Made by a program: the position numbers and the translations under genes
In this document: positions 1 to 64,000 of the stretch, in pieces
Layout: the number at the start of each line of letters is the position of its first letter
How positions within the stretch are numbered: the stretch's first letter is position 1
Assembly (NCBI RefSeq): GCF_002846555.1
Contig: NZ_PJMS01000001.1
Coordinates: 4,262,501-4,326,500 of the forward strand
DNA: 64,000 nt
DNA from: Aquimarina sp. MAR_2010_214
GTDB lineage: Bacteria; Bacteroidota; Bacteroidia; Flavobacteriales; Flavobacteriaceae
Direction of reading: 5' to 3'
Notes under the pieces: generated by a model
Seen by the model: the letters and a program-made list of their open reading frames with translations, nothing else
What the model was told of the DNA's origin: nothing
Databases searched by the model: none

Positions 1-402
1 CACTACTCAGGATACTACTAAATTAATGCTCTTTACTTATACCAGGCTATCACTGTCTATGGCTCCTCTTTCCAAAGGATTCTAATTCATCACATCTCTT
101 ATATCGTAGTCCTACAACCCCACAACTGCCGTAACAATTATGGTTTGGGCTAATCCGCGTTCGCTCGCCACTACTAACGGAATCACTTTTGTTTTCTTCT
201 CCTCCGGGTACTTAGATGTTTCAGTTCTCCGGGTTCGCCTCCATTGCTGGATACTATATCTTCAATATAGTGGGTTGCCCCATTCGGATATCTACGGATC
301 AATAGGTATGTGCCCCTCCCCGTAGCTTTTCGCAGCTTATCACGTCCTTCTTCGCCTCTGAGAGCCTAGGCATTCCCCATACGCCCTTAATTAGCTTATG
401 CG
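1..402 (-). rRNA. rrl: 23S rRNA, 5' part (cut by window start)
   Basis: The reverse complement reads as the 5' domain of bacterial 23S rRNA, with the conserved AATGCCTAGGCTCTCAGAGG and GAAGAAGGACGTG segments just after the start and the GGAGGCGAACCCGG segment further in. Only about the first 400 nt lie in the window. The 5' end near 402 is estimated by alignment from memory to the E. coli start and may be off by several bases. It is the last gene seen of a 16S-Ile-Ala-23S operon transcribed leftwards. Confidence 0.95.
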
Positions 403-513
403 TCTTGCTTTAACTTGCTCTTTTAGTTTTTGTCGATACTAATAAAGTAACTAAATTAGTATCAACCTCTTTTATTATCATTAATTGTAAACAATTAATG
501 CTCGTATTTTTAA

Positions 514-532
514 ATCAATATGTCAATGAACG
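514..532 (-). promoter_or_regulatory. boxA-like antitermination element in 16S-23S spacer
   Basis: On the minus strand this reads CGTTCATTGACATATTGAT. It resembles boxA of rRNA operons (E. coli TGCTCTTTAACAA) and the GTTC-TTGACATATTG motif common in Bacteroidota rRNA leaders. Nearly the same sequence recurs in the 16S leader at 2783-2800. One copy before 16S and one before 23S is the arrangement expected of rRNA antitermination or processing signals. The role is inferred from position and similarity. Confidence 0.55.
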
Positions 533-631
533 TTTTTCTTATCATTAATATAAAATCAATGAGTATAAAGACTTTTTCATATCATGAATCCTGTGCTTTA
601 TAATCTATCAATCCTTATATCTAAAGAATCG

Positions 632-705
632 TGGAGAATATCGGAGTCGAACCGATGACCTCCTGCGTGCAAGGCAGGCGCTCTAGCCAGCTGAGCTAAT
701 CCCCC
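632..705 (-). tRNA. tRNA-Ala (anticodon TGC)
   Basis: The minus strand folds as a tRNA with acceptor GGGGGAT/ATTCTCC, D-arm AGCTCAGCTGGCTAGAGC, anticodon loop CTTGCAC with anticodon TGC, T-arm GGTTCGACTCC, and discriminator A at 632. CCA is not encoded. The position between tRNA-Ile and 23S is standard for bacterial rRNA operons. Confidence 0.97.
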
Positions 706-898
706 ATTATTTGAAATTCAGAATGTCGAATTTAGAATTACGAATAATGTGACTTAAACTCTATCTTCTAGAATTTCCTTTTTCAATATATTATGAACTT
801 ATCAAATGTAAAATGTAAAACCGAAAAATAATAAACTGAAAAGTAAACAAAAATTAACTTTTACATTTTAAATTTAAACTTTTACATTTTAAATTTCG

Positions 899-972
899 TA
901 GTCTCAGGCAGACTCGAACTGCCGACCTCTACATTATCAGTGTAGCGCTCTAACCAGCTGAGCTATGAGACT
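899..972 (-). tRNA. tRNA-Ile (anticodon GAT)
   Basis: The minus strand folds as a tRNA with acceptor AGTCTCA/TGAGACT, D-arm AGCTCAGCTGGTTAGAGC, anticodon loop CTGATAA with anticodon GAT, T-arm CAGTTCGAGTCTG, and discriminator A at 899. CCA is not encoded. The gap to tRNA-Ala (706-898) holds AT-rich simple repeats built on ACTTTTACATTTTAAATTT and nothing else recognisable. Confidence 0.97.
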
Positions 973-1149
973 GTCTTTTAGTAGTGAGTAATCAGTAATC
1001 AGAATTAGATCAAAATCTAAAAATCTTACCTAATACCTAATACTCTGTACTCAATACTAAATAATTAATTAACAGCATAAAGACTAAAAACAACCAAGAT
1101 ACATTCCATCGTATCATTTCTGGTCTCCTATTAAATAGGAAATCTCTAG

Positions 1150-2672
<1,523 letters not shown>

Positions 2673-2782
2673 TGTCTTTAAATATTATTCAAAACAATAC
2701 AACGGAATTATAATCGTATCTCAATAATGTCTCTAGTCTTTATTCTTTGTATAAACTATCAATAGTTTAATACGCGCTGTCA

Positions 2783-2800
2783 ATCAATATGTCTATGAAC
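2783..2800 (-). promoter_or_regulatory. boxA-like element in 16S leader
   Basis: The minus strand reads GTTCATAGACATATTGAT, about 110 nt before the mature 16S 5' end. It matches the copy in the 16S-23S spacer (514-532) at all but one base. Its position in the leader downstream of the three promoters fits an rRNA antitermination or RNase III-processing signal. Confidence 0.5.
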
Positions 2801-2941
2801 TTTTTTAACTAATAAAGCAATCTTCATCGCTATTAATTATAGATCGTAAATAAGGAATCGAACCCTATAAATGTTTACAAAAAACACCCTAAACCAATAC
2901 TACTATTTTTATGAACTATGCTTTGTTTCTCTAAGCGGGTG

Positions 2942-2971
2942 CAAATATACAACCCTTTTTATTTCTACAAA
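2942..2971 (-). promoter_or_regulatory. rRNA promoter P3 (proximal)
   Basis: On the minus strand a TTTG -33 box (2971-2968) and a perfect Bacteroidota -7 box TATATTTG (2949-2942) are separated by 18 nt. The sequence right after is CACCCGC. The TAnnTTTG/TTTG pair is the established primary-sigma consensus of Bacteroidota. It is the closest of three tandem copies to 16S. Confidence 0.85.
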
Positions 2972-3064
2972 GTTTTTTTTGATTTATTTTTAAAAAAAAT
3001 TCTAAGAAAAAATCAAACCAAATCTCAATGAACTCGCAAAAACATATCCCATTTTTGCAGGGCG

Positions 3065-3094
3065 CAAACATACAACCCTTTTTTATTCTGACAA
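3065..3094 (-). promoter_or_regulatory. rRNA promoter P2 (middle)
   Basis: The minus strand has TTG (3094-3092), 19 nt, then TATGTTTG (3072-3065) and the initiation region CGCCC. It lies 123 bp upstream of P3. The flanking AT-rich block and a CTCAATGAACTC motif are also repeated, so whole promoter units of about 125 bp appear duplicated. Confidence 0.85.
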
Positions 3095-3191
3095 GATTTT
3101 TTTGATAAAGTTTTTAAAACTTTCTCTTAACCCGAAAATCAAAAAAATAAATCTCAATGAACTCCCAAAACAATATCCCGTTTTGCGGGTG

Positions 3192-3221
3192 CAAAGATAG
3201 AAACCTTTTTATTCCTAACAA
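3192..3221 (-). promoter_or_regulatory. rRNA promoter P1 (distal)
   Basis: The minus strand has TTG (3221-3219), 19 nt, then TATCTTTG (3199-3192) followed by CACCC. It lies 127 bp upstream of P2. It is the most diverged of the three units but keeps both boxes and the spacing. Confidence 0.8.
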
Positions 3222-3527
3222 CACCTTTTGGTATAATTTTTTACAGAAAATAAGAAACGTGCTGATTTTAAAAAAGATAGAACACGAAGATAAGAAATTT
3301 AATCAGAATAGAGTTGGATTTTTTATACTTTTTCTGTGTTTCAATACCCAGATATGGATACAATGTATTGTTTTGTATTAGGGATGGAAGTGGCATCCTT
3401 TTGTTAATCCTATATAGTTTATATAAGATATTCCTTATAACCTATAGTTCTAAACAACTTTATTCTCTGCATAACAAAAGATATAACGTACAGCCCGGCC
3501 CCATTTTTTTTGGGGAAATACCCTAAA
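3222..3527. other. AT-rich gap upstream of rRNA promoters
   Basis: I see no gene here. The short open frames starting at 3157 and 3314 run through promoter DNA, lack ribosome-binding context, and look like chance. The stretch may contribute UP-element-like AT-rich DNA to the distal rRNA promoter. Confidence 0.5.
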
Positions 3528-4244
3528 TTATTTTTTTTCCGAAGTTGTTTTGGCTTTACCAGACCATTTATTTCTTAGATCATAAAAACTAAAATCCAAA
3601 GCCGTTTTTTGTTCTTTTAATATATTTGACTGAAAACTTCGCTGTAAGATATCCTCTATCCAATAATCTTCTTCTACATTTATAGGGTCATACTCCTCTT
3701 TTAATGAAATACTAAAAAGCTTAGCGGTATTGTTATACCAAAAAGCTCTCCACCCACTCCTGTACTCTTTTACCAGTTCGAACATTGTTTTACTGGTTTG
3801 ACGATGAATCAATTTGACTAGTATCTGTCCTTCTGTACGGGTAAGTTTTTTTAATTCTTTGGTAAACTCTTCTTCCATGTACTTCTGCAACATTTTTATA
3901 TATTTCCTCTTTTTTCTCTTAGAGTCAATATCTTCTAATCGTTCATTAAGCGTCATTAATCTATCTGCTGCCAGTTTTGCATAGGGATATACTTTTCTAG
4001 TCTTACGTCTTAGGATAAGATACCTTCTTCTTGCTAGCTTGTCTTTAAAATTTAACCTCCCTAAAATAATCACTTCATCGAGATCAATAGCTTCATGCGG
4101 GATTGTATCTCCCTCTATAATATAATACTGTACATAACCAGTGGTATCTACCTTAGTCGTATCCATAGGTTTTTGATCTCTTTTTTGGGCATTTACCAAA
4201 GAAGTGAGCATTATCAATATAATATATACCGAGTGTTTTATCAT
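3528..4244 (-). CDS. DUF4294 domain-containing secreted protein
   Basis: The 238-aa protein has a signal peptide at residues 1-19 (hydrophobic IILIMLTSLVNA, cleavage before Q). The basic helical core (about residues 70-200; KVYPYAKLAADRL, EGQILVKLIHRQTSKT, GWRAFWYNNTAKLF) is typical of DUF4294, a family I know only from Bacteroidota and with no established function. The C-terminus is lysine-rich. It is divergent from the aminopeptidase gene with 109 bp between them, so the two may share a control region. The exported location is inferred from the signal peptide. Confidence 0.85.
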   Translation of the reverse strand: MIKHSVYIILIMLTSLVNAQKRDQKPMDTTKVDTTGYVQYYIIEGDTIPHEAIDLDEVIILGRLNFKDKLARRRYLILRRKTRKVYPYAKLAADRLMTLNERLEDIDSKRKKRKYIKMLQKYMEEEFTKELKKLTRTEGQILVKLIHRQTSKTMFELVKEYRSGWRAFWYNNTAKLFSISLKEEYDPINVEEDYWIEDILQRSFQSNILKEQKTALDFSFYDLRNKWSGKAKTTSEKK

Positions 4245-4353
4245 AATAGATTATGAGACGTTCTAAAATTGTTCCAAAATTAACAATTAACCATTTGTAA
4301 ACTGTAAAATGAATGTGAATATTGTTATTTTCGCTATAAAATAAAACAACACT

Positions 4354-5442
4354 ATGGCAAAAAAGAGCATTCTAAATAAAAAGTCCCTGACTTTTCTTGA
4401 AAAATATCTAAATAATCCAGCTCCTACAGGATACGAATGGGAAGGGCAAAAAATCTGGATGAACTACCTAAAACCGTATGTAGATGAATTTATAACCGAT
4501 ACCTATGGTTCTGCAGTGGGGGTTATTAATCCTAAGGCAAAATATAAAGTTGTTATCGAGGGACATGCCGATGAAATCTCGTGGTATGTAAACTATATTA
4601 CTGATAACGGACTTATTTATGTGATTAGAAATGGAGGAAGTGATCACCAGATTGCAACGTCTAAGCGTGTAAATATCCACACCAAAAAAGGTATTGTACA
4701 AGGTGTTTTTGGATGGCCGGCTATACACACCAGAAAAGGTGCTAAAGAGCAAGCCCCTACTCTAGAAAATATATGTATCGATGTAGGATGTAATACCAAA
4801 GAAGAGGTATTAAAACTAGGGGTACATGTAGGTTGCGTGATTACTTACCCAGATGAGTTTTTTATTCTGAATAAAGATAAGTTTGTGTGTCGCGCTCTAG
4901 ATAACCGTATGGGAGGTTTTATGATTGCCGAAGTAGCTCGTTTACTGAAAGAAAACAAAAAGAAACTACCGTTTGGTCTATATATCACAAATTCTGTACA
5001 GGAAGAGATTGGTCTAAGAGGTGCAGAGATGATCACACATACGATTAAACCCGATGTAGCTATTGTGACCGATGTTTGCCATGATACCACTACCCCGATG
5101 ATTGAAAAGAAAACGCAGGGAGAAACCAAAATTGGTGATGGCCCTGTTATTTCTTACGCTCCTGCGGTTCAGAATAGATTGAGAGAAGTATTGATTGATA
5201 CTGCCGAAAAGAAAAAGATTCCGTTTCAGCGTATGGCATCTAGTAGAATGACAGGAACAGATACCGATGCATTTGCTTATAGCAATGGTGGTGTTGCTTC
5301 TGCATTAATCTCTTTACCGTTGCGTTATATGCACACCACTGTAGAAATGGTACACAGAAAAGATGTAGAACATGTTATTGAATTGATCTATGAAAGTCTA
5401 CTTTCTATAAAAGAAGGAGAGTCTTTTAGTTATTTTGAATAG
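4354..5442 (+). CDS. M42 family metallo-aminopeptidase
   Basis: This 362-aa cytosolic peptidase belongs to family M42 (glutamyl aminopeptidase/endoglucanase-M type), whose members form large tetrahedral complexes that trim peptides using two metal ions. Visible metal and catalytic motifs are GHADEISW (His near residue 71), CRALDNRMGG (bridging Asp), QEEIGLRGAE (catalytic Glu pair), VTDVCHDT (Asp), and the C-terminal His in RYMHTTVEMVH. Length is normal for the family. No signal peptide is seen. A strong terminator follows directly, so it is probably monocistronic. Confidence 0.93.
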   Translation: MAKKSILNKKSLTFLEKYLNNPAPTGYEWEGQKIWMNYLKPYVDEFITDTYGSAVGVINPKAKYKVVIEGHADEISWYVNYITDNGLIYVIRNGGSDHQIATSKRVNIHTKKGIVQGVFGWPAIHTRKGAKEQAPTLENICIDVGCNTKEEVLKLGVHVGCVITYPDEFFILNKDKFVCRALDNRMGGFMIAEVARLLKENKKKLPFGLYITNSVQEEIGLRGAEMITHTIKPDVAIVTDVCHDTTTPMIEKKTQGETKIGDGPVISYAPAVQNRLREVLIDTAEKKKIPFQRMASSRMTGTDTDAFAYSNGGVASALISLPLRYMHTTVEMVHRKDVEHVIELIYESLLSIKEGESFSYFE

Positions 5443-5460
5443 ATTATAATTAAAGTAATA

Positions 5461-5495
5461 AAAAATCCCATTTGATTTCTCAAATGGGATTTTTT
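5461..5495 (+). terminator. Rho-independent terminator after M42 peptidase gene
   Basis: A perfect stem AAATCCCATTTGA/TCAAATGGGATTT with a 4-nt loop is followed by a T-run. The A-run on the other side would let it work on the minus strand as well. It begins 18 bp after the peptidase stop codon. Confidence 0.9.
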
Positions 5496-5574
5496 ATTGT
5501 GTTTGGTTTTTGGCTTAAGTTCTAGATAAGGAAATCATTATTCTTGATCCTCTTAAAAGGGCTAGCATGATGAG

Positions 5575-5628
5575 TTCTCGATACAATTTTTCTTCATTAC
5601 ATTACGAAAAATCACTCGAACAGACGGG
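5575..5628 (-). repeat. Dispersed REP-like repeat, solitary copy
   Basis: Read on the minus strand this matches the repeat units at about 31825-31880 and 33298-33345: CGTCTGTTCGAGTG, TTTTTCGTAATGTAATG, then GAAAAATTGTATCGAGAAC. It contains CACTCGAAC on the plus strand, the sequence the IS110 element used as its target elsewhere. The rest of the gap (5496-5812) holds a weaker relative (CGATACTTCGACATAGCTCAGTACAGG near 5675, truncated here to its recognisable core ACTTCGACATAGCTCAG) and no gene. Confidence 0.7.
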
Positions 5629-5812
5629 TAAACACGCTAAGCCATATTTAAATACTAATCTAAAGGTGTGATTCGATACTTCGACATAGCTCAGTACAGG
5701 CTGGAGAATAATGATTTATCACCTCAAATTCTGGTGTATACTATGGATCCCCGGATTATAAAACCTGACAAATCTCATATCCCTTAGGCTTCTTTTTGCA
5801 TACATTAGTATC

Positions 5813-7723
5813 ATGAAAAATACGATTGCAGAAAGAATCTTTGATTTCTTAAAAGACTTCCCTCCTTTTGATGTTTTAACCCAAGAGCAACTTTATACAA
5901 TTTCTAAAGATGTAAAAGTAATTTACCTCGAGGATGATACTACCCTTTTTAAAAAAGATGAAAAAATTCATGATCATTTTTATATCGTAAAAGATGGTGC
6001 TGTAGGATTATTTGGAGAACAAAATCTATTGATCGATAAATGTGACGAAGGTGATATCTTTGGATTAAGAGCTGTGATACGAAAAGGCAATTACCTGCTA
6101 AGCGCAAAAGCGATAGAAGAAAGTATTGTATACAGCATCTCTTCTAAATCTCTGGACGATATTATCAATACCAATGCCGGGGTTAACAAGTTTTTATTGG
6201 CAAGTTTTGCAACCAATATCAGAAATCCGTATTCTAATGAGCATAAAGGAACCTTGTTTGCTAATGTAGACAGGTTTCAGAGTTCCCCATCTGCGTTTAC
6301 CGAAGTACATTCTATACAATACTCAAAAAGCCCTGTGACCTGCAGTCAGGATATCACTATCAGAGAAGCAGCAAAAAAGATGACTAGCCAAAAGGTAGGT
6401 TCGATTATTATTACCGAGCAAAACAAGCCCCTTGGTATTATTACCGATAAAGACCTTCGTACCAAAATTGCCACGGGTATTTTTGCAATAGAAGATACGG
6501 TAGAAAGTATCATGTCTGCCCCGGTGATTACTTATCCCGAAACGATCTCTGTGGCCGAAGCTCAAATTGCGATGCTACAACATAAAATCACGCACTTATG
6601 CATCACCAAAAACGGAACTTCTGATTCTGATCTGATCGGCATCCTATCAGAACATGATATTGTGGTTGTGCGCGGTAACAATCCTTCTGCCTTGGTAAAA
6701 GAGGTTAAACGTGCCAAAGATGCAGAAACCTTACAACAGATCACCGATAAGGCCCAACAACTTTTACAAGGATATATCAAACAGCAAATGCCGATTTTTT
6801 ATGTATCAAAAATCATTTCTGCACTTACTGAAGCCATCACCCAAAAAGTCATCACCCTTTCGATAGCAGAAATGACCACTGCCCCACCCACCTCCTTTGG
6901 TTGGTTTGCATTAGGGAGCCAGGGCAGACAAGAGCAGTTATTACTCACCGATCAGGATAATGCGTTGGTTTTTGAAGACGTACCCAAACAGGACTATGAC
7001 AATACCAAACGCTATTTTCTATCACTATCAGAAAAAATCACGTCTAAGCTACATACTGTTGGTTTTGAATTTTGCCCGGCAGAAATGATGGCTAGCAATC
7101 CAAAATGGTGCTTATCGGTGTCTGAATGGAAACAACAGTTTGCCACCTGGATCACCCATCCCAATGAAGATTCTATCATGCTATGTACTATTTTTTTTGA
7201 TTACCATTTGATCTACGGAAATAAGAACCTGGCAGACGAACTATCGCAACATATTTTTGAATCTATAGATGCCTATGAGATCTTCCTGAATTTCTTAGGA
7301 TTGAATGCCTTAAAAAATCCACCTCCATTAAGCTTTTTTAAACAGTTTCTGGTAGAACACAGCGGTAATCACAAGGATCAGTTTGATATCAAAGCCAGAG
7401 CATTAATGCCTATTATTGATGCGGCACGACTACTCACCTTATCACACAACATTAAAAACTGTAACAATACTATCCTGAGGTATGAAAAATTAGCCGAAAT
7501 TGAACCCCAGAACAAAAACCTGTATGAATCCTGTATCCATGCGTTTAAGATTTTACTGCGATTTAGAACCGAACAAGGGTTACTACATAACAATTCGGGA
7601 AGGTTTATTGATGTGAAATCCCTGAGCAAGGTAGAGCGTTTAAGGCTAAAAGGCTGTTTTAAGTCTATTAAAGATATGCAGGAGCTTATACGGGTACGTT
7701 TTAATTTATCACAAATGTTATAG
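5813..7723 (+). CDS. Cyclic-nucleotide-binding/CBS/DUF294 nucleotidyltransferase-like protein
   Basis: The 636-aa multidomain protein has an N-terminal CNB-like beta-roll (about 10-130), two CBS domains (about 150-290; VGSIIITEQNKPLGIITDKD and HLCITKNG), a nucleotidyltransferase-like domain with GSQGRQEQLLLTDQDNAL near residue 368 (GS...D-x-D motif kept), and a helical DUF294 C-terminal part. It is homologous to GlnD-like sensory nucleotidyltransferases; the substrate is unknown. In many bacteria this gene sits beside an exonuclease, a DUF4212/SSS symporter pair and acs. Here only the exonuclease follows (1-nt gap) and the other partners lie at 33.6-45 kb. Confidence 0.88.
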   Translation: MKNTIAERIFDFLKDFPPFDVLTQEQLYTISKDVKVIYLEDDTTLFKKDEKIHDHFYIVKDGAVGLFGEQNLLIDKCDEGDIFGLRAVIRKGNYLLSAKAIEESIVYSISSKSLDDIINTNAGVNKFLLASFATNIRNPYSNEHKGTLFANVDRFQSSPSAFTEVHSIQYSKSPVTCSQDITIREAAKKMTSQKVGSIIITEQNKPLGIITDKDLRTKIATGIFAIEDTVESIMSAPVITYPETISVAEAQIAMLQHKITHLCITKNGTSDSDLIGILSEHDIVVVRGNNPSALVKEVKRAKDAETLQQITDKAQQLLQGYIKQQMPIFYVSKIISALTEAITQKVITLSIAEMTTAPPTSFGWFALGSQGRQEQLLLTDQDNALVFEDVPKQDYDNTKRYFLSLSEKITSKLHTVGFEFCPAEMMASNPKWCLSVSEWKQQFATWITHPNEDSIMLCTIFFDYHLIYGNKNLADELSQHIFESIDAYEIFLNFLGLNALKNPPPLSFFKQFLVEHSGNHKDQFDIKARALMPIIDAARLLTLSHNIKNCNNTILRYEKLAEIEPQNKNLYESCIHAFKILLRFRTEQGLLHNNSGRFIDVKSLSKVERLRLKGCFKSIKDMQELIRVRFNLSQML

Positions 7724-7724
7724 T

Positions 7725-8393
7725 ATGCTTAGATGGTTTAGACATAAACAATATCCCGATTATTGGAACCGCTACCTACAGCATTTCAACACCAAAAAGG
7801 ACCGTACACTAGCTACCACCCGCTTTGTAGTTTTTGATACCGAAACCACAGGGCTGGATATTACCAATGATAAAATCCTATCTATCGGGGCGATTGCTGT
7901 AACAGGAAACACAATGGATGTTGCCGATAGTTTTGAAGTCTATCTGCAACAAGAAACCTTTAACCCCGAGACGGTTGAAATACACGGTATCCTAAAGAGC
8001 GGACATATCACCAAAGTAAAAGAAAGCGAAGCCATTGCTCATTTTTTGGATTATATAAAAGATGCCATTCTGGTAGCACACCATGCCGATTTTGATGTAG
8101 CCATGATCAATAAATGCCTGGCCCGACTACAATTACCTAAACTGAAGAACAAAACTCTGGATACCGGTGTATTGTTTAAAAAAACAGAGTTATGCAAGGC
8201 GACACATAAACACTATGGGCTAGATGAGCTTAGTGCTATTTTTAATATCGCAAAGCACGACAGGCATACCTCTTCTGGGGATGCGTTTATTACCGGACTC
8301 CTCTTTTTAAAAATCATAGCCTCCCTCACCAAAAAAAGAAAAGTTACCTTAAAAGATTTGTTTTTTAATCCTAATAGAAGAGGGTTGCTTTAG
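7725..8393 (+). CDS. DnaQ-like 3'-5' exonuclease (DEDDh)
   Basis: The 222-aa exonuclease belongs to the DNA polymerase III epsilon/RNase T superfamily. ExoI is VFDTETTGL (Asp/Glu), ExoII is VAHHADFDVAMI, and ExoIII is HRHTSSGDAFIT with the DEDDh histidine and aspartate; YGLDELSAIFNI precedes it as usual. It starts 1 nt after the DUF294 stop codon, so translation is probably coupled. The pairing with DUF294 is a recurrent neighbour of acetate symporter clusters, although its nucleic-acid substrate there is not known. Confidence 0.9.
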   Translation: MLRWFRHKQYPDYWNRYLQHFNTKKDRTLATTRFVVFDTETTGLDITNDKILSIGAIAVTGNTMDVADSFEVYLQQETFNPETVEIHGILKSGHITKVKESEAIAHFLDYIKDAILVAHHADFDVAMINKCLARLQLPKLKNKTLDTGVLFKKTELCKATHKHYGLDELSAIFNIAKHDRHTSSGDAFITGLLFLKIIASLTKKRKVTLKDLFFNPNRRGLL

Positions 8394-8458
8394 GAACTGA
8401 TGTACGTTTCCGCTACGCTCAGGTTTTAGGTGTGTGGTATTAGGTGTTAGGTGTGTGT

Positions 8459-8478
8459 ACCCTTCGACTACGCTCAGG
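8459..8478. repeat. Short REP-like hairpin CCCTTCGACTACGCTCAGGG
   Basis: The 20-bp sequence CCCTTCGACTACGCTCAGGG has complementary CCCT/AGGG ends. It is related to the TTCGACATAGCTCAG element near 5680 and the CTACTGAGCTTGTCGAAG element near 38271. Such TTCGAC...CTCAGG pieces are common intergenic repeats in flavobacteria. It sits just before the first heptad array. Confidence 0.5.
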
Positions 8479-8501
8479 GTACGCGAAGCGTATACAAAAA
8501 T

Positions 8502-8684
8502 CAGAAACCTGAAACCTGAAACCCAAAACCCAAAACCTGAAACCTCAAACCTCAAACCTAATACCTCAAACCTCAAACCTGAAACCAGAAACCAGAAACC
8601 TCAAACCTCAAACCTCAAACCTCAAACCTCAAACCTCAAACCTCAAACCTGAAACCAGAAACCTCAAACCTGAAACCCAAAACC
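8502..8684. repeat. Heptad tandem array 1 (AAACCTC/AAACCTG)
   Basis: Some 25 imperfect units of 7 bp (AAACCTC, AAACCTG, AAACCAG, AAACCCA) run from the exonuclease end to the first conserved module. The inverse composition (TTAGGTGTG units) occurs just upstream at 8424-8455. Long frames in it on either strand are translated repeats, not genes. There are no CRISPR-like spacers. Confidence 0.9.
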
Positions 8685-8757
8685 CAGCTCGTATATAAAA
8701 TGAGTGTTTGTAAACGATTACAAATAAGTACAAACAGATATGTGTACTAGTGCAAAT
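8681..8757. repeat. Conserved module, copy 1 (short form)
   Basis: It shares ACCCAGCTCG, then TGTTTGTA-16 nt-TACAAACA, then GTACTAGTGCA with the copies at 10756 and 13468. The roughly 120-bp central part found in the other two is missing here. It follows a tandem array and precedes cargo (gene at 8883), as the others do. Confidence 0.75.
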
Positions 8758-8820
8758 ATCATTTTTGCCTACCGTGAGAAGAGAAAACAAGTATAAAATT
8801 TTACTCATTGAACACTTGTC

Positions 8821-8848
8821 TTGATTAAAAATATTTCATTTATTTTTG
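8821..8848 (+). promoter_or_regulatory. Predicted promoter of the 8883 gene
   Basis: A TTG at 8821 and a consensus -7 box TATTTTTG (8841-8848) are spaced by 17 nt, 34 bp before the start codon. The match to TAnnTTTG is exact; the -33 box is minimal. Confidence 0.5.
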
Positions 8849-8882
8849 TAATGTAAACGGAAAGAATCATAAAGTATGCACT

Positions 8883-9440
8883 ATGATACACACAAAATTG
8901 ATGGCTTTATTATTTATAATATTGATGCCTATGTCACGCGATAGAGTTGTACAAGTACCCTTAGAGAAAATTCTAGATTCCCCTAATATTATAGTTCTCA
9001 AAGTAAAAAAACAAAACCCTTTTTCTGACAAAAAGAAAAAGAAGATTTTTAATTTGTCTAAACCTGTTCCAGATTTCACCTATTATATAGATCATTATCA
9101 AGTTGAAGAAGTAATCTATAATGGAAATGGAGAATTAGTAAAAATTGAAGAAGGACAAAAGATAGCTGTTCGTAGTGCTAACTTTAAGAGAAACCTTGAT
9201 AGGCATAAAAAGTATTATTTAGAAAACATTAGAAAGTCTATTTATGTATATGTGTATAAAAATAAGTTTGATATAAACGCTGTCGATAGAGCTATCGTAT
9301 TTATAACTTATAGTAAGAAAAAAGGAATGTTTGAATATAATGTAAAAGGAGCGTATGATAATATTGATAAAAAAGAAAAAGTATTACAATTACTAAAAGC
9401 TAAAGGAAAAACTTTGTTGAAAACAAAAAAAACTCATTAA
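8883..9440 (+). CDS. Hypothetical secreted protein
   Basis: The 185-aa protein has an N-terminal hydrophobic segment (residues 5-18) that could be a signal peptide. It is lysine-rich with a run DKKKKKIFNL, and its predicted beta strands (YVYVYKN, RAIVFITYS) suggest a small folded domain. I do not recognise the family. It is the first cargo gene after module copy 1. The C-terminus KTLLKTKKTH ends in an A-rich stretch, and an open frame continues in another phase beyond it, so the present end may result from a frameshift. Confidence 0.55.
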   Translation: MIHTKLMALLFIILMPMSRDRVVQVPLEKILDSPNIIVLKVKKQNPFSDKKKKKIFNLSKPVPDFTYYIDHYQVEEVIYNGNGELVKIEEGQKIAVRSANFKRNLDRHKKYYLENIRKSIYVYVYKNKFDINAVDRAIVFITYSKKKGMFEYNVKGAYDNIDKKEKVLQLLKAKGKTLLKTKKTH

Positions 9441-9807
9441 TAACTCGCAAGAAAAAAAAGTGGTTTGGATTTGTTGAATATGACTATTATGATAAAGATT
9501 TCTGTAGTATAATTCCGGAACAAACAAAAAATGATGGACTCGAAGCCTTTTTATACTTCTATGATGGAAATTTAGAAAAGTTAGAGGAAAGATGGTAAAA
9601 TAGACGATTTGCAAACATTATATATAAAATCAGAGCAAAGTTTAGTGTTGGATCGAAAGGCCCTTTCCATTTTGCAATGGCGTTAGATTTTTATAAATTA
9701 AACAAGAAATAAAAATGCGCAGATAAATCGATTGGTTCAGGCTTTTTTACCTTACTCCTATTCATCCATTTGGCGTTGTGCGTAAGTTGAGAAAAACTGA
9801 ACTCTGA
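9441..9807 (+). pseudogene. Gene remnants without start codons
   Basis: About 9448-9597 reads as protein in one frame (KKKKWFGFVEYDYYDKDF to LEKLEERW, stop). About 9655-9711 reads KGPFHFAMALDFYKLNKK, stop, in another. Neither has a start, and they look like C-terminal scraps of small flavobacterial proteins. The first could be the frameshifted tail of the upstream gene. At 9772 GCGTTGTGCGTAAG is the inverse of CTACGCACAAC at 10330, so the gene between them is bracketed by a short inverted repeat. Confidence 0.45.
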
Positions 9808-10326
9808 ATGAAAAATAAATTTCTGAAAATAATAAAACGAATTTTAATAACGATTTTGATTCTTTTTGTCGTTGTGTATATATCAAATGAAATTGTCTAT
9901 AAAACTTCAATACCTGAAAACTTTGTGGAATCAAATTGGAATGGACAATGGAACAGTTCTGAATATGCACTCGTTAGCGGAAAAGTCCTGACGACAATTC
10001 CTGAAAATAATAATGCGGAATTTAAAAGCGAAACGCTCATTTACTATAATCTTTGGAGTCTTTATAAACCTGGACAAAATAAAATAGTGGAATTATCAGG
10101 TAACTTTTCGGAATCGGATATCAATGGAAATAGCACTGGACAAAAAAGACGACCGAATGAAAGTAATGCATACCATCGTAGATTTTTTAAAGCTAAAATA
10201 TCAATTGGAAATGGACAATTTATTAAATATGACGGAATGAAAGACAATGATGGAATTGAAATTAGTGGCGATTATGATTCTAGTTTCCCAAAGGACAAAG
10301 GAACATTTGAATTGAATAAACAATAA
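9808..10326 (+). CDS. Hypothetical single-pass membrane protein
   Basis: The 172-aa protein has a basic N-terminus and one membrane segment (about 12-29, ILITILILFVVVYISNEI), then a soluble beta-rich domain facing the periplasm (ESNWNGQWNSSEYALVSGK, LSGNFSESDINGNSTGQ). The FVESNWNGQW pattern recurs in small flavobacterial exported proteins, but I cannot name the family. It stands alone between remnants and the second tandem array, bracketed by the inverted short repeat GTTGTGCGTA/TACGCACAAC, which gives it a cassette-like look. Confidence 0.6.
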   Translation: MKNKFLKIIKRILITILILFVVVYISNEIVYKTSIPENFVESNWNGQWNSSEYALVSGKVLTTIPENNNAEFKSETLIYYNLWSLYKPGQNKIVELSGNFSESDINGNSTGQKRRPNESNAYHRRFFKAKISIGNGQFIKYDGMKDNDGIEISGDYDSSFPKDKGTFELNKQ

Positions 10327-10515
10327 TACCTACGCACAACACTATATATGGCAAATAGGGCGATTAGTTTTTAACCGGAAGGTTGTTGTCTATTAGCAAA
10401 ATCCCCCAAATTTACAATTTGACGATTAAATGAAAAATAACAACAAATTTTTAAATTTGGCTAGGTCTTAAACCAAAAAGCAAGTGCATTTTAACCCCTT
10501 ACTATTCTTATACAA
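10327..10515. other. Gap with cassette-boundary-like sequence
   Basis: The stretch begins CTACGCACAACACTATATATGGC, here cut to its key part TACGCACAACACTATATATG. That resembles the start of the hairpin boundaries seen at 12816 and 30699 but lacks a matching arm downstream. TTTACAATTTGACGATTAAA and its surroundings hold no convincing gene. Confidence 0.35.
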
Positions 10516-10755
10516 ACCCAAAACCTGAAACCCAAAACCTCAAACTCCAAACCCTCAAACTCCAAACCCTCAAACTCCAAACCCTCAAACTCCAAACCCT
10601 CAAACCCTCAAACCCTCAAACCCTCAAACCCTCAAACCCTCAAACCCTCAAACCCTCAAACCCTCAAACCCTCAAACCCTAAAACCCTCAAACCCTAAAA
10701 CCCTAAAACCTCAAACCTCACACCACACACCACACACCACACACCTCACACCTCA
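10516..10755. repeat. Octad tandem array 2 (AAACCCTC)
   Basis: Thirty or so 7-9-bp units run here. They start as AAACTCCAAACCCTC doublets, become nearly perfect AAACCCTC octads (10590-10690), then degrade to AAACCTC and CACACCA/CACACCT units. The unit length differs from array 1 (mostly 7), which suggests independent slippage expansion from a shared seed. Confidence 0.92.
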
Positions 10756-10966
10756 CACCTATAATACCTAACACCCAAAACCTAGCTCGCATACAAAAAA
10801 CTTTCTCCCCTACCATGTGGTTTCCCATAACGGTAATAAAAAAGGTAGCTGTAGCTTTGGGGATTAAAAAATAAGAGTATTGACAAGCATGAGTTTTTAT
10901 AACGAAATAAATGTTTGTAAACGATTATAAATAAGTACAAACAAGTATTTATGTACTAGTGCATAT
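10756..10966. repeat. Conserved module, copy 2
   Basis: About 200 bp is closely similar to 13468-13660. Shared landmarks in order are CACCTATAATACCTAA, AGCTCGCATACAAAAAACTT, TCTCCCCTAC, GTGGTTTCCC, TAACGGTAATAAAAAAGGTA, GATTAAAAAATAAGAG, AGTTTTTAT, then TGTTTGTA (10912-10919) and TACAAACA (10936-10943), then TATGTACTAGTGCA. It lies directly upstream of the TssD-effector-immunity genes. It could carry their promoter, act as a homology patch for cassette exchange, or contain a recombination site. Confidence 0.85.
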
Positions 10967-11036
10967 ATATCCTTGTTCTAAGCCATTGAACTATAATTAT
11001 GTGTAAATTAGTAAACTCTTAAAAACTAAAAAAACT

Positions 11037-11738
11037 ATGGCTATCATTGCCAAACTCTATGCCAACGGTCGAGTATACAAAGTACTTCGATCCAAACAAG
11101 GTATAAAACAGTGTAGTGATGAGACAGGGAGACCAACCTCCAGACCTTTTCATACAGGATTATTAGTAGTAATCGAAGCTACACAAGATACCTCCTTTTT
11201 TGAAAAAGCAATACATCCCACACAAAAAACACAAGAGATCATACTCGAATATACTTCTCATGTTTCTGGAGGTAGAACTCGTAGCATTAGATTTGTAGAT
11301 TGTTATGTAACTTTGGATCATACAGAATTTAAAGCAAATGGCAGAGAGCCCCTTACTGAAACTATTCTCATTACCGCAGCAGGTATAGAAGATTCACATT
11401 CTCAAGGAAAATATACTACGTCGAGGCGGGAAACAGCGTTTCTGAGTGAGGAGATACCTGTTATGGTTAGAGAAGAACAAGAAAATTTAATTATTGAATC
11501 AGGACATTTTGAAGATGAGAAAGGTAATAAAATAGACGAAAAATATAATGGTAAAGCTTTTCTAGTTCTTAAAACAAAAAATGGTTCAGGTAAAACTGTT
11601 GATATTAATTTATCCAATAAGAAACATGACTTTAGGTATAATGGGAAAATACTGGAGGATGATTTATTCCCAGATATCCCCATTAGAGGTGATATCACCA
11701 AAATTGAATTAGAAATTATAGAAGAACAAAACTCCTAG
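11037..11738 (+). CDS. tssD: T6SS tube protein TssD (Hcp-like) with C-terminal extension
   Basis: The first ~135 of 233 residues match the Bacteroidota TssD/Hcp-like tube protein (MAIIAKLYANGR, GLLVVIEATQD, RTRSIRFVDCYVTLDHTEF, EPLTETILITAAGI). The family is usually about 130 aa, so residues ~140-233 are an added, probably beta-rich domain (GKAFLVLKTKNGSGKTVDIN, RGDITKIELEIIEE). Extended Hcp proteins are known to carry or recruit effectors. It starts 70 bp after module copy 2 and is 8 nt from the next gene. No structural T6SS genes are in the window, so this is probably an orphan tssD-effector cluster relying on a system encoded elsewhere. Confidence 0.85.
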   Translation: MAIIAKLYANGRVYKVLRSKQGIKQCSDETGRPTSRPFHTGLLVVIEATQDTSFFEKAIHPTQKTQEIILEYTSHVSGGRTRSIRFVDCYVTLDHTEFKANGREPLTETILITAAGIEDSHSQGKYTTSRRETAFLSEEIPVMVREEQENLIIESGHFEDEKGNKIDEKYNGKAFLVLKTKNGSGKTVDINLSNKKHDFRYNGKILEDDLFPDIPIRGDITKIELEIIEEQNS

Positions 11739-11746
11739 TTATCCAT

Positions 11747-12541
11747 ATGTTTACAATATTTGAATCAGGAAATCCATCAAACTCAATACAGATACCTGTC
11801 TTGAAAAAGCCGAAAACTAGAATATACTTTATCTTTTATACAAGTGGTGACTTTGAAGAAGCCGCTAAAACACGAGAAAGAGAAATTAATTCCTTAGAAG
11901 AATACAACCATGTTTTTATGAAAGAGTATAAAGATTTATGGGAAATTGCAGGTTTTGTTGCTGAATGTATAAAAAAAGTTGAGTCAAAAAAATGGAAAAA
12001 AACTTCTGAGGTATGTTTTTATTGCCATGGAGGAACAGATGGCCCTGTTGGAGAAGTAGAAACCTCTCAATATAATCTAGCAGACGAAACGGGACAAAAA
12101 CAATGGGATTCTAAACAAATGAGTTTAAAAGGTTGGAAACAAATAAATTTTAACTTTGATCCAAATTATAGTATTGCTGCTTTCTATGGGTGTAAAAACA
12201 TTACATTCGCCGAAAACTTCTTAGACATTCATAATGTAATGTATACAGCTGCTCATGGAGGAGGAAGTGCTGATTCTGAATCTTATGAAGAATTTGACTC
12301 TAGCTGGTTCACTTTTTCAGGAGAAAATATATATTATGTTTCTCCTACAAATATAAATAGTGGATTAGCTCCTATGGAAATAATGAAAAAAGGAAAACCA
12401 AAATGGAAAAGATCTATTAATAATTCAGAAATTGTAACTAATATTGGGCTTGATGAAAAAGGTAATATTTATGGTAAAGGTAAAGGAGGGGCTCTAAAAA
12501 TAAAAAAAGAAAATATCGCTTACGCTAAATACTCTTATTAG
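11747..12541 (+). CDS. Candidate T6SS effector, caspase-like (clan CD) fold suspected
   Basis: The 264-aa protein has no signal peptide and no family I recognise. Two features recall clan CD cysteine peptidases: strand plus His-Gly at VCFYCHGGTDG (His94) and strand plus Cys at SIAAFYGCKN (Cys149), with an early strand TRIYFIFYTSGD. A second His-Gly (AAHGGGSA, about residue 170) follows. It lies between an extended tssD and a small membrane protein with gaps of 8 and 0 nt, the classic carrier-effector-immunity order. The effector role is inferred from context; the protease assignment rests on motif spacing only. Confidence 0.6.
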   Translation: MFTIFESGNPSNSIQIPVLKKPKTRIYFIFYTSGDFEEAAKTREREINSLEEYNHVFMKEYKDLWEIAGFVAECIKKVESKKWKKTSEVCFYCHGGTDGPVGEVETSQYNLADETGQKQWDSKQMSLKGWKQINFNFDPNYSIAAFYGCKNITFAENFLDIHNVMYTAAHGGGSADSESYEEFDSSWFTFSGENIYYVSPTNINSGLAPMEIMKKGKPKWKRSINNSEIVTNIGLDEKGNIYGKGKGGALKIKKENIAYAKYSY

Positions 12542-12802
12542 ATGAAAAAAATAATTTGCATTACTGTACTATCAAGTTTGATCTTTCTTTCAATATCATT
12601 TTTGACTGTTTTAAATTTTATTTTTACATCAGATTCCCCTGAGTTCAAAATTGGTTTTCCTTTACAATATTATAATCGATTCTTTACTGCTTCTGATGAG
12701 TTAAGATTTTCTTGGAACATTTGGAATCTATTAGTGGATATTTTAATTGTTTGGGGAATTACAGTACTAGTATACTATTTACAGAAACGAATAAACAAAT
12801 AA
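12542..12802 (+). CDS. Candidate immunity protein, two-TM
   Basis: The 86-aa protein has two membrane segments (about 4-27 and 58-80) around a short soluble loop (TSDSPEFKIGFPLQYYNRFF). It starts at the base after the stop of the putative effector, so the two must be co-translated or tightly coupled. A small membrane protein immediately 3' of an Hcp-linked effector is the expected layout for an immunity gene, and its location would imply a toxin acting at or across the inner membrane. It has no recognisable family. Confidence 0.6.
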   Translation: MKKIICITVLSSLIFLSISFLTVLNFIFTSDSPEFKIGFPLQYYNRFFTASDELRFSWNIWNLLVDILIVWGITVLVYYLQKRINK

Positions 12803-12815
12803 TTAAACGACTTAG

Positions 12816-12876
12816 AACAGGCTATATAATTAATAGCAACCCTATCGGGATAGCTACACATTATATAGCAGCTGTT
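12816..12876. repeat. attC-like imperfect hairpin
   Basis: AACAG-GCTATATAAT at 12816-12830 pairs with ATTATATAGC at 12860-12869 and, after a 2-nt bulge (AG), CTGTT at 12872-12876. An inner stem TAGC/GCTA and CCC/GGG closes the loop. Long bulged hairpins between short genes resemble integron attC sites, but the RYYYAAC/GTTRRRY boxes are not matched and no integrase gene is in the window. It separates the immunity candidate from the next gene. Confidence 0.6.
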
Positions 12877-12913
12877 GTACATAATGTCTTAAGAATAAAT
12901 AATAAATTTAATA

Positions 12914-13390
12914 TTGAAAAAAATACCTGACAATTTAAAAAAACAAATTCTAGGAATTTCTGGATTGATTTTCTTAATTCTAACATTTGGAATAGGGCCA
13001 ACTAATAGTTTTGGATTAGAGCAATTTATTCAAGATAAAACTGACTATTTTTTTGGAGTAACTACCTACTTTCTAGATTATGGATTGATATCTTTAATCC
13101 CATTTTTTGGAATAATATTGAACTCTAAGCGGACTGAATTTAAACACTTTGAGTTGATAATTGATATTTTAAAAATTCTAGGTTGGGCAATATTATTATT
13201 TATAATCGGACTTTATTTTCTGACATTTATTGGAAAATCATCTAATCCTTTAATACCTCAATCTTTAATTATCGAACCAATTTTCTTATACTCAACTATA
13301 ATAATCGGAATCGGAATATCAATACCTTTTTTATTTGCGAAACCTTATAAAAAACGTTCTGAAATAAATGATATTGGAATTGAAAAGTAA
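12914..13390 (+). CDS. Hypothetical four-TM protein (TTG start)
   Basis: The 158-aa protein has membrane segments near residues 11-30, 49-68, 87-108 and 124-146 and charged ends. The only start that keeps the first helix is TTG at 12914; no ATG precedes it, so it either uses TTG or has lost its 5' end when the upstream hairpin formed the junction. Family unknown. It could be a second immunity-like or unrelated cassette gene. Array 3 begins about 10 bp after its stop. Confidence 0.5.
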   Translation: MKKIPDNLKKQILGISGLIFLILTFGIGPTNSFGLEQFIQDKTDYFFGVTTYFLDYGLISLIPFFGIILNSKRTEFKHFELIIDILKILGWAILLFIIGLYFLTFIGKSSNPLIPQSLIIEPIFLYSTIIIGIGISIPFLFAKPYKKRSEINDIGIEK

Positions 13391-13401
13391 AAAACACTAT
13401 C

Positions 13402-13467
13402 CCTCAAACCCTCAAACCCTCAAACCCTCACACCCTCAAACCCTCAAACCTCAAACCTAATACCTCA
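13402..13467. repeat. Octad tandem array 3 (AAACCCTC)
   Basis: This is a shorter array of CAAACCCT octads (one CACACCCT variant) ending in AAACCTC and TACCTCA units. The order of unit types matches the tail of array 2 and leads into module copy 3. Confidence 0.88.
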
Positions 13468-13660
13468 CACCTATAATACCTAAGCCCCAAAACCCAGCTC
13501 GCATACAAAAAACTTTCTCCCCTACTCTGTGGTTTCCCGTAACGGTAATAAAAAAGGTAGCAGTAGCTTTGGGAGATTAAAAAATAAGAGTGTTGGCAAA
13601 CATTAGTTTTTATGATGAAATAAATGTTTGTAACCGATTATAAATACGTACAAACGGGTA
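13468..13660. repeat. Conserved module, copy 3
   Basis: It shares the same landmarks in the same order as copy 2, with scattered substitutions (CTCTGTGG for CATGTGG, GTAGCAGTAGCTTTGGGAGA). The near-palindrome TGTTTGTA (13625-13632)/TACAAACG (13649-13656) sits at the end. Beyond it the sequence diverges: an unrelated palindrome GTATATAGTTACC/GGTAACTATATAC follows at 13658-13684, just before the reverse transcriptase start. Confidence 0.85.
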
Positions 13661-13712
13661 TATAGTTACCAAGGTAACTATATACGATTGTTGTGCTCCA
13701 TTAAAATATCAT

Positions 13713-15293
13713 ATGCAAGAAATTAATGAAAATGTTATCTATCAAAAATTATTAGACTTTGGATTATTTCCAGAAAAAATTGAGGCAATTTTTACAAGTG
13801 AAATTTTTGGGAAATGGGTACGAGACAATGAAATAACTATTTTACAAAATAGAGTTTGTTCAAATATTATTTTTCATCTAACAAGAAACAATAATGCACC
13901 AAGAATTCTAAGTATACCACATCCTATTTCTTATAATAGATTAGCAATAGAAATTAAAAACAATTGGACTTCTATATTTGAAAAAATTGGAGAAGTAGAT
14001 GATTATTATGAAAGGAGTATGGTTATTCCTCAACCAAATAATTTAAATCAACGTCTTGTTTCAATGCTTTCTTATGAAAGAAATAAAGACCAAAAATTTT
14101 TAAGCCTTGACAAATCTTTTGAAGCAAAATATTTAGTACACGCAGATATTGCAAATTGTTACCCAAGTATTTATTCTCATTCTATTCCGTGGGCATTAGT
14201 AGGAAAGGTAGAAGCAAAAGCAAATTCTAGAAATAGAGACTTATGGTATAATAAACTTGATTTTGCAATTAGAAGTACTCAGAGAAATGAGACTGTTGGT
14301 ATTCCTATTGGTCCTGACACTTCTAGTATCATTTCCGAACTTGTTTTATCTCAAATAGACAAAGAGCTAATTGATTATAAGTATTTTAGATATATAGATG
14401 ACTACAAATGTTATTGTAAATCAAAAGAAGAAGCTGACACTTTCATCAAAAAATTAAGTAAACAATTAGAAAAATTTAATTTAAGACTTAATCAAAAGAA
14501 AACTAAAATAGTTGAACTTCCTATACCTATCGAAGAAGATTGGATTCTAAAACTTAAATCTTATTCAAATTCTTTTTTATCATCAGACAATTTAGGAAAC
14601 AGTCACCTAGTTTATATCTCTGAATTTATTGATTTAGCAATACGTTTAACAAATCAAAATCCAAACGATTCGGCTATAAAATATGCCACTAGAATTTTAT
14701 CTAAAAAAACTTATTCATCGAAAGATACTTTTATATACCTAATAATGTATTTATCTAGAGTTTGTTTTATTTATCCATACTTTATTGATGTTTTTGATGA
14801 AATACTAACAAAACATCCTCTCGATGAGGATTTAACTCTATTGGTAAAAAAAGAAATAAATTCAATTTTAAAAGAACATAAAGAATACTCTAGGTCAGAT
14901 GTGTCCTTATGGGGTATACAATTGGCTATAAAGTATAATTTTGAAATTGAAAATTTTGAAGAGTATTCAAACTACTTAATTGAGGAGAGAGATTGTCTAC
15001 CTGTTATACTTTGTTATTCATATTCAAAAACTAAAGAACTTAATCTCGAAAAGTATTTTGAATTGATTACTAAACTTATAGAGGAAAAGGTTGAGGATGA
15101 ATGGTGGTTATACATATATACATTATATTTTGACTCGTCTACAAAAACACAATTCAACAACATTGAATGTAAAGAATTATATATTAAAATGAAAGATGGT
15201 GGAGTACAATTTTTAAAAAACGAAATTCCAACCCCACCTCTAGTTGCTGAAATTGATTCTACCCAAGAAGAGCCAAATGATTTACCATTTTAG
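13713..15293 (+). CDS. Defence-type reverse transcriptase (UG/Abi-like)
   Basis: This is a 526-aa RNA-directed DNA polymerase. Motif A is HADIANCYPSIY (Asp145), motif B is GIPIGPDTSS (196-205), and motif C is RYIDDY (Asp229, Asp230). The DIxxxYPSIYSHSIPWAL signature is typical of the Unknown-Group/Abi (DRT) reverse transcriptases implicated in phage defence, not of group II introns (no maturase or HNH part) or retrons (no msr/msd context seen). Residues ~280-500 are all-helical and could be an alpha-repeat domain as in AbiK/Abi-P2. Exact class not determined. It follows module copy 3; a PD-(D/E)XK gene follows 127 bp later. Confidence 0.85.
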   Translation: MQEINENVIYQKLLDFGLFPEKIEAIFTSEIFGKWVRDNEITILQNRVCSNIIFHLTRNNNAPRILSIPHPISYNRLAIEIKNNWTSIFEKIGEVDDYYERSMVIPQPNNLNQRLVSMLSYERNKDQKFLSLDKSFEAKYLVHADIANCYPSIYSHSIPWALVGKVEAKANSRNRDLWYNKLDFAIRSTQRNETVGIPIGPDTSSIISELVLSQIDKELIDYKYFRYIDDYKCYCKSKEEADTFIKKLSKQLEKFNLRLNQKKTKIVELPIPIEEDWILKLKSYSNSFLSSDNLGNSHLVYISEFIDLAIRLTNQNPNDSAIKYATRILSKKTYSSKDTFIYLIMYLSRVCFIYPYFIDVFDEILTKHPLDEDLTLLVKKEINSILKEHKEYSRSDVSLWGIQLAIKYNFEIENFEEYSNYLIEERDCLPVILCYSYSKTKELNLEKYFELITKLIEEKVEDEWWLYIYTLYFDSSTKTQFNNIECKELYIKMKDGGVQFLKNEIPTPPLVAEIDSTQEEPNDLPF

Positions 15294-15420
15294 TAAAACT
15301 ACGCCTAATAATGTATAAGAAAACATAGGGCATTTGTGCTAAATCGAAAGGTCACTACTTTAATTCCCGTACTAACCATAGCCGAGCCATTGGGCTTCAT
15401 TATAAAAAACCAGACAATTA

Positions 15421-16653
15421 ATGATAGAAATAGAAAAATTACAAAACCTTGTTATTGATGAAAATCAAAGACTTGAAAAACTCAAGTTATTTTTAAGTCA
15501 ACCTAATTATCTGGAAATACTTGGCATAAGTCATAGAGAATTGCAGCACTCAAACTTCTTAGCTTGGATGATGAATTCGAGGGCATCACATGATATTGGA
15601 AATTATTTCTTAAAGAGTTTCATAAATCTTTTACCCCTTCCTCCTGAAGATAAAATTAGAATAAACCTATCCAATCTAGAAGGTACAAAAATACATAGAG
15701 AATTTAATGACATTGATTTACTAATTGTGAATACCGAATTGAAATTTACAATATGTATTGAAAATAAAATAAAAGCGAGTAAATCTGGCGATAATCAACT
15801 CCTAAAGTATTATGAAATTGTTGAAAATACATGGAGTGATAAAGAGCACAAAAATTACTATGTGTATCTAACTCCATTTCCAAGGACATTGACAGAGAAA
15901 GAAATTGAAATCGAATATGTTAATTTGACTTATCAATCAATTCTTGACATACTTGAAGATACAGTAATAAGCAAACGGCCATCAGAAGAAACAACACCTT
16001 TAATTGATAATTATATCAATAATTTGAAAAAGAATATCATGGGAATAAGTGAAGAAGCTAAACTTGCACAGGAGATATATAAAAAGCATAAAACCGCCAT
16101 TGATTTTATTGTCAATAATAAACCAACCCTATATAGTCCAGAGTTATTTGGACAGATAAATGATTTTTTTATACAGCATGAGCAATATCAAAATCTTACG
16201 CCCAAAGACAAGAATATTATTCGAGTTTTACCATTAAATACAATTCCATATTTTAATCATAAAACAAACTCTTGGGATGGAACACAAAGTTCATTTGCAT
16301 TGGAAATATTTTGTGAACGAGAAAAAATATGGATAAAATTTTGTTTTGGAGCAATTAATACTAAAAGTGAAGAGGAAAGACATAGACTTCAGAAAATTAA
16401 AGATGACGCATTTAGTGGGATGAAGGAATTTAAATCAATAAGTAGTAAAATAATTAGACGTTCCAAATCCTCTTCAGGATATCCATCTGTTGCTAATTTT
16501 GACATAGTTAAATTAAATGACAAAGTTTTTTCAGAAACCGAAGATGTGTTTTCAGCATTTAAGCTAAAATTTCAGAAATTTGAAAAGAACACATTGGAAA
16601 AATGGTCTGATGAAGTGGAGCAAAAAATAACGAAAGCGCAACAAAATGTATAA
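15421..16653 (+). CDS. PD-(D/E)XK nuclease superfamily protein (PDDEXK_4-like)
   Basis: The 410-aa protein has a restriction-endonuclease-like core near the N-terminus: Asp99 in EFNDIDLLI, then Glu114-x-Lys116 in FTICIENKIKAS. An N-terminal HRELQHSNFLAWMM segment is characteristic of the PDDEXK_4 family. The C-terminal ~200 residues are of unknown fold. Such proteins are frequent in defence islands. It sits downstream of the reverse transcriptase, same strand, separated by 127 bp containing a weak inverted repeat, so co-function is possible but a single transcript is not certain. Confidence 0.8.
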   Translation: MIEIEKLQNLVIDENQRLEKLKLFLSQPNYLEILGISHRELQHSNFLAWMMNSRASHDIGNYFLKSFINLLPLPPEDKIRINLSNLEGTKIHREFNDIDLLIVNTELKFTICIENKIKASKSGDNQLLKYYEIVENTWSDKEHKNYYVYLTPFPRTLTEKEIEIEYVNLTYQSILDILEDTVISKRPSEETTPLIDNYINNLKKNIMGISEEAKLAQEIYKKHKTAIDFIVNNKPTLYSPELFGQINDFFIQHEQYQNLTPKDKNIIRVLPLNTIPYFNHKTNSWDGTQSSFALEIFCEREKIWIKFCFGAINTKSEEERHRLQKIKDDAFSGMKEFKSISSKIIRRSKSSSGYPSVANFDIVKLNDKVFSETEDVFSAFKLKFQKFEKNTLEKWSDEVEQKITKAQQNV

Positions 16654-17271
16654 TTCACCTCTACTTCTCTTTATTAAATATAGAAAACTATCTATTCTTA
16701 TCTAATATCAAAGTAAAGGCGGATTTACAATCAATAAATATCTAACCCAAACAAGAACCCAACCAACCACCCCTCCAAAACTTTCCCATTTCTAGTTTTT
16801 GTTGCATGCTTATACATGCAAAGCTCTAGCAATATCTATTACAAATGGGTGCTAGTAGAGGTACTGTCACGCTATTTGTAAAAGGAGTGATTTTATGACC
16901 ATAGTTAGACAGATAAAAGCCTCGAAGCCCAATGTTTACGGGTTTCCGTAAATATATAGTGGTTTAAAAAATTTCTTATATTTTTTTCTAAAATTTATGG
17001 CCTTATAAAAACCTATATATCAGCAGTGTACTATTGTTTTACTCTCACAAAATCAGATGTTTACGGTAAAACCGTATTCAAAAAAGCTGCCTTCTGTATT
17101 ATATTTGATTGTTTTTAAAAGATAAATAATAAAATAAAAATTAGATTGATGCTACTATTGATATAGCACTCCCCCAATCATTCTAAAAAAATATAATCAA
17201 TTATCATCTGGCAGAGGATAATTTCCTCATTTAATAGTATTTTAGGATAACAAACCTTAAATACTTATCAG
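16654..17271. other. 618-bp non-coding gap with small hairpins
   Basis: There is no supported gene. It contains a TTGCATG/CATGCAA hairpin (16802-16821), a TTTACGG-gttt-CCGTAAA hairpin (16935-16952) and a related GTTTACGG-TAAAA-CCGTA (17059-17076). A TATATTTG box at 17100-17107 matches the -7 consensus and could drive the lipoprotein gene, leaving a leader of about 160 nt. The repeated GTTTACGG hairpins could be regulatory or remnants of a mobile element. Confidence 0.45.
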
Positions 17272-17433
17272 ATGAAAAATGTTATCATTTTATTTGGCAT
17301 GTTACTTATACTATGTACTGTGAGTAGCTGCGAAAAACAAGAAATTAATGATGAAATCAGTGAAACAGAAGTACAACTCACCGACCCGGGAGACGATGGA
17401 ACAATCGACCCGGGAGACGACGACGAATATTAG
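17272..17433 (+). CDS. Small lipoprotein
   Basis: The 53-aa product has a signal peptide with lipobox VSSC (Cys20) and an acidic tail containing DPGDDGTIDPGDDDEY; the tail is encoded by two copies of GACCCGGGAGACGA. Small acidic lipoproteins of this type are common in flavobacteria and have no known function. The next gene's open frame overlaps its 3' end in another phase. Confidence 0.7.
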   Translation: MKNVIILFGMLLILCTVSSCEKQEINDEISETEVQLTDPGDDGTIDPGDDDEY

Positions 17434-18199
17434 ATTTAATAATTTCTTAGGATTTATTAAAAGTGTTGTTGCTTTTTTGGCAGTAACACTTTCTTTGTTT
17501 CATGTGTTTTTTAATGCAACTTCTTCTGAGCTAATAACTGAACAGAAAAACTATAAAAATATCGTTAAAGAAAGAGATAGTATAAATGCATATACTATAG
17601 ATTTATTTAAGAAAAATTTAATTACAAAGGATGAGTATCTGGCCTTTGCAGATACTCACTTTGAGCTTTATAAGGATAAATTAAAAAGAAAATCTAAGCT
17701 AAAAAAAGAATTGGCAATCAGTTTTTCTTTTAGAGGGCGTAGTAGTTTTCATTTTTGGATATTTGTTTTTGGGTTAGTGACTGCTCTTTTCTTTTTTAGT
17801 TGTAAATCCTTACACGATGATTTCTCCAGAGGCAGTACTTTTAAATTTCATTTTGTTTCACTTACAGGAATACTAGTTTCAGGATTTTGGTTTATTCATC
17901 TTATTTTTCTTACCCAAAAAGATTTTACTCAAAACAAATATGTTTTGATTCTTATTATTGCTGCTTCGTTGTTTGCAGCTTTCACATATTTTCTCATCAA
18001 ATATTATACGTATAAAGATCAAATCATTTATAGACAGCTCTCTTTTATAGAAAGAGTTAAAAGAATATATTATAGAGATATGGTTTTTAAGGCGATGTAC
18101 GCTGAGGAATCAGGAAAACCTCATGAATCTGGCAAGTTAGTAGATAATTGTATAGATGATTTTCATCAAGATTTAAAAAAAGTAATGGATAATATTTAA
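17396..18199 (+). CDS. Hypothetical four-TM protein with extramembrane helix
   Basis: Membrane segments lie near residues 16-40, 118-138, 149-172 and 181-204 (numbered from the ATG at 17396). A charged helical stretch between the first two (EQKNYKNIVKERDSINAYTI) and a cytosolic-type C-terminus follow. The frame is open back to 17348, but those codons are an out-of-phase reading of the lipoprotein gene. The chosen start still overlaps it by 38 nt. The true start is uncertain and the junction may be a deletion scar. Family unknown. The next gene follows after 7 nt. Confidence 0.55.
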   Translation: MEQSTRETTTNIRFNNFLGFIKSVVAFLAVTLSLFHVFFNATSSELITEQKNYKNIVKERDSINAYTIDLFKKNLITKDEYLAFADTHFELYKDKLKRKSKLKKELAISFSFRGRSSFHFWIFVFGLVTALFFFSCKSLHDDFSRGSTFKFHFVSLTGILVSGFWFIHLIFLTQKDFTQNKYVLILIIAASLFAAFTYFLIKYYTYKDQIIYRQLSFIERVKRIYYRDMVFKAMYAEESGKPHESGKLVDNCIDDFHQDLKKVMDNI

Positions 18200-18206
18200 T
18201 AGGATA

Positions 18207-18485
18207 ATGATGTTAAAAAAACTACTCAAAATATTAAAGCCTAGAAAATATACTACATCTGAGCAAAGAAAGCTTTTTGAAAATAGTCCAAAAATTATAC
18301 GAAAGGAAGTTAAAGAAGAAATCAGAAAGGCAATGAAAAGTAACTCTAAGCTACATAACATTGAAAAAAAGCAGCGTATTGAATTAGAAGTGCTGGTCGA
18401 TATTTTGAAAGAGAATCCTAATTACTATACTGAAAGTGAATTTAATGAGCTATACCATGAAATTACACATGATTTCTCTTTTTAA
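18207..18485 (+). CDS. Hypothetical small basic protein
   Basis: The 92-aa, mostly helical, lysine-rich protein (KKLLKILKPRKY, EVKEEIRKAMKS) has a tail FNELYHEITHDFSF. It starts 7 nt after the membrane protein's stop, so the two are probably an operon. No family recognised. Confidence 0.55.
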   Translation: MMLKKLLKILKPRKYTTSEQRKLFENSPKIIRKEVKEEIRKAMKSNSKLHNIEKKQRIELEVLVDILKENPNYYTESEFNELYHEITHDFSF

Positions 18486-18596
18486 AAAAATAAAATAGCA
18501 CACGATCTACCCAAATTAATTTATTGAAAATGATAATCTAGAACTATTAATGTTCTTAAATAATTACCATGGCTACCTCCATTATCAAACATTTTT

Positions 18597-19037
18597 CTAA
18601 CCTCTTTTCGAATACTTCTTTAGAGCTATTTCTTTTAATTCCTCTAGAGCTCTATTTTTCTTCTCTCTTTCATCGTCTGCCATGAGTAATTCCATAACCA
18701 TTCTTACGTAATCCTTAAAAGTTTCATCTTGGATAAGTTCGTCTTTTCTTTCAAGAAGATGTTTGATTAATTCTATGTTATCAAGTTTGCTATAATTTGT
18801 AATCTTTTGGTTTTCTGACACATTATCAAGCATTTCACCTTCACCAGTTATCAGCCAATTGACGTTTATTTCAGGGAAAGAGCGTAATAAATTTTGTACA
18901 AAGTCAATTTTTGGAACGGATTTATTTATTATGATATTTCTTGTTTGACCATCTGAATAATCCAGTAAAATACCTAAAGACCTGTAATTCATATTTTTGA
19001 ACTCCATTACTTTTCTTATTCTATCGCCTATTTTCAT
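18597..19037 (-). CDS. Phage-type XRE/CI-like repressor
   Basis: The 146-aa DNA-binding protein has an N-terminal helix-turn-helix (about 1-60: MKIGDRIRKVMEFKNMNYRS) followed by NVNWLITGEGEML, a hallmark of Bacteroidota prophage/ICE repressors, then a helical dimerisation region. I chose the ATG at 19037 because the upstream extension of the frame is hydrophobic nonsense running through the operator. A perfect 13-bp inverted repeat lies 26 bp upstream (19063-19104), probably its own operator. It marks a mobile-element regulatory module whose rightward half is now separated by IS1595. Confidence 0.78.
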   Translation of the reverse strand: MKIGDRIRKVMEFKNMNYRSLGILLDYSDGQTRNIIINKSVPKIDFVQNLLRSFPEINVNWLITGEGEMLDNVSENQKITNYSKLDNIELIKHLLERKDELIQDETFKDYVRMVMELLMADDEREKKNRALEELKEIALKKYSKRG

Positions 19038-19062
19038 AATAAATATTGTGTAAACTATAATA

Positions 19063-19104
19063 AATACGAAATAAATATTGTATGTACGAATTTTATTTCG
19101 TATT
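19063..19104. promoter_or_regulatory. Operator-like 13-bp inverted repeat
   Basis: AATACGAAATAAA (19063-19075) and TTTATTTCGTATT (19092-19104) are perfect inverted arms 16 bp apart, in front of the repressor gene. The spacing centre-to-centre is about 29 bp, near three helical turns, as expected for two dimers or one extended operator. Autoregulation is inferred from position. Confidence 0.65.
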
Positions 19105-19144
19105 TTTAACATTATAAAACAATAACTAATAAACAAATATATGA

Positions 19145-20197
19145 GGCTAAGTTCTAATTAGAATATGTTTTATCTTTACTTTATAAAAACGGAGAAATGA
19201 TACCAGAAGATTTTAGAGATTTTTTCATTAGTTCATCGGCTTTGGTTCAATCAGAAATTGTTTCCACATTATTGGAGATCTCTACTGAGGGTTCAGCCCT
19301 GATTGATAGCAATCAGAGTAAAGCCATAAGCTGTCCTCATTGTAAGTGCAATAAAATTAAGGCTAATGGTAAGCTCAAAGGAGTACAGCGCTATGTTTGT
19401 AATACTTGTCATAAAAACTTTAGTGAAACTACCGGTAAGTTCTGGTACAACCTCAAGAAGAAAGACAAAGTTAATCGTTATTTATTCTGTTTACTCTCTG
19501 GATATAGTATTCGCAAGAGTGCCAAAGAAACAGGGATTTCTATTCAGACTTCTTTTGATTGGAGGCACAAATTACTTGTCTCCTTTGGGAGCGTAAGTGT
19601 GGATGAATTCCAAGGAATCCTAGAGAGTGATGATCTTTTCTTTGCTTACTCTGAAAAAGGGAATCGAAATTTGGATCGTCCTGCTAGAAAACGTGGCGCA
19701 AAGGCAAGTAAAGCTGGTCTCAGTAATGAAAAAGTAGCTGTGATAGCCAGTTGTGACCGATCAGGGAACAAAGATTTCAAAGTAGCTACCAGAGGTCGCA
19801 TTAGTAAAAGTGACTTGGAGACTATATTACAAGGGAAGTTGGCTAAAGTAGAAACCCTTTGTAGCGACAGTCACAGAAGCTATACTGCATTTGCAAAAGA
19901 CAAGAAGGTAGCACACAAAAAATTTAATGCTTCGAAGGGTCAAAGAGCTGTTGACAAAATATATCACGTACAAAATGTGAATAATATGGATATGCGTCTA
20001 AGGAAATTTATGGAGCCCTTCAATGGAGTGGCAACAAAATACCTTCAGAATTATCTGAATTGGTTTTTAGTCTTAGAAAAAATAAAAAATTCAACCAGTA
20101 AAATGGCAACCGTAGCAGCTATAGCCTTTGCTTCCAATACTGCCTGGATGGAATTTAAAAACATAGTAGTAAATAATATGCTTTTTAGAACTTAGCC
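19145..20197 (+). mobile_element. IS1595-family insertion sequence, complete
   Basis: The 1,053-bp element has perfect 13-bp terminal inverted repeats (GGCTAAGTTCTAA at 19145-19157; TTAGAACTTAGCC at 20185-20197), flanked by an identical 8-bp duplication ATATATGA (19137-19144 and 20198-20205). An 8-bp TSD is typical of IS1595. Intact TIRs, TSD and transposase point to a recent insertion. Removing it restores CAAATATATGAAAACAG, a short ATG-started frame, in the region rightward of the repressor operator. Confidence 0.95.
19197..20195 (+). CDS. IS1595 family transposase
   Basis: The 332-aa transposase has an N-terminal zinc ribbon (CPHCKCNK...CNTCHKNF, about 43-75), a helix-turn-helix (SGYSIRKSAKETGISIQTSF), and a DDE-type domain with acidic residues in ILESDDLFFAY and TLCSDSHRSY and the N/H-containing VQNVNNMDMRLRKF segment. 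The length is complete and the stop lies inside the right TIR region, as in compact IS1595 members. It mediates cut-and-paste or copying of its own element. Confidence 0.93.
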   Translation: MIPEDFRDFFISSSALVQSEIVSTLLEISTEGSALIDSNQSKAISCPHCKCNKIKANGKLKGVQRYVCNTCHKNFSETTGKFWYNLKKKDKVNRYLFCLLSGYSIRKSAKETGISIQTSFDWRHKLLVSFGSVSVDEFQGILESDDLFFAYSEKGNRNLDRPARKRGAKASKAGLSNEKVAVIASCDRSGNKDFKVATRGRISKSDLETILQGKLAKVETLCSDSHRSYTAFAKDKKVAHKKFNASKGQRAVDKIYHVQNVNNMDMRLRKFMEPFNGVATKYLQNYLNWFLVLEKIKNSTSKMATVAAIAFASNTAWMEFKNIVVNNMLFRT

Positions 20198-20285
20198 ATA
20201 TATGAAAACAGTATTAACAATTTATGATTTGTATGCTATTGAATTAATCTATAGAACCAACTTGTAACAATTTTTTTTGACAGAT

Positions 20286-20555
20286 ATGGCAATAAATAGT
20301 CGTACTCCTATAAGTAGTTTACTATCCAAATTATTAAAAGATACACTAACCACATCACAGATACAGGATATAGCTAACAAATACCATGTTCATTACAACA
20401 CAATTATCAATATAAGAGACAGAAGAAAAAAAGACCCAAATAAGCAGATACTCAAAGAAATGATACGAATGGCAATTTCTCATCAAAAGCAAACTATTGA
20501 AACTAGCAAAGTGCTTTTAGATCAATTAGAAAAAGAACTTGAAAAATTAATGTGA
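20286..20555 (+). CDS. Small HTH-like protein
   Basis: The 89-aa protein contains TTSQIQDIANKYHVHYNTIINI at about residues 20-42 (quoted in two parts: TTSQIQDIANKY and HVHYNTIINI), which looks like a helix-turn-helix, then a basic turn and a C-terminal amphipathic helix. Start chosen at ATG 20286 over TTG 20277. With the next two small genes it resembles the early region of a prophage or ICE, downstream of the repressor but interrupted by IS1595. Function unknown. Confidence 0.5.
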   Translation: MAINSRTPISSLLSKLLKDTLTTSQIQDIANKYHVHYNTIINIRDRRKKDPNKQILKEMIRMAISHQKQTIETSKVLLDQLEKELEKLM

Positions 20556-20574
20556 ACCCCAAATTAATAGCGTC

Positions 20575-20838
20575 ATGAAAACAAATACCAAACCTACTGT
20601 AGCGCCAGACCGATTTAAGGTATATGAGGAAACCGTATTTAACTATTTGTCTATCGCTCCTCAGCTTTTTAACACTTGTGTAAAAGAACATAGAGGCTAC
20701 GCATTTCTTCTACGTGTCTGGATAGAAGAAAAATATACCAATGGCTGCACGGCTCTAGAGGTTTCCGAAATGATTAAAAGGTCAAAATTACGTATAGAAG
20801 CTATAAAAATGGGGAAGCCTCTTTACATAGCAGTATAA
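20575..20838 (+). CDS. Hypothetical small protein
   Basis: The 87-aa helical protein (VYEETVFNYLSIAPQLF, RGYAFLLRVWIEEKYTNG) begins 19 nt after the previous stop, probably in the same transcript. Family not recognised. Likely part of a mobile-element regulatory remnant. Confidence 0.5.
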   Translation: MKTNTKPTVAPDRFKVYEETVFNYLSIAPQLFNTCVKEHRGYAFLLRVWIEEKYTNGCTALEVSEMIKRSKLRIEAIKMGKPLYIAV

Positions 20839-20964
20839 ATATTTAAGGTCTTTAACAAAAAAGGAACGCAGGAGTAATTAGCATATTACATTAAGTTGAG
20901 TTTGTGTACATACCCCCCATTATGCGCTACAAGATTACTCCTGTACCTTTTTAATATAATTTTT

Positions 20965-21132
20965 ATGCTTCCAGATCATATAAACGATATCCCACCAGAA
21001 GTACTATATACCATACTAAAAGTATTAGGTATCGATATTGGTGAATTTATGTATAACCTACTAAATGATAGCCCACAAGAAATCATGACCTATACCAAAA
21101 TATATAGCCTGTATAACATGCGAGAACAATAA
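20965..21132 (+). CDS. Hypothetical small protein
   Basis: The 55-aa acidic helical protein is MLPDHINDIPPEVLYTIL at its start. I chose ATG 20965 because the upstream extension (to 20896) is low-quality hydrophobic sequence. No family recognised; it lies in line with the two preceding small genes. Confidence 0.4.
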   Translation: MLPDHINDIPPEVLYTILKVLGIDIGEFMYNLLNDSPQEIMTYTKIYSLYNMREQ

Positions 21133-21433
21133 TGAGAAATGAAAAATGGAAAATGAAAAATGAATAATGAGTCAGGAGTCAGGAGCTTAAAGTATAAAGT
21201 ATTATGTATAAAGTAAATCATCTTAATACTCTGTACTCAATATATTTTTTTGTCTCAATGTTGATATGGGGTGCTTGAAATAAGTGGGTTAAACTTAAGT
21301 TCTGTTTGCCATAGATATGGTAGATAGTACCAATTGGGTTTCAAATGCCCCGATATCAAATGTAAAAGTAAAAAAGTTAGAGAATCGAAGTCAGAAATTA
21401 CATCTTATTAGCAGACAACCTCACAAATTTATC
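21133..21433. other. Simple-repeat stretch and degraded sequence
   Basis: It opens with AATGAAAAATG-type and GTCAGGAGTCAGG heptads and TAAAGTAT repeats, like the simple repeats in the rRNA spacer near 980-1050. It then enters sequence that seems to belong to the IS1182 remnant that follows. No gene is seen. Confidence 0.4.
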
Positions 21434-21610
21434 GTAGACAAAGTAAAACACTATAAAACAAAAGCCTGTGAAGACTGTTCTTTGCAGTCACAGTGAACCA
21501 CTAACAAAAAAAAGAATGCTTTATTAAAAGAACAGAATATCAAGAATATATAGATCAAAACAATGATAGAGTACTACAAAATACTACAGACAAAGACAAC
21601 AAATCATTGC
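21434..21610 (+). pseudogene. IS1182-like transposase remnant
   Basis: Conceptual translation gives VDKVKHYKTKACEDCSLQSQ, a stop (TGA where Cys is expected), then TTNKKK and, after a frameshift, KRTEYQEYIDQNNDRVLQN. The YxTxxCxxC...C pattern followed by RxExxE is the region before the C-terminal motif of IS1182/IS5-type transposases. At least one nonsense mutation and one frameshift are present, and no ends or flanking repeats are recognisable. The following 230 bp up to 21837 show no gene. Confidence 0.6.
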
Positions 21611-21837
21611 AAACTCAAGTTCTTTTTTATAAAAAATACATTTTTTCCTAAATCAAAAAAACAACTTCTATATATTTGAATCAATGAAATCGAGTTAATA
21701 CACAGGCTAGCGTTCTCGGTAATTATCTATCACTTCTACTGTACTCCATAAAAATATTTTCACGGAAAACAGTGTGATGTAAATATTATTGCATATTTAC
21801 ATTTGTTTTAAAAGTCAATCACAATGAAATTATAGTA

Positions 21838-22503
21838 ATGAAAAAAATAACAATATTTTCAATAGTATTTTTTATATCATATAGTATTAGTTCGCAAGAA
21901 TTTATGAAAAAAATTCAATTAAAAGAGGGATTACTAAGTGATATAAAATACAATGACTTAAATATAACCCCTTTACTTCAAGTCTATAATGATGGAAATA
22001 TTTCTCTTAAGGTTAAGATTAATAATGAGTCTATAGCTAACTTTCACATTAACTGCGATAATACAACAAGTGATAGTGAAAGAAAAGAATATTATACCAA
22101 AGTTTATAAGAATAACTTTCTAACTTTTAAGATTGAAAACAATAACAAATATCTAATCATAGAACAAGCGAAATTTGGGAAGGCATTTGCACTGTCGTCG
22201 AGTGATGGAGTTTTAACAATTAGTAATAAAGATGATTTAATAGAAATAGAAATTACTGATTATATACATGAATGGGGATACGATGCTCCTCCAGAAGATC
22301 CCAACAGGAATTATTTTACTGATGTACAATATACTTTAAAAGTGAAAGTAAAAAATGTTGTAAAAAATTTCTTGGTTTCTAGTGCTGAGCTGCAATCGAA
22401 GGGTAGTTTTTCTATTGACTTAGGGAGTTATAATATCATAATTCTATCAGATCAATTTGGCCATAAATCATCTTTAATTGAGATGATAATTGATAAAAAA
22501 TAA
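21838..22503 (+). CDS. Hypothetical secreted protein
   Basis: The 221-aa protein has a signal peptide (about 1-20, ITIFSIVFFISYSISSQ) and a beta-rich, asparagine/lysine-rich body (NDGNISLKVKINNESIANF, DLIEIEITDYIHEWGYD, NYIIILSDQFG-like end). No family recognised. It is followed by a second, separately translated exported protein after 116 bp. Confidence 0.6.
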   Translation: MKKITIFSIVFFISYSISSQEFMKKIQLKEGLLSDIKYNDLNITPLLQVYNDGNISLKVKINNESIANFHINCDNTTSDSERKEYYTKVYKNNFLTFKIENNNKYLIIEQAKFGKAFALSSSDGVLTISNKDDLIEIEITDYIHEWGYDAPPEDPNRNYFTDVQYTLKVKVKNVVKNFLVSSAELQSKGSFSIDLGSYNIIILSDQFGHKSSLIEMIIDKK

Positions 22504-22619
22504 TTACAGTAATTTAATAAGGTCTATACTATAGAGTTAATAATTACTAAACCGATACCCCTTTGATCAAAGTGCTTTTAAAAGACAAAACATATAGCTA
22601 TTGCTAACTTTTATCTAAA

Positions 22620-23108
22620 ATGAAAAATCTATTAAACATATTAATAATTTTTGTAATAACCTCAATATCAGTCAATGCTCAAAACAAAATTAATACCATT
22701 AAAATATATGCTTTTAGAGACACGATAGTTTATGACACAATATATCCTCCCGAAGTTAATTGGGCGTTTTATAAAGTAGATATGAAAGAACAAACTATTC
22801 AATTCAAATCATTTAAAACAATATATAAAGGTGATTCTACTCCTGACTTAACTAATTTGCCAGCGTTATTTGAAGAAAATAATTATGACTGGTTTAAAAT
22901 AGTAAATAAAAATAAAATTAAAGTACCCAGAATAAAACATAAGCGTAGAAAAAGAGTTTGGTACGATTTTGCAACTCCTAGTCGTATTGGAGGCAGTCCT
23001 CCAAAAATATTTTATATAAATGGAGATACACTAAAAGAAAAAAAGCATTACCGAAAATATGTTCTTGATAAAGATTTAACAAAAAGATTTAATCTATTAA
23101 AAATGTGA
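22620..23108 (+). CDS. Hypothetical secreted protein
   Basis: The 162-aa protein has a signal peptide (about 1-20, LNILIIFVITSISVNAQ), beta-strand-rich middle (TIKIYAFRDTIVYDTIYPPE) and a very basic stretch VPRIKHKRRKRVWYDF. No family recognised. The sequence after the stop (to 23331) contains no gene. Confidence 0.6.
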   Translation: MKNLLNILIIFVITSISVNAQNKINTIKIYAFRDTIVYDTIYPPEVNWAFYKVDMKEQTIQFKSFKTIYKGDSTPDLTNLPALFEENNYDWFKIVNKNKIKVPRIKHKRRKRVWYDFATPSRIGGSPPKIFYINGDTLKEKKHYRKYVLDKDLTKRFNLLKM

Positions 23109-23331
23109 TTTAAATTTTGAAAAACTGAAATAGGTTGAAAATTTGATGTTTCCGCCTATATATTTAATACGTACATAATATTTTAAGTAGAAAACAAAAG
23201 TTAACACAAGTAACCGTTGCACAACTCCTATTTTTGAATACATCACTATTTTTTTTTCATTACAAAAAAACTAGTACTGCAAATCAACTGAATACTATTT
23301 TGTAAAACAAAAATTATAGCCAATGGTTTTC

Positions 23332-23643
23332 TTAACCAATCGGTGCATTATCAATTTTACTCAAATCTTCAAAAATGTCAAAAATGTGGTCGGTAATATC
23401 CGTTATCCCAATAGTATTTAATCTCTTGATATGCATTTCTCTATACTTTTTTAAATAGTCAATATTTTTAAATAAGTAAGTTGATCCATAATGATTTGTA
23501 CCTTCTGCGTATGTCCATATTTTCCATATAACCCCTTCTTCTTGAGCAATACTTTCTGCCAATTGTTTATTTCCGTCCATAAACTCTTGCGTAACAGGTC
23601 CGTCATACTTTAAATGCAAGTCCCATATTTTTTGTGTACTCAT
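23332..23643 (-). CDS. YdhR-like putative monooxygenase
   Basis: The 103-aa dimeric alpha+beta barrel protein is of the YdhR type: WDLHLKYDGPVTQEFM, LAESIAQEEGVIWKIW, YGSTYLFKNIDYLKKY. Members are putative monooxygenases acting on aromatic substrates, but activity is poorly defined. It is transcribed with the membrane gene upstream (19-bp gap) and divergently from an HxlR regulator, a common arrangement in which HxlR proteins control small oxidoreductase genes. Confidence 0.8.
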   Translation of the reverse strand: MSTQKIWDLHLKYDGPVTQEFMDGNKQLAESIAQEEGVIWKIWTYAEGTNHYGSTYLFKNIDYLKKYREMHIKRLNTIGITDITDHIFDIFEDLSKIDNAPIG

Positions 23644-23662
23644 AATTTATTATTTTTTAAGG

Positions 23663-24040
23663 TTATCGATTTTGTTTCAATTTTACATAACTTAATATAG
23701 ATAACAAGGTAAAGAATGCTGGATCCGACCATCCAAACCCATAAAATATTCCTTTGTAAATTGCATAGAGCGTAATGATTATACCCAAGACGTTTGTACA
23801 TAGTAAACCTGTTAAGATTTTCTTTGCATAAACACTTTTCTCTTCTACATCTCTAAACAAAAGGCTAATAATTGCAATTCCTCCTAAAAATATTGTTGTG
23901 TGTTGTGATAGAAAAACGGCATATTTATCATTAAGTTCTAGCCCATAGTTTGGCCATAATAAATTTGGAATAAAGAATAATCCCAATCCAAAAACAGCGT
24001 AGATTATTCCGTGGATTGTTAAAAACGTTTTTGTGCTCAT
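23663..24040 (-). CDS. Four-TM membrane protein
   Basis: The 125-aa integral membrane protein has four helices (about 5-22, 45-62, 74-92, 98-117) and a conserved-looking loop FFIPNLLWPNYGLEL. Such short four-TM proteins often neighbour HxlR/DoxX-type genes. Specific function unknown. It shares the divergent control region with the HxlR gene (106 bp). Confidence 0.65.
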   Translation of the reverse strand: MSTKTFLTIHGIIYAVFGLGLFFIPNLLWPNYGLELNDKYAVFLSQHTTIFLGGIAIISLLFRDVEEKSVYAKKILTGLLCTNVLGIIITLYAIYKGIFYGFGWSDPAFFTLLSILSYVKLKQNR

Positions 24041-24146
24041 AATAATATTTCATTTTAATACTACAAAATTAAACAATGTAGTTTACTTTTGATACCGACT
24101 TACAAAAAGATATTGATTTCCTAAAGGAAACTATTTAATATTAAAA

Positions 24147-24506
24147 ATGAAGATACAGCCCAAAGAACCTCTATCAGTAGAGTGTGTAAAACAATTACGA
24201 GCCATTAGTGATACAATGGAATTATTATCTGGCAAATGGAAAATACAAATAATCGGAACTTTACTTCGTGGTGGAACAATGCGATTTATGGAATTAAAAA
24301 GAGCTATTAAAGGAATTGCTGCAAAAAAACTATCTAGTGATTTACAAGAATTAGAAGTAAATAAACTGATAACTCGAACAGTAAAAAACACAAAGCCCGT
24401 TACGGTTGAATACACGTTAACCGAACACGGAAAAACTTTAGATAATTTAATCGGAGAGGTTATAGAATGGGGAATAAATCACAGAACTGAGATCATTAAA
24501 AAATAA
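24147..24506 (+). CDS. HxlR family transcriptional regulator
   Basis: This is a 119-aa winged-helix regulator: ISDTMELLSGKWKIQIIGTL, RFMELKRAIKGIAAKKLSSD, then wing residues and YTLTEHGKTLDNLI, the diagnostic HxlR signature. The N-terminal Cys13 (VECVKQL) matches the redox- or electrophile-sensing cysteine of HypR/QorR-type members. It probably controls the divergent membrane protein/monooxygenase pair. Confidence 0.92.
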   Translation: MKIQPKEPLSVECVKQLRAISDTMELLSGKWKIQIIGTLLRGGTMRFMELKRAIKGIAAKKLSSDLQELEVNKLITRTVKNTKPVTVEYTLTEHGKTLDNLIGEVIEWGINHRTEIIKK

Positions 24507-24612
24507 AGTACTGTGTACAAAACACTAGTATCTGTTGCATAACTCCTAATATTGCTACAAAAATAACTAACCTTAAACCACTTATAACATTTTTGTATCT
24601 TGTCCTCTGCAT

Positions 24613-26013
24613 ATGATACAATTTATACTTAACAATCGGATCATCAAAACATCTGCTAATTCAGGTGTTACCTTACTCGATTTTATTCGAGAATATCAAC
24701 AATTAAAAGGAACAAAAATTGGATGTCGCGAAGGCGATTGTGGTGCTTGTACCGTTTTGGTAGGAACTTCTGATGGAGACCATGTTACTTATCAAACGAT
24801 AACCTCTTGTATTTCACCTCTGGGAAACGCAAACGGAAAACATATTGTTACTGTTGAAGGAATCAACTTACCTAAAGAACTAAATACTGTTCAAAAAGCA
24901 ATGACAGATAATTATGCTACGCAATGTGGATTTTGTACTCCAGGTTTTGTAGTTTCTATGACAGGTTATGCTTTAGAAAGTAATAAAACAACAACATGCA
25001 ACGATGCTATTAGCGGAAATATTTGCAGATGCACGGGTTATAAATCGATAGAAAAAGCAGGTTTTGAGATTGAAGAAAAGCTGCAACAAAAAGATGACAA
25101 TCATAAAATTGAATGGTTGATTAACAAAGGATTTATTCCGAATTACTTTGAAACTATTCCGAATAAATTAAAAGAATTACAACCCAAAGTTTTTTCAAAA
25201 ACTGGCGTAAAAGTTGCTAACGGAACCGATATCTATGTACGTCACGCAGATAAAATGGCAGAAGAAGATGTACATCTATTAGTTGATAAAACAGCTCTAA
25301 AAGGAATATCATTTTCTGAAGGTATTTGTACATTAGGAGCAAATACAACTGTTACAGAAATCGCTGAAAATAAGAAATTACAAACCTTGTTTCCGAAACT
25401 GAAACAGTTTTTAAAACTCGTTTCTTCTGAGCAAATTAGAAATATGGGTACTATTGGCGGGAATTTTGTAAACGCCTCTCCTATTGGTGATATGTCAATT
25501 TTCTTTTTAGCGTTAAATTCAACACTAACAATTCAAAAAGAAGATGAAACCGAAAGACAAATTGCATTTCAAGAATTTCATCAAAACTATAAAGTATACG
25601 ACTTACAAGAGGGTGAAATTTTAAAAGAGATTTCTTTTAAAATCCCTCAAGCTAATCAGCATTACAATTTCGAAAAAGTAAGCAAGCGAACACATTTAGA
25701 TATTGCGAGTGTAAATTCGGCAGGATTAATTTCAATACAAAACGGAGTTATTTCTGAAGCACATTTATCTTTTGGTGGTGTGGCTGCAATTCCTAAATAT
25801 CTATACAAAACCAATGAATTTTTAAAAGGTAAATTGATCATTTCTGAAACCATTCACTTAGCAGAAAAAATATTGCAATCAGAAATATCACCAATAAGCG
25901 ATGTAAGAGGAACTTCGGCATATAAAAGATTGCTAGCAAGACAATTATTCTTTGCTCATTTCATAAAATTGTTTCCTAATGATGTAGAACTTGATAAAAT
26001 GATTACACTATGA
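24613..26013 (+). CDS. xdhA: Xanthine dehydrogenase small subunit (2Fe-2S + FAD)
   Basis: The 466-aa protein fuses an N-terminal plant-type ferredoxin ([2Fe-2S] ligands in GCREGDCGACTV), a second cluster domain (CGFCTPG and GNICRCTGY) and a FAD-binding domain (about 190-360; IRNMGTIGGNFVNASPIGD) with CO-dehydrogenase flavoprotein C-terminal part. It moves electrons from the Mo centre to NAD+ during hypoxanthine/xanthine oxidation. Its stop overlaps the xdhB start (ATGA). A cytosolic complex is expected. Confidence 0.93.
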   Translation: MIQFILNNRIIKTSANSGVTLLDFIREYQQLKGTKIGCREGDCGACTVLVGTSDGDHVTYQTITSCISPLGNANGKHIVTVEGINLPKELNTVQKAMTDNYATQCGFCTPGFVVSMTGYALESNKTTTCNDAISGNICRCTGYKSIEKAGFEIEEKLQQKDDNHKIEWLINKGFIPNYFETIPNKLKELQPKVFSKTGVKVANGTDIYVRHADKMAEEDVHLLVDKTALKGISFSEGICTLGANTTVTEIAENKKLQTLFPKLKQFLKLVSSEQIRNMGTIGGNFVNASPIGDMSIFFLALNSTLTIQKEDETERQIAFQEFHQNYKVYDLQEGEILKEISFKIPQANQHYNFEKVSKRTHLDIASVNSAGLISIQNGVISEAHLSFGGVAAIPKYLYKTNEFLKGKLIISETIHLAEKILQSEISPISDVRGTSAYKRLLARQLFFAHFIKLFPNDVELDKMITL

Positions 26014-28274
26014 AAACGATGAAGAATATAGATAGTTTTACACATGTAAGAGGAGAATCGTTATTTGTAGACGATTTAATGTTACGACAAGATGCTTTAA
26101 TCGGGTTATGTTTCGATTCACCAAAAGCACACGGAAAAATAAAATCGGTAGATTATTCTAAGGCAGAAGCGTTGGACGGTGTGATAAAAATATTTACCTA
26201 CAAAGATATTGCTGGCGAAAATCAAATCGGAGGAATTATTCCTGATGAACCACTATGGGCAGAAGATGAAGTCCATTTTTGGGGACAACCCATTGCTTTT
26301 ATTGTTGCAAAAACAGAAGCTATTGCAAAAAAAGCAAGAGCTTTAATTACTATTGATATTGAAGAACTTCCTGTAATAACAACAGCAAAAGAAGCCAAAG
26401 AAAAAGAAAGTTTTATCAATGCTCCGCGTTCTTTTAAATTAGGGGATTCTGCTAGTACTTTTTCTGATTGTGAATATGTTTTTGAAGGAGAAACTTTTTC
26501 TAACGGGCAAGAACATTTATATCTCGAAACTCAGGGTTGTTATGCAATACCGCAAGAAAATGGAAATATAAAATTGATTTCTTCTACGCAAGGCCCAACA
26601 GCTGTTCAAAAAATTACGGCTAAAGTGTTGGGGGTCCCCATGCACAAAATTGAAGTAGATGTAATTCGTTTAGGTGGTGGATTTGGTGGTAAAGAAGATC
26701 AAGCAACTCCTTGGGCAGTTATGGCTGCTGTTGCTGTTCAACATTTAAATCGTCCCGTAAAATATATGTTGAATCGTCACGACGATTTACGAATGACGGG
26801 GAAACGTCATCCCTATTCTTCATTTTATAAAATCGGTTTAACCAAAGATTTAAAAATTAAAGCTTTTGAAGTAGAGTTCTTACAAAATTCTGGTGCCGCA
26901 GCAGATTTATCTCCTGCCATTGCAGAACGTACTTTATTTCATGCTACCAATAGTTATTTTATTCCTAATGTAAGTACAACCGTTTTTAGTTGTAAAACAA
27001 ACTTGCCTCCAAATACGGCTTTCCGTGGCTTTGGTGGACCTCAAGGAATGTTTGTTATAGAAAGTGCTATTGCAGCATCTGCAGATCAAATCGGTGTTGA
27101 TAAAAGAGAAATTCAGGAAGCTAATTTGTTAGCTGAAAATGATGAATTCTCTTACGGGCAAATCGCTACCGAAGTTCAAGCTCAAAAAACGTGGTTTTCT
27201 GCCAAAGAAAAATTTGAATTTGAAAAGCTTGAAGCTGAAGTTAAAAGTTTTAATCAAGAAAATAAAGTATACAAAAAAGGAATTTCGCTAATGCCAATCG
27301 CATTCGGGATTTCATTTACAAATACACCTATGAATCACGCACGAGCATTGATTCATATTTATCAAGATGGAAGCGTTGGGGTTTCTACTGGAGCTGTAGA
27401 AATGGGACAAAGTGTAAATACAAAAATGTTGCAAGTTGCTCAGCAAATTTTAGGGATTTCTCCAAACAAAGTAAAACTAGAAACGACTAACACAACTCGT
27501 GTTGCCAACACCTCTCCTTCTGCGGCAAGTTCTACTGCAGATTTAAATGGGAAAGCTGTTGAAATGGCGTGTAATTCGCTAATTGAAAGATTGACTAAAG
27601 TTGCAGCAGCAATGCTATCATCTGAAGAAAAAAGTATTAATTTTCAGAATGATTTTGTTTTTGTAGATGGTAAAAAATCATCCCTTTCTTGGGAAGAATT
27701 AATTACACAAGCAATGTTACAGCGTGTTGCTTTGTCTGAAAACGCACATTATGCAACACCAGTTATTCACTTTGATAAGTCGAAAGAAAAAGGGCATCCG
27801 TTTGCATATCATGTATACGGTACAGCCATTACAACCGTTACTGTAGATTGTATTCGTGGAAATTACGAGATTGATACTGTAAAAATTGTACACGATTTTG
27901 GCAAAACAATGAATTTAGGAATCGATATTGGGCAAGTTGAAGGCGCTTTGGCACAAGGAATTGGTTGGATGACGATGGAAGAAATTGCATATAATTCTGA
28001 CGGAAAATTATTATCTAATGCTTTGTCTACTTACAAGGTTCCGGATATCTTTTCATCACCAAAAACAGTAGAAACTATCCCGCTAGAAGTTGATGGACAT
28101 GAATTAGCGATTTTAAAATCGAAAGCCGTTGGCGAGCCTCCATTAATGTACGGAATTGGAACTTATTTTGCCATTCAACAAGCGGTTAAAGAGTTTAATC
28201 CGAATCATAAATTAAAATTCCACTCGCCTTTTACACCAGAAAAAGTGTTAATGGGATTATACGAGACTCCATAA
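26010..28274 (+). CDS. xdhB: Xanthine dehydrogenase molybdopterin-binding subunit
   Basis: This 754-aa large subunit binds molybdenum cofactor. Typical motifs are RGESLFVDDL, GGGFGGKEDQ, FRGFGGPQGMF, GAVEMGQSVNTKM and the catalytic glutamate region KAVGEPPLMYG near the C-terminus. It acts with the small subunit in purine catabolism. An exact substrate (xanthine against another hydroxylatable purine or aldehyde) cannot be fixed from sequence alone. Confidence 0.93.
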   Translation: MKTMKNIDSFTHVRGESLFVDDLMLRQDALIGLCFDSPKAHGKIKSVDYSKAEALDGVIKIFTYKDIAGENQIGGIIPDEPLWAEDEVHFWGQPIAFIVAKTEAIAKKARALITIDIEELPVITTAKEAKEKESFINAPRSFKLGDSASTFSDCEYVFEGETFSNGQEHLYLETQGCYAIPQENGNIKLISSTQGPTAVQKITAKVLGVPMHKIEVDVIRLGGGFGGKEDQATPWAVMAAVAVQHLNRPVKYMLNRHDDLRMTGKRHPYSSFYKIGLTKDLKIKAFEVEFLQNSGAAADLSPAIAERTLFHATNSYFIPNVSTTVFSCKTNLPPNTAFRGFGGPQGMFVIESAIAASADQIGVDKREIQEANLLAENDEFSYGQIATEVQAQKTWFSAKEKFEFEKLEAEVKSFNQENKVYKKGISLMPIAFGISFTNTPMNHARALIHIYQDGSVGVSTGAVEMGQSVNTKMLQVAQQILGISPNKVKLETTNTTRVANTSPSAASSTADLNGKAVEMACNSLIERLTKVAAAMLSSEEKSINFQNDFVFVDGKKSSLSWEELITQAMLQRVALSENAHYATPVIHFDKSKEKGHPFAYHVYGTAITTVTVDCIRGNYEIDTVKIVHDFGKTMNLGIDIGQVEGALAQGIGWMTMEEIAYNSDGKLLSNALSTYKVPDIFSSPKTVETIPLEVDGHELAILKSKAVGEPPLMYGIGTYFAIQQAVKEFNPNHKLKFHSPFTPEKVLMGLYETP

Positions 28275-28441
28275 TGAGGTTTTAATATTCACGGATTCTA
28301 ATGCATTAAAACTCTAAATATAATTTTATCAAACTACAATACACCAAACAAAACATCATTAAAGGCGCTATTATTTATAGTACCGGAGATGCTATTGCTG
28401 CACTTTTATTAAATGAGTTTTCTATTTATAGATTACTCGGG

Positions 28442-28816
28442 ATGATTTTAGTTGGAGCAACTATTTACGCTTTTGAAATCCCTAATTATTTTTCTTGGAT
28501 TGATAGGAAAGCAGCTAATTTAAACGGGGTCAAAAAAACATTGGCTAAAACCGGTTTGGCGATTGCCTATTTTAATCCGTTGTGGATTTTTAGACACTTG
28601 GCTTTTATCAAATTTTTCTCTGGTAATTATGAACAAATAAATAATAATGTATTGCTAATTGCATTTTGGTCATTTTTAGCAAACATCCTTATTTCGTTTG
28701 TTGCAAATTATTTGATACAAAACAAAATACGTTTAGATTGGCGATTTATGGCTAGTGCTATTTTCTCTGCGTTAATGGCGATTTATTATGCATTAAGCGA
28801 AACTATTTTTCAATGA
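28442..28816 (+). CDS. Small membrane protein, start uncertain
   Basis: The 124 residues from this ATG hold three to four helices, with YAFEIPNYFSWID and LAKTGLAIAYFNPLWIFRH. The same frame is open and protein-like for another 40 codons upstream (IIKGAIIYSTGDAIAALLL) to about 28325 but contains no ATG, GTG or TTG there, so the native start seems lost or non-canonical. It overlaps xdhC by 4 nt (ATGA). Flavobacterial xdh operons often carry such a gene; its function is unknown. Accumulated mutation at the 5' end is possible. Confidence 0.6.
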   Translation: MILVGATIYAFEIPNYFSWIDRKAANLNGVKKTLAKTGLAIAYFNPLWIFRHLAFIKFFSGNYEQINNNVLLIAFWSFLANILISFVANYLIQNKIRLDWRFMASAIFSALMAIYYALSETIFQ

Positions 28817-29763
28817 TTTTTTGGCAACACATATTAGAAAAACTTCAAGACAATCAAAAAGTGTATGTCTTAACCGTCATTGAAAATTTTGGAAGTTCTC
28901 CTGGCCGAAAAGGGTTTAAAATGCTGGTTGCTCAAGACGGGTTTATTTTTGGTTCTATTGGTGGCGGTGTTATGGAGTTTTCTTTGGTTGAAGAAACAAA
29001 ACAGCTTCTAAAAGAAGGAATTGATAACATTTTTATTAAAAAACAGATCCATAAAGGAAATATAAAGGATGGTTCTGGAATGATTTGCTCTGGCGAGCAA
29101 ACGGTTGCTTTTCATTGCTTAGATTCTCATCATATTTCTACAGTTCAAGGTATTCTTACAGGTATACAAAATGGCGAAAAAGGAACGTTGAGTTTAACTC
29201 CAGATTCCTTTTATTTTTCATACAAGTTTATAGAAAATCAGTTTGAGTATAAAATCAACTCTAATAACGATTGGTTTTTTAATGAACATGTTGGATATAA
29301 AGAAACTTTGTATATAGTTGGAGGTGGGCACGTTGGTGTAGCTGTCTCAGAATTATTTGTAAAACTTGGTTTTTTTGTGGTAGTTTTTGACAATAGAGAA
29401 AACCTCAACACCTTAAAAAACAATCATTCTGCACATCAAAAACAGGTTGTTGACTATGCAGACATCAGTAATTATATTCTGGAAGGAAGCTCAAGTTATG
29501 TAGCTATAATGACCAACAAATACACCGATGATAAATTGGCATTAAGTAAACTTATAGGAAGAAATTATACGTTTATTGGAGTTCTAGGTAGCAAAGCTAA
29601 ACTAGAAACAATGTGGAATGTTATGTTAAAAGAAGGGTTTACCCAAGAAGAGTTAGATAGAATTTACGCTCCTATAGGCTTATCTATAAAAAGTGAATCT
29701 CCTGAGGAAATAGCCATAAGTATAGCTGCGCAAATTATTAAGATTAAGAATACAAACAACTAA
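28813..29763 (+). CDS. xdhC: XdhC/CoxI family molybdenum cofactor insertion protein
   Basis: The 316-aa protein has an XdhC-CoxI domain at the N-terminus (ENFGSSPGRKGFKMLV, GSIGGGVMEFSLVEE, SGMICSGEQTVAFH) and a Rossmann domain (about 160-310; LYIVGGGHVGVAVSELF, FIGVLGSKAKLETM). Members sulfurylate and insert Moco into xanthine dehydrogenase. Its position as the last gene of the xdh operon fits this. AT-rich intergenic DNA follows without a clear terminator. Confidence 0.92.
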   Translation: MIFWQHILEKLQDNQKVYVLTVIENFGSSPGRKGFKMLVAQDGFIFGSIGGGVMEFSLVEETKQLLKEGIDNIFIKKQIHKGNIKDGSGMICSGEQTVAFHCLDSHHISTVQGILTGIQNGEKGTLSLTPDSFYFSYKFIENQFEYKINSNNDWFFNEHVGYKETLYIVGGGHVGVAVSELFVKLGFFVVVFDNRENLNTLKNNHSAHQKQVVDYADISNYILEGSSSYVAIMTNKYTDDKLALSKLIGRNYTFIGVLGSKAKLETMWNVMLKEGFTQEELDRIYAPIGLSIKSESPEEIAISIAAQIIKIKNTNN

Positions 29764-29944
29764 ATTTAACTTATTTCTAAACTCATTTTTGACTACCTTT
29801 CGCTAACGCTGAATATAATTCATTGAAACGGAATCATATTCGATACATTGTAGCACATTACATAAACACTCGTAATCCATTGAAAATTGATAATTATCAT
29901 AGAAGATAAAGCTTTTCAATCATACTTTTGAGAAAATCGAATAA

Positions 29945-30691
29945 ATGGAAATTCTAAAACTTACTGACAAGAATATTCAAGATGAACATATTTGTTGTGC
30001 GATAAGCGACAAGAAATGTAAAGAAGGGTATGAAAAGAAAAAAGAGTGGCTGAAAAAAGAATTTAAGAATGGCTACAATTTTCAAAAAATTGATGTTCGA
30101 GGAAAAGTATTTATCGAATATGTGCCGATAGAAAATTCTTGGCTTCCATTAATCGGGAAAAATTTTATGGTTATTAATTGTTTTTGGGTTTCAGGGCAAT
30201 TCAAAGGAAAAGGAAACGGAAAAAAGCTGTTAGAACAATGTTTAGCGGATTCAAAAGAAATGGACGGAATTATTGCAATTTCGAGTGATAAGAAAAGATC
30301 GTTTATGACTGACCCAAAATTTCTAAAATACCAAGGATTTGAAATTATTGACGAGGCAAAACCTCATTTCAAACTTTGGGGGCTAAAAACAAATCCAAAA
30401 GCAGAATTTCCTAAAATTATGGAAAGTGCGAAATCAGGAAATTGCCCGAACAATAACGGAATTACAGCTTATTTCTCAAATACGTGTCCGTTTACGGAAT
30501 TTTACACGAATGAATTATTGAGAGAATACGCAAAAAAGAAAAATGTTCCTTTGGAAATTAATCATATTAAATCTCAAGAAGACGGTCGAAATATGCCAAT
30601 TCCGTGGATTATAAATAGCGTGTTTTACAAAGGAGAATTAGTGAGTTTAGAAATGAAAGTAGAAAGACATTTGGAAAAACTGATTGGATAA
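29945..30691 (+). CDS. GNAT acetyltransferase with YoaP-like C-terminal domain
   Basis: The 248-aa protein has an N-terminal GNAT fold (about 1-135; FWVSGQFKGKGNGKKLLEQC is the acetyl-CoA-binding RxxGxG/A loop) and a C-terminal YoaP-like region with thioredoxin-like TCPFTEFYTNEL and MPIPWIINSVFYKGEL. The family is widespread in Firmicutes and Bacteroidota with unknown substrates. The hairpin boundary at 30699 begins 8 bp after its stop. Confidence 0.85.
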   Translation: MEILKLTDKNIQDEHICCAISDKKCKEGYEKKKEWLKKEFKNGYNFQKIDVRGKVFIEYVPIENSWLPLIGKNFMVINCFWVSGQFKGKGNGKKLLEQCLADSKEMDGIIAISSDKKRSFMTDPKFLKYQGFEIIDEAKPHFKLWGLKTNPKAEFPKIMESAKSGNCPNNNGITAYFSNTCPFTEFYTNELLREYAKKKNVPLEINHIKSQEDGRNMPIPWIINSVFYKGELVSLEMKVERHLEKLIG

Positions 30692-30698
30692 AAAACGT

Positions 30699-30832
30699 GC
30701 TACAACAACGGCTATAATTTATTGTGGCGGAATTTTCAGTGGAAAATTCCTACTTTTCTACCAGCGCTTGGTTACAGCGGAATGGTCCTCGCGGACAATT
30801 CCACAACGAAACCATAGCCCAACCGTTGTAGC
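30699..30832. repeat. Large attC-like imperfect hairpin
   Basis: The outer arms GCTACAAC (30699-30706)/GTTGTAGC (30825-30832) and the next arms GGCTAT (30710-30715)/ATAGCC (30814-30819) pair with offsets of 3 and 5 nt. An inner GGAATT/AATTCC pairing continues the stem. It lies between two unrelated genes on the same strand. It resembles long (VTS-rich) attC sites in outline, but the consensus boxes are imperfect and no integron integrase is present. Confidence 0.6.
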
Positions 30833-30868
30833 CAATTTAGCCATGTCCCTTAACGAAATTTTGAAAAA

Positions 30869-31681
30869 ATGAGAAATCGAATAAAAACAGTGCTATTGAT
30901 TTTTGCAATCGGATTTACAAATCTAACTTTTGCAAAAGTTGAGATGGATACAATTACGAATTGGCAATTTTATAAAGACTCTCAACTATTATTCAAAAGT
31001 CATTTTCTTGACTCGAATAGATATACAGCAAAGATCAGTTCAACAGATAAATATGAAAACTTAATTCTTTCTGTTTTTTACGATTTCAATAATGACGTAA
31101 TTGATAGAAAAATTGAATTCGTTAGCGAAAACAAAATCATTGCAACATATACAGATAAAAGTAATAGCCATTCTCAATTTAAAATACCAAAAAGTGAGAT
31201 TGATAAACTTTTTTCTAAAAATTTGAACAAGGAAATATTTATAAAATACTCGGATGAAATCAATAAAAATGGATTTACAATTGGAATACTAAAATTGTTT
31301 ACTACAAATTATACAAAATTATCAGTTCCAGAAATTAAGCAAATTATACAAAAAGCAATTGATTTACCTGAGTTACAGCAGTATTTTCATATTGACAAAT
31401 TTCCAAACAAAAAACCTCTCATTCTTAAAGCGTTTGGTTTAATAAACCAAGAAAACATGAATGGAGTTCATAAATTCGATTTGAATATCAAAGTTTTAAC
31501 CGAACAAGAAATTAAGGACAGAAATCTAACCGAATACATTGGAATAGCGGATTGGACTTGTATAATGGATAAATTAAGATTTCAATTATACTATCCAACA
31601 GAAGGAATAATGATTAACTATATTTTAAATAAAGATAATTCGGAATGGAAAATAGTTGAATCGATAATTATAGAACAATAA
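30869..31681 (+). CDS. Hypothetical secreted protein
   Basis: The 270-aa protein has a signal peptide (about 1-22, VLLIFAIGFTNLTFAKV) and a mixed alpha/beta body with YDFNNDVIDRKIEFVSE and IADWTCIMDKLRFQLYY. No family recognised. It lies between the large hairpin and the REP-like repeat array, so it may be cassette-like cargo. Confidence 0.6.
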   Translation: MRNRIKTVLLIFAIGFTNLTFAKVEMDTITNWQFYKDSQLLFKSHFLDSNRYTAKISSTDKYENLILSVFYDFNNDVIDRKIEFVSENKIIATYTDKSNSHSQFKIPKSEIDKLFSKNLNKEIFIKYSDEINKNGFTIGILKLFTTNYTKLSVPEIKQIIQKAIDLPELQQYFHIDKFPNKKPLILKAFGLINQENMNGVHKFDLNIKVLTEQEIKDRNLTEYIGIADWTCIMDKLRFQLYYPTEGIMINYILNKDNSEWKIVESIIIEQ

Positions 31682-31736
31682 AATTACACTACAACAAGAT
31701 GTAAACATCGCTATCAAGAGACTCGTTTTTACTATC

Positions 31737-32099
31737 GTTTCTAATTGCATCTCGATACACGCTCGTTCCTCACGTACTCGATGTGACGTAGCGTTTGTGT
31801 TGTGACATAGCGTGTTAGACCGTCTGTTCGAGTGGTTTTTCGTAATGTAATGGAGAAAAATTGTATCGAGAACCCATCATATTATCATGTTATCGTTTTT
31901 AATTGCGTCTCGATACATTTTTTCTACGCTATGCTTCAAAAAAACACTCGACGTGACGTAGCGTGTTAGCTAAAGAGAGGATACCGAGAACCCATCATAT
32001 TATCGTTTTCAAATGCATCTCGATACACGCTCGTTCCTCACGCACTCGATGTGACGTAGCGTTTGTGTTGTGACGTAGCGTGTTAGCCCGTCAGTTCGA
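31737..32099 (+). repeat. REP-like repeat array, left part
   Basis: Tandem, partly alternating modules repeat here: ATCTCGATACACGCTCGTTC-CTCACGTACTCGATGTGACG-TAGCG (31746 and 32017), CGTCTGTTCGAGTGG-TTTTTCGTAATG-TAATGGAGAAAAATTG (31826), and GTATCGAGAACCCATCATAT. The units carry internal inverted CTCGA/TCGAG elements, so single strands would form hairpins. The array breaks at 32099, inside the motif CGTCAGTTCGA|GTGG, where IS110 is inserted, and resumes at 33298. Confidence 0.85.
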
Positions 32100-32102
32100 T
32101 TT

Positions 32103-33086
32103 CTATGACAATACCAAACGGTTTTCATAAAAAGATTTGTTTTTTATTAATGCCATTGCGATATGTATTAGTTTGTTTCTAACAGCATTGAGTACACTCA
32201 TTTTGTTCTTACCTTCTTCTACTTTTCTCAAGTAAAAATGTTGAAGATCGTTATCCATTCTTACTGCTCTCATAGCTGCCATTTGAAGCACGGATTTAAG
32301 TTGCATATCCGCCATTTTTGATACTCTTGGTTTTGTCTTTAGACTTGTTCCACTTTGTTGTTCGAATGGAACAACGCCAGCAAAACAAGCTAGTTTTCTC
32401 GGATTAGTCAATCGCACAAAACCATCAGTTTTCACAGCTAAAGTCCAAGCTGTAACTGATCCTATTCCTGGTATAGTTCTGATACGTTCTATGTCCTTTT
32501 TCAAAACAGAATCATTAGCTATCTCCTCTTTAATCAATTTTTCTATAGCCGCTATATGTTTATTAATCTGCTCAATTTCTTTTAAATTGATTTTCATTGA
32601 GGAACTTATTATTTTAGTCCTTTTAACTGTTTTAAGCTCCTTATTTTGTTGTTTAATAGCCTGTCTAGTTTTTACCTTATGTCTACGTTGACTCATCAGT
32701 ATTTTTATATTTTGTACAGCCTCACTTATGGGCTTCCAGCAATCAAAATCTTGATAGTTCCTTTCAATAAAAGTAGCAATGCGCTTAGCATCAACTTTAT
32801 CATTCTTACCACGAACTAAACCGATGCTTCGTTTAATGTGCTTAGGATCGATCACATAAACATTAAATGAATAATCCTTCAAAACTTCATATAAATTATA
32901 ATTATAAAGACCAGTATTTTCCATTGCAATAAAGATCTCAGCATCTAAAGTAGTTATCTGCTTAAAGAGTTTTTTAATCGCTTTGATTTTATTTTCAATC
33001 TTAAAGAATGCTTCTGATTTCTGATCAACTAAACAAATATCTAATGTTTTTTTACTAATTTCAATTCCTAAATAAATACTTTTCAT
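32103..33086 (-). CDS. IS110 family recombinase (DEDD + serine transposase)
   Basis: The 327-aa protein has an N-terminal RuvC-like DEDD domain (first acidic position Glu9 in LGIEISKK where Asp is usual, Glu56 in AMENTGLYN, Asp96 and Asp99 in GKNDKVDAKR), a central coiled coil (about 120-190), and the C-terminal Tnp_20 domain with helix-hairpin-helix IRTIPGIGSVTAWTL and the catalytic serine candidate in FEQQSGTSLKTKPR. This architecture is the RNA-guided IS110 recombinase. Full length; the Asp-to-Glu change at position 9 may or may not be tolerated. Confidence 0.93.
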   Translation of the reverse strand: MKSIYLGIEISKKTLDICLVDQKSEAFFKIENKIKAIKKLFKQITTLDAEIFIAMENTGLYNYNLYEVLKDYSFNVYVIDPKHIKRSIGLVRGKNDKVDAKRIATFIERNYQDFDCWKPISEAVQNIKILMSQRRHKVKTRQAIKQQNKELKTVKRTKIISSSMKINLKEIEQINKHIAAIEKLIKEEIANDSVLKKDIERIRTIPGIGSVTAWTLAVKTDGFVRLTNPRKLACFAGVVPFEQQSGTSLKTKPRVSKMADMQLKSVLQMAAMRAVRMDNDLQHFYLRKVEEGKNKMSVLNAVRNKLIHIAMALIKNKSFYENRLVLS

Positions 33087-33115
33087 AATTTTACCTCTCT
33101 GAATGAAAAGAGCAT

Positions 33116-33254
33116 TTTCATCATAACTCGACTCCTTGATAATGGGCTTAAAATCCCGAATTTCTATTAGAGATTGTTGATGAAAGAAAGAACTTAAGTC
33201 TAAATCGAACTATGAAGTTTACCCTTCTGAGTGTTATTAGTGTACTTAAGTTCT
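33116..33254 (-). ncRNA. Predicted bridge RNA of the IS110 element
   Basis: Two perfect-stem hairpins occupy the recombinase leader. The first in transcription order has arms AGAACTTAAGT/ACTTAAGTTCT (33254-33244, 33199-33189) and a 44-nt loop. Its loop contains CACTC (33233-33229), identical to the left target, and AGTTCGAT, the reverse complement of ATCGAACT at the right junction. The second has arms TTTCATCA/TGATGAAA (33185-33178, 33123-33116) and a 54-nt loop with ATAGAAAT (33167-33160), identical to the element's right end (32106-32099), and AAGGAG (33137-33132), complementary to CTCCTT at its left end (33299-33294). This is the target-loop/donor-loop layout known for IS621. RNA ends are not determined. 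Confidence 0.8.
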
Positions 33255-33297
33255 GCTCTTTTTTATTTCAATAAATATAATTATGCAAGTCTAAAGG

Positions 33298-33440
33298 AGT
33301 GGTTTTTCGTAATGTAATGGAGAAAAATTGTATCGAGAACCCAGCATGTTATCGTTTTTAAATGCATCTCGATACACGCTCGTTCCTCACGTACTCGATG
33401 TGACGTAGCGTTTGTGTTGTGAGGTAGTGAGTTGGAGTTA
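33298..33440 (+). repeat. REP-like repeat array, right part
   Basis: This continues the array after IS110: GTGGTTTTTCGTAATG, GAAAAATTGTATCGAGAACC, GCATCTCGATACACGCTCG, ACTCGATGTGACGTAGCG. Joined to the left part it restores complete units, showing the element went into an existing repeat. Confidence 0.85.
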
Positions 33441-33490
33441 CTACATTACAACCTTAAGTCCGAGCTATCAATCTCAAAATTAGTGCAGTA

Positions 33491-33532
33491 AAAAATCCAG
33501 CAACCTATATCAGGTTACTGGATTTCTTTTTT
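33491..33532 (-). terminator. Bidirectional terminator after acs
   Basis: The stem AAATCCAG-c-AACCT/AGGTT-a-CTGGATTT has A- and T-runs on its sides, 140 bp downstream of the acs stop. It marks the end of the acetate operon and the edge of the accessory region. Between it and acs lies a short palindromic repeat (CCCTGAGT...ACTCAGGG, 33611-33640). Confidence 0.75.
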
Positions 33533-33670
33533 AGCACTCCTCCCGATTTCTCCTACTCGGCACAGAAAACATTTTTGCACTATCCTATGTGAGCTATCGG
33601 TTTTGTACCACACCCTGAGTCTTTCTATAAACTCAGGGCAGGCTCGCCAAAGGGTACGGTATCTTATAAA

Positions 33671-35578
33671 TTACAACGCATTATCAATGATCTCCTGTAC
33701 TACTTCTGGATTTAGTAATGTGCTGGTATCTCCCAGGTTACTGGTGTCTTTTGATGCTATCTTACGTAAAATACGACGCATGATCTTTCCGCTTCTTGTT
33801 TTAGGAAGTCCCGGTACAAATTGTATTTTATCTAATTTGGCGATAGGCCCAATACGATCTGTAATTTGCTGATTTACTTCTTTACTTAGATTATCACGAT
33901 CACGATATTCTCCTGTTTCTTTAAGAATAACATATCCATATAATGCGTTTCCTTTTATATCATGTGGGAAACCAACAATAGCTGACTCTGCTACCGCAGG
34001 ATGTTCATTAATCGCATCTTCTATAGGGGCAGTACCCAGGTTATGACCCGATACAATAATCACATCATCTACTCTACCGGTGATTCTATAATATCCTACC
34101 TCATCACGCAGGGCACCATCTCCTGTAAAATATTTATTTTCAAAAGCAGAGAAATACGTTTCTTTATATCGCTTATGATTACCATAAATAGTTCTTGCCA
34201 TTGACGGCCACGGAAACTTAACACACAATCGCCCGTCTACCTGATTTCCCTTAATTTCGATACCATTCTCATCCATCAAAGCCGGTTGAATCCCCGGTAA
34301 TGGTAACGTGGCATATGTGGGTTTTGTTGGAGTAGAATATGGTATAGGAGAAATCATAATCCCTCCGGTTTCGGTTTGCCACCAAGTATCTACAATTGGG
34401 CATTTTTTCTCTCCTACATGATCATTATACCAATGCCATGCTTCTTCGTTAATAGGTTCTCCTACAGTACCCAGTACTTTTAAGCTCGAAAGATCACGAT
34501 TGGTCACATAATCCAGGTTTTCTTTGGCCAGAGCTCGTATCGCAGTTGGTGCGGTATAGAACTGTGTGATTTTATGTTTCTCTACAATATCCCAAAAACG
34601 ACCAAAATCGGGGTATGATGGTACTCCTTCAAACATTACCGTGGTTGCCCCATTTGCCAATGGACCATATACTATATATGAGTGACCGGTAATCCATCCT
34701 ATATCCGCGGTACACCAATAGATATCATTTTCTTGATACTGAAATACATTTTTAAAACTATACGCCGTATACACCATATATCCTGCGGTGGTATGCAACA
34801 TTCCTTTTGGCATCCCTGTAGATCCCGAGGTGTATAATATAAACAAAGGATCTTCAGCATCCATAATTTCGGGAACACAATCCTTATACGCTTCATCAAG
34901 CAGTGGTTGTAACCAAAGATCTCTGCCTTCTTTCATATTAATATCAGAATCAATACGTTTTACTACCAAAACTCTTCTAATCCCCGGGGTATCTTCTAGA
35001 GCGTCATCTACAATCCCTTTTAAGTCTATCGTCTTACCTCCTCTGTAAGATCCATCAGAAGTAATGACCATTTTTGCATCACAGTCATTTATTCTTGTTG
35101 ATAATGCCGTTGCAGAAAACCCTGCAAAAACAACCGAATGTACTGCTCCTATTCTGGCACAGGCTAATACAGAAATAGCTAGTTCGGGAATCATAGGTAA
35201 ATAAATACATACTCTATCTCCTTTTTCTATCCCTTGCTCTTTAAGCACATTGGCAAATTTACATACGCGCTCATGTAATTGTTTATATGTAATATGTTGT
35301 GCATCCTCATTGGGATCATTAGGTTCAAAAAGAATGGCTGTTTTATGCCCTCGGTTACGTAAATGTCTATCTATACAATTTTCTGTGATGTTTAGTTTAG
35401 CGCCTTCAAACCATTTGATTTCTGGCTTTGTAAAATCCCAACTTAATACATTATCCCATTTTTTGCGCCACATAAAGTGCTCTTCTGCTACTTCTGCCCA
35501 AAATGTCTCAGGATCTCTTACTGATTTTCTATATACTTGATAATACTCTTCTAGATGTTTGATGTGATAATTACTCAT
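33671..35578 (-). CDS. acs: Acetyl-CoA synthetase
   Basis: The 635-aa AMP-forming ligase activates acetate with ATP and CoA. It has the acetyl-CoA synthetase N-terminal domain, P-loop-like FILYTSGSTGMPKGM, the adenylation core DTWWQTETGGIMI, the hinge DYYFTGD-type segment (here YFTGDGALRDEVGYY), and the acetylatable C-terminal lysine in LPKTRSGKIMRR. It overlaps the prpE stop by one base (TAATG), so the two synthetases are translationally coupled. Last gene of the leftward operon. Confidence 0.95.
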   Translation of the reverse strand: MSNYHIKHLEEYYQVYRKSVRDPETFWAEVAEEHFMWRKKWDNVLSWDFTKPEIKWFEGAKLNITENCIDRHLRNRGHKTAILFEPNDPNEDAQHITYKQLHERVCKFANVLKEQGIEKGDRVCIYLPMIPELAISVLACARIGAVHSVVFAGFSATALSTRINDCDAKMVITSDGSYRGGKTIDLKGIVDDALEDTPGIRRVLVVKRIDSDINMKEGRDLWLQPLLDEAYKDCVPEIMDAEDPLFILYTSGSTGMPKGMLHTTAGYMVYTAYSFKNVFQYQENDIYWCTADIGWITGHSYIVYGPLANGATTVMFEGVPSYPDFGRFWDIVEKHKITQFYTAPTAIRALAKENLDYVTNRDLSSLKVLGTVGEPINEEAWHWYNDHVGEKKCPIVDTWWQTETGGIMISPIPYSTPTKPTYATLPLPGIQPALMDENGIEIKGNQVDGRLCVKFPWPSMARTIYGNHKRYKETYFSAFENKYFTGDGALRDEVGYYRITGRVDDVIIVSGHNLGTAPIEDAINEHPAVAESAIVGFPHDIKGNALYGYVILKETGEYRDRDNLSKEVNQQITDRIGPIAKLDKIQFVPGLPKTRSGKIMRRILRKIASKDTSNLGDTSTLLNPEVVQEIIDNAL

Positions 35579-37482
35579 TACTGTAGTGTTTTATATTTTC
35601 CTATTTTATGTGTTTTATATGTGTTTTCGATTTCTCCTATGATATTGATATCATCTATTGTCGACGGAATCTTATATTCATTATGATCAACAATATTGCG
35701 TAACAGTTTCCTCAAAATTTTACCGGATCGGGTTTTTGGTAATCGTTTTACGACCAGTACATTTTTGAAAGAAGCTACGGCTCCTATAACATCCCGAACA
35801 TCGGTTACAATTTCGTTTTGTAATTGTTGATCATCAAGTGTTTCTCCCGTTTTTAAAACGACAAGTCCTAAAGGTTTTTGGCCTTTGATACTGCAATGAA
35901 CACCAAAAACGGCGCATTCTGCTACGGCTTTATGCGATGCAACCACCTCTTCCATTTCTGCGGTAGAAAGTCTATGGCCCGCTACGTTTATGATATCATC
36001 AACTCTCCCGGTAATAAAAAGATATCCGTCTTCATCTTTATATCCTCCGTCACCAGAAAAGTAATAGCCTTCAAAACGTTCTAGGTATCCTGCTTTAAAT
36101 CGCTCTGGATTTTTCCAAAGATTAGATAATGTTCCTGGAGGTAATGGTAGTTTAATGGCTACGTATCCTTCGGTATTTGTGGGAGTTTGTTTTCCATTTT
36201 CATTTAAAATCTGGATATCATACCCACAAACAGGTAAACCTGCTGAGCCTGGTTTTATCTCCTGCAATTCTAAACCTACCATATTGGCCAACATCGGCCA
36301 GCCTGATTCGGTTTGCCACCAGTGATCGATTATAGGTATTTTTAAATGGTTTTCTGTCCATCTTAATGTTGCTATATCACAACGCTCTCCTGCCAAAAAC
36401 TGATATTTTAAACAAGATATATCAAATTGTTTTATCAGTTCGCCATCGGGGTCTTCCTTTTTGATCGCTCTGATCGCTGTAGGAGCAGTAAACATTACTT
36501 TTACTTTATGCTCACTAATCACTCTCCAAAATGTAGAGGCGTCTGGTGTTTTTATTGGTTTTCCTTCAAAAAGGATCGTTGTATTTCTATTCAATAATGG
36601 TCCGTATGCGATATAGCTATGCCCTACTACCCAGCCTACATCACTGGCAGCCCAATAGACATCTCCTTCATCTACTCCGTATACATATTTCATCGAAAAT
36701 TTTAAGGCGGTAGCATACCCACCCGAATCTCTAATAATTCCTTTTGGTGTTCCTGTAGTCCCCGAAGTGTACAAAATATACAAGGGGTGTGTTGATGCAA
36801 CGGGTACAGGTTTTGCCGCAGTTGCTTTTGCTACCAACGAATCATAATCCAGATCGTATGATTTATGCGGAATACCTACTCCCAATTTTCTATCATAAAC
36901 AATAACGTGATCCGGTTTATGCTTTGCTTCTTCTATAGCTTTATCTACAAAAGGTTTGTACGGTATTACACGTTCGACTTCTATACCGCTAGACGCTGTT
37001 ATAATAGCCTTGGGTTCGCAATCATTAATTCTTATCGCTAATTCATGCGGTGCAAATCCACCAAATACTACAGAATGAATCACTCCTATTCGAGCACAGG
37101 CTTGCATAGCATATATTGCCTGTGGGATCATTGGCATATAGATAATGACAGTATCTCCTTTAACCAACCCAAGCTCCTGAAGCCCTCCTGCTAATTTTGA
37201 AACCTCTTCATGCAATTGATTATAGGTAATATGCTTTTGGGTATTGGTAACTGGCGAATCATAAATGATCGCGTTCTGCTCACCATAACCATCTTCGATA
37301 TGTTTATCGATACATAAATAACTTACATTAAGTTCTCCGTCTGCAAACCATTGATCATACTCATTACTATCCTTTGATAGTATATTCTCAGGTTGCTTAT
37401 ACCAGGATAGTTTTTGCGCTTGCTCTCTCCAAAATCCTTCTGGATCTTGTATACTTTGATTGTAAAATTCTTTGTAACTCAT
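35578..37482 (-). CDS. prpE: Propionyl-CoA synthetase-like AMP-forming ligase
   Basis: The 634-aa paralogue of Acs has propionyl-type signatures: GGFAPHELAIRINDCEPKAI, SSGIEVERVIPYKPFVDKAI, YILYTSGTTGTPKGI, DHWWQTESGWPML and LPKTRSGKILRKLLR (regulatory lysine). It probably activates propionate, with acetate as a lesser substrate. Its start overlaps the small membrane gene's stop (ATGA), so it is in an operon with that gene and acs. Confidence 0.88.
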   Translation of the reverse strand: MSYKEFYNQSIQDPEGFWREQAQKLSWYKQPENILSKDSNEYDQWFADGELNVSYLCIDKHIEDGYGEQNAIIYDSPVTNTQKHITYNQLHEEVSKLAGGLQELGLVKGDTVIIYMPMIPQAIYAMQACARIGVIHSVVFGGFAPHELAIRINDCEPKAIITASSGIEVERVIPYKPFVDKAIEEAKHKPDHVIVYDRKLGVGIPHKSYDLDYDSLVAKATAAKPVPVASTHPLYILYTSGTTGTPKGIIRDSGGYATALKFSMKYVYGVDEGDVYWAASDVGWVVGHSYIAYGPLLNRNTTILFEGKPIKTPDASTFWRVISEHKVKVMFTAPTAIRAIKKEDPDGELIKQFDISCLKYQFLAGERCDIATLRWTENHLKIPIIDHWWQTESGWPMLANMVGLELQEIKPGSAGLPVCGYDIQILNENGKQTPTNTEGYVAIKLPLPPGTLSNLWKNPERFKAGYLERFEGYYFSGDGGYKDEDGYLFITGRVDDIINVAGHRLSTAEMEEVVASHKAVAECAVFGVHCSIKGQKPLGLVVLKTGETLDDQQLQNEIVTDVRDVIGAVASFKNVLVVKRLPKTRSGKILRKLLRNIVDHNEYKIPSTIDDINIIGEIENTYKTHKIGKYKTLQ

Positions 37483-37703
37483 GTTTTCGTTTTTTTAGAA
37501 TTGAACAAACCAAACCAGTTCGGGTTAAGTACTTTTAATTTAATAAGCACCCATAATATGATGATAAAACATGCTCCTATTACCAGAGAGTTTACTGTAC
37601 CAATAGGTGTTTCGTTTTCAAATTTGAAACGAAGGTATAAGGTGATTATCACATAAACTGTAATAATTATATCGGATGTTAAAGGTTTTAATCGTAGTTT
37701 CAT
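37479..37703 (-). CDS. Small two-TM membrane protein
   Basis: The 74-aa protein has two membrane helices (about 9-24 and 37-57) and a basic C-terminus GLFNSKKTKT. It overlaps prpE by 4 nt. Genes of this size often occur in flavobacterial acs clusters, with unknown role. It is 54 bp downstream of the receiver gene. Confidence 0.65.
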   Translation of the reverse strand: MKLRLKPLTSDIIITVYVIITLYLRFKFENETPIGTVNSLVIGACFIIILWVLIKLKVLNPNWFGLFNSKKTKT

Positions 37704-37757
37704 TTTTTATTCTCTTAAATTAAACAAGGTCTTTCTCTTACATAAAAAATCAATCTT

Positions 37758-38123
37758 CTAATGATCGATTAGTTCATTTATCTCTGCAACCAGTTTTTTT
37801 ACCGAAAACGGTTTTGTCAAATATTTATCTGCTCCCAGTTGCAGTCCTTTTTCTATATCATCTGCTTTATTTTTGGCAGACAGGAATACTATTTTAGTCT
37901 TTTTAAGTTTTTCATTTTTCTTTATTTGTCTTAATGTTTCATAACCATCTACATTGGGCATCATAATATCCAGAAGTACAATATCTGGTATCTGATCTTC
38001 TGCTATCTGCAACGCTTCTCCTCCATCCCGGGCGATATACACTTCAAAATTCTTTTTCTTAAATGTATATTCTAGAGACATTACAATATTAGGTTCATCA
38101 TCTACGATCAGGATCTTTTTCAT
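37758..38123 (-). CDS. Stand-alone response regulator receiver
   Basis: The 121-aa protein is a single receiver domain: acidic pocket in LIVDDEPN, phosphoacceptor Asp53-region IVLLDIMMPNVDG, Thr/Ser in IVFLSAKN, and Lys in KYLTKPFSV. It lacks a DNA-binding output domain, so it must signal through protein contacts or phosphotransfer. The neighbouring SSS-histidine kinase is the likely partner. In gamma-proteobacteria the analogous CrbR carries a DNA-binding domain; here that function would have to be supplied by another protein. Confidence 0.9.
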   Translation of the reverse strand: MKKILIVDDEPNIVMSLEYTFKKKNFEVYIARDGGEALQIAEDQIPDIVLLDIMMPNVDGYETLRQIKKNEKLKKTKIVFLSAKNKADDIEKGLQLGADKYLTKPFSVKKLVAEINELIDH

Positions 38124-38260
38124 AGGTTAAGAGTTTTATCTTTGTTTATTTAAGGCTTCATTTATGTTATACTTCTATTCGTTATGCATTTAGATACGAA
38201 CTGTGTATCATGCCCTTCTGCACATTCAGGATGACAAGGGTTATTAATTAAAAAAAACTA

Positions 38261-38335
38261 TTCTCGATAGCTCTACTGAGCTTGTCGAAGTACATTTGTC
38301 TTCATTTTATTACGACAAAACACTCGAATTGACGC
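38261..38335. repeat. Dispersed REP-like repeat, copy between kinase and receiver genes
   Basis: It has TTCTCGATAG, CTACTGAGCTTGTCGAAG, TTGTCTTCATTTTATTACGA and AACACTCGAATTGACG. It is related to the copy at 5575 and the array at 31.7-33.4 kb. The last motif is a good match to the target-loop segment (AACACTC) of the IS110 bridge RNA and is unoccupied. Confidence 0.65.
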
Positions 38336-38379
38336 TTTTTTTATACTATTTTTCCAAATGCACAATGGATTCTACTTCA

Positions 38380-41064
38380 TTATTTGGGTATTGCAAACAC
38401 AAAACGTGCTCCTTTTTTATATTTTTTATCTACCCATATTTTTCCGTGATGGCTTTCTATAATCTTTTTACTAATTGCTAATCCTAATCCACTACCCACG
38501 GGTTTTTTAATATTCTGATGTTTTGATTGATAAAATTTATCAAAAATGTGATTGAAATCTTCTTTGGGAACTCCTTTGCCATTATCTTCTATGGCAACAA
38601 CAATTTCATTTTTCTTTTCCTCGGTTGTAACGGTAATTATTCCTTTTTCAGATTCTGTAAACTTTAAAGCATTAGAAAGTAAATTGGTGAGTACTTGTAG
38701 CATACGATCTTCATCATATCTGGCACTAACCTCTGAATTATTTTGATAAACTACCTCAACTCGTTTATTTTGTGCCATCTGCGTGATCCCATAGATTGCT
38801 TTTTTTATGGTATCCTCCATTTGTTTAGATTGTATTTCTAATTGCTCTCTCCCACTGGATAGTTTTTCTAGATCTAATATATTATGAATCAATCGCGCCA
38901 GGCGATCTGCATCGTTTACAATATTGTCTAAAAACTTATCTCTAATCTCTTCTGGCATATCATCACTTTCGGTCAGTACTTCTGAGGCTGCTTTAATCGA
39001 AGTAATCGGAGTTTTTAATTCGTGGGCAACAGTATCTAAAAATTCATCTTTAAGACGATCCTGAATCAGTAACTCGCTATTAGCTTCTTTTAATTGATTT
39101 GTAAGAGCTGTTAATTCTTTTGACTTTTCTTGTAAAGCTTTATTACTAGAGATTGTTTCTTTGGATTCTTCTAAAATCTTCAACACTTCTAATAAACTAA
39201 CCGGTTGTTCTTTGGCTACATTACTAATTAAAATCTTGGCAGAGGCGCTACCGATACTTCCGGTAAGTAGTTTTTCTGAAAAATTAATAAGCCTTGCATC
39301 AGCCATTTCTTCTTCTTTAGAAACTCCATATTTCAAATTAAAAAGATTAAGTGCTCTTTCTGTTCGCTGTTCGCCTAAAAAACGATTTAAAACATTACGA
39401 ATATCAGACACATACGCTTCTCCTTTCCAGATAAAGGCTCCATCCTGTAAGTTGGCATAGTTCTTACTGTTAATAAACATTTCGGCATAGTTTCGTTCTC
39501 TGTAATTCCCTTTGGATAATAACGAAAGAATTAAGAAGCTAAACGTATTTAAAAACATGCTCCAGAAAAAAGCGTGTGCTTCGGGACTTAAGAAATCAAT
39601 TCCAAAAAGCTCGTATGGTTTCAGTAATTTGATTCCAAACAATCCATCATTTACAAATGAAGGGCTTCCTGTAAGTACGTTTACAATAAAAGGTAAAATC
39701 AAAGTGTAAACAACAACAGAAATGCCAATAATCATACTCATTTTTGCTGCTTTTGCTGATCCTCGATTCCAGAAAAGTCCTATAAAAAATGAAGGTGCCA
39801 ACTGGGCTATCACTACAAAAGAGATTAATCCAATAGAAAACAAAGATAATTCGTATGAAAAATTGATATAAAAAAAGTATGCTATGATGATCAATATAAA
39901 AATCGAAATTCTCCTGATGTTTTTTATATAATTGGCATTCTTCTCTGGGTTTCCTTTTATAAATTTGTCTAAGAATCCATATGGGATGATCAGGTTATTA
40001 CTAACCATTGTTGATAATGCTAATGTAGAAACAACTACCATCGAAATTACCGCAGAGAATCCTCCTAAGAAAACCAGCATTGCCAGTACAACATTATCAT
40101 TATGAAGCGGTAAAAGCAACGTATAATAATCGTTATTCATCTCACTGGTAAGTGTCAGATTTCCGCCCCAGGCGATAAAGATTACAAAAATATTAAACAA
40201 CAAAAGGTATAAAGGGAACAACCATATTGCCTTTTTTAAATACCGTTCTCTATCATTTTCTACTACGGCTACGTGAAATTGTCTTGGTAGTAAAAAGATG
40301 GCAAAGAAAGAAAGTGTTATTGTAAAAAGCCAGTTGAACCCTGCTTCTACTCCATTAAATGAAGTGATCTCTTTAAAATTATCTAGCTGAGATGCTTGTT
40401 GGTATATGTCTGTTGTACCATCAAATAAAAAGAAAGTTACATATACTCCTGCAATAAGAAAGAAGACCAGCTTTAAAATAGATTCTACGGCAACGGTAGT
40501 CATAATTCCTTTTCTGCGTTGCGAGGCATCAGTTGCTTGTGTTCCAAAAAAAGCAACAAATACTGCTAATAGTACAGCGATATAAAAAGTAGAATCGTCT
40601 AAAACAGATTTTGAAACATAACTGGTTTCGTCTGTTATGATTTCAAAAGTTTCTGAAATGGCTTTTAGTTGTAAAGAGATATAAGGAACGATAGCAAACA
40701 CACAGATTATAGTTACTAGCGCTCCCAATAGTCTATTATTACCATATCGCAAGGAAATAAAATCAGCGATACTAGAAATTTTATGTTGTTTAGAAATTCT
40801 TATGATTTTGCGCATTACTAATATCCACAGAGGCAAAGAAATGACAGGGCCTAAATATATAGCCAAAAAGCTAATCCCGGATTGAGAAGCCATACCAACG
40901 CTTCCGTAATATGTCCATGCAGAACAATATACAGCAAGAGATAACACATAGATATATGGATTATTTACCCATTTACTTTTTGAGTTTTTTTCTGCCCAAA
41001 AAGCTATTAAAAATAAACAAGCCAAATAAGCAATAATGATAGATATCAAAAGATAGTTATTCAT
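38380..41064 (-). CDS. SSS-STAC sensor histidine kinase (CrbS/CbrA-like)
   Basis: The 894-aa kinase starts at ATG 41064; the longer frame would run through the next gene. About 12-13 membrane helices form a sodium:solute symporter domain (residues ~1-500; WTYYGSVGMASQSGISFLA, LLPRQFHVAVVEN). A STAC-like linker follows (LINFSEKLLTGSIGSASAKI), then a coiled coil, HisKA with DTVAHELKTPITSI, and HATPase_c (NLLSNALKFT, DNGKGVP, GSGLGLAISKKI). CrbS/CbrA proteins sense or transport a substrate and control acs-type genes. Clustering with acs, prpE, a receiver and the acetate-type symporter supports an acetate-switch role, which remains inferred. Confidence 0.9.
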   Translation of the reverse strand: MNNYLLISIIIAYLACLFLIAFWAEKNSKSKWVNNPYIYVLSLAVYCSAWTYYGSVGMASQSGISFLAIYLGPVISLPLWILVMRKIIRISKQHKISSIADFISLRYGNNRLLGALVTIICVFAIVPYISLQLKAISETFEIITDETSYVSKSVLDDSTFYIAVLLAVFVAFFGTQATDASQRRKGIMTTVAVESILKLVFFLIAGVYVTFFLFDGTTDIYQQASQLDNFKEITSFNGVEAGFNWLFTITLSFFAIFLLPRQFHVAVVENDRERYLKKAIWLFPLYLLLFNIFVIFIAWGGNLTLTSEMNNDYYTLLLPLHNDNVVLAMLVFLGGFSAVISMVVVSTLALSTMVSNNLIIPYGFLDKFIKGNPEKNANYIKNIRRISIFILIIIAYFFYINFSYELSLFSIGLISFVVIAQLAPSFFIGLFWNRGSAKAAKMSMIIGISVVVYTLILPFIVNVLTGSPSFVNDGLFGIKLLKPYELFGIDFLSPEAHAFFWSMFLNTFSFLILSLLSKGNYRERNYAEMFINSKNYANLQDGAFIWKGEAYVSDIRNVLNRFLGEQRTERALNLFNLKYGVSKEEEMADARLINFSEKLLTGSIGSASAKILISNVAKEQPVSLLEVLKILEESKETISSNKALQEKSKELTALTNQLKEANSELLIQDRLKDEFLDTVAHELKTPITSIKAASEVLTESDDMPEEIRDKFLDNIVNDADRLARLIHNILDLEKLSSGREQLEIQSKQMEDTIKKAIYGITQMAQNKRVEVVYQNNSEVSARYDEDRMLQVLTNLLSNALKFTESEKGIITVTTEEKKNEIVVAIEDNGKGVPKEDFNHIFDKFYQSKHQNIKKPVGSGLGLAISKKIIESHHGKIWVDKKYKKGARFVFAIPK

Positions 41065-41251
41065 AATGCCTGTGTAAAATAATATATGATATGATGACTG
41101 CGATGATCCAAATAATGAAAATAAAGAAATAAATTGTTGGGAACCCAAAAAATTCGCCCAACTGATCAAAAATTAATATCAAAGGGACGTTCCACAGTAA
41201 AAACAACACCAGGGATAATACAATAAGCTTCTGTTGATGTCTTTTCTTCAT
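41057..41251 (-). CDS. Small two-TM membrane protein
   Basis: The 64-aa protein has two helices (about 9-26 and 40-58) and ends in the cytosolic basic HRHYE. It overlaps the kinase start by 8 nt, so the two are co-translated. A short membrane partner upstream of SSS-type kinases or symporters is a recurrent arrangement (compare DUF4212 with its symporter). Family not named with confidence. Confidence 0.65.
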   Translation of the reverse strand: MKKRHQQKLIVLSLVLFLLWNVPLILIFDQLGEFFGFPTIYFFIFIIWIIAVIISYIILHRHYE

Positions 41252-41298
41252 TGTGTTGATTTTGTAACCAATTTAACTTTTATAAAGTTAGGAAAAAT

Positions 41299-41323
41299 GG
41301 CGCAGTAAAAATTCTACTGCGCC
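41299..41323. terminator. Bidirectional terminator between symporter and kinase operons
   Basis: GGCGCAGTA/TACTGCGCC forms a perfect 9-bp stem with a 7-nt loop, an A5 run on one side and T4 on the other. It lies 275 bp beyond the symporter stop and 48 bp upstream of the kinase operon's first gene. The rest of the 41252-41597 gap shows no gene. Confidence 0.7.
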
Positions 41324-41597
41324 TTTTCACTTAGATTAAACTTGTTTTGTCACACTGACAATCATAATCCATAATTTATACCATTTCTCAAATAAAATCA
41401 CCTACTAAAATTGTTTCTTTTTGCTTCATCTTTCAAAAGAAAATACATCGATAACTATGCTATCCCTGAATTTTCTTTTTTATCTGAACCAAAAATAATT
41501 CAATTCAGATTACGGTAATTTCATATAAGAAATGATATTAACAACATTGATTCCCCGATTGCACATTATAAAATCGGGATTAAAAACACTAACTATA

Positions 41598-43370
41598 TTA
41601 ATGCGAAGATGCTTCTCCGGCTCCGCTAGGAATTCTAATATTTTCTACGATTTCTTGCACGTCTTTTGGTGGTGCGGGTGTCATTCTTGAAATCACAACA
41701 GATACGATTACATTGACAACCATGGCTACGGTACCAAATCCTTCTGGAGATGTACCAAACCACCACTCACTGGCAGGTCTAGGATCCATTACTCCTATTA
41801 GTCCTGTTTTATATCTGATCATATAGAATAACATAAGCGTAATCCCAACAATCATACCTACTATAGCTCCTTGCCTATTCATTCGTTTATCAAAAATACC
41901 AAGAATAATAGCCGGAAAAAATGATGCCGCTGCCAGACCAAATGCTAGGGCGACGACCGCTGCCACAAATCCGGGCGGATAAATACCAAACAATCCAGCA
42001 ATAATAATTGCTACTAATATACTGATTCGTGCTGCCAACAATTCTCCTTTTTCAGAAATGTCTGGTTTGATTTGTTTTTTGATCAAATCATGTGATATTG
42101 AAGTTGAGATCACTAATAACAAACCTGCTGCAGTAGACAGTGCTGCTGCTAATCCCCCTGCTGCTACTAATGCAATTACCCAATTTGGTAATTTTGCAAT
42201 TTCGGGATTTGCCAATACCATAATATCTCTATCTACATATAGCTCATTTGCAGAATCATTAGCGTTTGATACCATACGTTCTCCATATTTTCCTCTTTCA
42301 TCAATATATTTTGGTTTACCATCGGTTGCACTACCGTTTACATACTGAATCTTACCGTCATTATTTTTATCAGACCAAGCTATCAATCCTGTGTTTTCCC
42401 AGTTTTTGAACCATTCTGGTACTTCTTTATATTCTGTATTACTCACAGTTTCGATTAAGTTGGTTCTTGCAAAAACTGCTATTGCTGGTGCAGTTGTATA
42501 TAAGATTGCAATAAATAACAGGGCTAAACCTGCAGATTTACGGGCATCTTTTACTTTTGGCACTGTAAAGAAACGTACAATCACATGCGGTAATCCTGCT
42601 GTACCTACCATTAATGCAAGTGTTATTGCAAAAACATCCCAGGTAGATTTGGATCCACTGGTATACTCTTTAAACCCTAATTGGGTGTGTAATGTGTCTA
42701 ATTTATCTAATAAAAATGTTCCGTCTTCTACAGTACCTCCCATTCCTATTTGTGGGATTATATTTCCTGTCATTTGCATTGAGATAAAAAATGCAGGAAC
42801 CATAAAAGCAAATATCAATACACAATACTGCGCCACCTGGGTATATGTAATTCCTTTCATTCCTCCTAAAAAGGCGAATACCAAAACTACTGTCATCCCA
42901 ATGATTACTCCCAGATTAATGTCTACCTGTAAGAACTGAGAAAAAACAATTCCAACTCCTCTCATCTGTCCGGCAACATATGTAAATGATACAATAAGGG
43001 CACATATCACTGCCACGGTTCTGGCGGTATTAGAATAGTATCGATCTCCTATAAAATCTGGTACGGTAAATTTTCCAAACTTTCTTAGATAAGGAGCTAG
43101 TAATAATGCCAATAGCACATATCCTCCTGTCCATCCCATTAAAAAGACCGAACCGTCATATCCCATAAATGATATTAGTCCTGCCATCGAGATAAACGAT
43201 GCTGCACTCATCCAATCGGCTGCAGTAGCTAAACCATTGGCTAGTGGAGAAACTCCTCCTCCTGCAACATAAAACTCTTTTGTCGAACCGGCTCTAGCCC
43301 AAATTGCAATTCCAAAATAAATGGAAAAAGTAATCCCTACTAAAATCCATGTCCATACTTGAACGCTCAT
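41598..43370 (-). CDS. Sodium:solute symporter, VC_2705/ActP-like
   Basis: The 590-aa membrane protein of the SSS family has about 13 helices: EFYVAGGGVSPLANGLATAA, DWMSAASFISMAG, GTAGLPHVIVRFFTVP and AAGGLAAALSTAAGLLLVIS. A long soluble insertion (about 310-385) is characteristic of the VC_2705 subfamily. With DUF4212 it forms the usual two-gene unit for uptake of acetate or other short monocarboxylates. The substrate is inferred from the acs/prpE neighbourhood. Confidence 0.92.
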   Translation of the reverse strand: MSVQVWTWILVGITFSIYFGIAIWARAGSTKEFYVAGGGVSPLANGLATAADWMSAASFISMAGLISFMGYDGSVFLMGWTGGYVLLALLLAPYLRKFGKFTVPDFIGDRYYSNTARTVAVICALIVSFTYVAGQMRGVGIVFSQFLQVDINLGVIIGMTVVLVFAFLGGMKGITYTQVAQYCVLIFAFMVPAFFISMQMTGNIIPQIGMGGTVEDGTFLLDKLDTLHTQLGFKEYTSGSKSTWDVFAITLALMVGTAGLPHVIVRFFTVPKVKDARKSAGLALLFIAILYTTAPAIAVFARTNLIETVSNTEYKEVPEWFKNWENTGLIAWSDKNNDGKIQYVNGSATDGKPKYIDERGKYGERMVSNANDSANELYVDRDIMVLANPEIAKLPNWVIALVAAGGLAAALSTAAGLLLVISTSISHDLIKKQIKPDISEKGELLAARISILVAIIIAGLFGIYPPGFVAAVVALAFGLAAASFFPAIILGIFDKRMNRQGAIVGMIVGITLMLFYMIRYKTGLIGVMDPRPASEWWFGTSPEGFGTVAMVVNVIVSVVISRMTPAPPKDVQEIVENIRIPSGAGEASSH

Positions 43371-43400
43371 AATAATATATTTTTTTGGTTAGTATTAAGA

Positions 43401-43658
43401 TTACTCATTGTAACCATATTTTTTATCTAGTTTATTCATTAATCGTACATATACGAAAATGAGTATTACAAAAACATAGATAGAGCCTTGTTGAGCAAAC
43501 CAGAATCCTAATTTGAACCCTCCTAGTTTTATGGTATTTAATGCATCTTTAAATAGAATTCCGGCCCCGTAGGAAACTATAAACCAAATACTCAATAAAA
43601 TGACCAGGTATTTGAGGTTTTCTTTCCAGTAAGCAGCTGCTTTTTGTTTTTCTGTCAT
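43401..43658 (-). CDS. DUF4212 symporter small subunit
   Basis: The 85-aa two-TM protein has AAYWKENLKYLVILLSIW, GFKLGFWFAQQGSIYVFVIL and the C-terminal LMNKLDKKYGY, all typical of DUF4212. It always accompanies VC_2705-type symporters and is thought to be an accessory subunit. The gaps are 11 bp to the porin gene and 30 bp to the symporter gene. Confidence 0.93.
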   Translation of the reverse strand: MTEKQKAAAYWKENLKYLVILLSIWFIVSYGAGILFKDALNTIKLGGFKLGFWFAQQGSIYVFVILIFVYVRLMNKLDKKYGYNE

Positions 43659-43669
43659 AACTAAAGGTT

Positions 43670-44902
43670 TTATAAATATATCATCGCTTGAAGGGTAACA
43701 TAGCCTTGAGCATCGTTATCCCCATATTTTGTATTTAGATACTCCAGCGTTAATTTTGAGTTGTGACCACTGAAATAAGCATTTGCACCAACACCAAAAG
43801 TTGTTGCATTATCGTCTATCGCATCTATTGATCGTAAATTAAATGAAGCATACGGTTGAAATTTGATTTTTTTGTTATCATTAGGAATAACATATCCCGC
43901 ATGACCATAAATCATAGAACCCGTTTCATAGGTTTGTCCTAAGGTATAATTTTTTCCGTAATCATTATTCTGATAAGTTGCATAGGCCGTTATGGCCGAG
44001 CCGTTATCGCCTAGAGGTGCATCATAAAAAGCATCTACTGCAAATATTGCAACATCTTCACCTTCAATTCCTCCTGCGTCATTGGCTATAGCACTTCCGT
44101 CGGGGTGATAAAAGAATCCTGCTCCAACATTAAACACCTTCTTTCCGCCAAGGTACGATCCCACTTTATACGGTAAGAAGTTAGATTCCTGATCCATAAA
44201 ATGATAATCAAAATACCCGGCAAAATTCTTTCCGGCATCCTTAGATCCCAACAACCTTCTTCCTGCGTATACGGCAGGTCCATTAAGAACAGGATCTGTT
44301 CCTTCCTGAAGATTATTGGTTCCAGATTCATTTACAGCTACTCGATATTGAAGTTTTCCGAAGGATCCTTTTGCATAGATACCGATATGACGAGCAAATT
44401 GATCTGACAACCCGATGGTTGCCCATGACTGTCTATTATTATCAAGAGTCATCATATTAAGCGTACTTTGATTATTTAGACGAGAGATTCCGTTCCAATA
44501 ATGGAGTCCACCTCCAATTGCATGTTTTGTTCCAAGACTATATTGTATCCAAACATCATGAAAAAATAGTTGAGATCTATCCCCAGTACCTATTGGGCTT
44601 TGGTTATCTCCATTAAGGCTGTTTAGACCAAAATGTGTAAGAATTAAAAAATCCTTATTGATCTGTGCGTAGGTAAGAATCCTCGCTCTTCGAACACTAA
44701 AATTTGTCTTGCTAACATCATCAGGCACATCATCCTGATATCTTGCCCAAACCTGAGCCCAGGAAATTATCCTAAAGTATTTTGATCCCTCTTCATTGAG
44801 TTTTACTTTAAGTCCTCCTGTGTAGTCTGGCGAACCCTGTGAGTACGTAAACTGTGTGGCAAAAAAAACTAGCCCCAACAGTACTATCAATTGTTTTCTC
44901 AT
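43670..44902 (-). CDS. Outer-membrane porin (OprO/OprP-like)
   Basis: The 410-aa protein has a signal peptide (about 1-21, cleavage after FTYSQ) and a 16-strand-type barrel (RISWAQVWARYQDDVP, LILTHFGLNSLN, AYATYQNNDYGKNYTLG). The last residue pattern YVTLQAMIYL lacks a terminal Phe. It is first in the porin-DUF4212-symporter operon and probably passes small anions such as acetate through the outer membrane. Specificity is not determinable from sequence. Confidence 0.82.
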   Translation of the reverse strand: MRKQLIVLLGLVFFATQFTYSQGSPDYTGGLKVKLNEEGSKYFRIISWAQVWARYQDDVPDDVSKTNFSVRRARILTYAQINKDFLILTHFGLNSLNGDNQSPIGTGDRSQLFFHDVWIQYSLGTKHAIGGGLHYWNGISRLNNQSTLNMMTLDNNRQSWATIGLSDQFARHIGIYAKGSFGKLQYRVAVNESGTNNLQEGTDPVLNGPAVYAGRRLLGSKDAGKNFAGYFDYHFMDQESNFLPYKVGSYLGGKKVFNVGAGFFYHPDGSAIANDAGGIEGEDVAIFAVDAFYDAPLGDNGSAITAYATYQNNDYGKNYTLGQTYETGSMIYGHAGYVIPNDNKKIKFQPYASFNLRSIDAIDDNATTFGVGANAYFSGHNSKLTLEYLNTKYGDNDAQGYVTLQAMIYL

Positions 44903-45013
44903 CGAATTTTAAAGATTAAGATTAGTAATAAATTAATTCTGTGTGTTGCACGAATCTCTAAAAAACTAGTAGTTAAGAAAAAATTAATATACCTATTTGG
45001 TAATTTACTATAC

Positions 45014-45433
45014 TTAATCTCTAAATCGTTCCCATTTAATTAACATGAATTTATCTCCCAATTCTGTAATAATAACTCCTGCACCTTTTATATTTTCTGT
45101 AGATTGAAAATAGCTTGCCAGCTCAGATGAATTCAAGATTTTGTAGGTTGGATGGTATTGAGAATTATAGGGGCGTTTGATATTATATTTCTTTACCCAA
45201 TTCATGATACTTACATGAGATATTCCTAATATTCGTTCTATCTCACGGTAGGTTAATCCTTCGAGGTATAGCTGTAGTGCTTTATTTACATAATAATCAT
45301 CTATTTTCTTTCCTAATTTGTTTACTGTGAAGTAATAATTGCATTTTTTACACCTATAGCGCTGTCTATTATTAACGACTCCACTTTTAACATAATCTTG
45401 AGAACTACAGTTAGGACAGGTATCAATATTCAT
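45014..45433 (-). CDS. Transposase-derived zinc-ribbon/HTH protein
   Basis: The 139-aa protein begins with an IS1/IS1595-type zinc ribbon (Cys6, Cys9, Cys28, Cys31: CPNCSSQDYVKSG...YRCKKC) and a helix-turn-helix (LTYREIERILGISHVSIMNW). Instead of a catalytic DDE domain it has a ~50-residue tail (SELASYFQSTENIKGAGVII). No inverted repeats flank it. It is intact and complete, which suggests a domesticated DNA-binding protein instead of a dead IS. It sits upstream of and in line with the porin-symporter operon and may regulate it. That role is inference. Confidence 0.75.
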   Translation of the reverse strand: MNIDTCPNCSSQDYVKSGVVNNRQRYRCKKCNYYFTVNKLGKKIDDYYVNKALQLYLEGLTYREIERILGISHVSIMNWVKKYNIKRPYNSQYHPTYKILNSSELASYFQSTENIKGAGVIITELGDKFMLIKWERFRD

Positions 45434-45582
45434 GTATATCTATTTTGCATAAATATATCAATTTAGCAATAAAAATATATTAATTATTTAATATTAATTA
45501 TATAAAAACATAACTCTTATAGCATTTTTATTGAACATATTGTTCTATTTTGCTATTATTAATATAGAATTCAAAAACACCT

Positions 45583-46134
45583 ATGGCAGATGAATTGATA
45601 GATATACTAGATAAAGCTGGGAGATTTACCGGAGAAATACGATTAAAATCGGAAGCACATCGATTAGGATTATATCATGGTAGTGTTCATATTTGGTTCT
45701 TTACAAATCAAGGAGAAATCGTATTACAAAAACGGGCAGATGATAAAGATACGTATCCCGGTTTATGGGATATTTCTGTAGCTGGTCATATTGGTGCAGG
45801 AGAAACGCCAGAAGATTCAGCTATTCGAGAGATTAAAGAAGAAATTGGTTTGTCTGTAACCAAAGATGGTCTAAAATTTATTGGAACATATGTAGCAAAA
45901 AAAACACCCCAACCTGACCTTTTTGATAATGAATTTCATCATATTTATCTTTCACGCCTCGATGTTTCTATAAAAACGCTAACCCTTCAAAAAGAAGAAG
46001 TATCTGATATCACTCTCATACCTATTGACAACTTTCAAGATATTCTCCAAAACCCTATTAAAAGAAAGAATTATGTTCCTCATGATAAAGCATATTATAG
46101 TTTTATTCTTAAGGAAATCACAAATCAATTATAG
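45583..46134 (+). CDS. NUDIX hydrolase (IPP isomerase-like)
   Basis: The 183-aa protein has the Nudix box GAGETPEDSAIREIKEEIG (about residues 69-87) and an N-terminal LIDILDKAGRFTGEIRLKSE similar to YfcD/IDI-type hydrolases. HRLGLYHGSVHIWFF and LWDISVAGH are characteristic. It is probably a pyrophosphohydrolase; true isopentenyl isomerase activity is unlikely without its catalytic Cys context. Divergent from the Zn-ribbon gene (149 bp). Confidence 0.88.
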   Translation: MADELIDILDKAGRFTGEIRLKSEAHRLGLYHGSVHIWFFTNQGEIVLQKRADDKDTYPGLWDISVAGHIGAGETPEDSAIREIKEEIGLSVTKDGLKFIGTYVAKKTPQPDLFDNEFHHIYLSRLDVSIKTLTLQKEEVSDITLIPIDNFQDILQNPIKRKNYVPHDKAYYSFILKEITNQL

Positions 46135-46190
46135 TAATACATCTATTACAACTAACTATTGTAACTTCATACTTTACTATTTAATTATAG

Positions 46191-46198
46191 TAATTTTG
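46191..46198 (+). promoter_or_regulatory. -7 box of dps promoter
   Basis: TAATTTTG matches TAnnTTTG exactly, 33 bp before the dps start codon. No good -33 TTTG at the right distance is visible, so activation by a regulator would be plausible. Confidence 0.4.
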
Positions 46199-46230
46199 TA
46201 TTGAAATTAAAAAATCAATAGATAAAAACT

Positions 46231-46683
46231 ATGAATACTTCAACTACAAAAACAATAGAGGCTTTAAATATATTATTAGCAGATTATCATATGCACTATC
46301 AAAAGCTTAGAAATTTTCATTGGAATATCACAGGGCCTCATTTTTTTGAACTTCATGTAAAATTTGAAGAATTTTATGAAGATGCAAAATTAAAAATAGA
46401 TGAAATCGCCGAAAGAATACTTACCTTAAGAGGAAAACCTGTTAGCAATTTTAGTGCTTACTTAAAACTTTCTAATATTAAGGAAGCAGATACTACACTT
46501 GCAGATCATGAAATGGTTACTACTATTCTAGAGGATCATAAAGCTCTTCTTAATCAATTAAAAATAGTAACCACTGCGGCAGAAGATGCCAAAGATGATG
46601 GAACACTTGATATTACAGGCACTTATATCGGAGAATTAGAAAAAACAAGCTGGATGCTTAATGCGTGGAATCAAAAAAGTTAA
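46231..46683 (+). CDS. dps: Dps-family ferritin-like DNA-protection protein
   Basis: The 150-aa four-helix-bundle protein has ferroxidase motif residues in YHMHYQKLRNFHWNITGPHF and LHVKFEEFYEDAKLKIDEIA (His, Asp and Glu ligands) and RILTLRGKPVSNF. Dps dodecamers oxidise Fe(II) with peroxide and shield DNA. The length is typical. The following gene's ATG lies 23 bp inside its 3' end. Confidence 0.93.
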   Translation: MNTSTTKTIEALNILLADYHMHYQKLRNFHWNITGPHFFELHVKFEEFYEDAKLKIDEIAERILTLRGKPVSNFSAYLKLSNIKEADTTLADHEMVTTILEDHKALLNQLKIVTTAAEDAKDDGTLDITGTYIGELEKTSWMLNAWNQKS

Positions 46684-47536
46684 AATAGTAAAACTCTCTT
46701 ATCTTATCCTTTTGATGACGGTATCTGCTAGTTGTCAAAAGGATAAGCATACCAATTTGGTAAAGGTTAATACCTTACCTAATATTCTTAATGAAATATC
46801 AGGTATTACCATGCTATCGGATCATAATGTATATGCTATAAATGATTCTGGTAATAGCAATGTTTTGTTTTGCTTAAATCAAAAAGGAAAAATAGTACGT
46901 AAAATCAAAATCTCAGGAGCTAAAAATATAGATTGGGAAGATCTTGCTCATGATCAAGAAGACAATATTTATATTGGTGATTTTGGAAATAATAGTAACG
47001 ATAGAAAAGATTTGGTTATCTATAAAGTTTCAGGAATTCTATCGAATGCTATTGTTGCCTCAAAAATTGAATTCATTTTTGAAGATCAAAAGAAATTTCC
47101 ACCTAAGAAGAAAAGGTTAAATTTTGATGTTGAAGCTTTTATACACTTAAATGGCAATCTATACTTATTTACTAAAAACAGAGGGAAAAAATCAAAAGCA
47201 ATAACTAAATTATATCGAGTTTCTGCTACACCAGGAAAATACATAGCTAAACTAATTAGTAAATATGAAACCTGTAAAAATTATTCTAATTGTCTTATTA
47301 CCGGAGCCACAATTAATAAATCTGAAGACCAAATTGCACTTCTCACACATAACAAGGTAATCTTACTCAGTAGTTTTAAAGGTGATAACCTGTTTGATGG
47401 GATTATTCAAAAAATAGCATTAAAGCATAATTCTCAAAAAGAAGGAATTTGTTTTAAAAACGATTCTACCCTCTTTATTACCGATGAAAAACAAGGTCAT
47501 AAAAAAGCTACTTTATTTAAGTATATACTTAAATAA
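46661..47536 (+). CDS. Lipoprotein, beta-propeller-like
   Basis: The 291-aa protein has a lipoprotein signal (SASC, Cys25). The body has repeated strand-turn motifs (ISGITMLSDHNVYAINDSGN, AHDQEDNIYIGDFGNNSNDR, EAFIHLNGNLYLFTKNRG) like six-bladed SdiA-regulated/YjiK-type propellers. It starts inside the dps 3' end, so translational coupling is likely. Function unknown. Confidence 0.75.
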   Translation: MRGIKKVKIVKLSYLILLMTVSASCQKDKHTNLVKVNTLPNILNEISGITMLSDHNVYAINDSGNSNVLFCLNQKGKIVRKIKISGAKNIDWEDLAHDQEDNIYIGDFGNNSNDRKDLVIYKVSGILSNAIVASKIEFIFEDQKKFPPKKKRLNFDVEAFIHLNGNLYLFTKNRGKKSKAITKLYRVSATPGKYIAKLISKYETCKNYSNCLITGATINKSEDQIALLTHNKVILLSSFKGDNLFDGIIQKIALKHNSQKEGICFKNDSTLFITDEKQGHKKATLFKYILK

Positions 47537-48013
47537 GGTAACATTTTGGTGTCGAGTAGACAAAGGGCATTTAAGCGATAAAACTTTTCGTTTATACCCT
47601 TCTTTACGCATTCCTACTTTTTCGAGAATCCTAGAATCCAATATTCACGGTGGCACACCTTGCTTCTATTCTACGTAAATCAAGTTCGTCAAAAACCAAA
47701 CTTCAAAATCTCGGTTAATCCTTCTATAGATTCTCCTTCAATTACTTTAGGTTACCTCAATATTGATTGAGATTCCTAATACATCATATTGATGGGTTTA
47801 CCCCTTTTTGATTCTGGCGAAGGATATGAAAATTGAGTAAAAAAGGCATTTTTATAGCGAATTAAAAAAAGTTTAAACTTCACATATTACAGAGGGAGAA
47901 AAACGTATAGAGGTCAGTATTTAAATACTGACCTCTATTAAATTTATTATGTTCTGGTATTTCAGAAGTTAAAATAAGAATCCCTTAGATAATCAGGATC
48001 TTACGATCAAAAC
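47537..48013. other. Gap with terminator and flanking repeat
   Basis: No gene is supported. It holds the sequence AGCGAATTAAAAAAAGT (within 47836-47873), repeated at 50767-50804 on the other side of the protease gene, and the palindromic terminator at 47908. The region 47560-47700 is not recognisable. Confidence 0.4.
47908..47937 (-). terminator. Palindromic terminator-like hairpin
   Basis: This is a perfect 30-bp palindrome with half-site TAGAGGTCAGTATTT. The tract TTAAATTT follows on the plus strand. It lies between the converging lipoprotein and protease genes and could end both transcripts. The T-run is weak. Confidence 0.6.
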
Positions 48014-50649
48014 TTATTCTATTACAACAGTTTTTGATAATTTTTTTGACCCCAAAATTACCTGCACTTGATAAAACCCTGAAGGAAGCCCTGATAAATT
48101 AACTTTTGTTTTACTTGAAGTCATTTTTTGTTTTTTTACTATTACACCATTGGAGTTAATAAGAGTTATTTGAGCCCCTATTAGTTTAGATGAAATAACA
48201 AATTGTTCTGGAGTTGGATTTGGATAAATAATGATATCGTCTATGGATTCAGTGATTAATCCAGATTTTGATCCTTTGATATTCACCGCATAATCCTCAA
48301 CCTCTCCATAACCACTTGTCCCACAAGGAACTCTACTACTATTATTATAAGAAACTCTAATACGCATACCTGTAGTTCCTATAGATGCTCCTGATGGTAC
48401 TGGAATTGAAATCGAAGCTGCTGAGGCGCTACTTTTTGATAATAAATATTGTTCACCTGCATCTTCAAAATCACCATCAATATTCCAATCAATCCATGCT
48501 GTTACTTCATTCTCATTACCATAGGGTTGACCAATAACTACCGATAATGCATAACTATTATTCTTAGCAACATCTGTAGATATATTTGTATAATCATGAT
48601 AAGAATCTCTAGCTGAACTATTATCTATTGTTCCAAATTTAACCTTTGCAATATGCTCAGGCCCATTTGTAGCTTCTGCCGCACAATAAGTCGGTGGTGT
48701 TCCTCCACCAGTATTAGGATCTGTTGTAACTGTTAATACATTACTTGCTCCTGATACATTACCTGCTGCATCTTTAGCTTTGATGGTAAAATCATAACTT
48801 GTATTTGGCGTTAATCCTGATATTGTTGTTGTGGTACCATTTACCGAAGTAGAAAGGTTACTCCCGTTGTAAATATCATACGCTGTTACACCTACATTGT
48901 CTGTTGAGGCTGTCCAACTTAAACTTACACTAGTTTTAGTTTTTCCAGTAGAGACCAGATTAGATGGTGCTGTTGGTGCTTCAGAATCAGAACCAGAACC
49001 ATTCTGAGCCAATAAAACTGCTTGATGCGCATCAATCAAACCATACCCCATCTGATTATTCCAAGTTCCATTTGGACGCCCTCCTGCAGTAGCATATGTA
49101 TATGTTCCTACTTTCTGAGCGGATTTCTCGATAATATTATTTACCTCACTATATGTTAAGTTTGGATTAACGCTTAATATTAGTGTTGCTACTCCTGCTA
49201 CTACTGGACATGCTGATGAAGTTCCGTTAAAAGTTTGCGTATAATCAGATGTAGAATATCCATTTGACCCCTGTCTATCTGTAGTTGGCATTTTTACTCC
49301 AGGAGCTACAATATCTAATTGGCTACCATAACAACTCCCCCACTGACTCTCTCCATCACAGGAGTTTGGGTTTTTACGTTCTGCGCAAGGGCTCATTGCT
49401 CCTACTATTAATAAATCTGGATTACTATTTCCTGGGTATCGAATATTTGTATTATTCTCATTACCCGCAGCAAAAACAATGACACAACCTTTTCCTCCTC
49501 TACCCTTAGTTAACGTATTTGTTATAGCATTATCTATAATGCTCGATGGCGCATATCCTCCCAAGAATTACTAATCACATCTGCTCCATTTTTCCATGCC
49601 CAATTAAAACCACTTGCTAATTGAGACGGGCTATCAGAAGATACAAGATTGATACTAATCGATATTAATTTTGAAGTAGGTGCAACACCCGAAATTCCTA
49701 AATTATTATCTTTAACTGCTCCTATAATACCTGCGCAAGCAGTTCCATGACTTCCTCTTACTGTAGCTGGGGATGTTCCGTTATTAGCATCAAACCCTGT
49801 TCCGTGAACATTAGCTTGTAAATCTGGATGATTCATTTCTAACCCATGATCATACACAGCTGTTTTGATACTTGGATCTCCGGTAGTTATGCTCCAAGCT
49901 TCCTCCATGTTGATATCAATTCCTGATGTTCCTCCATTCTGCCCTGTATTATTTAAAGACCACTGGTTATTATAGTAAGTATCATTCGAAGTTGCTATAT
50001 TGTGATACATGAAAGCTGGTTCTGTACTCTCAAACCAACCTGTTTCATAAAAAATGTTAGCAAGCTGTAATGAATTTAATTTATTTTTGGATTTTACAGA
50101 AAGTGTAAACCAAAGCGGCATGTGCTTATCATGACCTAATACTTCTAGATTCATCTCTTTTGCTTTTTTATAGAGAATATCAATGTCGTTTTTATCTTTA
50201 AGTTTTACATAGAAATTATTTGACAGCCCTAAGTCTCCTCCACTCTTTGTTGTATATGTCGGAGAAGCCATTAAAATATTAGGTAATTTCTTATAAGATT
50301 CGATCTCTTTATAATAATCTGCTATAGTCATATTTTTGCTTGTAGACACTTCCATATAATAGCTTTTTACAGCTTTCTTAGAAGTTGCTTTAGCATCTAA
50401 TGAAACTACAGTAGCTCTTGAATTATCTTCAATTATTTCTGTTATTTTTATTGAATTACTACGCAAAGATTTAAAAGAGTTAATAGAATTTTCTCCCTCA
50501 AATGAAATAGAAATAGTTCTAGTATCTATATCTAAAAAGAATTTTTCTCCTTTGTAGTAATAGAAATTATCTGATTGTTTTTGTCCAAAGACACTTACTG
50601 TAAAAAACAGTAACATCAATGGTGCTATTTTATATATTATGTTTTGCAT
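48014..50649 (-). pseudogene. S8 serine protease with T9SS sorting domain, single-base frameshift
   Basis: Two open frames make one protein. The upstream part (49534-50649) has a signal peptide (1-22), propeptide, catalytic Asp267 (TAVYDHGLE) and His301 (GSHGTACAG) and reads ...DVISNSW. The downstream part (to 48014) resumes as GGYAPSSIIDNAI, with oxyanion Asn in VFAAGNEN, Ser in FNGTSSACPVVAG, a fibronectin III domain, a GEVED domain and a C-terminal T9SS signal (IIYPNPTPEQF to SKTVVIE). The break is at a G run of three (49560-49562) where four would restore TGG-GGA-GGA. Total about 870 aa, secreted by T9SS. It may be a real mutation or a sequencing error. Confidence 0.9.
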
Positions 50650-51837
50650 GATGTTTGTTTGTTAAATTATTATTGAAGTAGTTTAAACTTTTTTAATTCT
50701 ATACAAAAAAACAGTGTTTTTGACACTTCATAGCACTGCTATAAAGTGAGAAAAAGAAAGGGATTAAGTAAAAAAAGATATTTTTTACAGCGAATTAAAA
50801 AAAGTCAAATCACTTCATTCAAAAATAGATGCCTATTTTTAAATAAATATGTTTTATTTTTTGGTAAGACGAGAATTAAACGTAATGATACGCTTATCTA
50901 AATTATCTATAAAGCTAATTCCACTATTTTCAAAAGTAGTTTTATACTCTATTCAGCCAAATGGATATCGTGTTTATCCATTTCTTATTCGCAACTATAA
51001 AAGAAGAGAGAAAAGACTGTTAGTGTGCTTAAAATTTTCAGTTGAGTTTTCATTATTGTTTGATTTTTTGTGTTAAACTTATTTGTTTGTTTAAATTAAA
51101 ATGTTGAGCTCTTATTAAAATTTGTTATTCAAAAGTAGAGATTAATTCAAATAAACAAATACGGCAAACACGTAATAAACAGATAGTTATGACTCTATTG
51201 TCATTATTGAATCAGGTAAATTACCTTTGATTTCCAATAACGCAACACTATTGCGTTATTGGAAATCAAAGGGTTAAACTAAAAAGAAGAATGTCGAAAT
51301 TGGAGAAAATTTCAGAAGAAAAAACCAATACTGATTTAATCAAATTCAACCCTATTTAACACTAAATTAACTTTTAATTAACAAATCAACAAATCTTATT
51401 AGCAATAAATCAGTGCTATTTTGACGATATTGTAATTAACAAATCGATATTATATTAAAGTTTATGATCATTTATTTATACATTGAAACAAAAAAAACAT
51501 TGTTCAACACTTTTTATACTAATGCTATTTGTGGTAGATCCTCATTTGTCTTCACGGGAACTTTTACCTATTTATAGAGAAGGTAATCGGAGTCATTTAC
51601 AAATAGAAATAAGCAATAGTATTTACAGTAACTTTTACTTCACGAGAATGATTTTTACCTTTTAACGTAATTTTAGAATCTTGAGTTTGTGTTCCTGTGC
51701 CTACATTGGCATTTTATAAATAAAAACGTATTTTAATTAGGGAGTCCCTTCCTGTACATAGCATATCCTATCGTTGTAGAACTATTTTATAGGAGGGTAA
51801 TTTCAAGTATAAGAAGTTTTTTAAATACTGTAGAATC
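50650..51837. other. 1.2-kb intergenic region
   Basis: The only notable items are the AGCGAATTAAAAAAAGT-containing repeat (50767-50804) and the strong hairpin at 51224. Open frames at 50849 and 51483 (TTG start, MKQKKHCSTLFILMLF) have no family resemblance or ribosome-binding context. I do not call them. Confidence 0.45.
51224..51272. repeat. 22-bp perfect inverted repeat
   Basis: Arms at 51224-51245 and 51251-51272 are exact reverse complements (core CCAATAACGCAA/TTGCGTTATTGG) with a 5-nt loop CACTA. There is no T-run on either side, so it is not a standard terminator. It could extrude as a cruciform, bind a dimeric protein or be a MITE end. Confidence 0.9.
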
Positions 51838-54800
51838 CTATAAACTCATCCCAAAACCAAATGTAAATCGCAGCCCTTCATCACTAGAGAATAACCCTAA
51901 CTGTCCTCCGATAGCATCCATAGCATTAAGCCATACACCACCACCTACAGAGTCATGCCATCGATCAGAATCTTCACTATCTAACCATACTCTCCCAATA
52001 TCATAGCCTCCAAAAACTCCTAATTGTAGCGGTAATAAACCTGTTTTAAATGTATTAAAGCTATATCTTAAATCTCCACTAAATGCCAATGCGCTTTCAC
52101 CAGTAAAACGTTCTTCTCTATATCCTCTCAATCCTTTAGTTCCCCCTAAATTGGCTCCTTGATAAAACTCGAAACCCTCTCCAATATTGATTTCTGCAAT
52201 TACATCTGTTTTGAGCACTAGTTTTCGATCTCGAGTAATCGAATTATAAAAACCTAATCTTGGATAAATATATCCATATGTCCTATCCGTTTCTTCTACA
52301 TTAGTTCTCACTCCTGTTTGTAATTTAAACAACATTCCTCTGCTAGGATTAATGTCATTATCATAACTTTCGAATTTATACATCAAGTCCAGATTTGTAA
52401 AATACTTTCTTTCGAAAAAAACAGGATCTATAGTTACAAAACCCAAGCCGGATGTAATGAATCTATCTTGTGTATCCTGCACCTCTATCCCTTCAAATGT
52501 TGTTTTTATTGAAAATTCGCTACCATAATTATTTCGTTTAGAAACCCCTAATCCAAACGACCAGATGCCCATCTTTACTCTATTGTAATCTAAGTCCAAC
52601 TCCTCATCCGGATTAAAAGTACTGTTTCCGAATCCAAAAAAGTTTTGTGCAAAATTCTCACTTGTATATACAGCATCAATAAGGAAATTCCAGTTACCTA
52701 ATGCTTTTACAAATTCTCCTGAGTATGATAAATCATAACCTTTTGTCTGAAAATAGTATGCTGCCCTAATTCTATGTTTACTATGATATGGATTATTTTT
52801 AAACCCATTTACCGTATACACATCTGTTACATTTATATTAATTCCGTCATCCGGATTAAAGCCAATAAATGGAGTTACTGTATTGGTTTTGCCGACATAC
52901 CTATTGTAATCATAAACATTATAATCATAGATATTACTTAATATAAATTTTGCTCCGCCTTTTTTCTCTATCGTATTAGGTTTTGATTTATGATCATAGA
53001 TTTTTATTTTCCTTCCATTTTCTATTGCATAGGTATCATTATTCTGACCTCCAATAATTCGAATTTTTATGAGATTACTTCCTTTTCCTTTTACAACAAA
53101 TCGATCGTCATCATCTAATCCATAAATCCAAATTTCTTTAGTTTCTTTGGCTGTAAAGTTTCTACTACTATATGGTTTTTGTTTTTCATCTCCTTTTATT
53201 CTCGAAATCTCTATTGTTGTCTTCCCTCCTTCTTCTCTAAATATTTCAAAAAGATCATCTTTATCTGTTCCCTTAATAATGACATGTTTTGAAAGATATT
53301 TATAGTAGCGATTAGCGATATCTTCAATATTATCTCTTCTATGTTTAAGGTTTTCTTTTATTTGTTCTATTGTCTCATCCTGAAGGTTATTCGGGAGATT
53401 AGTAAATGCTTTTTCAATTGCGGCATCAGAAAGATTCTCTTTGATATATGCTGCTTGTTCTATCCATATATCTTTCCCTGAGTTCTGCGTTAATGTTCTA
53501 TCTAGTGGTAGTCCTGATTGATTAATCCACCTCACTTTTTTAAGTTCTCCATCATATACCTGAAACTTACGTGCTAATGGAACCACAAATTTTATGACAT
53601 CCAAAAGTATTCCATCATAATTAGAAAAAACCTGATCTCTATCTCTAGGGATGGGTCTATACTCTTTACCTTTTTTAGTATCAAAACGAGCCCATCTCCA
53701 TTGATCAGAATGACGATCCCAATCTCCTAAGATCATATCAAAAAGCCTAGTTCTTATATAGTGCTCTTCGTCCATTTGGTATTTTTCGTCTTTCCTAAGT
53801 CTACTTAAGAGATCATCTGTGCTTTCGATATCTTCAGGTTTTCCAAAAGTAACTTCGTTTTCATATTCTTTACCCGGTCGTTCTTCTAGAAAATATATCT
53901 CATCACCAAAACTCTCATTGTATTTCCCCAATGCAGGGTGCTTCGGGATGTAATACAACTTCGGATTTGCATGATATACTCCTATAGCATCTGCCATTGT
54001 ACCAACAGCTAAAAATGCATAAGGATAGCTAGACGTATAGAAATCAGAAAGGATATCTTCTGTAAACGTATCATTAAACCTGTCTTCGAGATGTGTATAT
54101 TTAAATACTCCTTTCTGCAAAAACTGCGTAACACTTTTACGCATTGCTCTAAGGCTATACCTCTTTCCTTCTTTATCAATTAGACGTAGAGATCTTGTCA
54201 CTTGTCCTCCTCCCTGTCTATCAACAGTGAAACCTCCCATCAAGGTATCTAAAGTAGCCACAGGAACTTTTATATCTGTTCCGTACACATATCTATAATG
54301 ATCACCCCACATCGATTGATACAGTTTTGATTTTTTTACTTCACCTTTAGTATAAATTGAAGCTGAAACTTCTGATTCAAAAGAATTTTTAACAGCGCTA
54401 AAATCAAATTCTTTTTCCTTTTGGTGAACCTTGGTTTGATACACTAGTTTTGGATGACCATTATCGTTTCCAAAGAAGCGAACATTAGAAGAACCATCTT
54501 TATAGATATCTAATATTGCAAAGCCTTGTCCCGGATATGCAAACAGCCCATCTTTCCCTAAAGAAATTGATGAAACTTTGGATCCAGAACCTGATACAAT
54601 TTGTTTTAACCCATCGTTATCAATATACTGCAAGGAATGTTCATGACCAGAAACAAAAACTACCCTGTCCAAATCTCTTGTCATTGTTGATAGTCTCCTC
54701 ATTAATTTATTATAATGAACATTAGACAAATCTTGTGTAGAAATTCCTCCTTGTGATCGTATCTGAACGGCCAACGAACCCAATATCGGTAGGGGTATTT

Positions 54801-55545
54801 TCTTTTTTGAAGGAAAAATATGTTTATCAAAACTATATTTCCCTCCGTGAATACCATTAGTAAACATAGGGTGATGCATCGCAATAAGAATCGTTTTCTT
54901 ACTATGCTTTTTTAATTCTCCCTCTACTTCAAGAAAGAATTTTTCACGAGTTTTAATTTCACAATTATCATTAATAGTAGGGTTCTTATCCCAATTAGCT
55001 AAATACCATTGCGTATCTAAAATCAACAGGTGTATCTTATCACTAATTTCTACACTCTCGATAGGGCAACCTTTTGCAGGTAAAAAGGCTTTTTTATTAT
55101 TCGTTTTTTTGACCACATATCGTTCTTGTCTTCGTAAACCTTCTACCCCATTAGTATACCAATCATGGTTTCCCGGAATAAAAACAACATCTCCTCCAAA
55201 ACCTTTAACTGCCTCAATTTGAGCATCAATTCTATGTTCTCCCAGAGCTCTTTCTGGAGATCCTTTTTTAGGCATTCCTTTTTGGTAAATATTATCTCCT
55301 AAAAAAATAAGGTAATCGTCTTTTGTTTTTGCAGTATCTAATACTTTTTTAAGGATTGAAAGTCCCTCTGTACTTTCATTCATTTTTGCATTTCCCGCAT
55401 CTCCTACCAGATAAAATGTCTTTTCTACAATATTGTCAGGTAATGTTTGAGCAAAACTTTCGACTTTATATTGAGGAGTGTATGTTGCGCATGAACTGAG
55501 TAATAAAGCAACACAAATAATTAGAATCTTATTATATTTATTCAT
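51838..55545 (-). CDS. Metallophosphoesterase fused to outer-membrane beta-barrel
   Basis: The 1,235-aa lipoprotein (LLLSSCATYTP, Cys19) begins with a calcineurin-like phosphoesterase domain: LVGDAGNA, FLGDNIYQKGMP, IPGNHDWYTNG, AMHHPMFTNG and SGHEHSLQYI. A middle region of about 500 residues (LGDWDRHSDQWRWARF) follows, then a BamA/TamA-type surface-antigen barrel ending FTFGFGMSL. This combined form is found in Bacteroidota. It is presumably outer-membrane anchored with a periplasmic or surface phosphatase; the substrate is unknown. Divergent from the HD gene. Confidence 0.85.
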   Translation of the reverse strand: MNKYNKILIICVALLLSSCATYTPQYKVESFAQTLPDNIVEKTFYLVGDAGNAKMNESTEGLSILKKVLDTAKTKDDYLIFLGDNIYQKGMPKKGSPERALGEHRIDAQIEAVKGFGGDVVFIPGNHDWYTNGVEGLRRQERYVVKKTNNKKAFLPAKGCPIESVEISDKIHLLILDTQWYLANWDKNPTINDNCEIKTREKFFLEVEGELKKHSKKTILIAMHHPMFTNGIHGGKYSFDKHIFPSKKKIPLPILGSLAVQIRSQGGISTQDLSNVHYNKLMRRLSTMTRDLDRVVFVSGHEHSLQYIDNDGLKQIVSGSGSKVSSISLGKDGLFAYPGQGFAILDIYKDGSSNVRFFGNDNGHPKLVYQTKVHQKEKEFDFSAVKNSFESEVSASIYTKGEVKKSKLYQSMWGDHYRYVYGTDIKVPVATLDTLMGGFTVDRQGGGQVTRSLRLIDKEGKRYSLRAMRKSVTQFLQKGVFKYTHLEDRFNDTFTEDILSDFYTSSYPYAFLAVGTMADAIGVYHANPKLYYIPKHPALGKYNESFGDEIYFLEERPGKEYENEVTFGKPEDIESTDDLLSRLRKDEKYQMDEEHYIRTRLFDMILGDWDRHSDQWRWARFDTKKGKEYRPIPRDRDQVFSNYDGILLDVIKFVVPLARKFQVYDGELKKVRWINQSGLPLDRTLTQNSGKDIWIEQAAYIKENLSDAAIEKAFTNLPNNLQDETIEQIKENLKHRRDNIEDIANRYYKYLSKHVIIKGTDKDDLFEIFREEGGKTTIEISRIKGDEKQKPYSSRNFTAKETKEIWIYGLDDDDRFVVKGKGSNLIKIRIIGGQNNDTYAIENGRKIKIYDHKSKPNTIEKKGGAKFILSNIYDYNVYDYNRYVGKTNTVTPFIGFNPDDGININVTDVYTVNGFKNNPYHSKHRIRAAYYFQTKGYDLSYSGEFVKALGNWNFLIDAVYTSENFAQNFFGFGNSTFNPDEELDLDYNRVKMGIWSFGLGVSKRNNYGSEFSIKTTFEGIEVQDTQDRFITSGLGFVTIDPVFFERKYFTNLDLMYKFESYDNDINPSRGMLFKLQTGVRTNVEETDRTYGYIYPRLGFYNSITRDRKLVLKTDVIAEINIGEGFEFYQGANLGGTKGLRGYREERFTGESALAFSGDLRYSFNTFKTGLLPLQLGVFGGYDIGRVWLDSEDSDRWHDSVGGGVWLNAMDAIGGQLGLFSSDEGLRFTFGFGMSL

Positions 55546-55601
55546 TGTTTGAAGTACAATCTCTTTTTTTTAATTATTTTGGTTATCGAAAAATTAAAAG
55601 T

Positions 55602-56783
55602 ATGTCCTCTCTACTAGAAAAAACAGATCATTTCGTTTCAGAACTCTTTGAAAAAGAGCTCCCTAACTCTTGCATCTACCATAATTACGATCACACCAAA
55701 AGAGTATTTAAAAGTACAAAAGAAATTATTGATAACACTAATTTATCTGATGAAGATAAAGAGGTTTTACTACTTACCGCATTACTACATGACACGGGGT
55801 ACTCTAAAAGCTCTAAAGACCATGAAGAATATAGTGTAGAAATAGCTAAAGATTTTTTGAGTCAACAAAATGTTTCTCAAGAGATTATAAACAAAGTTTC
55901 GGAACAGATTATGGCAACCAAAATGGAGCATACTCCCACTAATCTTATGGAAAAAATTATAAGAGATGCAGATGCTTCTCATTTTGCAAAAGACTATTAT
56001 GGAGAAACAAGTGAGCTATTAAGATGTGAGTTTAAACTTAATGCTGTTAAAGATTTAACTCCCTCTGATTGGCTTAAAGCAAATATTGATTTGTTTCAAA
56101 ATAAACATCAGTACTATACCGAATATGCGATTTCTCATTGGAAACCTAAAAAAGAAGAGAATCTTACCAAAATGCTTGAAGAACGATCTAAATTGAAAAA
56201 GGAAAAAAAACAGGAAAAAGAAAAAATAAAAAAATTATTGAGAGAAGAAAATCCCGAAAAAGGAGTACAAACTTTATTTAGAGTTACCTTAAGAAATCAC
56301 ATGAAACTAAGCGATATTGCTGACACAAAAGCCAATATTCTACTTTCTGTAAACGCTATTATTATATCTCTAGCACTATCAAATCTTATACCTAAGCTAG
56401 ATAACCCTTCTAATCAATATCTGATATATCCAACTTTGATATTTATCATATTTTGTATTGCTTCTATAATATTATCTGTATTAGCAACACGTCCTAATGT
56501 AACAAGTGGAGAGTTTACCCGTAAAGAAATAGAAGAAAAGAAAGTAAATTTATTATTCTTTGGAAATTTTCATAAAATGCCATTAGATGAATATAAATCA
56601 GCAATGACAGATCTGATGAATGATAAAGAATATATCTATGATACTATGATAAAAGATCTTTACTTTTTAGGTAAGGTATTACACAAAAAGTATAAAATCT
56701 TAAGGGTTACATATACCGTATTTATGATTGGGATTATAACCTCTGTTATTTCATTTATTATTGCATTTAATTCACTGCAATAG
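55602..56783 (+). CDS. HD-domain phosphohydrolase fused to PycTM (DUF5706) membrane domain
   Basis: The 393-aa protein starts at ATG 55602; an earlier in-frame ATG at 55545 overlaps the neighbour's start and adds an unlikely leader. The HD domain (about 1-170) has HNYDHTKRV and LLHDTGYSK. A very basic coiled segment follows. The C-terminal PycTM/DUF5706 domain (about 210-390; MKLSDIADTKANILLSVNAI) has three membrane helices. PycTM is a membrane-disrupting effector in Pycsar defence, but no cyclase gene is nearby. A cyclic-nucleotide-linked role is only a possibility. Converges with the GAF gene. Confidence 0.85.
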   Translation: MSSLLEKTDHFVSELFEKELPNSCIYHNYDHTKRVFKSTKEIIDNTNLSDEDKEVLLLTALLHDTGYSKSSKDHEEYSVEIAKDFLSQQNVSQEIINKVSEQIMATKMEHTPTNLMEKIIRDADASHFAKDYYGETSELLRCEFKLNAVKDLTPSDWLKANIDLFQNKHQYYTEYAISHWKPKKEENLTKMLEERSKLKKEKKQEKEKIKKLLREENPEKGVQTLFRVTLRNHMKLSDIADTKANILLSVNAIIISLALSNLIPKLDNPSNQYLIYPTLIFIIFCIASIILSVLATRPNVTSGEFTRKEIEEKKVNLLFFGNFHKMPLDEYKSAMTDLMNDKEYIYDTMIKDLYFLGKVLHKKYKILRVTYTVFMIGIITSVISFIIAFNSLQ

Positions 56784-56798
56784 TTTTTATAAATTGTT

Positions 56799-59162
56799 CT
56801 AATTAATTTCTTTCATCAAATCTTCATAGGTATAGTATTCTTTATCCTGCTCATTCTTGTGATAAAGAATATTAGCTCGCAATGCTTTTAAACCAGTAAC
56901 TCCTTGTAAGTCATCTAATTCTACAATCTCAATTTCTTCTTCGAGATAATTCTTAGATTGCAAGAAATTGATGTATTTGATATATTCTCTCTCGTCAGAA
57001 CGTTGCGAATATATAACTACCAACTTACCTTTTTCTGTTACTCGCTGATCTGTACCTTTTATTTTTGATTTATCAACACGCTTTTTCACAACTTCATATC
57101 TTGCATTATACGTACCATCAACATCAAATCTTTTTTCATCCATTCTAAACCTAACGGATAAAGATGAATTAAATACTAAAACCATAGAAGCAACATCCAA
57201 TGCCATTGGCAAATCTTTTTTCATTTGATAATATGCATTTTCCATTTCACACATCATCTGTAATTGCCATAATCTAAGGTTATACAAATACACCTTATTG
57301 AAGCTTTCTTGTTTTGTAATCGATTCTCCGATATACATGTTATGTTCTACTCCATCAGACTTGAATCGTTCGAAGTAATGTGGATACATCCCTTGTGCTT
57401 CATCCTGCTTTTGATCTAATAAAGATGCCATCTTTTTATTGATAAGCATAACAGATTCATCGTATGCTTTACGATGTTTATAAACTGTTTTTATAACTTC
57501 ATCCAACATGTTATCATATTGATCAATTAGCATATCGAGTTCAATACTCTTTTGTTTAAGATGTTTAAACAATGGTGTGATTTCTTTTTTTATAAAGTTT
57601 AAAATATTCTGCTCACTATCTACTTGTAGCTGTTCTATTATAGAATCAATATATCGATTTGTTCTATATCTTAATTGCTCATAAATAGGTAATGGATCCG
57701 ATTCTATTACTTTATTAATTACTTTAGAAATTCCTTTAAGCTGCAACACCAAGTCTTTTTGTATTGCTTGGTTACGAGCATCAGAAGAGCCTTTTATATC
57801 AATTTGCCCATATAATGGGTATACATTTTCAAAAACGACTTCTCTAAATGAAACAGGGTTCTCATCTACTATGGCACACATGAACCGTTTTGCTTCTTGT
57901 TTAAATTTCCAATGTACACTAGGATGAATTGAGGTACATTCTTGTTGGATAATCAACTCTAGTTCATTCTCTGTTTTGGATTTAGAACGTAGGACAGAAT
58001 CTACCAAATATGGCATAACATCCTGTAATTTATTAGCATTAATACTATTCAATTCATGAACATTAGGCGATACTATTTCTAAAATCCCTAATAATTTATT
58101 ACCACTTTTTATAGGGGCAAGTATTGCACTATTAATACCTTGAGCTACCAGGTTCTTATACATGATTTGATCCTTAGCTAACTTTTGATATTTTTTCACA
58201 TCAGAAATAGCAAAATACGTAGACTCTTCAAAAAGATAATGATATGTTCCATCGCATAGCGCCGACTCACAGCAGTCAGAATATTTATCAGACAAAATAT
58301 AACTATCTATATCCTTAAAAGGTACTCTTTCTAATATTTCTTCTTCTGGATTGTAACTAGAAAAACCGACTTTAATTTCATATAAGTTAAATATCGCTCT
58401 AAAAATTTGTTGAAAACTACCAACAAAATCGCCTTTGGTTTTATCATATTTAATAAGGCTAGTTTTAAAATCAGACAATGAAACGTCTGTTGTAACATCA
58501 AACATATTAGCAATAACAACTCCCTTAAAAATCCAACTATGTGGTGGAAATTTTTCTTTCCAAATATCTACATTATCAAAGTTGTCTAATAGTTCTGCTA
58601 CATCTTCATCGGTAATATCTTTGGCCTTATCTGTTTTTATAATATCTATAAAGTCTCCGTTATACATGATTCTATAATTCCTCATTATTCCCATAGCATC
58701 AGGAATATCATAAAAGAATGGTCTTCTAAAATCAATATTATATCCATAATAAATACTCAAAACCATACTACACCCCATGATATAATAATGCTTCTCATCA
58801 AAGTTTTTAATTTGAGGCTCGAAATCCATACCAGCTGCTGCTATTATATTCTGATAGCGTTTAGATGATTTTAAGACTGTATTATGAAAAGGAATTGTAG
58901 CAATTTTTATTTCATTTTGCTGTAGAATCTGTGCAAAAGAATCTTCTAATATTAAATCAATCTGTGGTAATAATTCACGTATTCGTTTTTCTTCTTTTAT
59001 TCCATCTTCTAATTCAGGATATTCTTCTGCAATTTTTAAAACCCGAGAAGCTCTATCCTTAACAAATTCATTACCATTTTTGAATAATTCTCTGTAATGT
59101 TCAAAAAACTTTGAAAAGTTAATCGATATGTCTAATGGAAAATCTTGCTCTAAACCCCTCAT
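56799..59162 (-). CDS. GAF domain-containing protein
   Basis: The 787-aa soluble protein starts at ATG 59162 (MRGLEQDFPLDISINF); longer frames add a poor leader. A GAF-like domain lies in the middle (about 300-400; NSAILAPIKSGNKLLGILEI), with helical regions before and after and a C-terminal segment KGKLVVIYSQRSDEREYIKY. Members are found in many Bacteroidota with unknown output. It is convergent with the HD-PycTM gene (15-bp gap), so co-regulation is not implied. Confidence 0.75.
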   Translation of the reverse strand: MRGLEQDFPLDISINFSKFFEHYRELFKNGNEFVKDRASRVLKIAEEYPELEDGIKEEKRIRELLPQIDLILEDSFAQILQQNEIKIATIPFHNTVLKSSKRYQNIIAAAGMDFEPQIKNFDEKHYYIMGCSMVLSIYYGYNIDFRRPFFYDIPDAMGIMRNYRIMYNGDFIDIIKTDKAKDITDEDVAELLDNFDNVDIWKEKFPPHSWIFKGVVIANMFDVTTDVSLSDFKTSLIKYDKTKGDFVGSFQQIFRAIFNLYEIKVGFSSYNPEEEILERVPFKDIDSYILSDKYSDCCESALCDGTYHYLFEESTYFAISDVKKYQKLAKDQIMYKNLVAQGINSAILAPIKSGNKLLGILEIVSPNVHELNSINANKLQDVMPYLVDSVLRSKSKTENELELIIQQECTSIHPSVHWKFKQEAKRFMCAIVDENPVSFREVVFENVYPLYGQIDIKGSSDARNQAIQKDLVLQLKGISKVINKVIESDPLPIYEQLRYRTNRYIDSIIEQLQVDSEQNILNFIKKEITPLFKHLKQKSIELDMLIDQYDNMLDEVIKTVYKHRKAYDESVMLINKKMASLLDQKQDEAQGMYPHYFERFKSDGVEHNMYIGESITKQESFNKVYLYNLRLWQLQMMCEMENAYYQMKKDLPMALDVASMVLVFNSSLSVRFRMDEKRFDVDGTYNARYEVVKKRVDKSKIKGTDQRVTEKGKLVVIYSQRSDEREYIKYINFLQSKNYLEEEIEIVELDDLQGVTGLKALRANILYHKNEQDKEYYTYEDLMKEIN

Positions 59163-59535
59163 GTCTGCTCTTTTCTTGTAGTTTACAAAAATAATACAAA
59201 CCAAATTGTATAACTAGATATTAACAATTAATTAAACTCAAAATGTTAAATAAATAAGTCTACTTGGTTACTATATCTGACGAATACATCTACACCAATT
59301 TGGACAACAAATCAAAAAAATTGATTTTTGTATATCCTACATCATAAATTTTAAGTGTTATCTATATAAGATTAGACTAAAATTCATGCATTTTGTTACA
59401 TAAAAGATACATATTTTCTTTTAATTCTATACTAATAATAAAATCCTCTTTAACAATTCTTTTTATCTACAACGTTAATTTTTGGAGTATATACTTTGGA
59501 TTCTTTATTTTTACAATCAAATAATCCAAATTACT

Positions 59536-60669
59536 ATGAAAAGAATTGCTTTGTTTGCTACTATTCTCCTACTTGTAGCTTGTCAAAAAGATCAAAAAGG
59601 GTATACTATTACTGCTGATACCGCTGGTTTTGAAGATGGAACTGTTGTTTATATTAATGCAATTAGTCAATCCAACAGGCCGATTATTATTGATTCTGTA
59701 AGCATACAACAAGATAAATTTCAAATTACTTTACCTCCTCCAGAGAATAATGACTTTAATTATTTGACTTTTAAAGATATTAGAGGAAATGTATTGTTTA
59801 TGGCAGAGAACACTCCTATTGAAATGACTATTCATAAGGATAGTTTACGCTCATCTGTGATTAAAGGAGGTTCTGAAAATGAATTATTCTTTTCCTATAT
59901 CAATACAATTAAAAGATATAGTGAAGAGAAATTAAACCTAAATAACCAATATCAAATTGCTTCAAAATTAGGAGAAACAGATAAAGTTGTTAAAATAGCT
60001 CTTGAAAGAAAGGAATTGATTGAAAAAGAAAAACAGTTTAGAAAAGGCATTACAGATAACGCCAATTCTTTGGTATCTATTATTGCTATTACAGAACTTT
60101 TAAACCTTAAGATGTTAACTGCTCAAGAAGCTAAACTGAAATTTGATCAAATTGACGATACGCTAAAACCTAGTAGATTGGGTAAAAACCTAAATATGCT
60201 TATCAATAATGCAGTATCTGCTTCAATGCAAAAGAAAATAGATGTTGGTGTCACTGCTGAAGATTTTTCTGCTCCAACTCCAGAAGGTAAGATGCTCTCT
60301 CTTAAAGAATCTATGGGTAAGATTACCATTATCGATTTTTGGGCTTCCTGGTGCAAACCTTGTAGAATGGAAAATCCAAATGTTGTAAAAGTATATAACA
60401 AATACCACGATAAAGGACTCAATATTATTGGAGTATCTTTAGATAAAAAACAAGAATCCTGGGCCAAAGCGATTGCAGATGACAATCTGGAATGGAACCA
60501 TGTTTCTAATTTACAATTCTGGCAGGAACCTATTGCCAGAGCCTATGGTGTAAGATCTATACCTGCCACTTTTATCATTGATGAGAAAGGAAATGTAATT
60601 GCCAAAAACCTTAGAGGGCCTGCGTTAGAAAAGAAAATCTCAGAATTATTAGAGCAAAAGTCTCTTTAA
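59536..60669 (+). CDS. TlpA-like thiol-disulfide lipoprotein with DUF4369
   Basis: The 377-aa lipoprotein starts at ATG 59536 (MKRIALFATILLLVAC, Cys16). The N-terminal DUF4369 domain (about 20-230) is followed by a thioredoxin/AhpC-TSA domain with active site WASWCKPC (CxxC) and cis-Pro region SIPATFIID. It is presumably a periplasmic reductase for cytochrome maturation or protein thiols. The 331-bp gap before it (59205-59535) shows no other gene. Confidence 0.9.
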   Translation: MKRIALFATILLLVACQKDQKGYTITADTAGFEDGTVVYINAISQSNRPIIIDSVSIQQDKFQITLPPPENNDFNYLTFKDIRGNVLFMAENTPIEMTIHKDSLRSSVIKGGSENELFFSYINTIKRYSEEKLNLNNQYQIASKLGETDKVVKIALERKELIEKEKQFRKGITDNANSLVSIIAITELLNLKMLTAQEAKLKFDQIDDTLKPSRLGKNLNMLINNAVSASMQKKIDVGVTAEDFSAPTPEGKMLSLKESMGKITIIDFWASWCKPCRMENPNVVKVYNKYHDKGLNIIGVSLDKKQESWAKAIADDNLEWNHVSNLQFWQEPIARAYGVRSIPATFIIDEKGNVIAKNLRGPALEKKISELLEQKSL

Positions 60670-60690
60670 TTCAAAATATAGAATATGTAT

Positions 60691-60718
60691 AAAAACGACC
60701 TCTTTAGGTCGTTTTTTT
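60691..60718. terminator. Bidirectional terminator
   Basis: AAAACGACC-tcttta-GGTCGTTTT is followed by a T-run. It lies between the convergent TlpA-like and rhomboid genes and has an A-run on the opposite side. Confidence 0.92.
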
Positions 60719-60719
60719 G

Positions 60720-61370
60720 TTATAGTTTCCCTAACCTTTGTAAGATAAAAAGAATAACAATTGGAACCGCTAATAAACCTATCATAAATAAGTTTTCCTG
60801 AAATAACCAAGGAGCCAAAATTAAAGTTATTACATACCCTCCAACAGCTCCTCCAAAATGAGCATCATGACCTATATTACCTATTTTGTTTTTCATTCCG
60901 AAAATAGAATATAGTAAATACCCAATACCAAAGATGTACGCAGGAATTGGAATTGGAATAAACATCAAATACAAGCTCATATCCGGTCTAAATAAAATAC
61001 CTGCATATATAACTCCAGAAACCGCACCACTCGCTCCTACCGCACTATAATGATATTCATCCTTATGAAAAAACAAGGAAAATAAATTCCCCATTAAAAG
61101 ACTACCAAAATATACTATTAAAAACTTGACGTTACCAAAGAAACTAACAACGACAGGTGCAAAAAAATAAAGCGTAAACATATTAAAGAACAAATGCATC
61201 ATATCTGCATGTAAAAACCCCGAAGTTAGCATTCTCAAATGCTCTCCTCTTCTTATCCCCCCAATATTAAATTTATATTTCTCAAAAAACGAAAAGTCAT
61301 TAAATCCTTTTAATGACATTAATATATTAGCCCCAATAATTATAATTATGACAATATCAAGTGTCCCCAT
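60720..61370 (-). CDS. Rhomboid family intramembrane serine protease
   Basis: The 216-aa six-TM protease has nucleophile Ser in VGASGAVSGVIYAG (GxSG) and His in AHFGGAVGGYV; HLFFNMFTLYFFAP is the conserved HxxxN region. Start chosen at ATG 61370 (MGTLDIVIII), leaving out a 13-residue extension. It cleaves membrane proteins in the bilayer; substrates unknown. Confidence 0.92.
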   Translation of the reverse strand: MGTLDIVIIIIIGANILMSLKGFNDFSFFEKYKFNIGGIRRGEHLRMLTSGFLHADMMHLFFNMFTLYFFAPVVVSFFGNVKFLIVYFGSLLMGNLFSLFFHKDEYHYSAVGASGAVSGVIYAGILFRPDMSLYLMFIPIPIPAYIFGIGYLLYSIFGMKNKIGNIGHDAHFGGAVGGYVITLILAPWLFQENLFMIGLLAVPIVILFILQRLGKL

Positions 61371-61479
61371 ACAATTGTAATTTTGTCCAAATATACTATA
61401 TATTTTCACCTCAAAAAACCCAGCTAAACTATCGCTTTCTTATTAGCAAAAGTTTATGATAAAAAAAATCGGAAAATTT

Positions 61480-61487
61480 TATATTTG
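61480..61487 (+). promoter_or_regulatory. -7 box before first acyltransferase gene
   Basis: TATATTTG matches the Bacteroidota -7 consensus exactly. Transcription would start near 61494, downstream of the in-frame ATG at 61456. That supports the ATG at 61510 as the true start. Confidence 0.6.
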
Positions 61488-61509
61488 TGTCCTTTATTTA
61501 ACTTCATCA

Positions 61510-62409
61510 ATGCAATTATTTGTATATCGTATAATCTATCCAATACTATGGATGATATCCAGGTTACCCTGGCGATTATTATACCTTTTATCTAGTGCTG
61601 TTTATATTTTGGTTTATCATATTATAGGCTATAGAAAAAAGGTTGTTACAAAAAACCTAACATTAGCTTTTCCTGAAAAATCTATTGATGATATTTATAA
61701 AATTCGTAAAAGGTTTTATAAACATATGTGTGATATGTTTCTCGAAATGGTCAAGAGTCTTTCTATTTCTAAAGAAGAAATGACTAAAAGATTTACAATA
61801 CTAGATTCACATACTTTCAAAGAAATACAAGCTCAAAATAAAAGTATTATTGTATTAATGGGACATTATGCAAGTTATGAGTGGGCAATTGCTGCTCAAT
61901 TTATAATGGATTTCCCTATAGTTGGGGTATACAAAAAAATTAAAAACAAACATTTTGATCAATTAGCACATCGTATAAGAGGTAGATTCGACACAAGACT
62001 TATAAGACATCGTAAGGTGATTAAAGAAATTACCCGAGATAAAATACATGGTAAATTATGTGCCTATGGTTTATTATCTGATCAATCTCCTAAATTAAAA
62101 AACGCACTATATTGGACTGATTTTATGAACATTAAAATTCCTGTCATTACAGGAGGCGAAGTATTGGCCAAAAGGCTAGATATGCCGGTAATGTATTTAA
62201 AAGTAGAGAAAGTAAAACGAGGGTATTATCAAGCTAAATTTATAAAGATTACCGATGATCCTAAAAAATGTAAGGACCATTTCATCACAAAAACCTATCT
62301 CTCCTTATTAGAAAATCAAATCAAAGAAAAACCTGAGTATTATTTATGGACTCATAGACGATGGAAACATCGTGATGCAAAAATCCCTAAAAGCGCAATA
62401 GTAGACTAA
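61510..62409 (+). CDS. LpxL/HtrB-like lysophospholipid acyltransferase, paralogue 1
   Basis: The 299-aa membrane-associated acyltransferase has an N-terminal hydrophobic anchor (MQLFVYRIIYPILWMISRLP) and the HX4(D/E) motif GHYASYEWA (His, Glu). GVYKKIKNKHFDQLAHRIRG, LLSDQSPK and YYLWTHRRWKH are also present. Length equals that of the next gene when the ATG at 61510 is used, and the promoter supports it. LpxL/M enzymes add secondary acyl chains to lipid A; in Bacteroidota some make ornithine or sulfono-type lipids instead. Substrate not predictable. Confidence 0.88.
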   Translation: MQLFVYRIIYPILWMISRLPWRLLYLLSSAVYILVYHIIGYRKKVVTKNLTLAFPEKSIDDIYKIRKRFYKHMCDMFLEMVKSLSISKEEMTKRFTILDSHTFKEIQAQNKSIIVLMGHYASYEWAIAAQFIMDFPIVGVYKKIKNKHFDQLAHRIRGRFDTRLIRHRKVIKEITRDKIHGKLCAYGLLSDQSPKLKNALYWTDFMNIKIPVITGGEVLAKRLDMPVMYLKVEKVKRGYYQAKFIKITDDPKKCKDHFITKTYLSLLENQIKEKPEYYLWTHRRWKHRDAKIPKSAIVD

Positions 62410-62526
62410 ATCACAATGATTATGTGTTTTATTACTATATAATTACTCCTTTTTTTAATGCTATCGTTTACTTTTGGTTTTTTAACAAAAATACCATTAT
62501 TTTCGTGAATCAAACCCTGCCCTTTT

Positions 62527-63426
62527 ATGCAATTAATTATCTATAAATTAGTTTACCCTTTTTTATGGTTTATTTCAAAATTACCATGGAAGCTTTTTTA
62601 TGCCTTTTCTACATGTATTTTTTTTCTGGTCTATTATGTTTTTAGGTATCGAAGAAAAACTGTAACTCAAAATCTGAAGTTGGTTTTCCCAAAAAAAACT
62701 TTTCAAGAAATAAAAAAAACACGAAAAGAGTTTTATCAACATATGTGTGATATGTTTCTCGAAATGATCAAATCGATATCCATTTCAAATGAAGAAATGA
62801 AAGAACGATTTAAGGTTACAAATATTGAAAAACTACACGAATTAGAGGAGAAAGGCGAAAATATAATGATACTCATGGCTCATTACGCAAGTTATGAATG
62901 GGCAAATGTAATTGATATACAAACAAATTTTCAAGCAGTTGGAGTTTATAAGAGGATAGGAAATAAGTACTTCGATAGATTGGTACATCGAATCAGAGCT
63001 AGATTTGGTTCGAGAGTAATTGGCACTAAAGATGCTATGAAAATAATTACAGAAGATCAATCTAAAGAGGGGTTGTACATGTATGGGTTAATTTCTGATC
63101 AATCCCCAAAGCTATATAAAGCAACTTTTTGGACTGATTTTATGGGAATTAAGGTACCTGCTTTTTTAGGCGCAGAAGTATTATCAAAGCGACTGGGACT
63201 AAATACATATTATCTACAAGTTGAAAAAATAAAAAGAGGATACTATGAAGCTACTTTTGTTACTCTAACAGAAGACTCAAAAAACTGCGAAGATTACTCA
63301 ATTATAAAAAATTATCTTAGATTACTAGAAAATCAGATTTATAATAAACCACAATATTATTTATGGTCTCATAAACGTTGGAAACACCGTAATGAAACTA
63401 TTCCTGAAGGTGCCACTGTAGATTAA
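62527..63426 (+). CDS. LpxL/HtrB-like acyltransferase, paralogue 2
   Basis: This 299-aa paralogue of the preceding gene is colinear over its full length: same anchor (MQLIIYKLVYPFLWFISKLP), AHYASYEWA, RIGNKYFDRLVHRIRARFGS and YYLWSHKRWKH. The tandem arrangement, with 117-bp spacers, indicates gene duplication. A TATTTTCG -7-like box near 62496 suggests it may have its own promoter. Confidence 0.88.
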   Translation: MQLIIYKLVYPFLWFISKLPWKLFYAFSTCIFFLVYYVFRYRRKTVTQNLKLVFPKKTFQEIKKTRKEFYQHMCDMFLEMIKSISISNEEMKERFKVTNIEKLHELEEKGENIMILMAHYASYEWANVIDIQTNFQAVGVYKRIGNKYFDRLVHRIRARFGSRVIGTKDAMKIITEDQSKEGLYMYGLISDQSPKLYKATFWTDFMGIKVPAFLGAEVLSKRLGLNTYYLQVEKIKRGYYEATFVTLTEDSKNCEDYSIIKNYLRLLENQIYNKPQYYLWSHKRWKHRNETIPEGATVD

Positions 63427-63497
63427 AAACACGTATTAATCTACAGATTATTAAATAAGCTTACCTTTATGCGTTTTTAACTACACTAAACTCACTT

Positions 63498-64000
63498 ATG
63501 CAATTAATTATATACTACTTAGTATACCCTATAATATTGGGCATCTCTAAACTACCCTGGCGATTATTTTATGCATTTTCTACCTGTGCATATATTTTGG
63601 TATACTACATTATTAGATATAGAAGAAAAACAGTAATTGAAAACTTACAACTAGTCTTCCCCGAAAAGTCAAAAAAAGAAATTCAGAATATCAGTAAATC
63701 ATTTTATAAACATATGTGTGATATGTTTTTGGAAATGACAAAATCACTTTCGATTTCCAGAGAAGAATTAATAAAACGTTATAAGGTTGTAAATCTGGAT
63801 GAATTTCACGAATTCGAAAGAAAGAATAAAAGTATAATTACATTAATGGGACATTACGCTAGTTTTGAATGGTCTAATGCTGTAGATCTGGTATCACTAA
63901 ACCCATGTGTAGGAATCTATAAACAAATAGAAAACAAATATTTTGATCGTCTTGCACATCGTATCCGAGGTCGTTTTGACTCAAGGCTTATCCCTAGTCA
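63498..64000 (+). CDS. LpxL/HtrB-like acyltransferase, paralogue 3 (cut by window end)
   Basis: About 167 codons from ATG 63498 are present: MQLIIYYLVYPIILGISKLP, then KHMCDMFLEMTKSLSIS and GHYASFEWS. It is the third member of the tandem family and continues beyond 64000. No defects are visible in the part seen. Confidence 0.87.
   Translation, partial: MQLIIYYLVYPIILGISKLPWRLFYAFSTCAYILVYYIIRYRRKTVIENLQLVFPEKSKKEIQNISKSFYKHMCDMFLEMTKSLSISREELIKRYKVVNLDEFHEFERKNKSIITLMGHYASFEWSNAVDLVSLNPCVGIYKQIENKYFDRLAHRIRGRFDSRLIPS

Follow-up and report, generated by a model that had tools for sequence, protein, structure and literature searches.

An IS110-group insertion sequence in the genome of Aquimarina sp. 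MAR_2010_214 has a left-end leader that very probably encodes a bridge RNA, in which loop 1 would choose a REP-like target and loop 2 the donor junction. The element was analysed in a window of 64,000 nt from the one contig (5.98 Mb) that makes up the genome, and eight full copies of it were found in this contig. Judged by sequence comparison, the bridge RNA is real, and the element joins the IS110 group as a new member that differs from the others in clade-specific ways. The strength of the bridge RNA case comes from the comparison with relatives.

The element, its copies and its junctions

The transposase was matched to PF01548 and PF02371, both above the Pfam cutoffs, and to the NCBIfam model transpos_IS110 with 194 bits (cutoff 140). 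Among solved structures the best match by protein sequence was ISCro4 (PDB 9t56; 1.1e-21, residues 5-316), and IS621 was matched at 1.5e-19. A DEDD RuvC-like domain together with a Tnp domain holding the catalytic serine places the element, by its sequence, in the IS110 group, and the layout of that group was also found, with a long non-coding left end (the 210-nt leader) upstream of the transposase gene and a short right end (Table 1).

Table 1. Window positions of the element, its junctions and the parts of its leader.
Feature	Position	Strand	Remarks
IS110 element including both TC cores	32098..33298	-	ends set by eight copies at different places
Element proper, 1197 nt	32100..33296	-	left core 33297-33298, right core 32098-32099
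IS110-family transposase, 327 aa	32103..33086	-	Pfam, NCBIfam and PDB matches
Left-end leader, 210 nt, with predicted bridge RNA	33087..33296	-	identical in 8/8 genomic copies
Right end (left donor) ATAGAAA + core TC	32098..32106	-	overlaps transposase stop codon TAG
Left target + core AAAAACCACTC in REP-like repeat	33297..33307	-	eight-copy junctions
Core + right target TCGAACTGA in REP-like repeat	32091..32099	-	eight-copy junctions
Outer stem 5' arm AAAAGAGCA	33254..33262	-	base 33254 common with TBL arm as drawn
Target-binding hairpin (TBL) 5' arm AGAACTTAAGT	33244..33254	-	
Left target guide (LTG) + core ATAACACTC	33229..33237	-	columns covary with left flank
Right target guide (RTG), core, handshake bases AGTTCGATTT	33202..33211	-	complements integrated right junction; covaries with right flank
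Target-binding hairpin 3' arm ACTTAAGTTCT	33189..33199	-	
Donor-binding hairpin (DBL) 5' arm TTTCATCA	33178..33185	-	
Left donor guide (LDG) + core ATAGAAATT	33159..33167	-	first 8 nt equal right end ATAGAAAT
Right donor guide (RDG), core, handshake bases AAGGAGT	33131..33137	-	complements integrated left junction ACTCCTT
Donor-binding hairpin 3' arm TGATGAAA	33116..33123	-	
Outer stem 3' arm TGCTCTTTT	33106..33114	-	before possible ribosome-binding site 33094-33100

Catalytic residues were mapped to D11, E60, D102, D105 and S241 of IS621 by our own reading of the PDB alignment, with a 2-residue chain offset assumed. E56, D96, D99 and S245 are all present in the window transposase, and the first Asp of the DEDD set is changed to Glu (codon 9, window 33060-33062, minus strand); Asp stands at this position in all 87 other rows with a residue there, including the seven siblings. 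The sibling copies are 98-99% identical to the window copy in protein, which differs from them at 7-8 positions compared with 0-4 among the siblings themselves. With Glu for the first Asp, the window copy may be unable to move on its own and may depend on transposase supplied by the sibling copies. All eight copies are 1197 nt long.

Further traces of such elements were noted in the same genome. At L009 (G000:C1:423113-423153) a solo right end of about 41 bp with ATAGAAATCGAATTGAC stands with the rest of the element absent, and is possibly a deletion remnant. Four C-terminal matches of 31% identity (L018-L021), in open frames of 353 aa, apparently form a second IS110-family group. Elsewhere in the window, at 3373-3504, a Flavo-1 RNA was matched by Rfam (47.3 bits, cutoff 42).

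The junctions were fixed by the eight genomic copies, independently of the guides, as CACTC/CTTTAG at the left and ATAGAAA/TCGAAYTGA at the right, with one left flank reading AACTC. CTTTAG is preceded by CCACTC in three copies, AGCACTC in three, ATCACTC in one and AGAACTC in one; ATAGAAA is followed by TCGAACTGA in one copy and by TCGAATTGA in the other seven. From these left and right junction sequences the core was taken as TC and the target as approximately CACTCGAAYTGA. This 12-mer occurs exactly at 33 sites in the genome (reversed control, 0); the looser AACCACTCGAAC with one mismatch allowed gave 39 genome sites against 36 for its control, and no clear excess. Among the 33 sites are three pairs that face outward, with spacings of 103, 147 and 103 bp, and in each pair a target site stands at either end of a palindromic REP-like repeat.

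All eight copies sit in this one REP-like repeat family. When the flanks were joined across each element and compared with intact repeats, using 30 of the 33 exact target sites, all eight matched over the junction with 89-100% identity over 36-74 nt (copy 3, 89% over 47 nt; copy 5, 100% over 74 nt), and the best hits were without gaps. Insertion therefore took place without target duplication, at a core TC common to target and donor. REP-like repeats lie on both sides of the window copy (31720-32100 and 33298-33440), and an uninterrupted target is present at window 31826-31837 (AACCACTCGAAC, genome position 4294326).

Leader architecture and guide matches in the window copy

Two perfect-stem hairpins were described in the first-pass annotation of the leader and were found as stated, AGAACTTAAGT/ACTTAAGTTCT pairing over 11 bp around 44 nt and TTTCATCA/TGATGAAA over 8 bp around 54 nt, with the target loop 5' of the donor loop as in a bridge RNA. 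The fold of the whole leader is only moderately better than that of its shuffles (z -2.1; 5 of 200 shuffles equally good). When arms of different RNAs were cross-paired (n=55), z was 23 for the TBL stem and 12 for the DBL stem, and among 21 sequences 11 of the 12 TBL pairs are changed on both sides in at least one sequence.

An outer stem around both hairpins gave z 7.1 by cross-pairing over all 55 RNAs, 4.2 over the close 30 and 4.8 over the distant 25. The close group was split off by locus number and includes L217 and L229, which are distant on the tree, and the outer-stem segments were chosen after the stems of single sequences had been seen, so that this comparison was made without blinding. 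The two arms change in step, as in AAAAGAGCA/TGCTCTTTT, TTGAGAAA/TTTCTCAA, AATCAACAC/GTGTTGATT and ATGCTAAC/GTTAGCGT; the outer stems of single sequences are often weak. An initial placement, in which the 3' segment started beyond the arm, was rejected because no signal was seen with it (score 676, permuted mean 694).

RNAalifold, applied to alignment A3, recovered the TBL stem together with a short pairing of GGG with CCC; the DBL and the outer stem were not recovered from this alignment, which was attributed to its misaligned 3' part. Rfam 15 gave no match in the leader, either at the gathering score or at E up to 1. The motif TATATTTAT (window 33271-33279, minus strand) lies in the left end, and a similar motif is found about 20 nt into the left end in several relatives; it might be a Bacteroidota -7 promoter box.

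The guide segments that had been proposed from the window sequence were compared with the junctions. In loop 1, CACTC is identical to the left-target end plus core over 5 contiguous nt, as had been claimed, and the window site fits at 5 of 7 bases and both core bases. Outside the core the LTG fits the eight copies at 5, 5, 5, 4, 4, 4, 4 and 3 of 7 bases, and with only 3-5 of 7 non-core bases fitting the repeat it is an imperfect guide. The proposed complement of the right junction, AGTTCGA with TCGAACT, holds over its 7 nt, and at the integrated right junction, AAATCGAACT, it continues to 10 nt (AGTTCGATTT). In loop 2, the reported identity of ATAGAAAT with the right end of the element stands over all 8 nt. 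The fourth claim, of AAGGAG pairing with CTCCTT at the core plus left end, was right for 5 nt (AAGGA with TCCTT) and wrong for the sixth pair, which falls on a flank base; this sixth base, G, and the T after it pair on the target side and bring the match with the integrated left junction ACTCCTT to 7 nt.

The chance of such matches was estimated from 20,000 dinucleotide shuffles of the loops. Matches as good were obtained at frequencies of 0.045 (LTG), 0.005 (RTG), 0.009 (LDG) and 0.25 (RDG) for the single guides, so that the RDG match by itself is not significant, and at 5e-5 and 0.02 for the 10-nt RTG-junction and the RDG-junction matches, respectively. The agreement of all four guides with the observed junctions, on which the first-pass annotation had laid its weight, was reached at once in 0 of the 20,000 shuffles.

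Guides, flanks and ends in relatives

It had been proposed that homologues be aligned to see whether loop-1 segments covary with flanks and loop-2 segments with element ends. In a contig scan the best 80 of 407 relatives were kept, from Bacteroidota groups. Ends of relatives were set by motifs and not by target guides (left CCTTTAG with at most one mismatch, right ATAGAAAT). End motifs were passed by 56 of 89 loci, of which 52 had usable flanks and gave 38 distinct RNAs; the matrix of flank columns against RNA columns was computed on 36 distinct RNAs with 12 right-flank bases, using 300 permutations.

Loop-1 positions covary with the flanks of their own element along the LTG and RTG diagonals. 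There were 26 column pairs with z > 4, and 13 of them, including the 11 highest, lie on these diagonals, where z > 4 was reached at every position from left -2 to -9 and from right +2 to +6. On the LTG diagonal (same strand) the base before the core matches in 31 of 36 RNAs against 12.8 expected, and on the RTG diagonal (complement) the fourth target base matches in 28 of 36 against 9.2. The twelfth-ranked pair (z 5.0) joins the base before the core to the DBL position after the core, which is the handshake position of IS621, and the first core base gave z 4.6 with the RDG core column. These two, among the 13 off-diagonal pairs, fit RDG/handshake pairing; the other 11 have z 4.1-4.7.

A scan of the 38 RNAs with 20,000 permutations gave 284 for the left target (9 nt) against its own RNA, with a permuted maximum of 244, and 168 for the right target (5 nt), with a permuted maximum of 159. 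At 7 nt the free-position signal of the right target was weak (200, with the highest permutation at 199), since a short string finds matches at many places, and the right target was resolved by the register-fixed matrix. Controls taken further out stayed close to their means (186, mean 181.8; 174, mean 173.2). Those on the wrong strand rose above theirs (left 186, mean 177.3; right 194, mean 180.3; sd 3.8), and some effect of relatedness or composition is therefore present. L136, whose right end was mis-set (its actual end, with one mismatch, is at the stop codon), was kept in the 38-RNA scan, the 36-RNA matrix and the core tabulations.

In the 55-row set described below, the LTG, scored as the best of 20 offsets, matches at 7/7 in 19 rows, 6 in 8, 5 in 16, 4 in 11 and 3 in 1; the fit is poor in about a fifth of the rows, and L129, scored 4 with its end mis-set, fits 7/7 elsewhere. 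At 64-70% identity the RTG tracks the right target through GAACT (L001, L112), GACAT (L114) and GACCT (L117), each at 5/5, with misses in the same group at L115 (4/5), L111 (4/5) and L110 (3/5). The right flank of L196 ends at the contig end and gives no RTG reading, and the RTGs of L158 (1/5) and L168 (flank cut) were not really located. The left target of L114, ACATTAT, fits its LTG poorly and its RTG fits 5/5; this is possibly an off-target insertion. One RNA was found at two insertion sites with similar targets in a Mesonia MAG (L115/L116), and one at seven sites with similar targets in the Flavobacteriales MAG K_MB250 (L153, L154, L156, L157, L159, L171, L172).

For loop 2, the DBL anchor (up to four substitutions) was present in 78 of the 80 contig-scan loci, and a stretch matching the locus's own LDG at 7/8 or better lay no more than about 60 nt from the end of the coding region in 74 of these 78; no such stretch was found within that distance in L141, L162, L185 and L186. 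The LDG classes in these loci were ATAGAAAT, ATAGTAAT, ATAGATAT, ATGGAAAT, GTAGAAAT and ATAGTTAT. In a stricter set, 150 loci were examined, 69 were dropped for lack of the anchor or end motif, and the 81 complete loci gave 55 distinct RNAs. The LDG equals the right end over 7 nt in 55/55 of these, an agreement that is partly by construction because rows were kept only at 6/7 or better; the informative part is that each of the five LDG classes (46, 4, 3, 1 and 1 rows) matches its own right end. Opposite the left end, the RDG hardly varies among relatives.

The suggestion that this is a native bridge RNA specific for the REP-like repeat was thus upheld by several lines: eight identical leaders all within that repeat family, loop 1 covarying with flanks, five loop-2 classes matching their own right ends, both stems kept through compensatory change, and a transposase related to those of IS621 and ISCro4. 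Loop 1 follows flanks that lie outside the element, and a regulator need not spell host flanks. This makes it unlikely that control of transposase translation is the main task of the hairpins and that the guide matches are a by-product of descent shared by leader and ends, even though the outer 3' arm stands directly before the start region, where it might affect the ribosome-binding site, and small RNAs and 5'-UTR structure reportedly regulate the ISPpu9 transposase (PMC8450116, available text). Translation regulation could be an additional role of the leader. Still less probable is recognition of the repeat and the ends by the protein alone, with the RNA taking no part; a DNA-reading protein would equally place eight copies in one repeat family, but in relatives that are 64-70% identical a change in the right target goes with a change in the RTG, and the solved relatives are described as RNA-guided in the accessible text of PMC11208158. 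Chance as the source of all four matches, each of them short and the 5-nt RDG match arising in 25% of shuffles, is scarcely credible beside their joint absence from the shuffles and the covariation in relatives.

Unequal cores and comparison with known systems

The likeness of the element to IS621 of E. coli, as far as given in the available text of PMC11208160 and PMC11208158, extends to the RuvC-like and Tnp domains, a bridge RNA in the left end, a target loop followed by a donor loop, the order and polarity of the four guides, a REP target, and a handshake position adjoining the core. By analogy with IS621, the leader would be transcribed and the RNA bound in a ribonucleoprotein and used, with a circular form, cut sites and cut order as in that system. 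In loop 1 the left guide, resembling the left target and core, and the right guide, complementing the right target, would choose a site at the end of the REP-like repeat. In loop 2 the left guide, equal to the right end and first core base, and the right guide, complementing the core and left end, would choose the circular donor junction. The recombinase would cut after the core and exchange the top strands, and the right-guide bases at the core and just beyond would then pair with the incoming partner strand.

Unlike IS621, whose core is CT, the present element has the core TC, with a constant second base C and not T; a CT core is a trait of IS621 rather than of the whole family. The right end of the Aquimarina element also differs in overlapping the stop codon. 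A predicted outer stem surrounds both hairpins here, and the fold predicted for the window leader has no separate 5' stem-loop, whereas the RNA of IS621 is described as a 5' stem-loop followed by two looped stems, with no enclosing stem mentioned in the available text (PMC11208160). The 5' stem-loop is a trait of IS621 and is not known to define all bridge RNAs. The ISEc21 seekRNA, also of the IS110 family, is similar in that an upstream non-coding region gives a guide RNA matching both target strands, and differs in its linear site inside IS3-family transposase genes and its 74-nt target-matching RNA; a natural redirection is described for ISMch6, a relative of ISEc21 (both from the accessible portion of PMC11187229). 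Insertion sequences in REP sequences are known, the likeness being the REP insertion; RNA guides go unmentioned in the available text (PMC1525189).

The donor core is TC in 55/55 relatives, and the target core is TC in 28, GC in 14, AC in 12 and CC in 1, with L129 counted as TC (its left end was mis-set in the 55-row set, giving AA, and motif-based ends give TC); target and donor cores are unlike in 27 of 55. The LTG carries the first core base of the target in 35 of 36 rows at that column. The RDG core base is A for 27 of 28 TC targets, T for 12 of 12 AC targets, T (11) or C (3) for GC targets and T for the CC target. Of the 27 unequal-core elements, 26 thus have an RDG core base that pairs with the target base (15 Watson-Crick, 11 G-U), and in none of the 27 does it pair with the T of the donor itself. 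The RTG core was checked on the 36-row alignment, made without a GA pattern, because in the 55-row set this base is given by construction, the search pattern having demanded GA. It reads GA followed by T in 36/36 rows, including all 10 unequal-core rows, where its core base is the partner of the donor T rather than of the target base.

On the 55-row tree the first base of the target core changes three times and the RDG base twice, and with only two or three independent pairs no significance can be attached to the core result; the Fisher value of 1.3e-8 for core against RDG base ignores relatedness and is unusable as a probability. Most of the contrast is one deep split of the tree, and independent switches are few. 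Core and RDG agree at the deep split and at L124, L138/L140/L143 (G with C) and L160, and disagree at L175 and L136 (RDG T with a TC target) and at L188 (C opposite T).

According to the available text of PMC11208158, the structures of IS621 have RTG and RDG paired to the incoming core once the top strands have been exchanged, and the exchange is promoted by the handshake bases at positions 6-7. Because the two cores of IS621 are equal, pairing before exchange and pairing after it cannot be told apart in that system. The unequal cores suggest the same logic at position 8. The reading slightly favoured by these comparisons is that in this Bacteroidota branch of IS110 the cores may differ, the donor always having TC and the target TC, AC, GC or CC, and that the right guides are written for the partner's core, with selection for pairing after and not before top-strand exchange. 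The RDG would follow the target core (A for TC, T for AC, T or C for GC), the RTG would keep an A that pairs with the donor T, and handshake pairing would extend into the core. Unequal cores or flavobacterial bridge RNAs were not reported in the literature surveyed, as far as its texts were available, with preprints and most subscription papers outside its scope.

Sequence comparison thus points to a new Bacteroidota clade with bridge RNAs, whose natural targets vary (REP-like repeats, GACAAGCTC-type sites and others) and which would be a source of recombinases with another core. With its unequal-core relatives the handshake model of strand exchange could be tested both in evolution and by experiment, and unequal cores could loosen the rule that target and donor have the same core.
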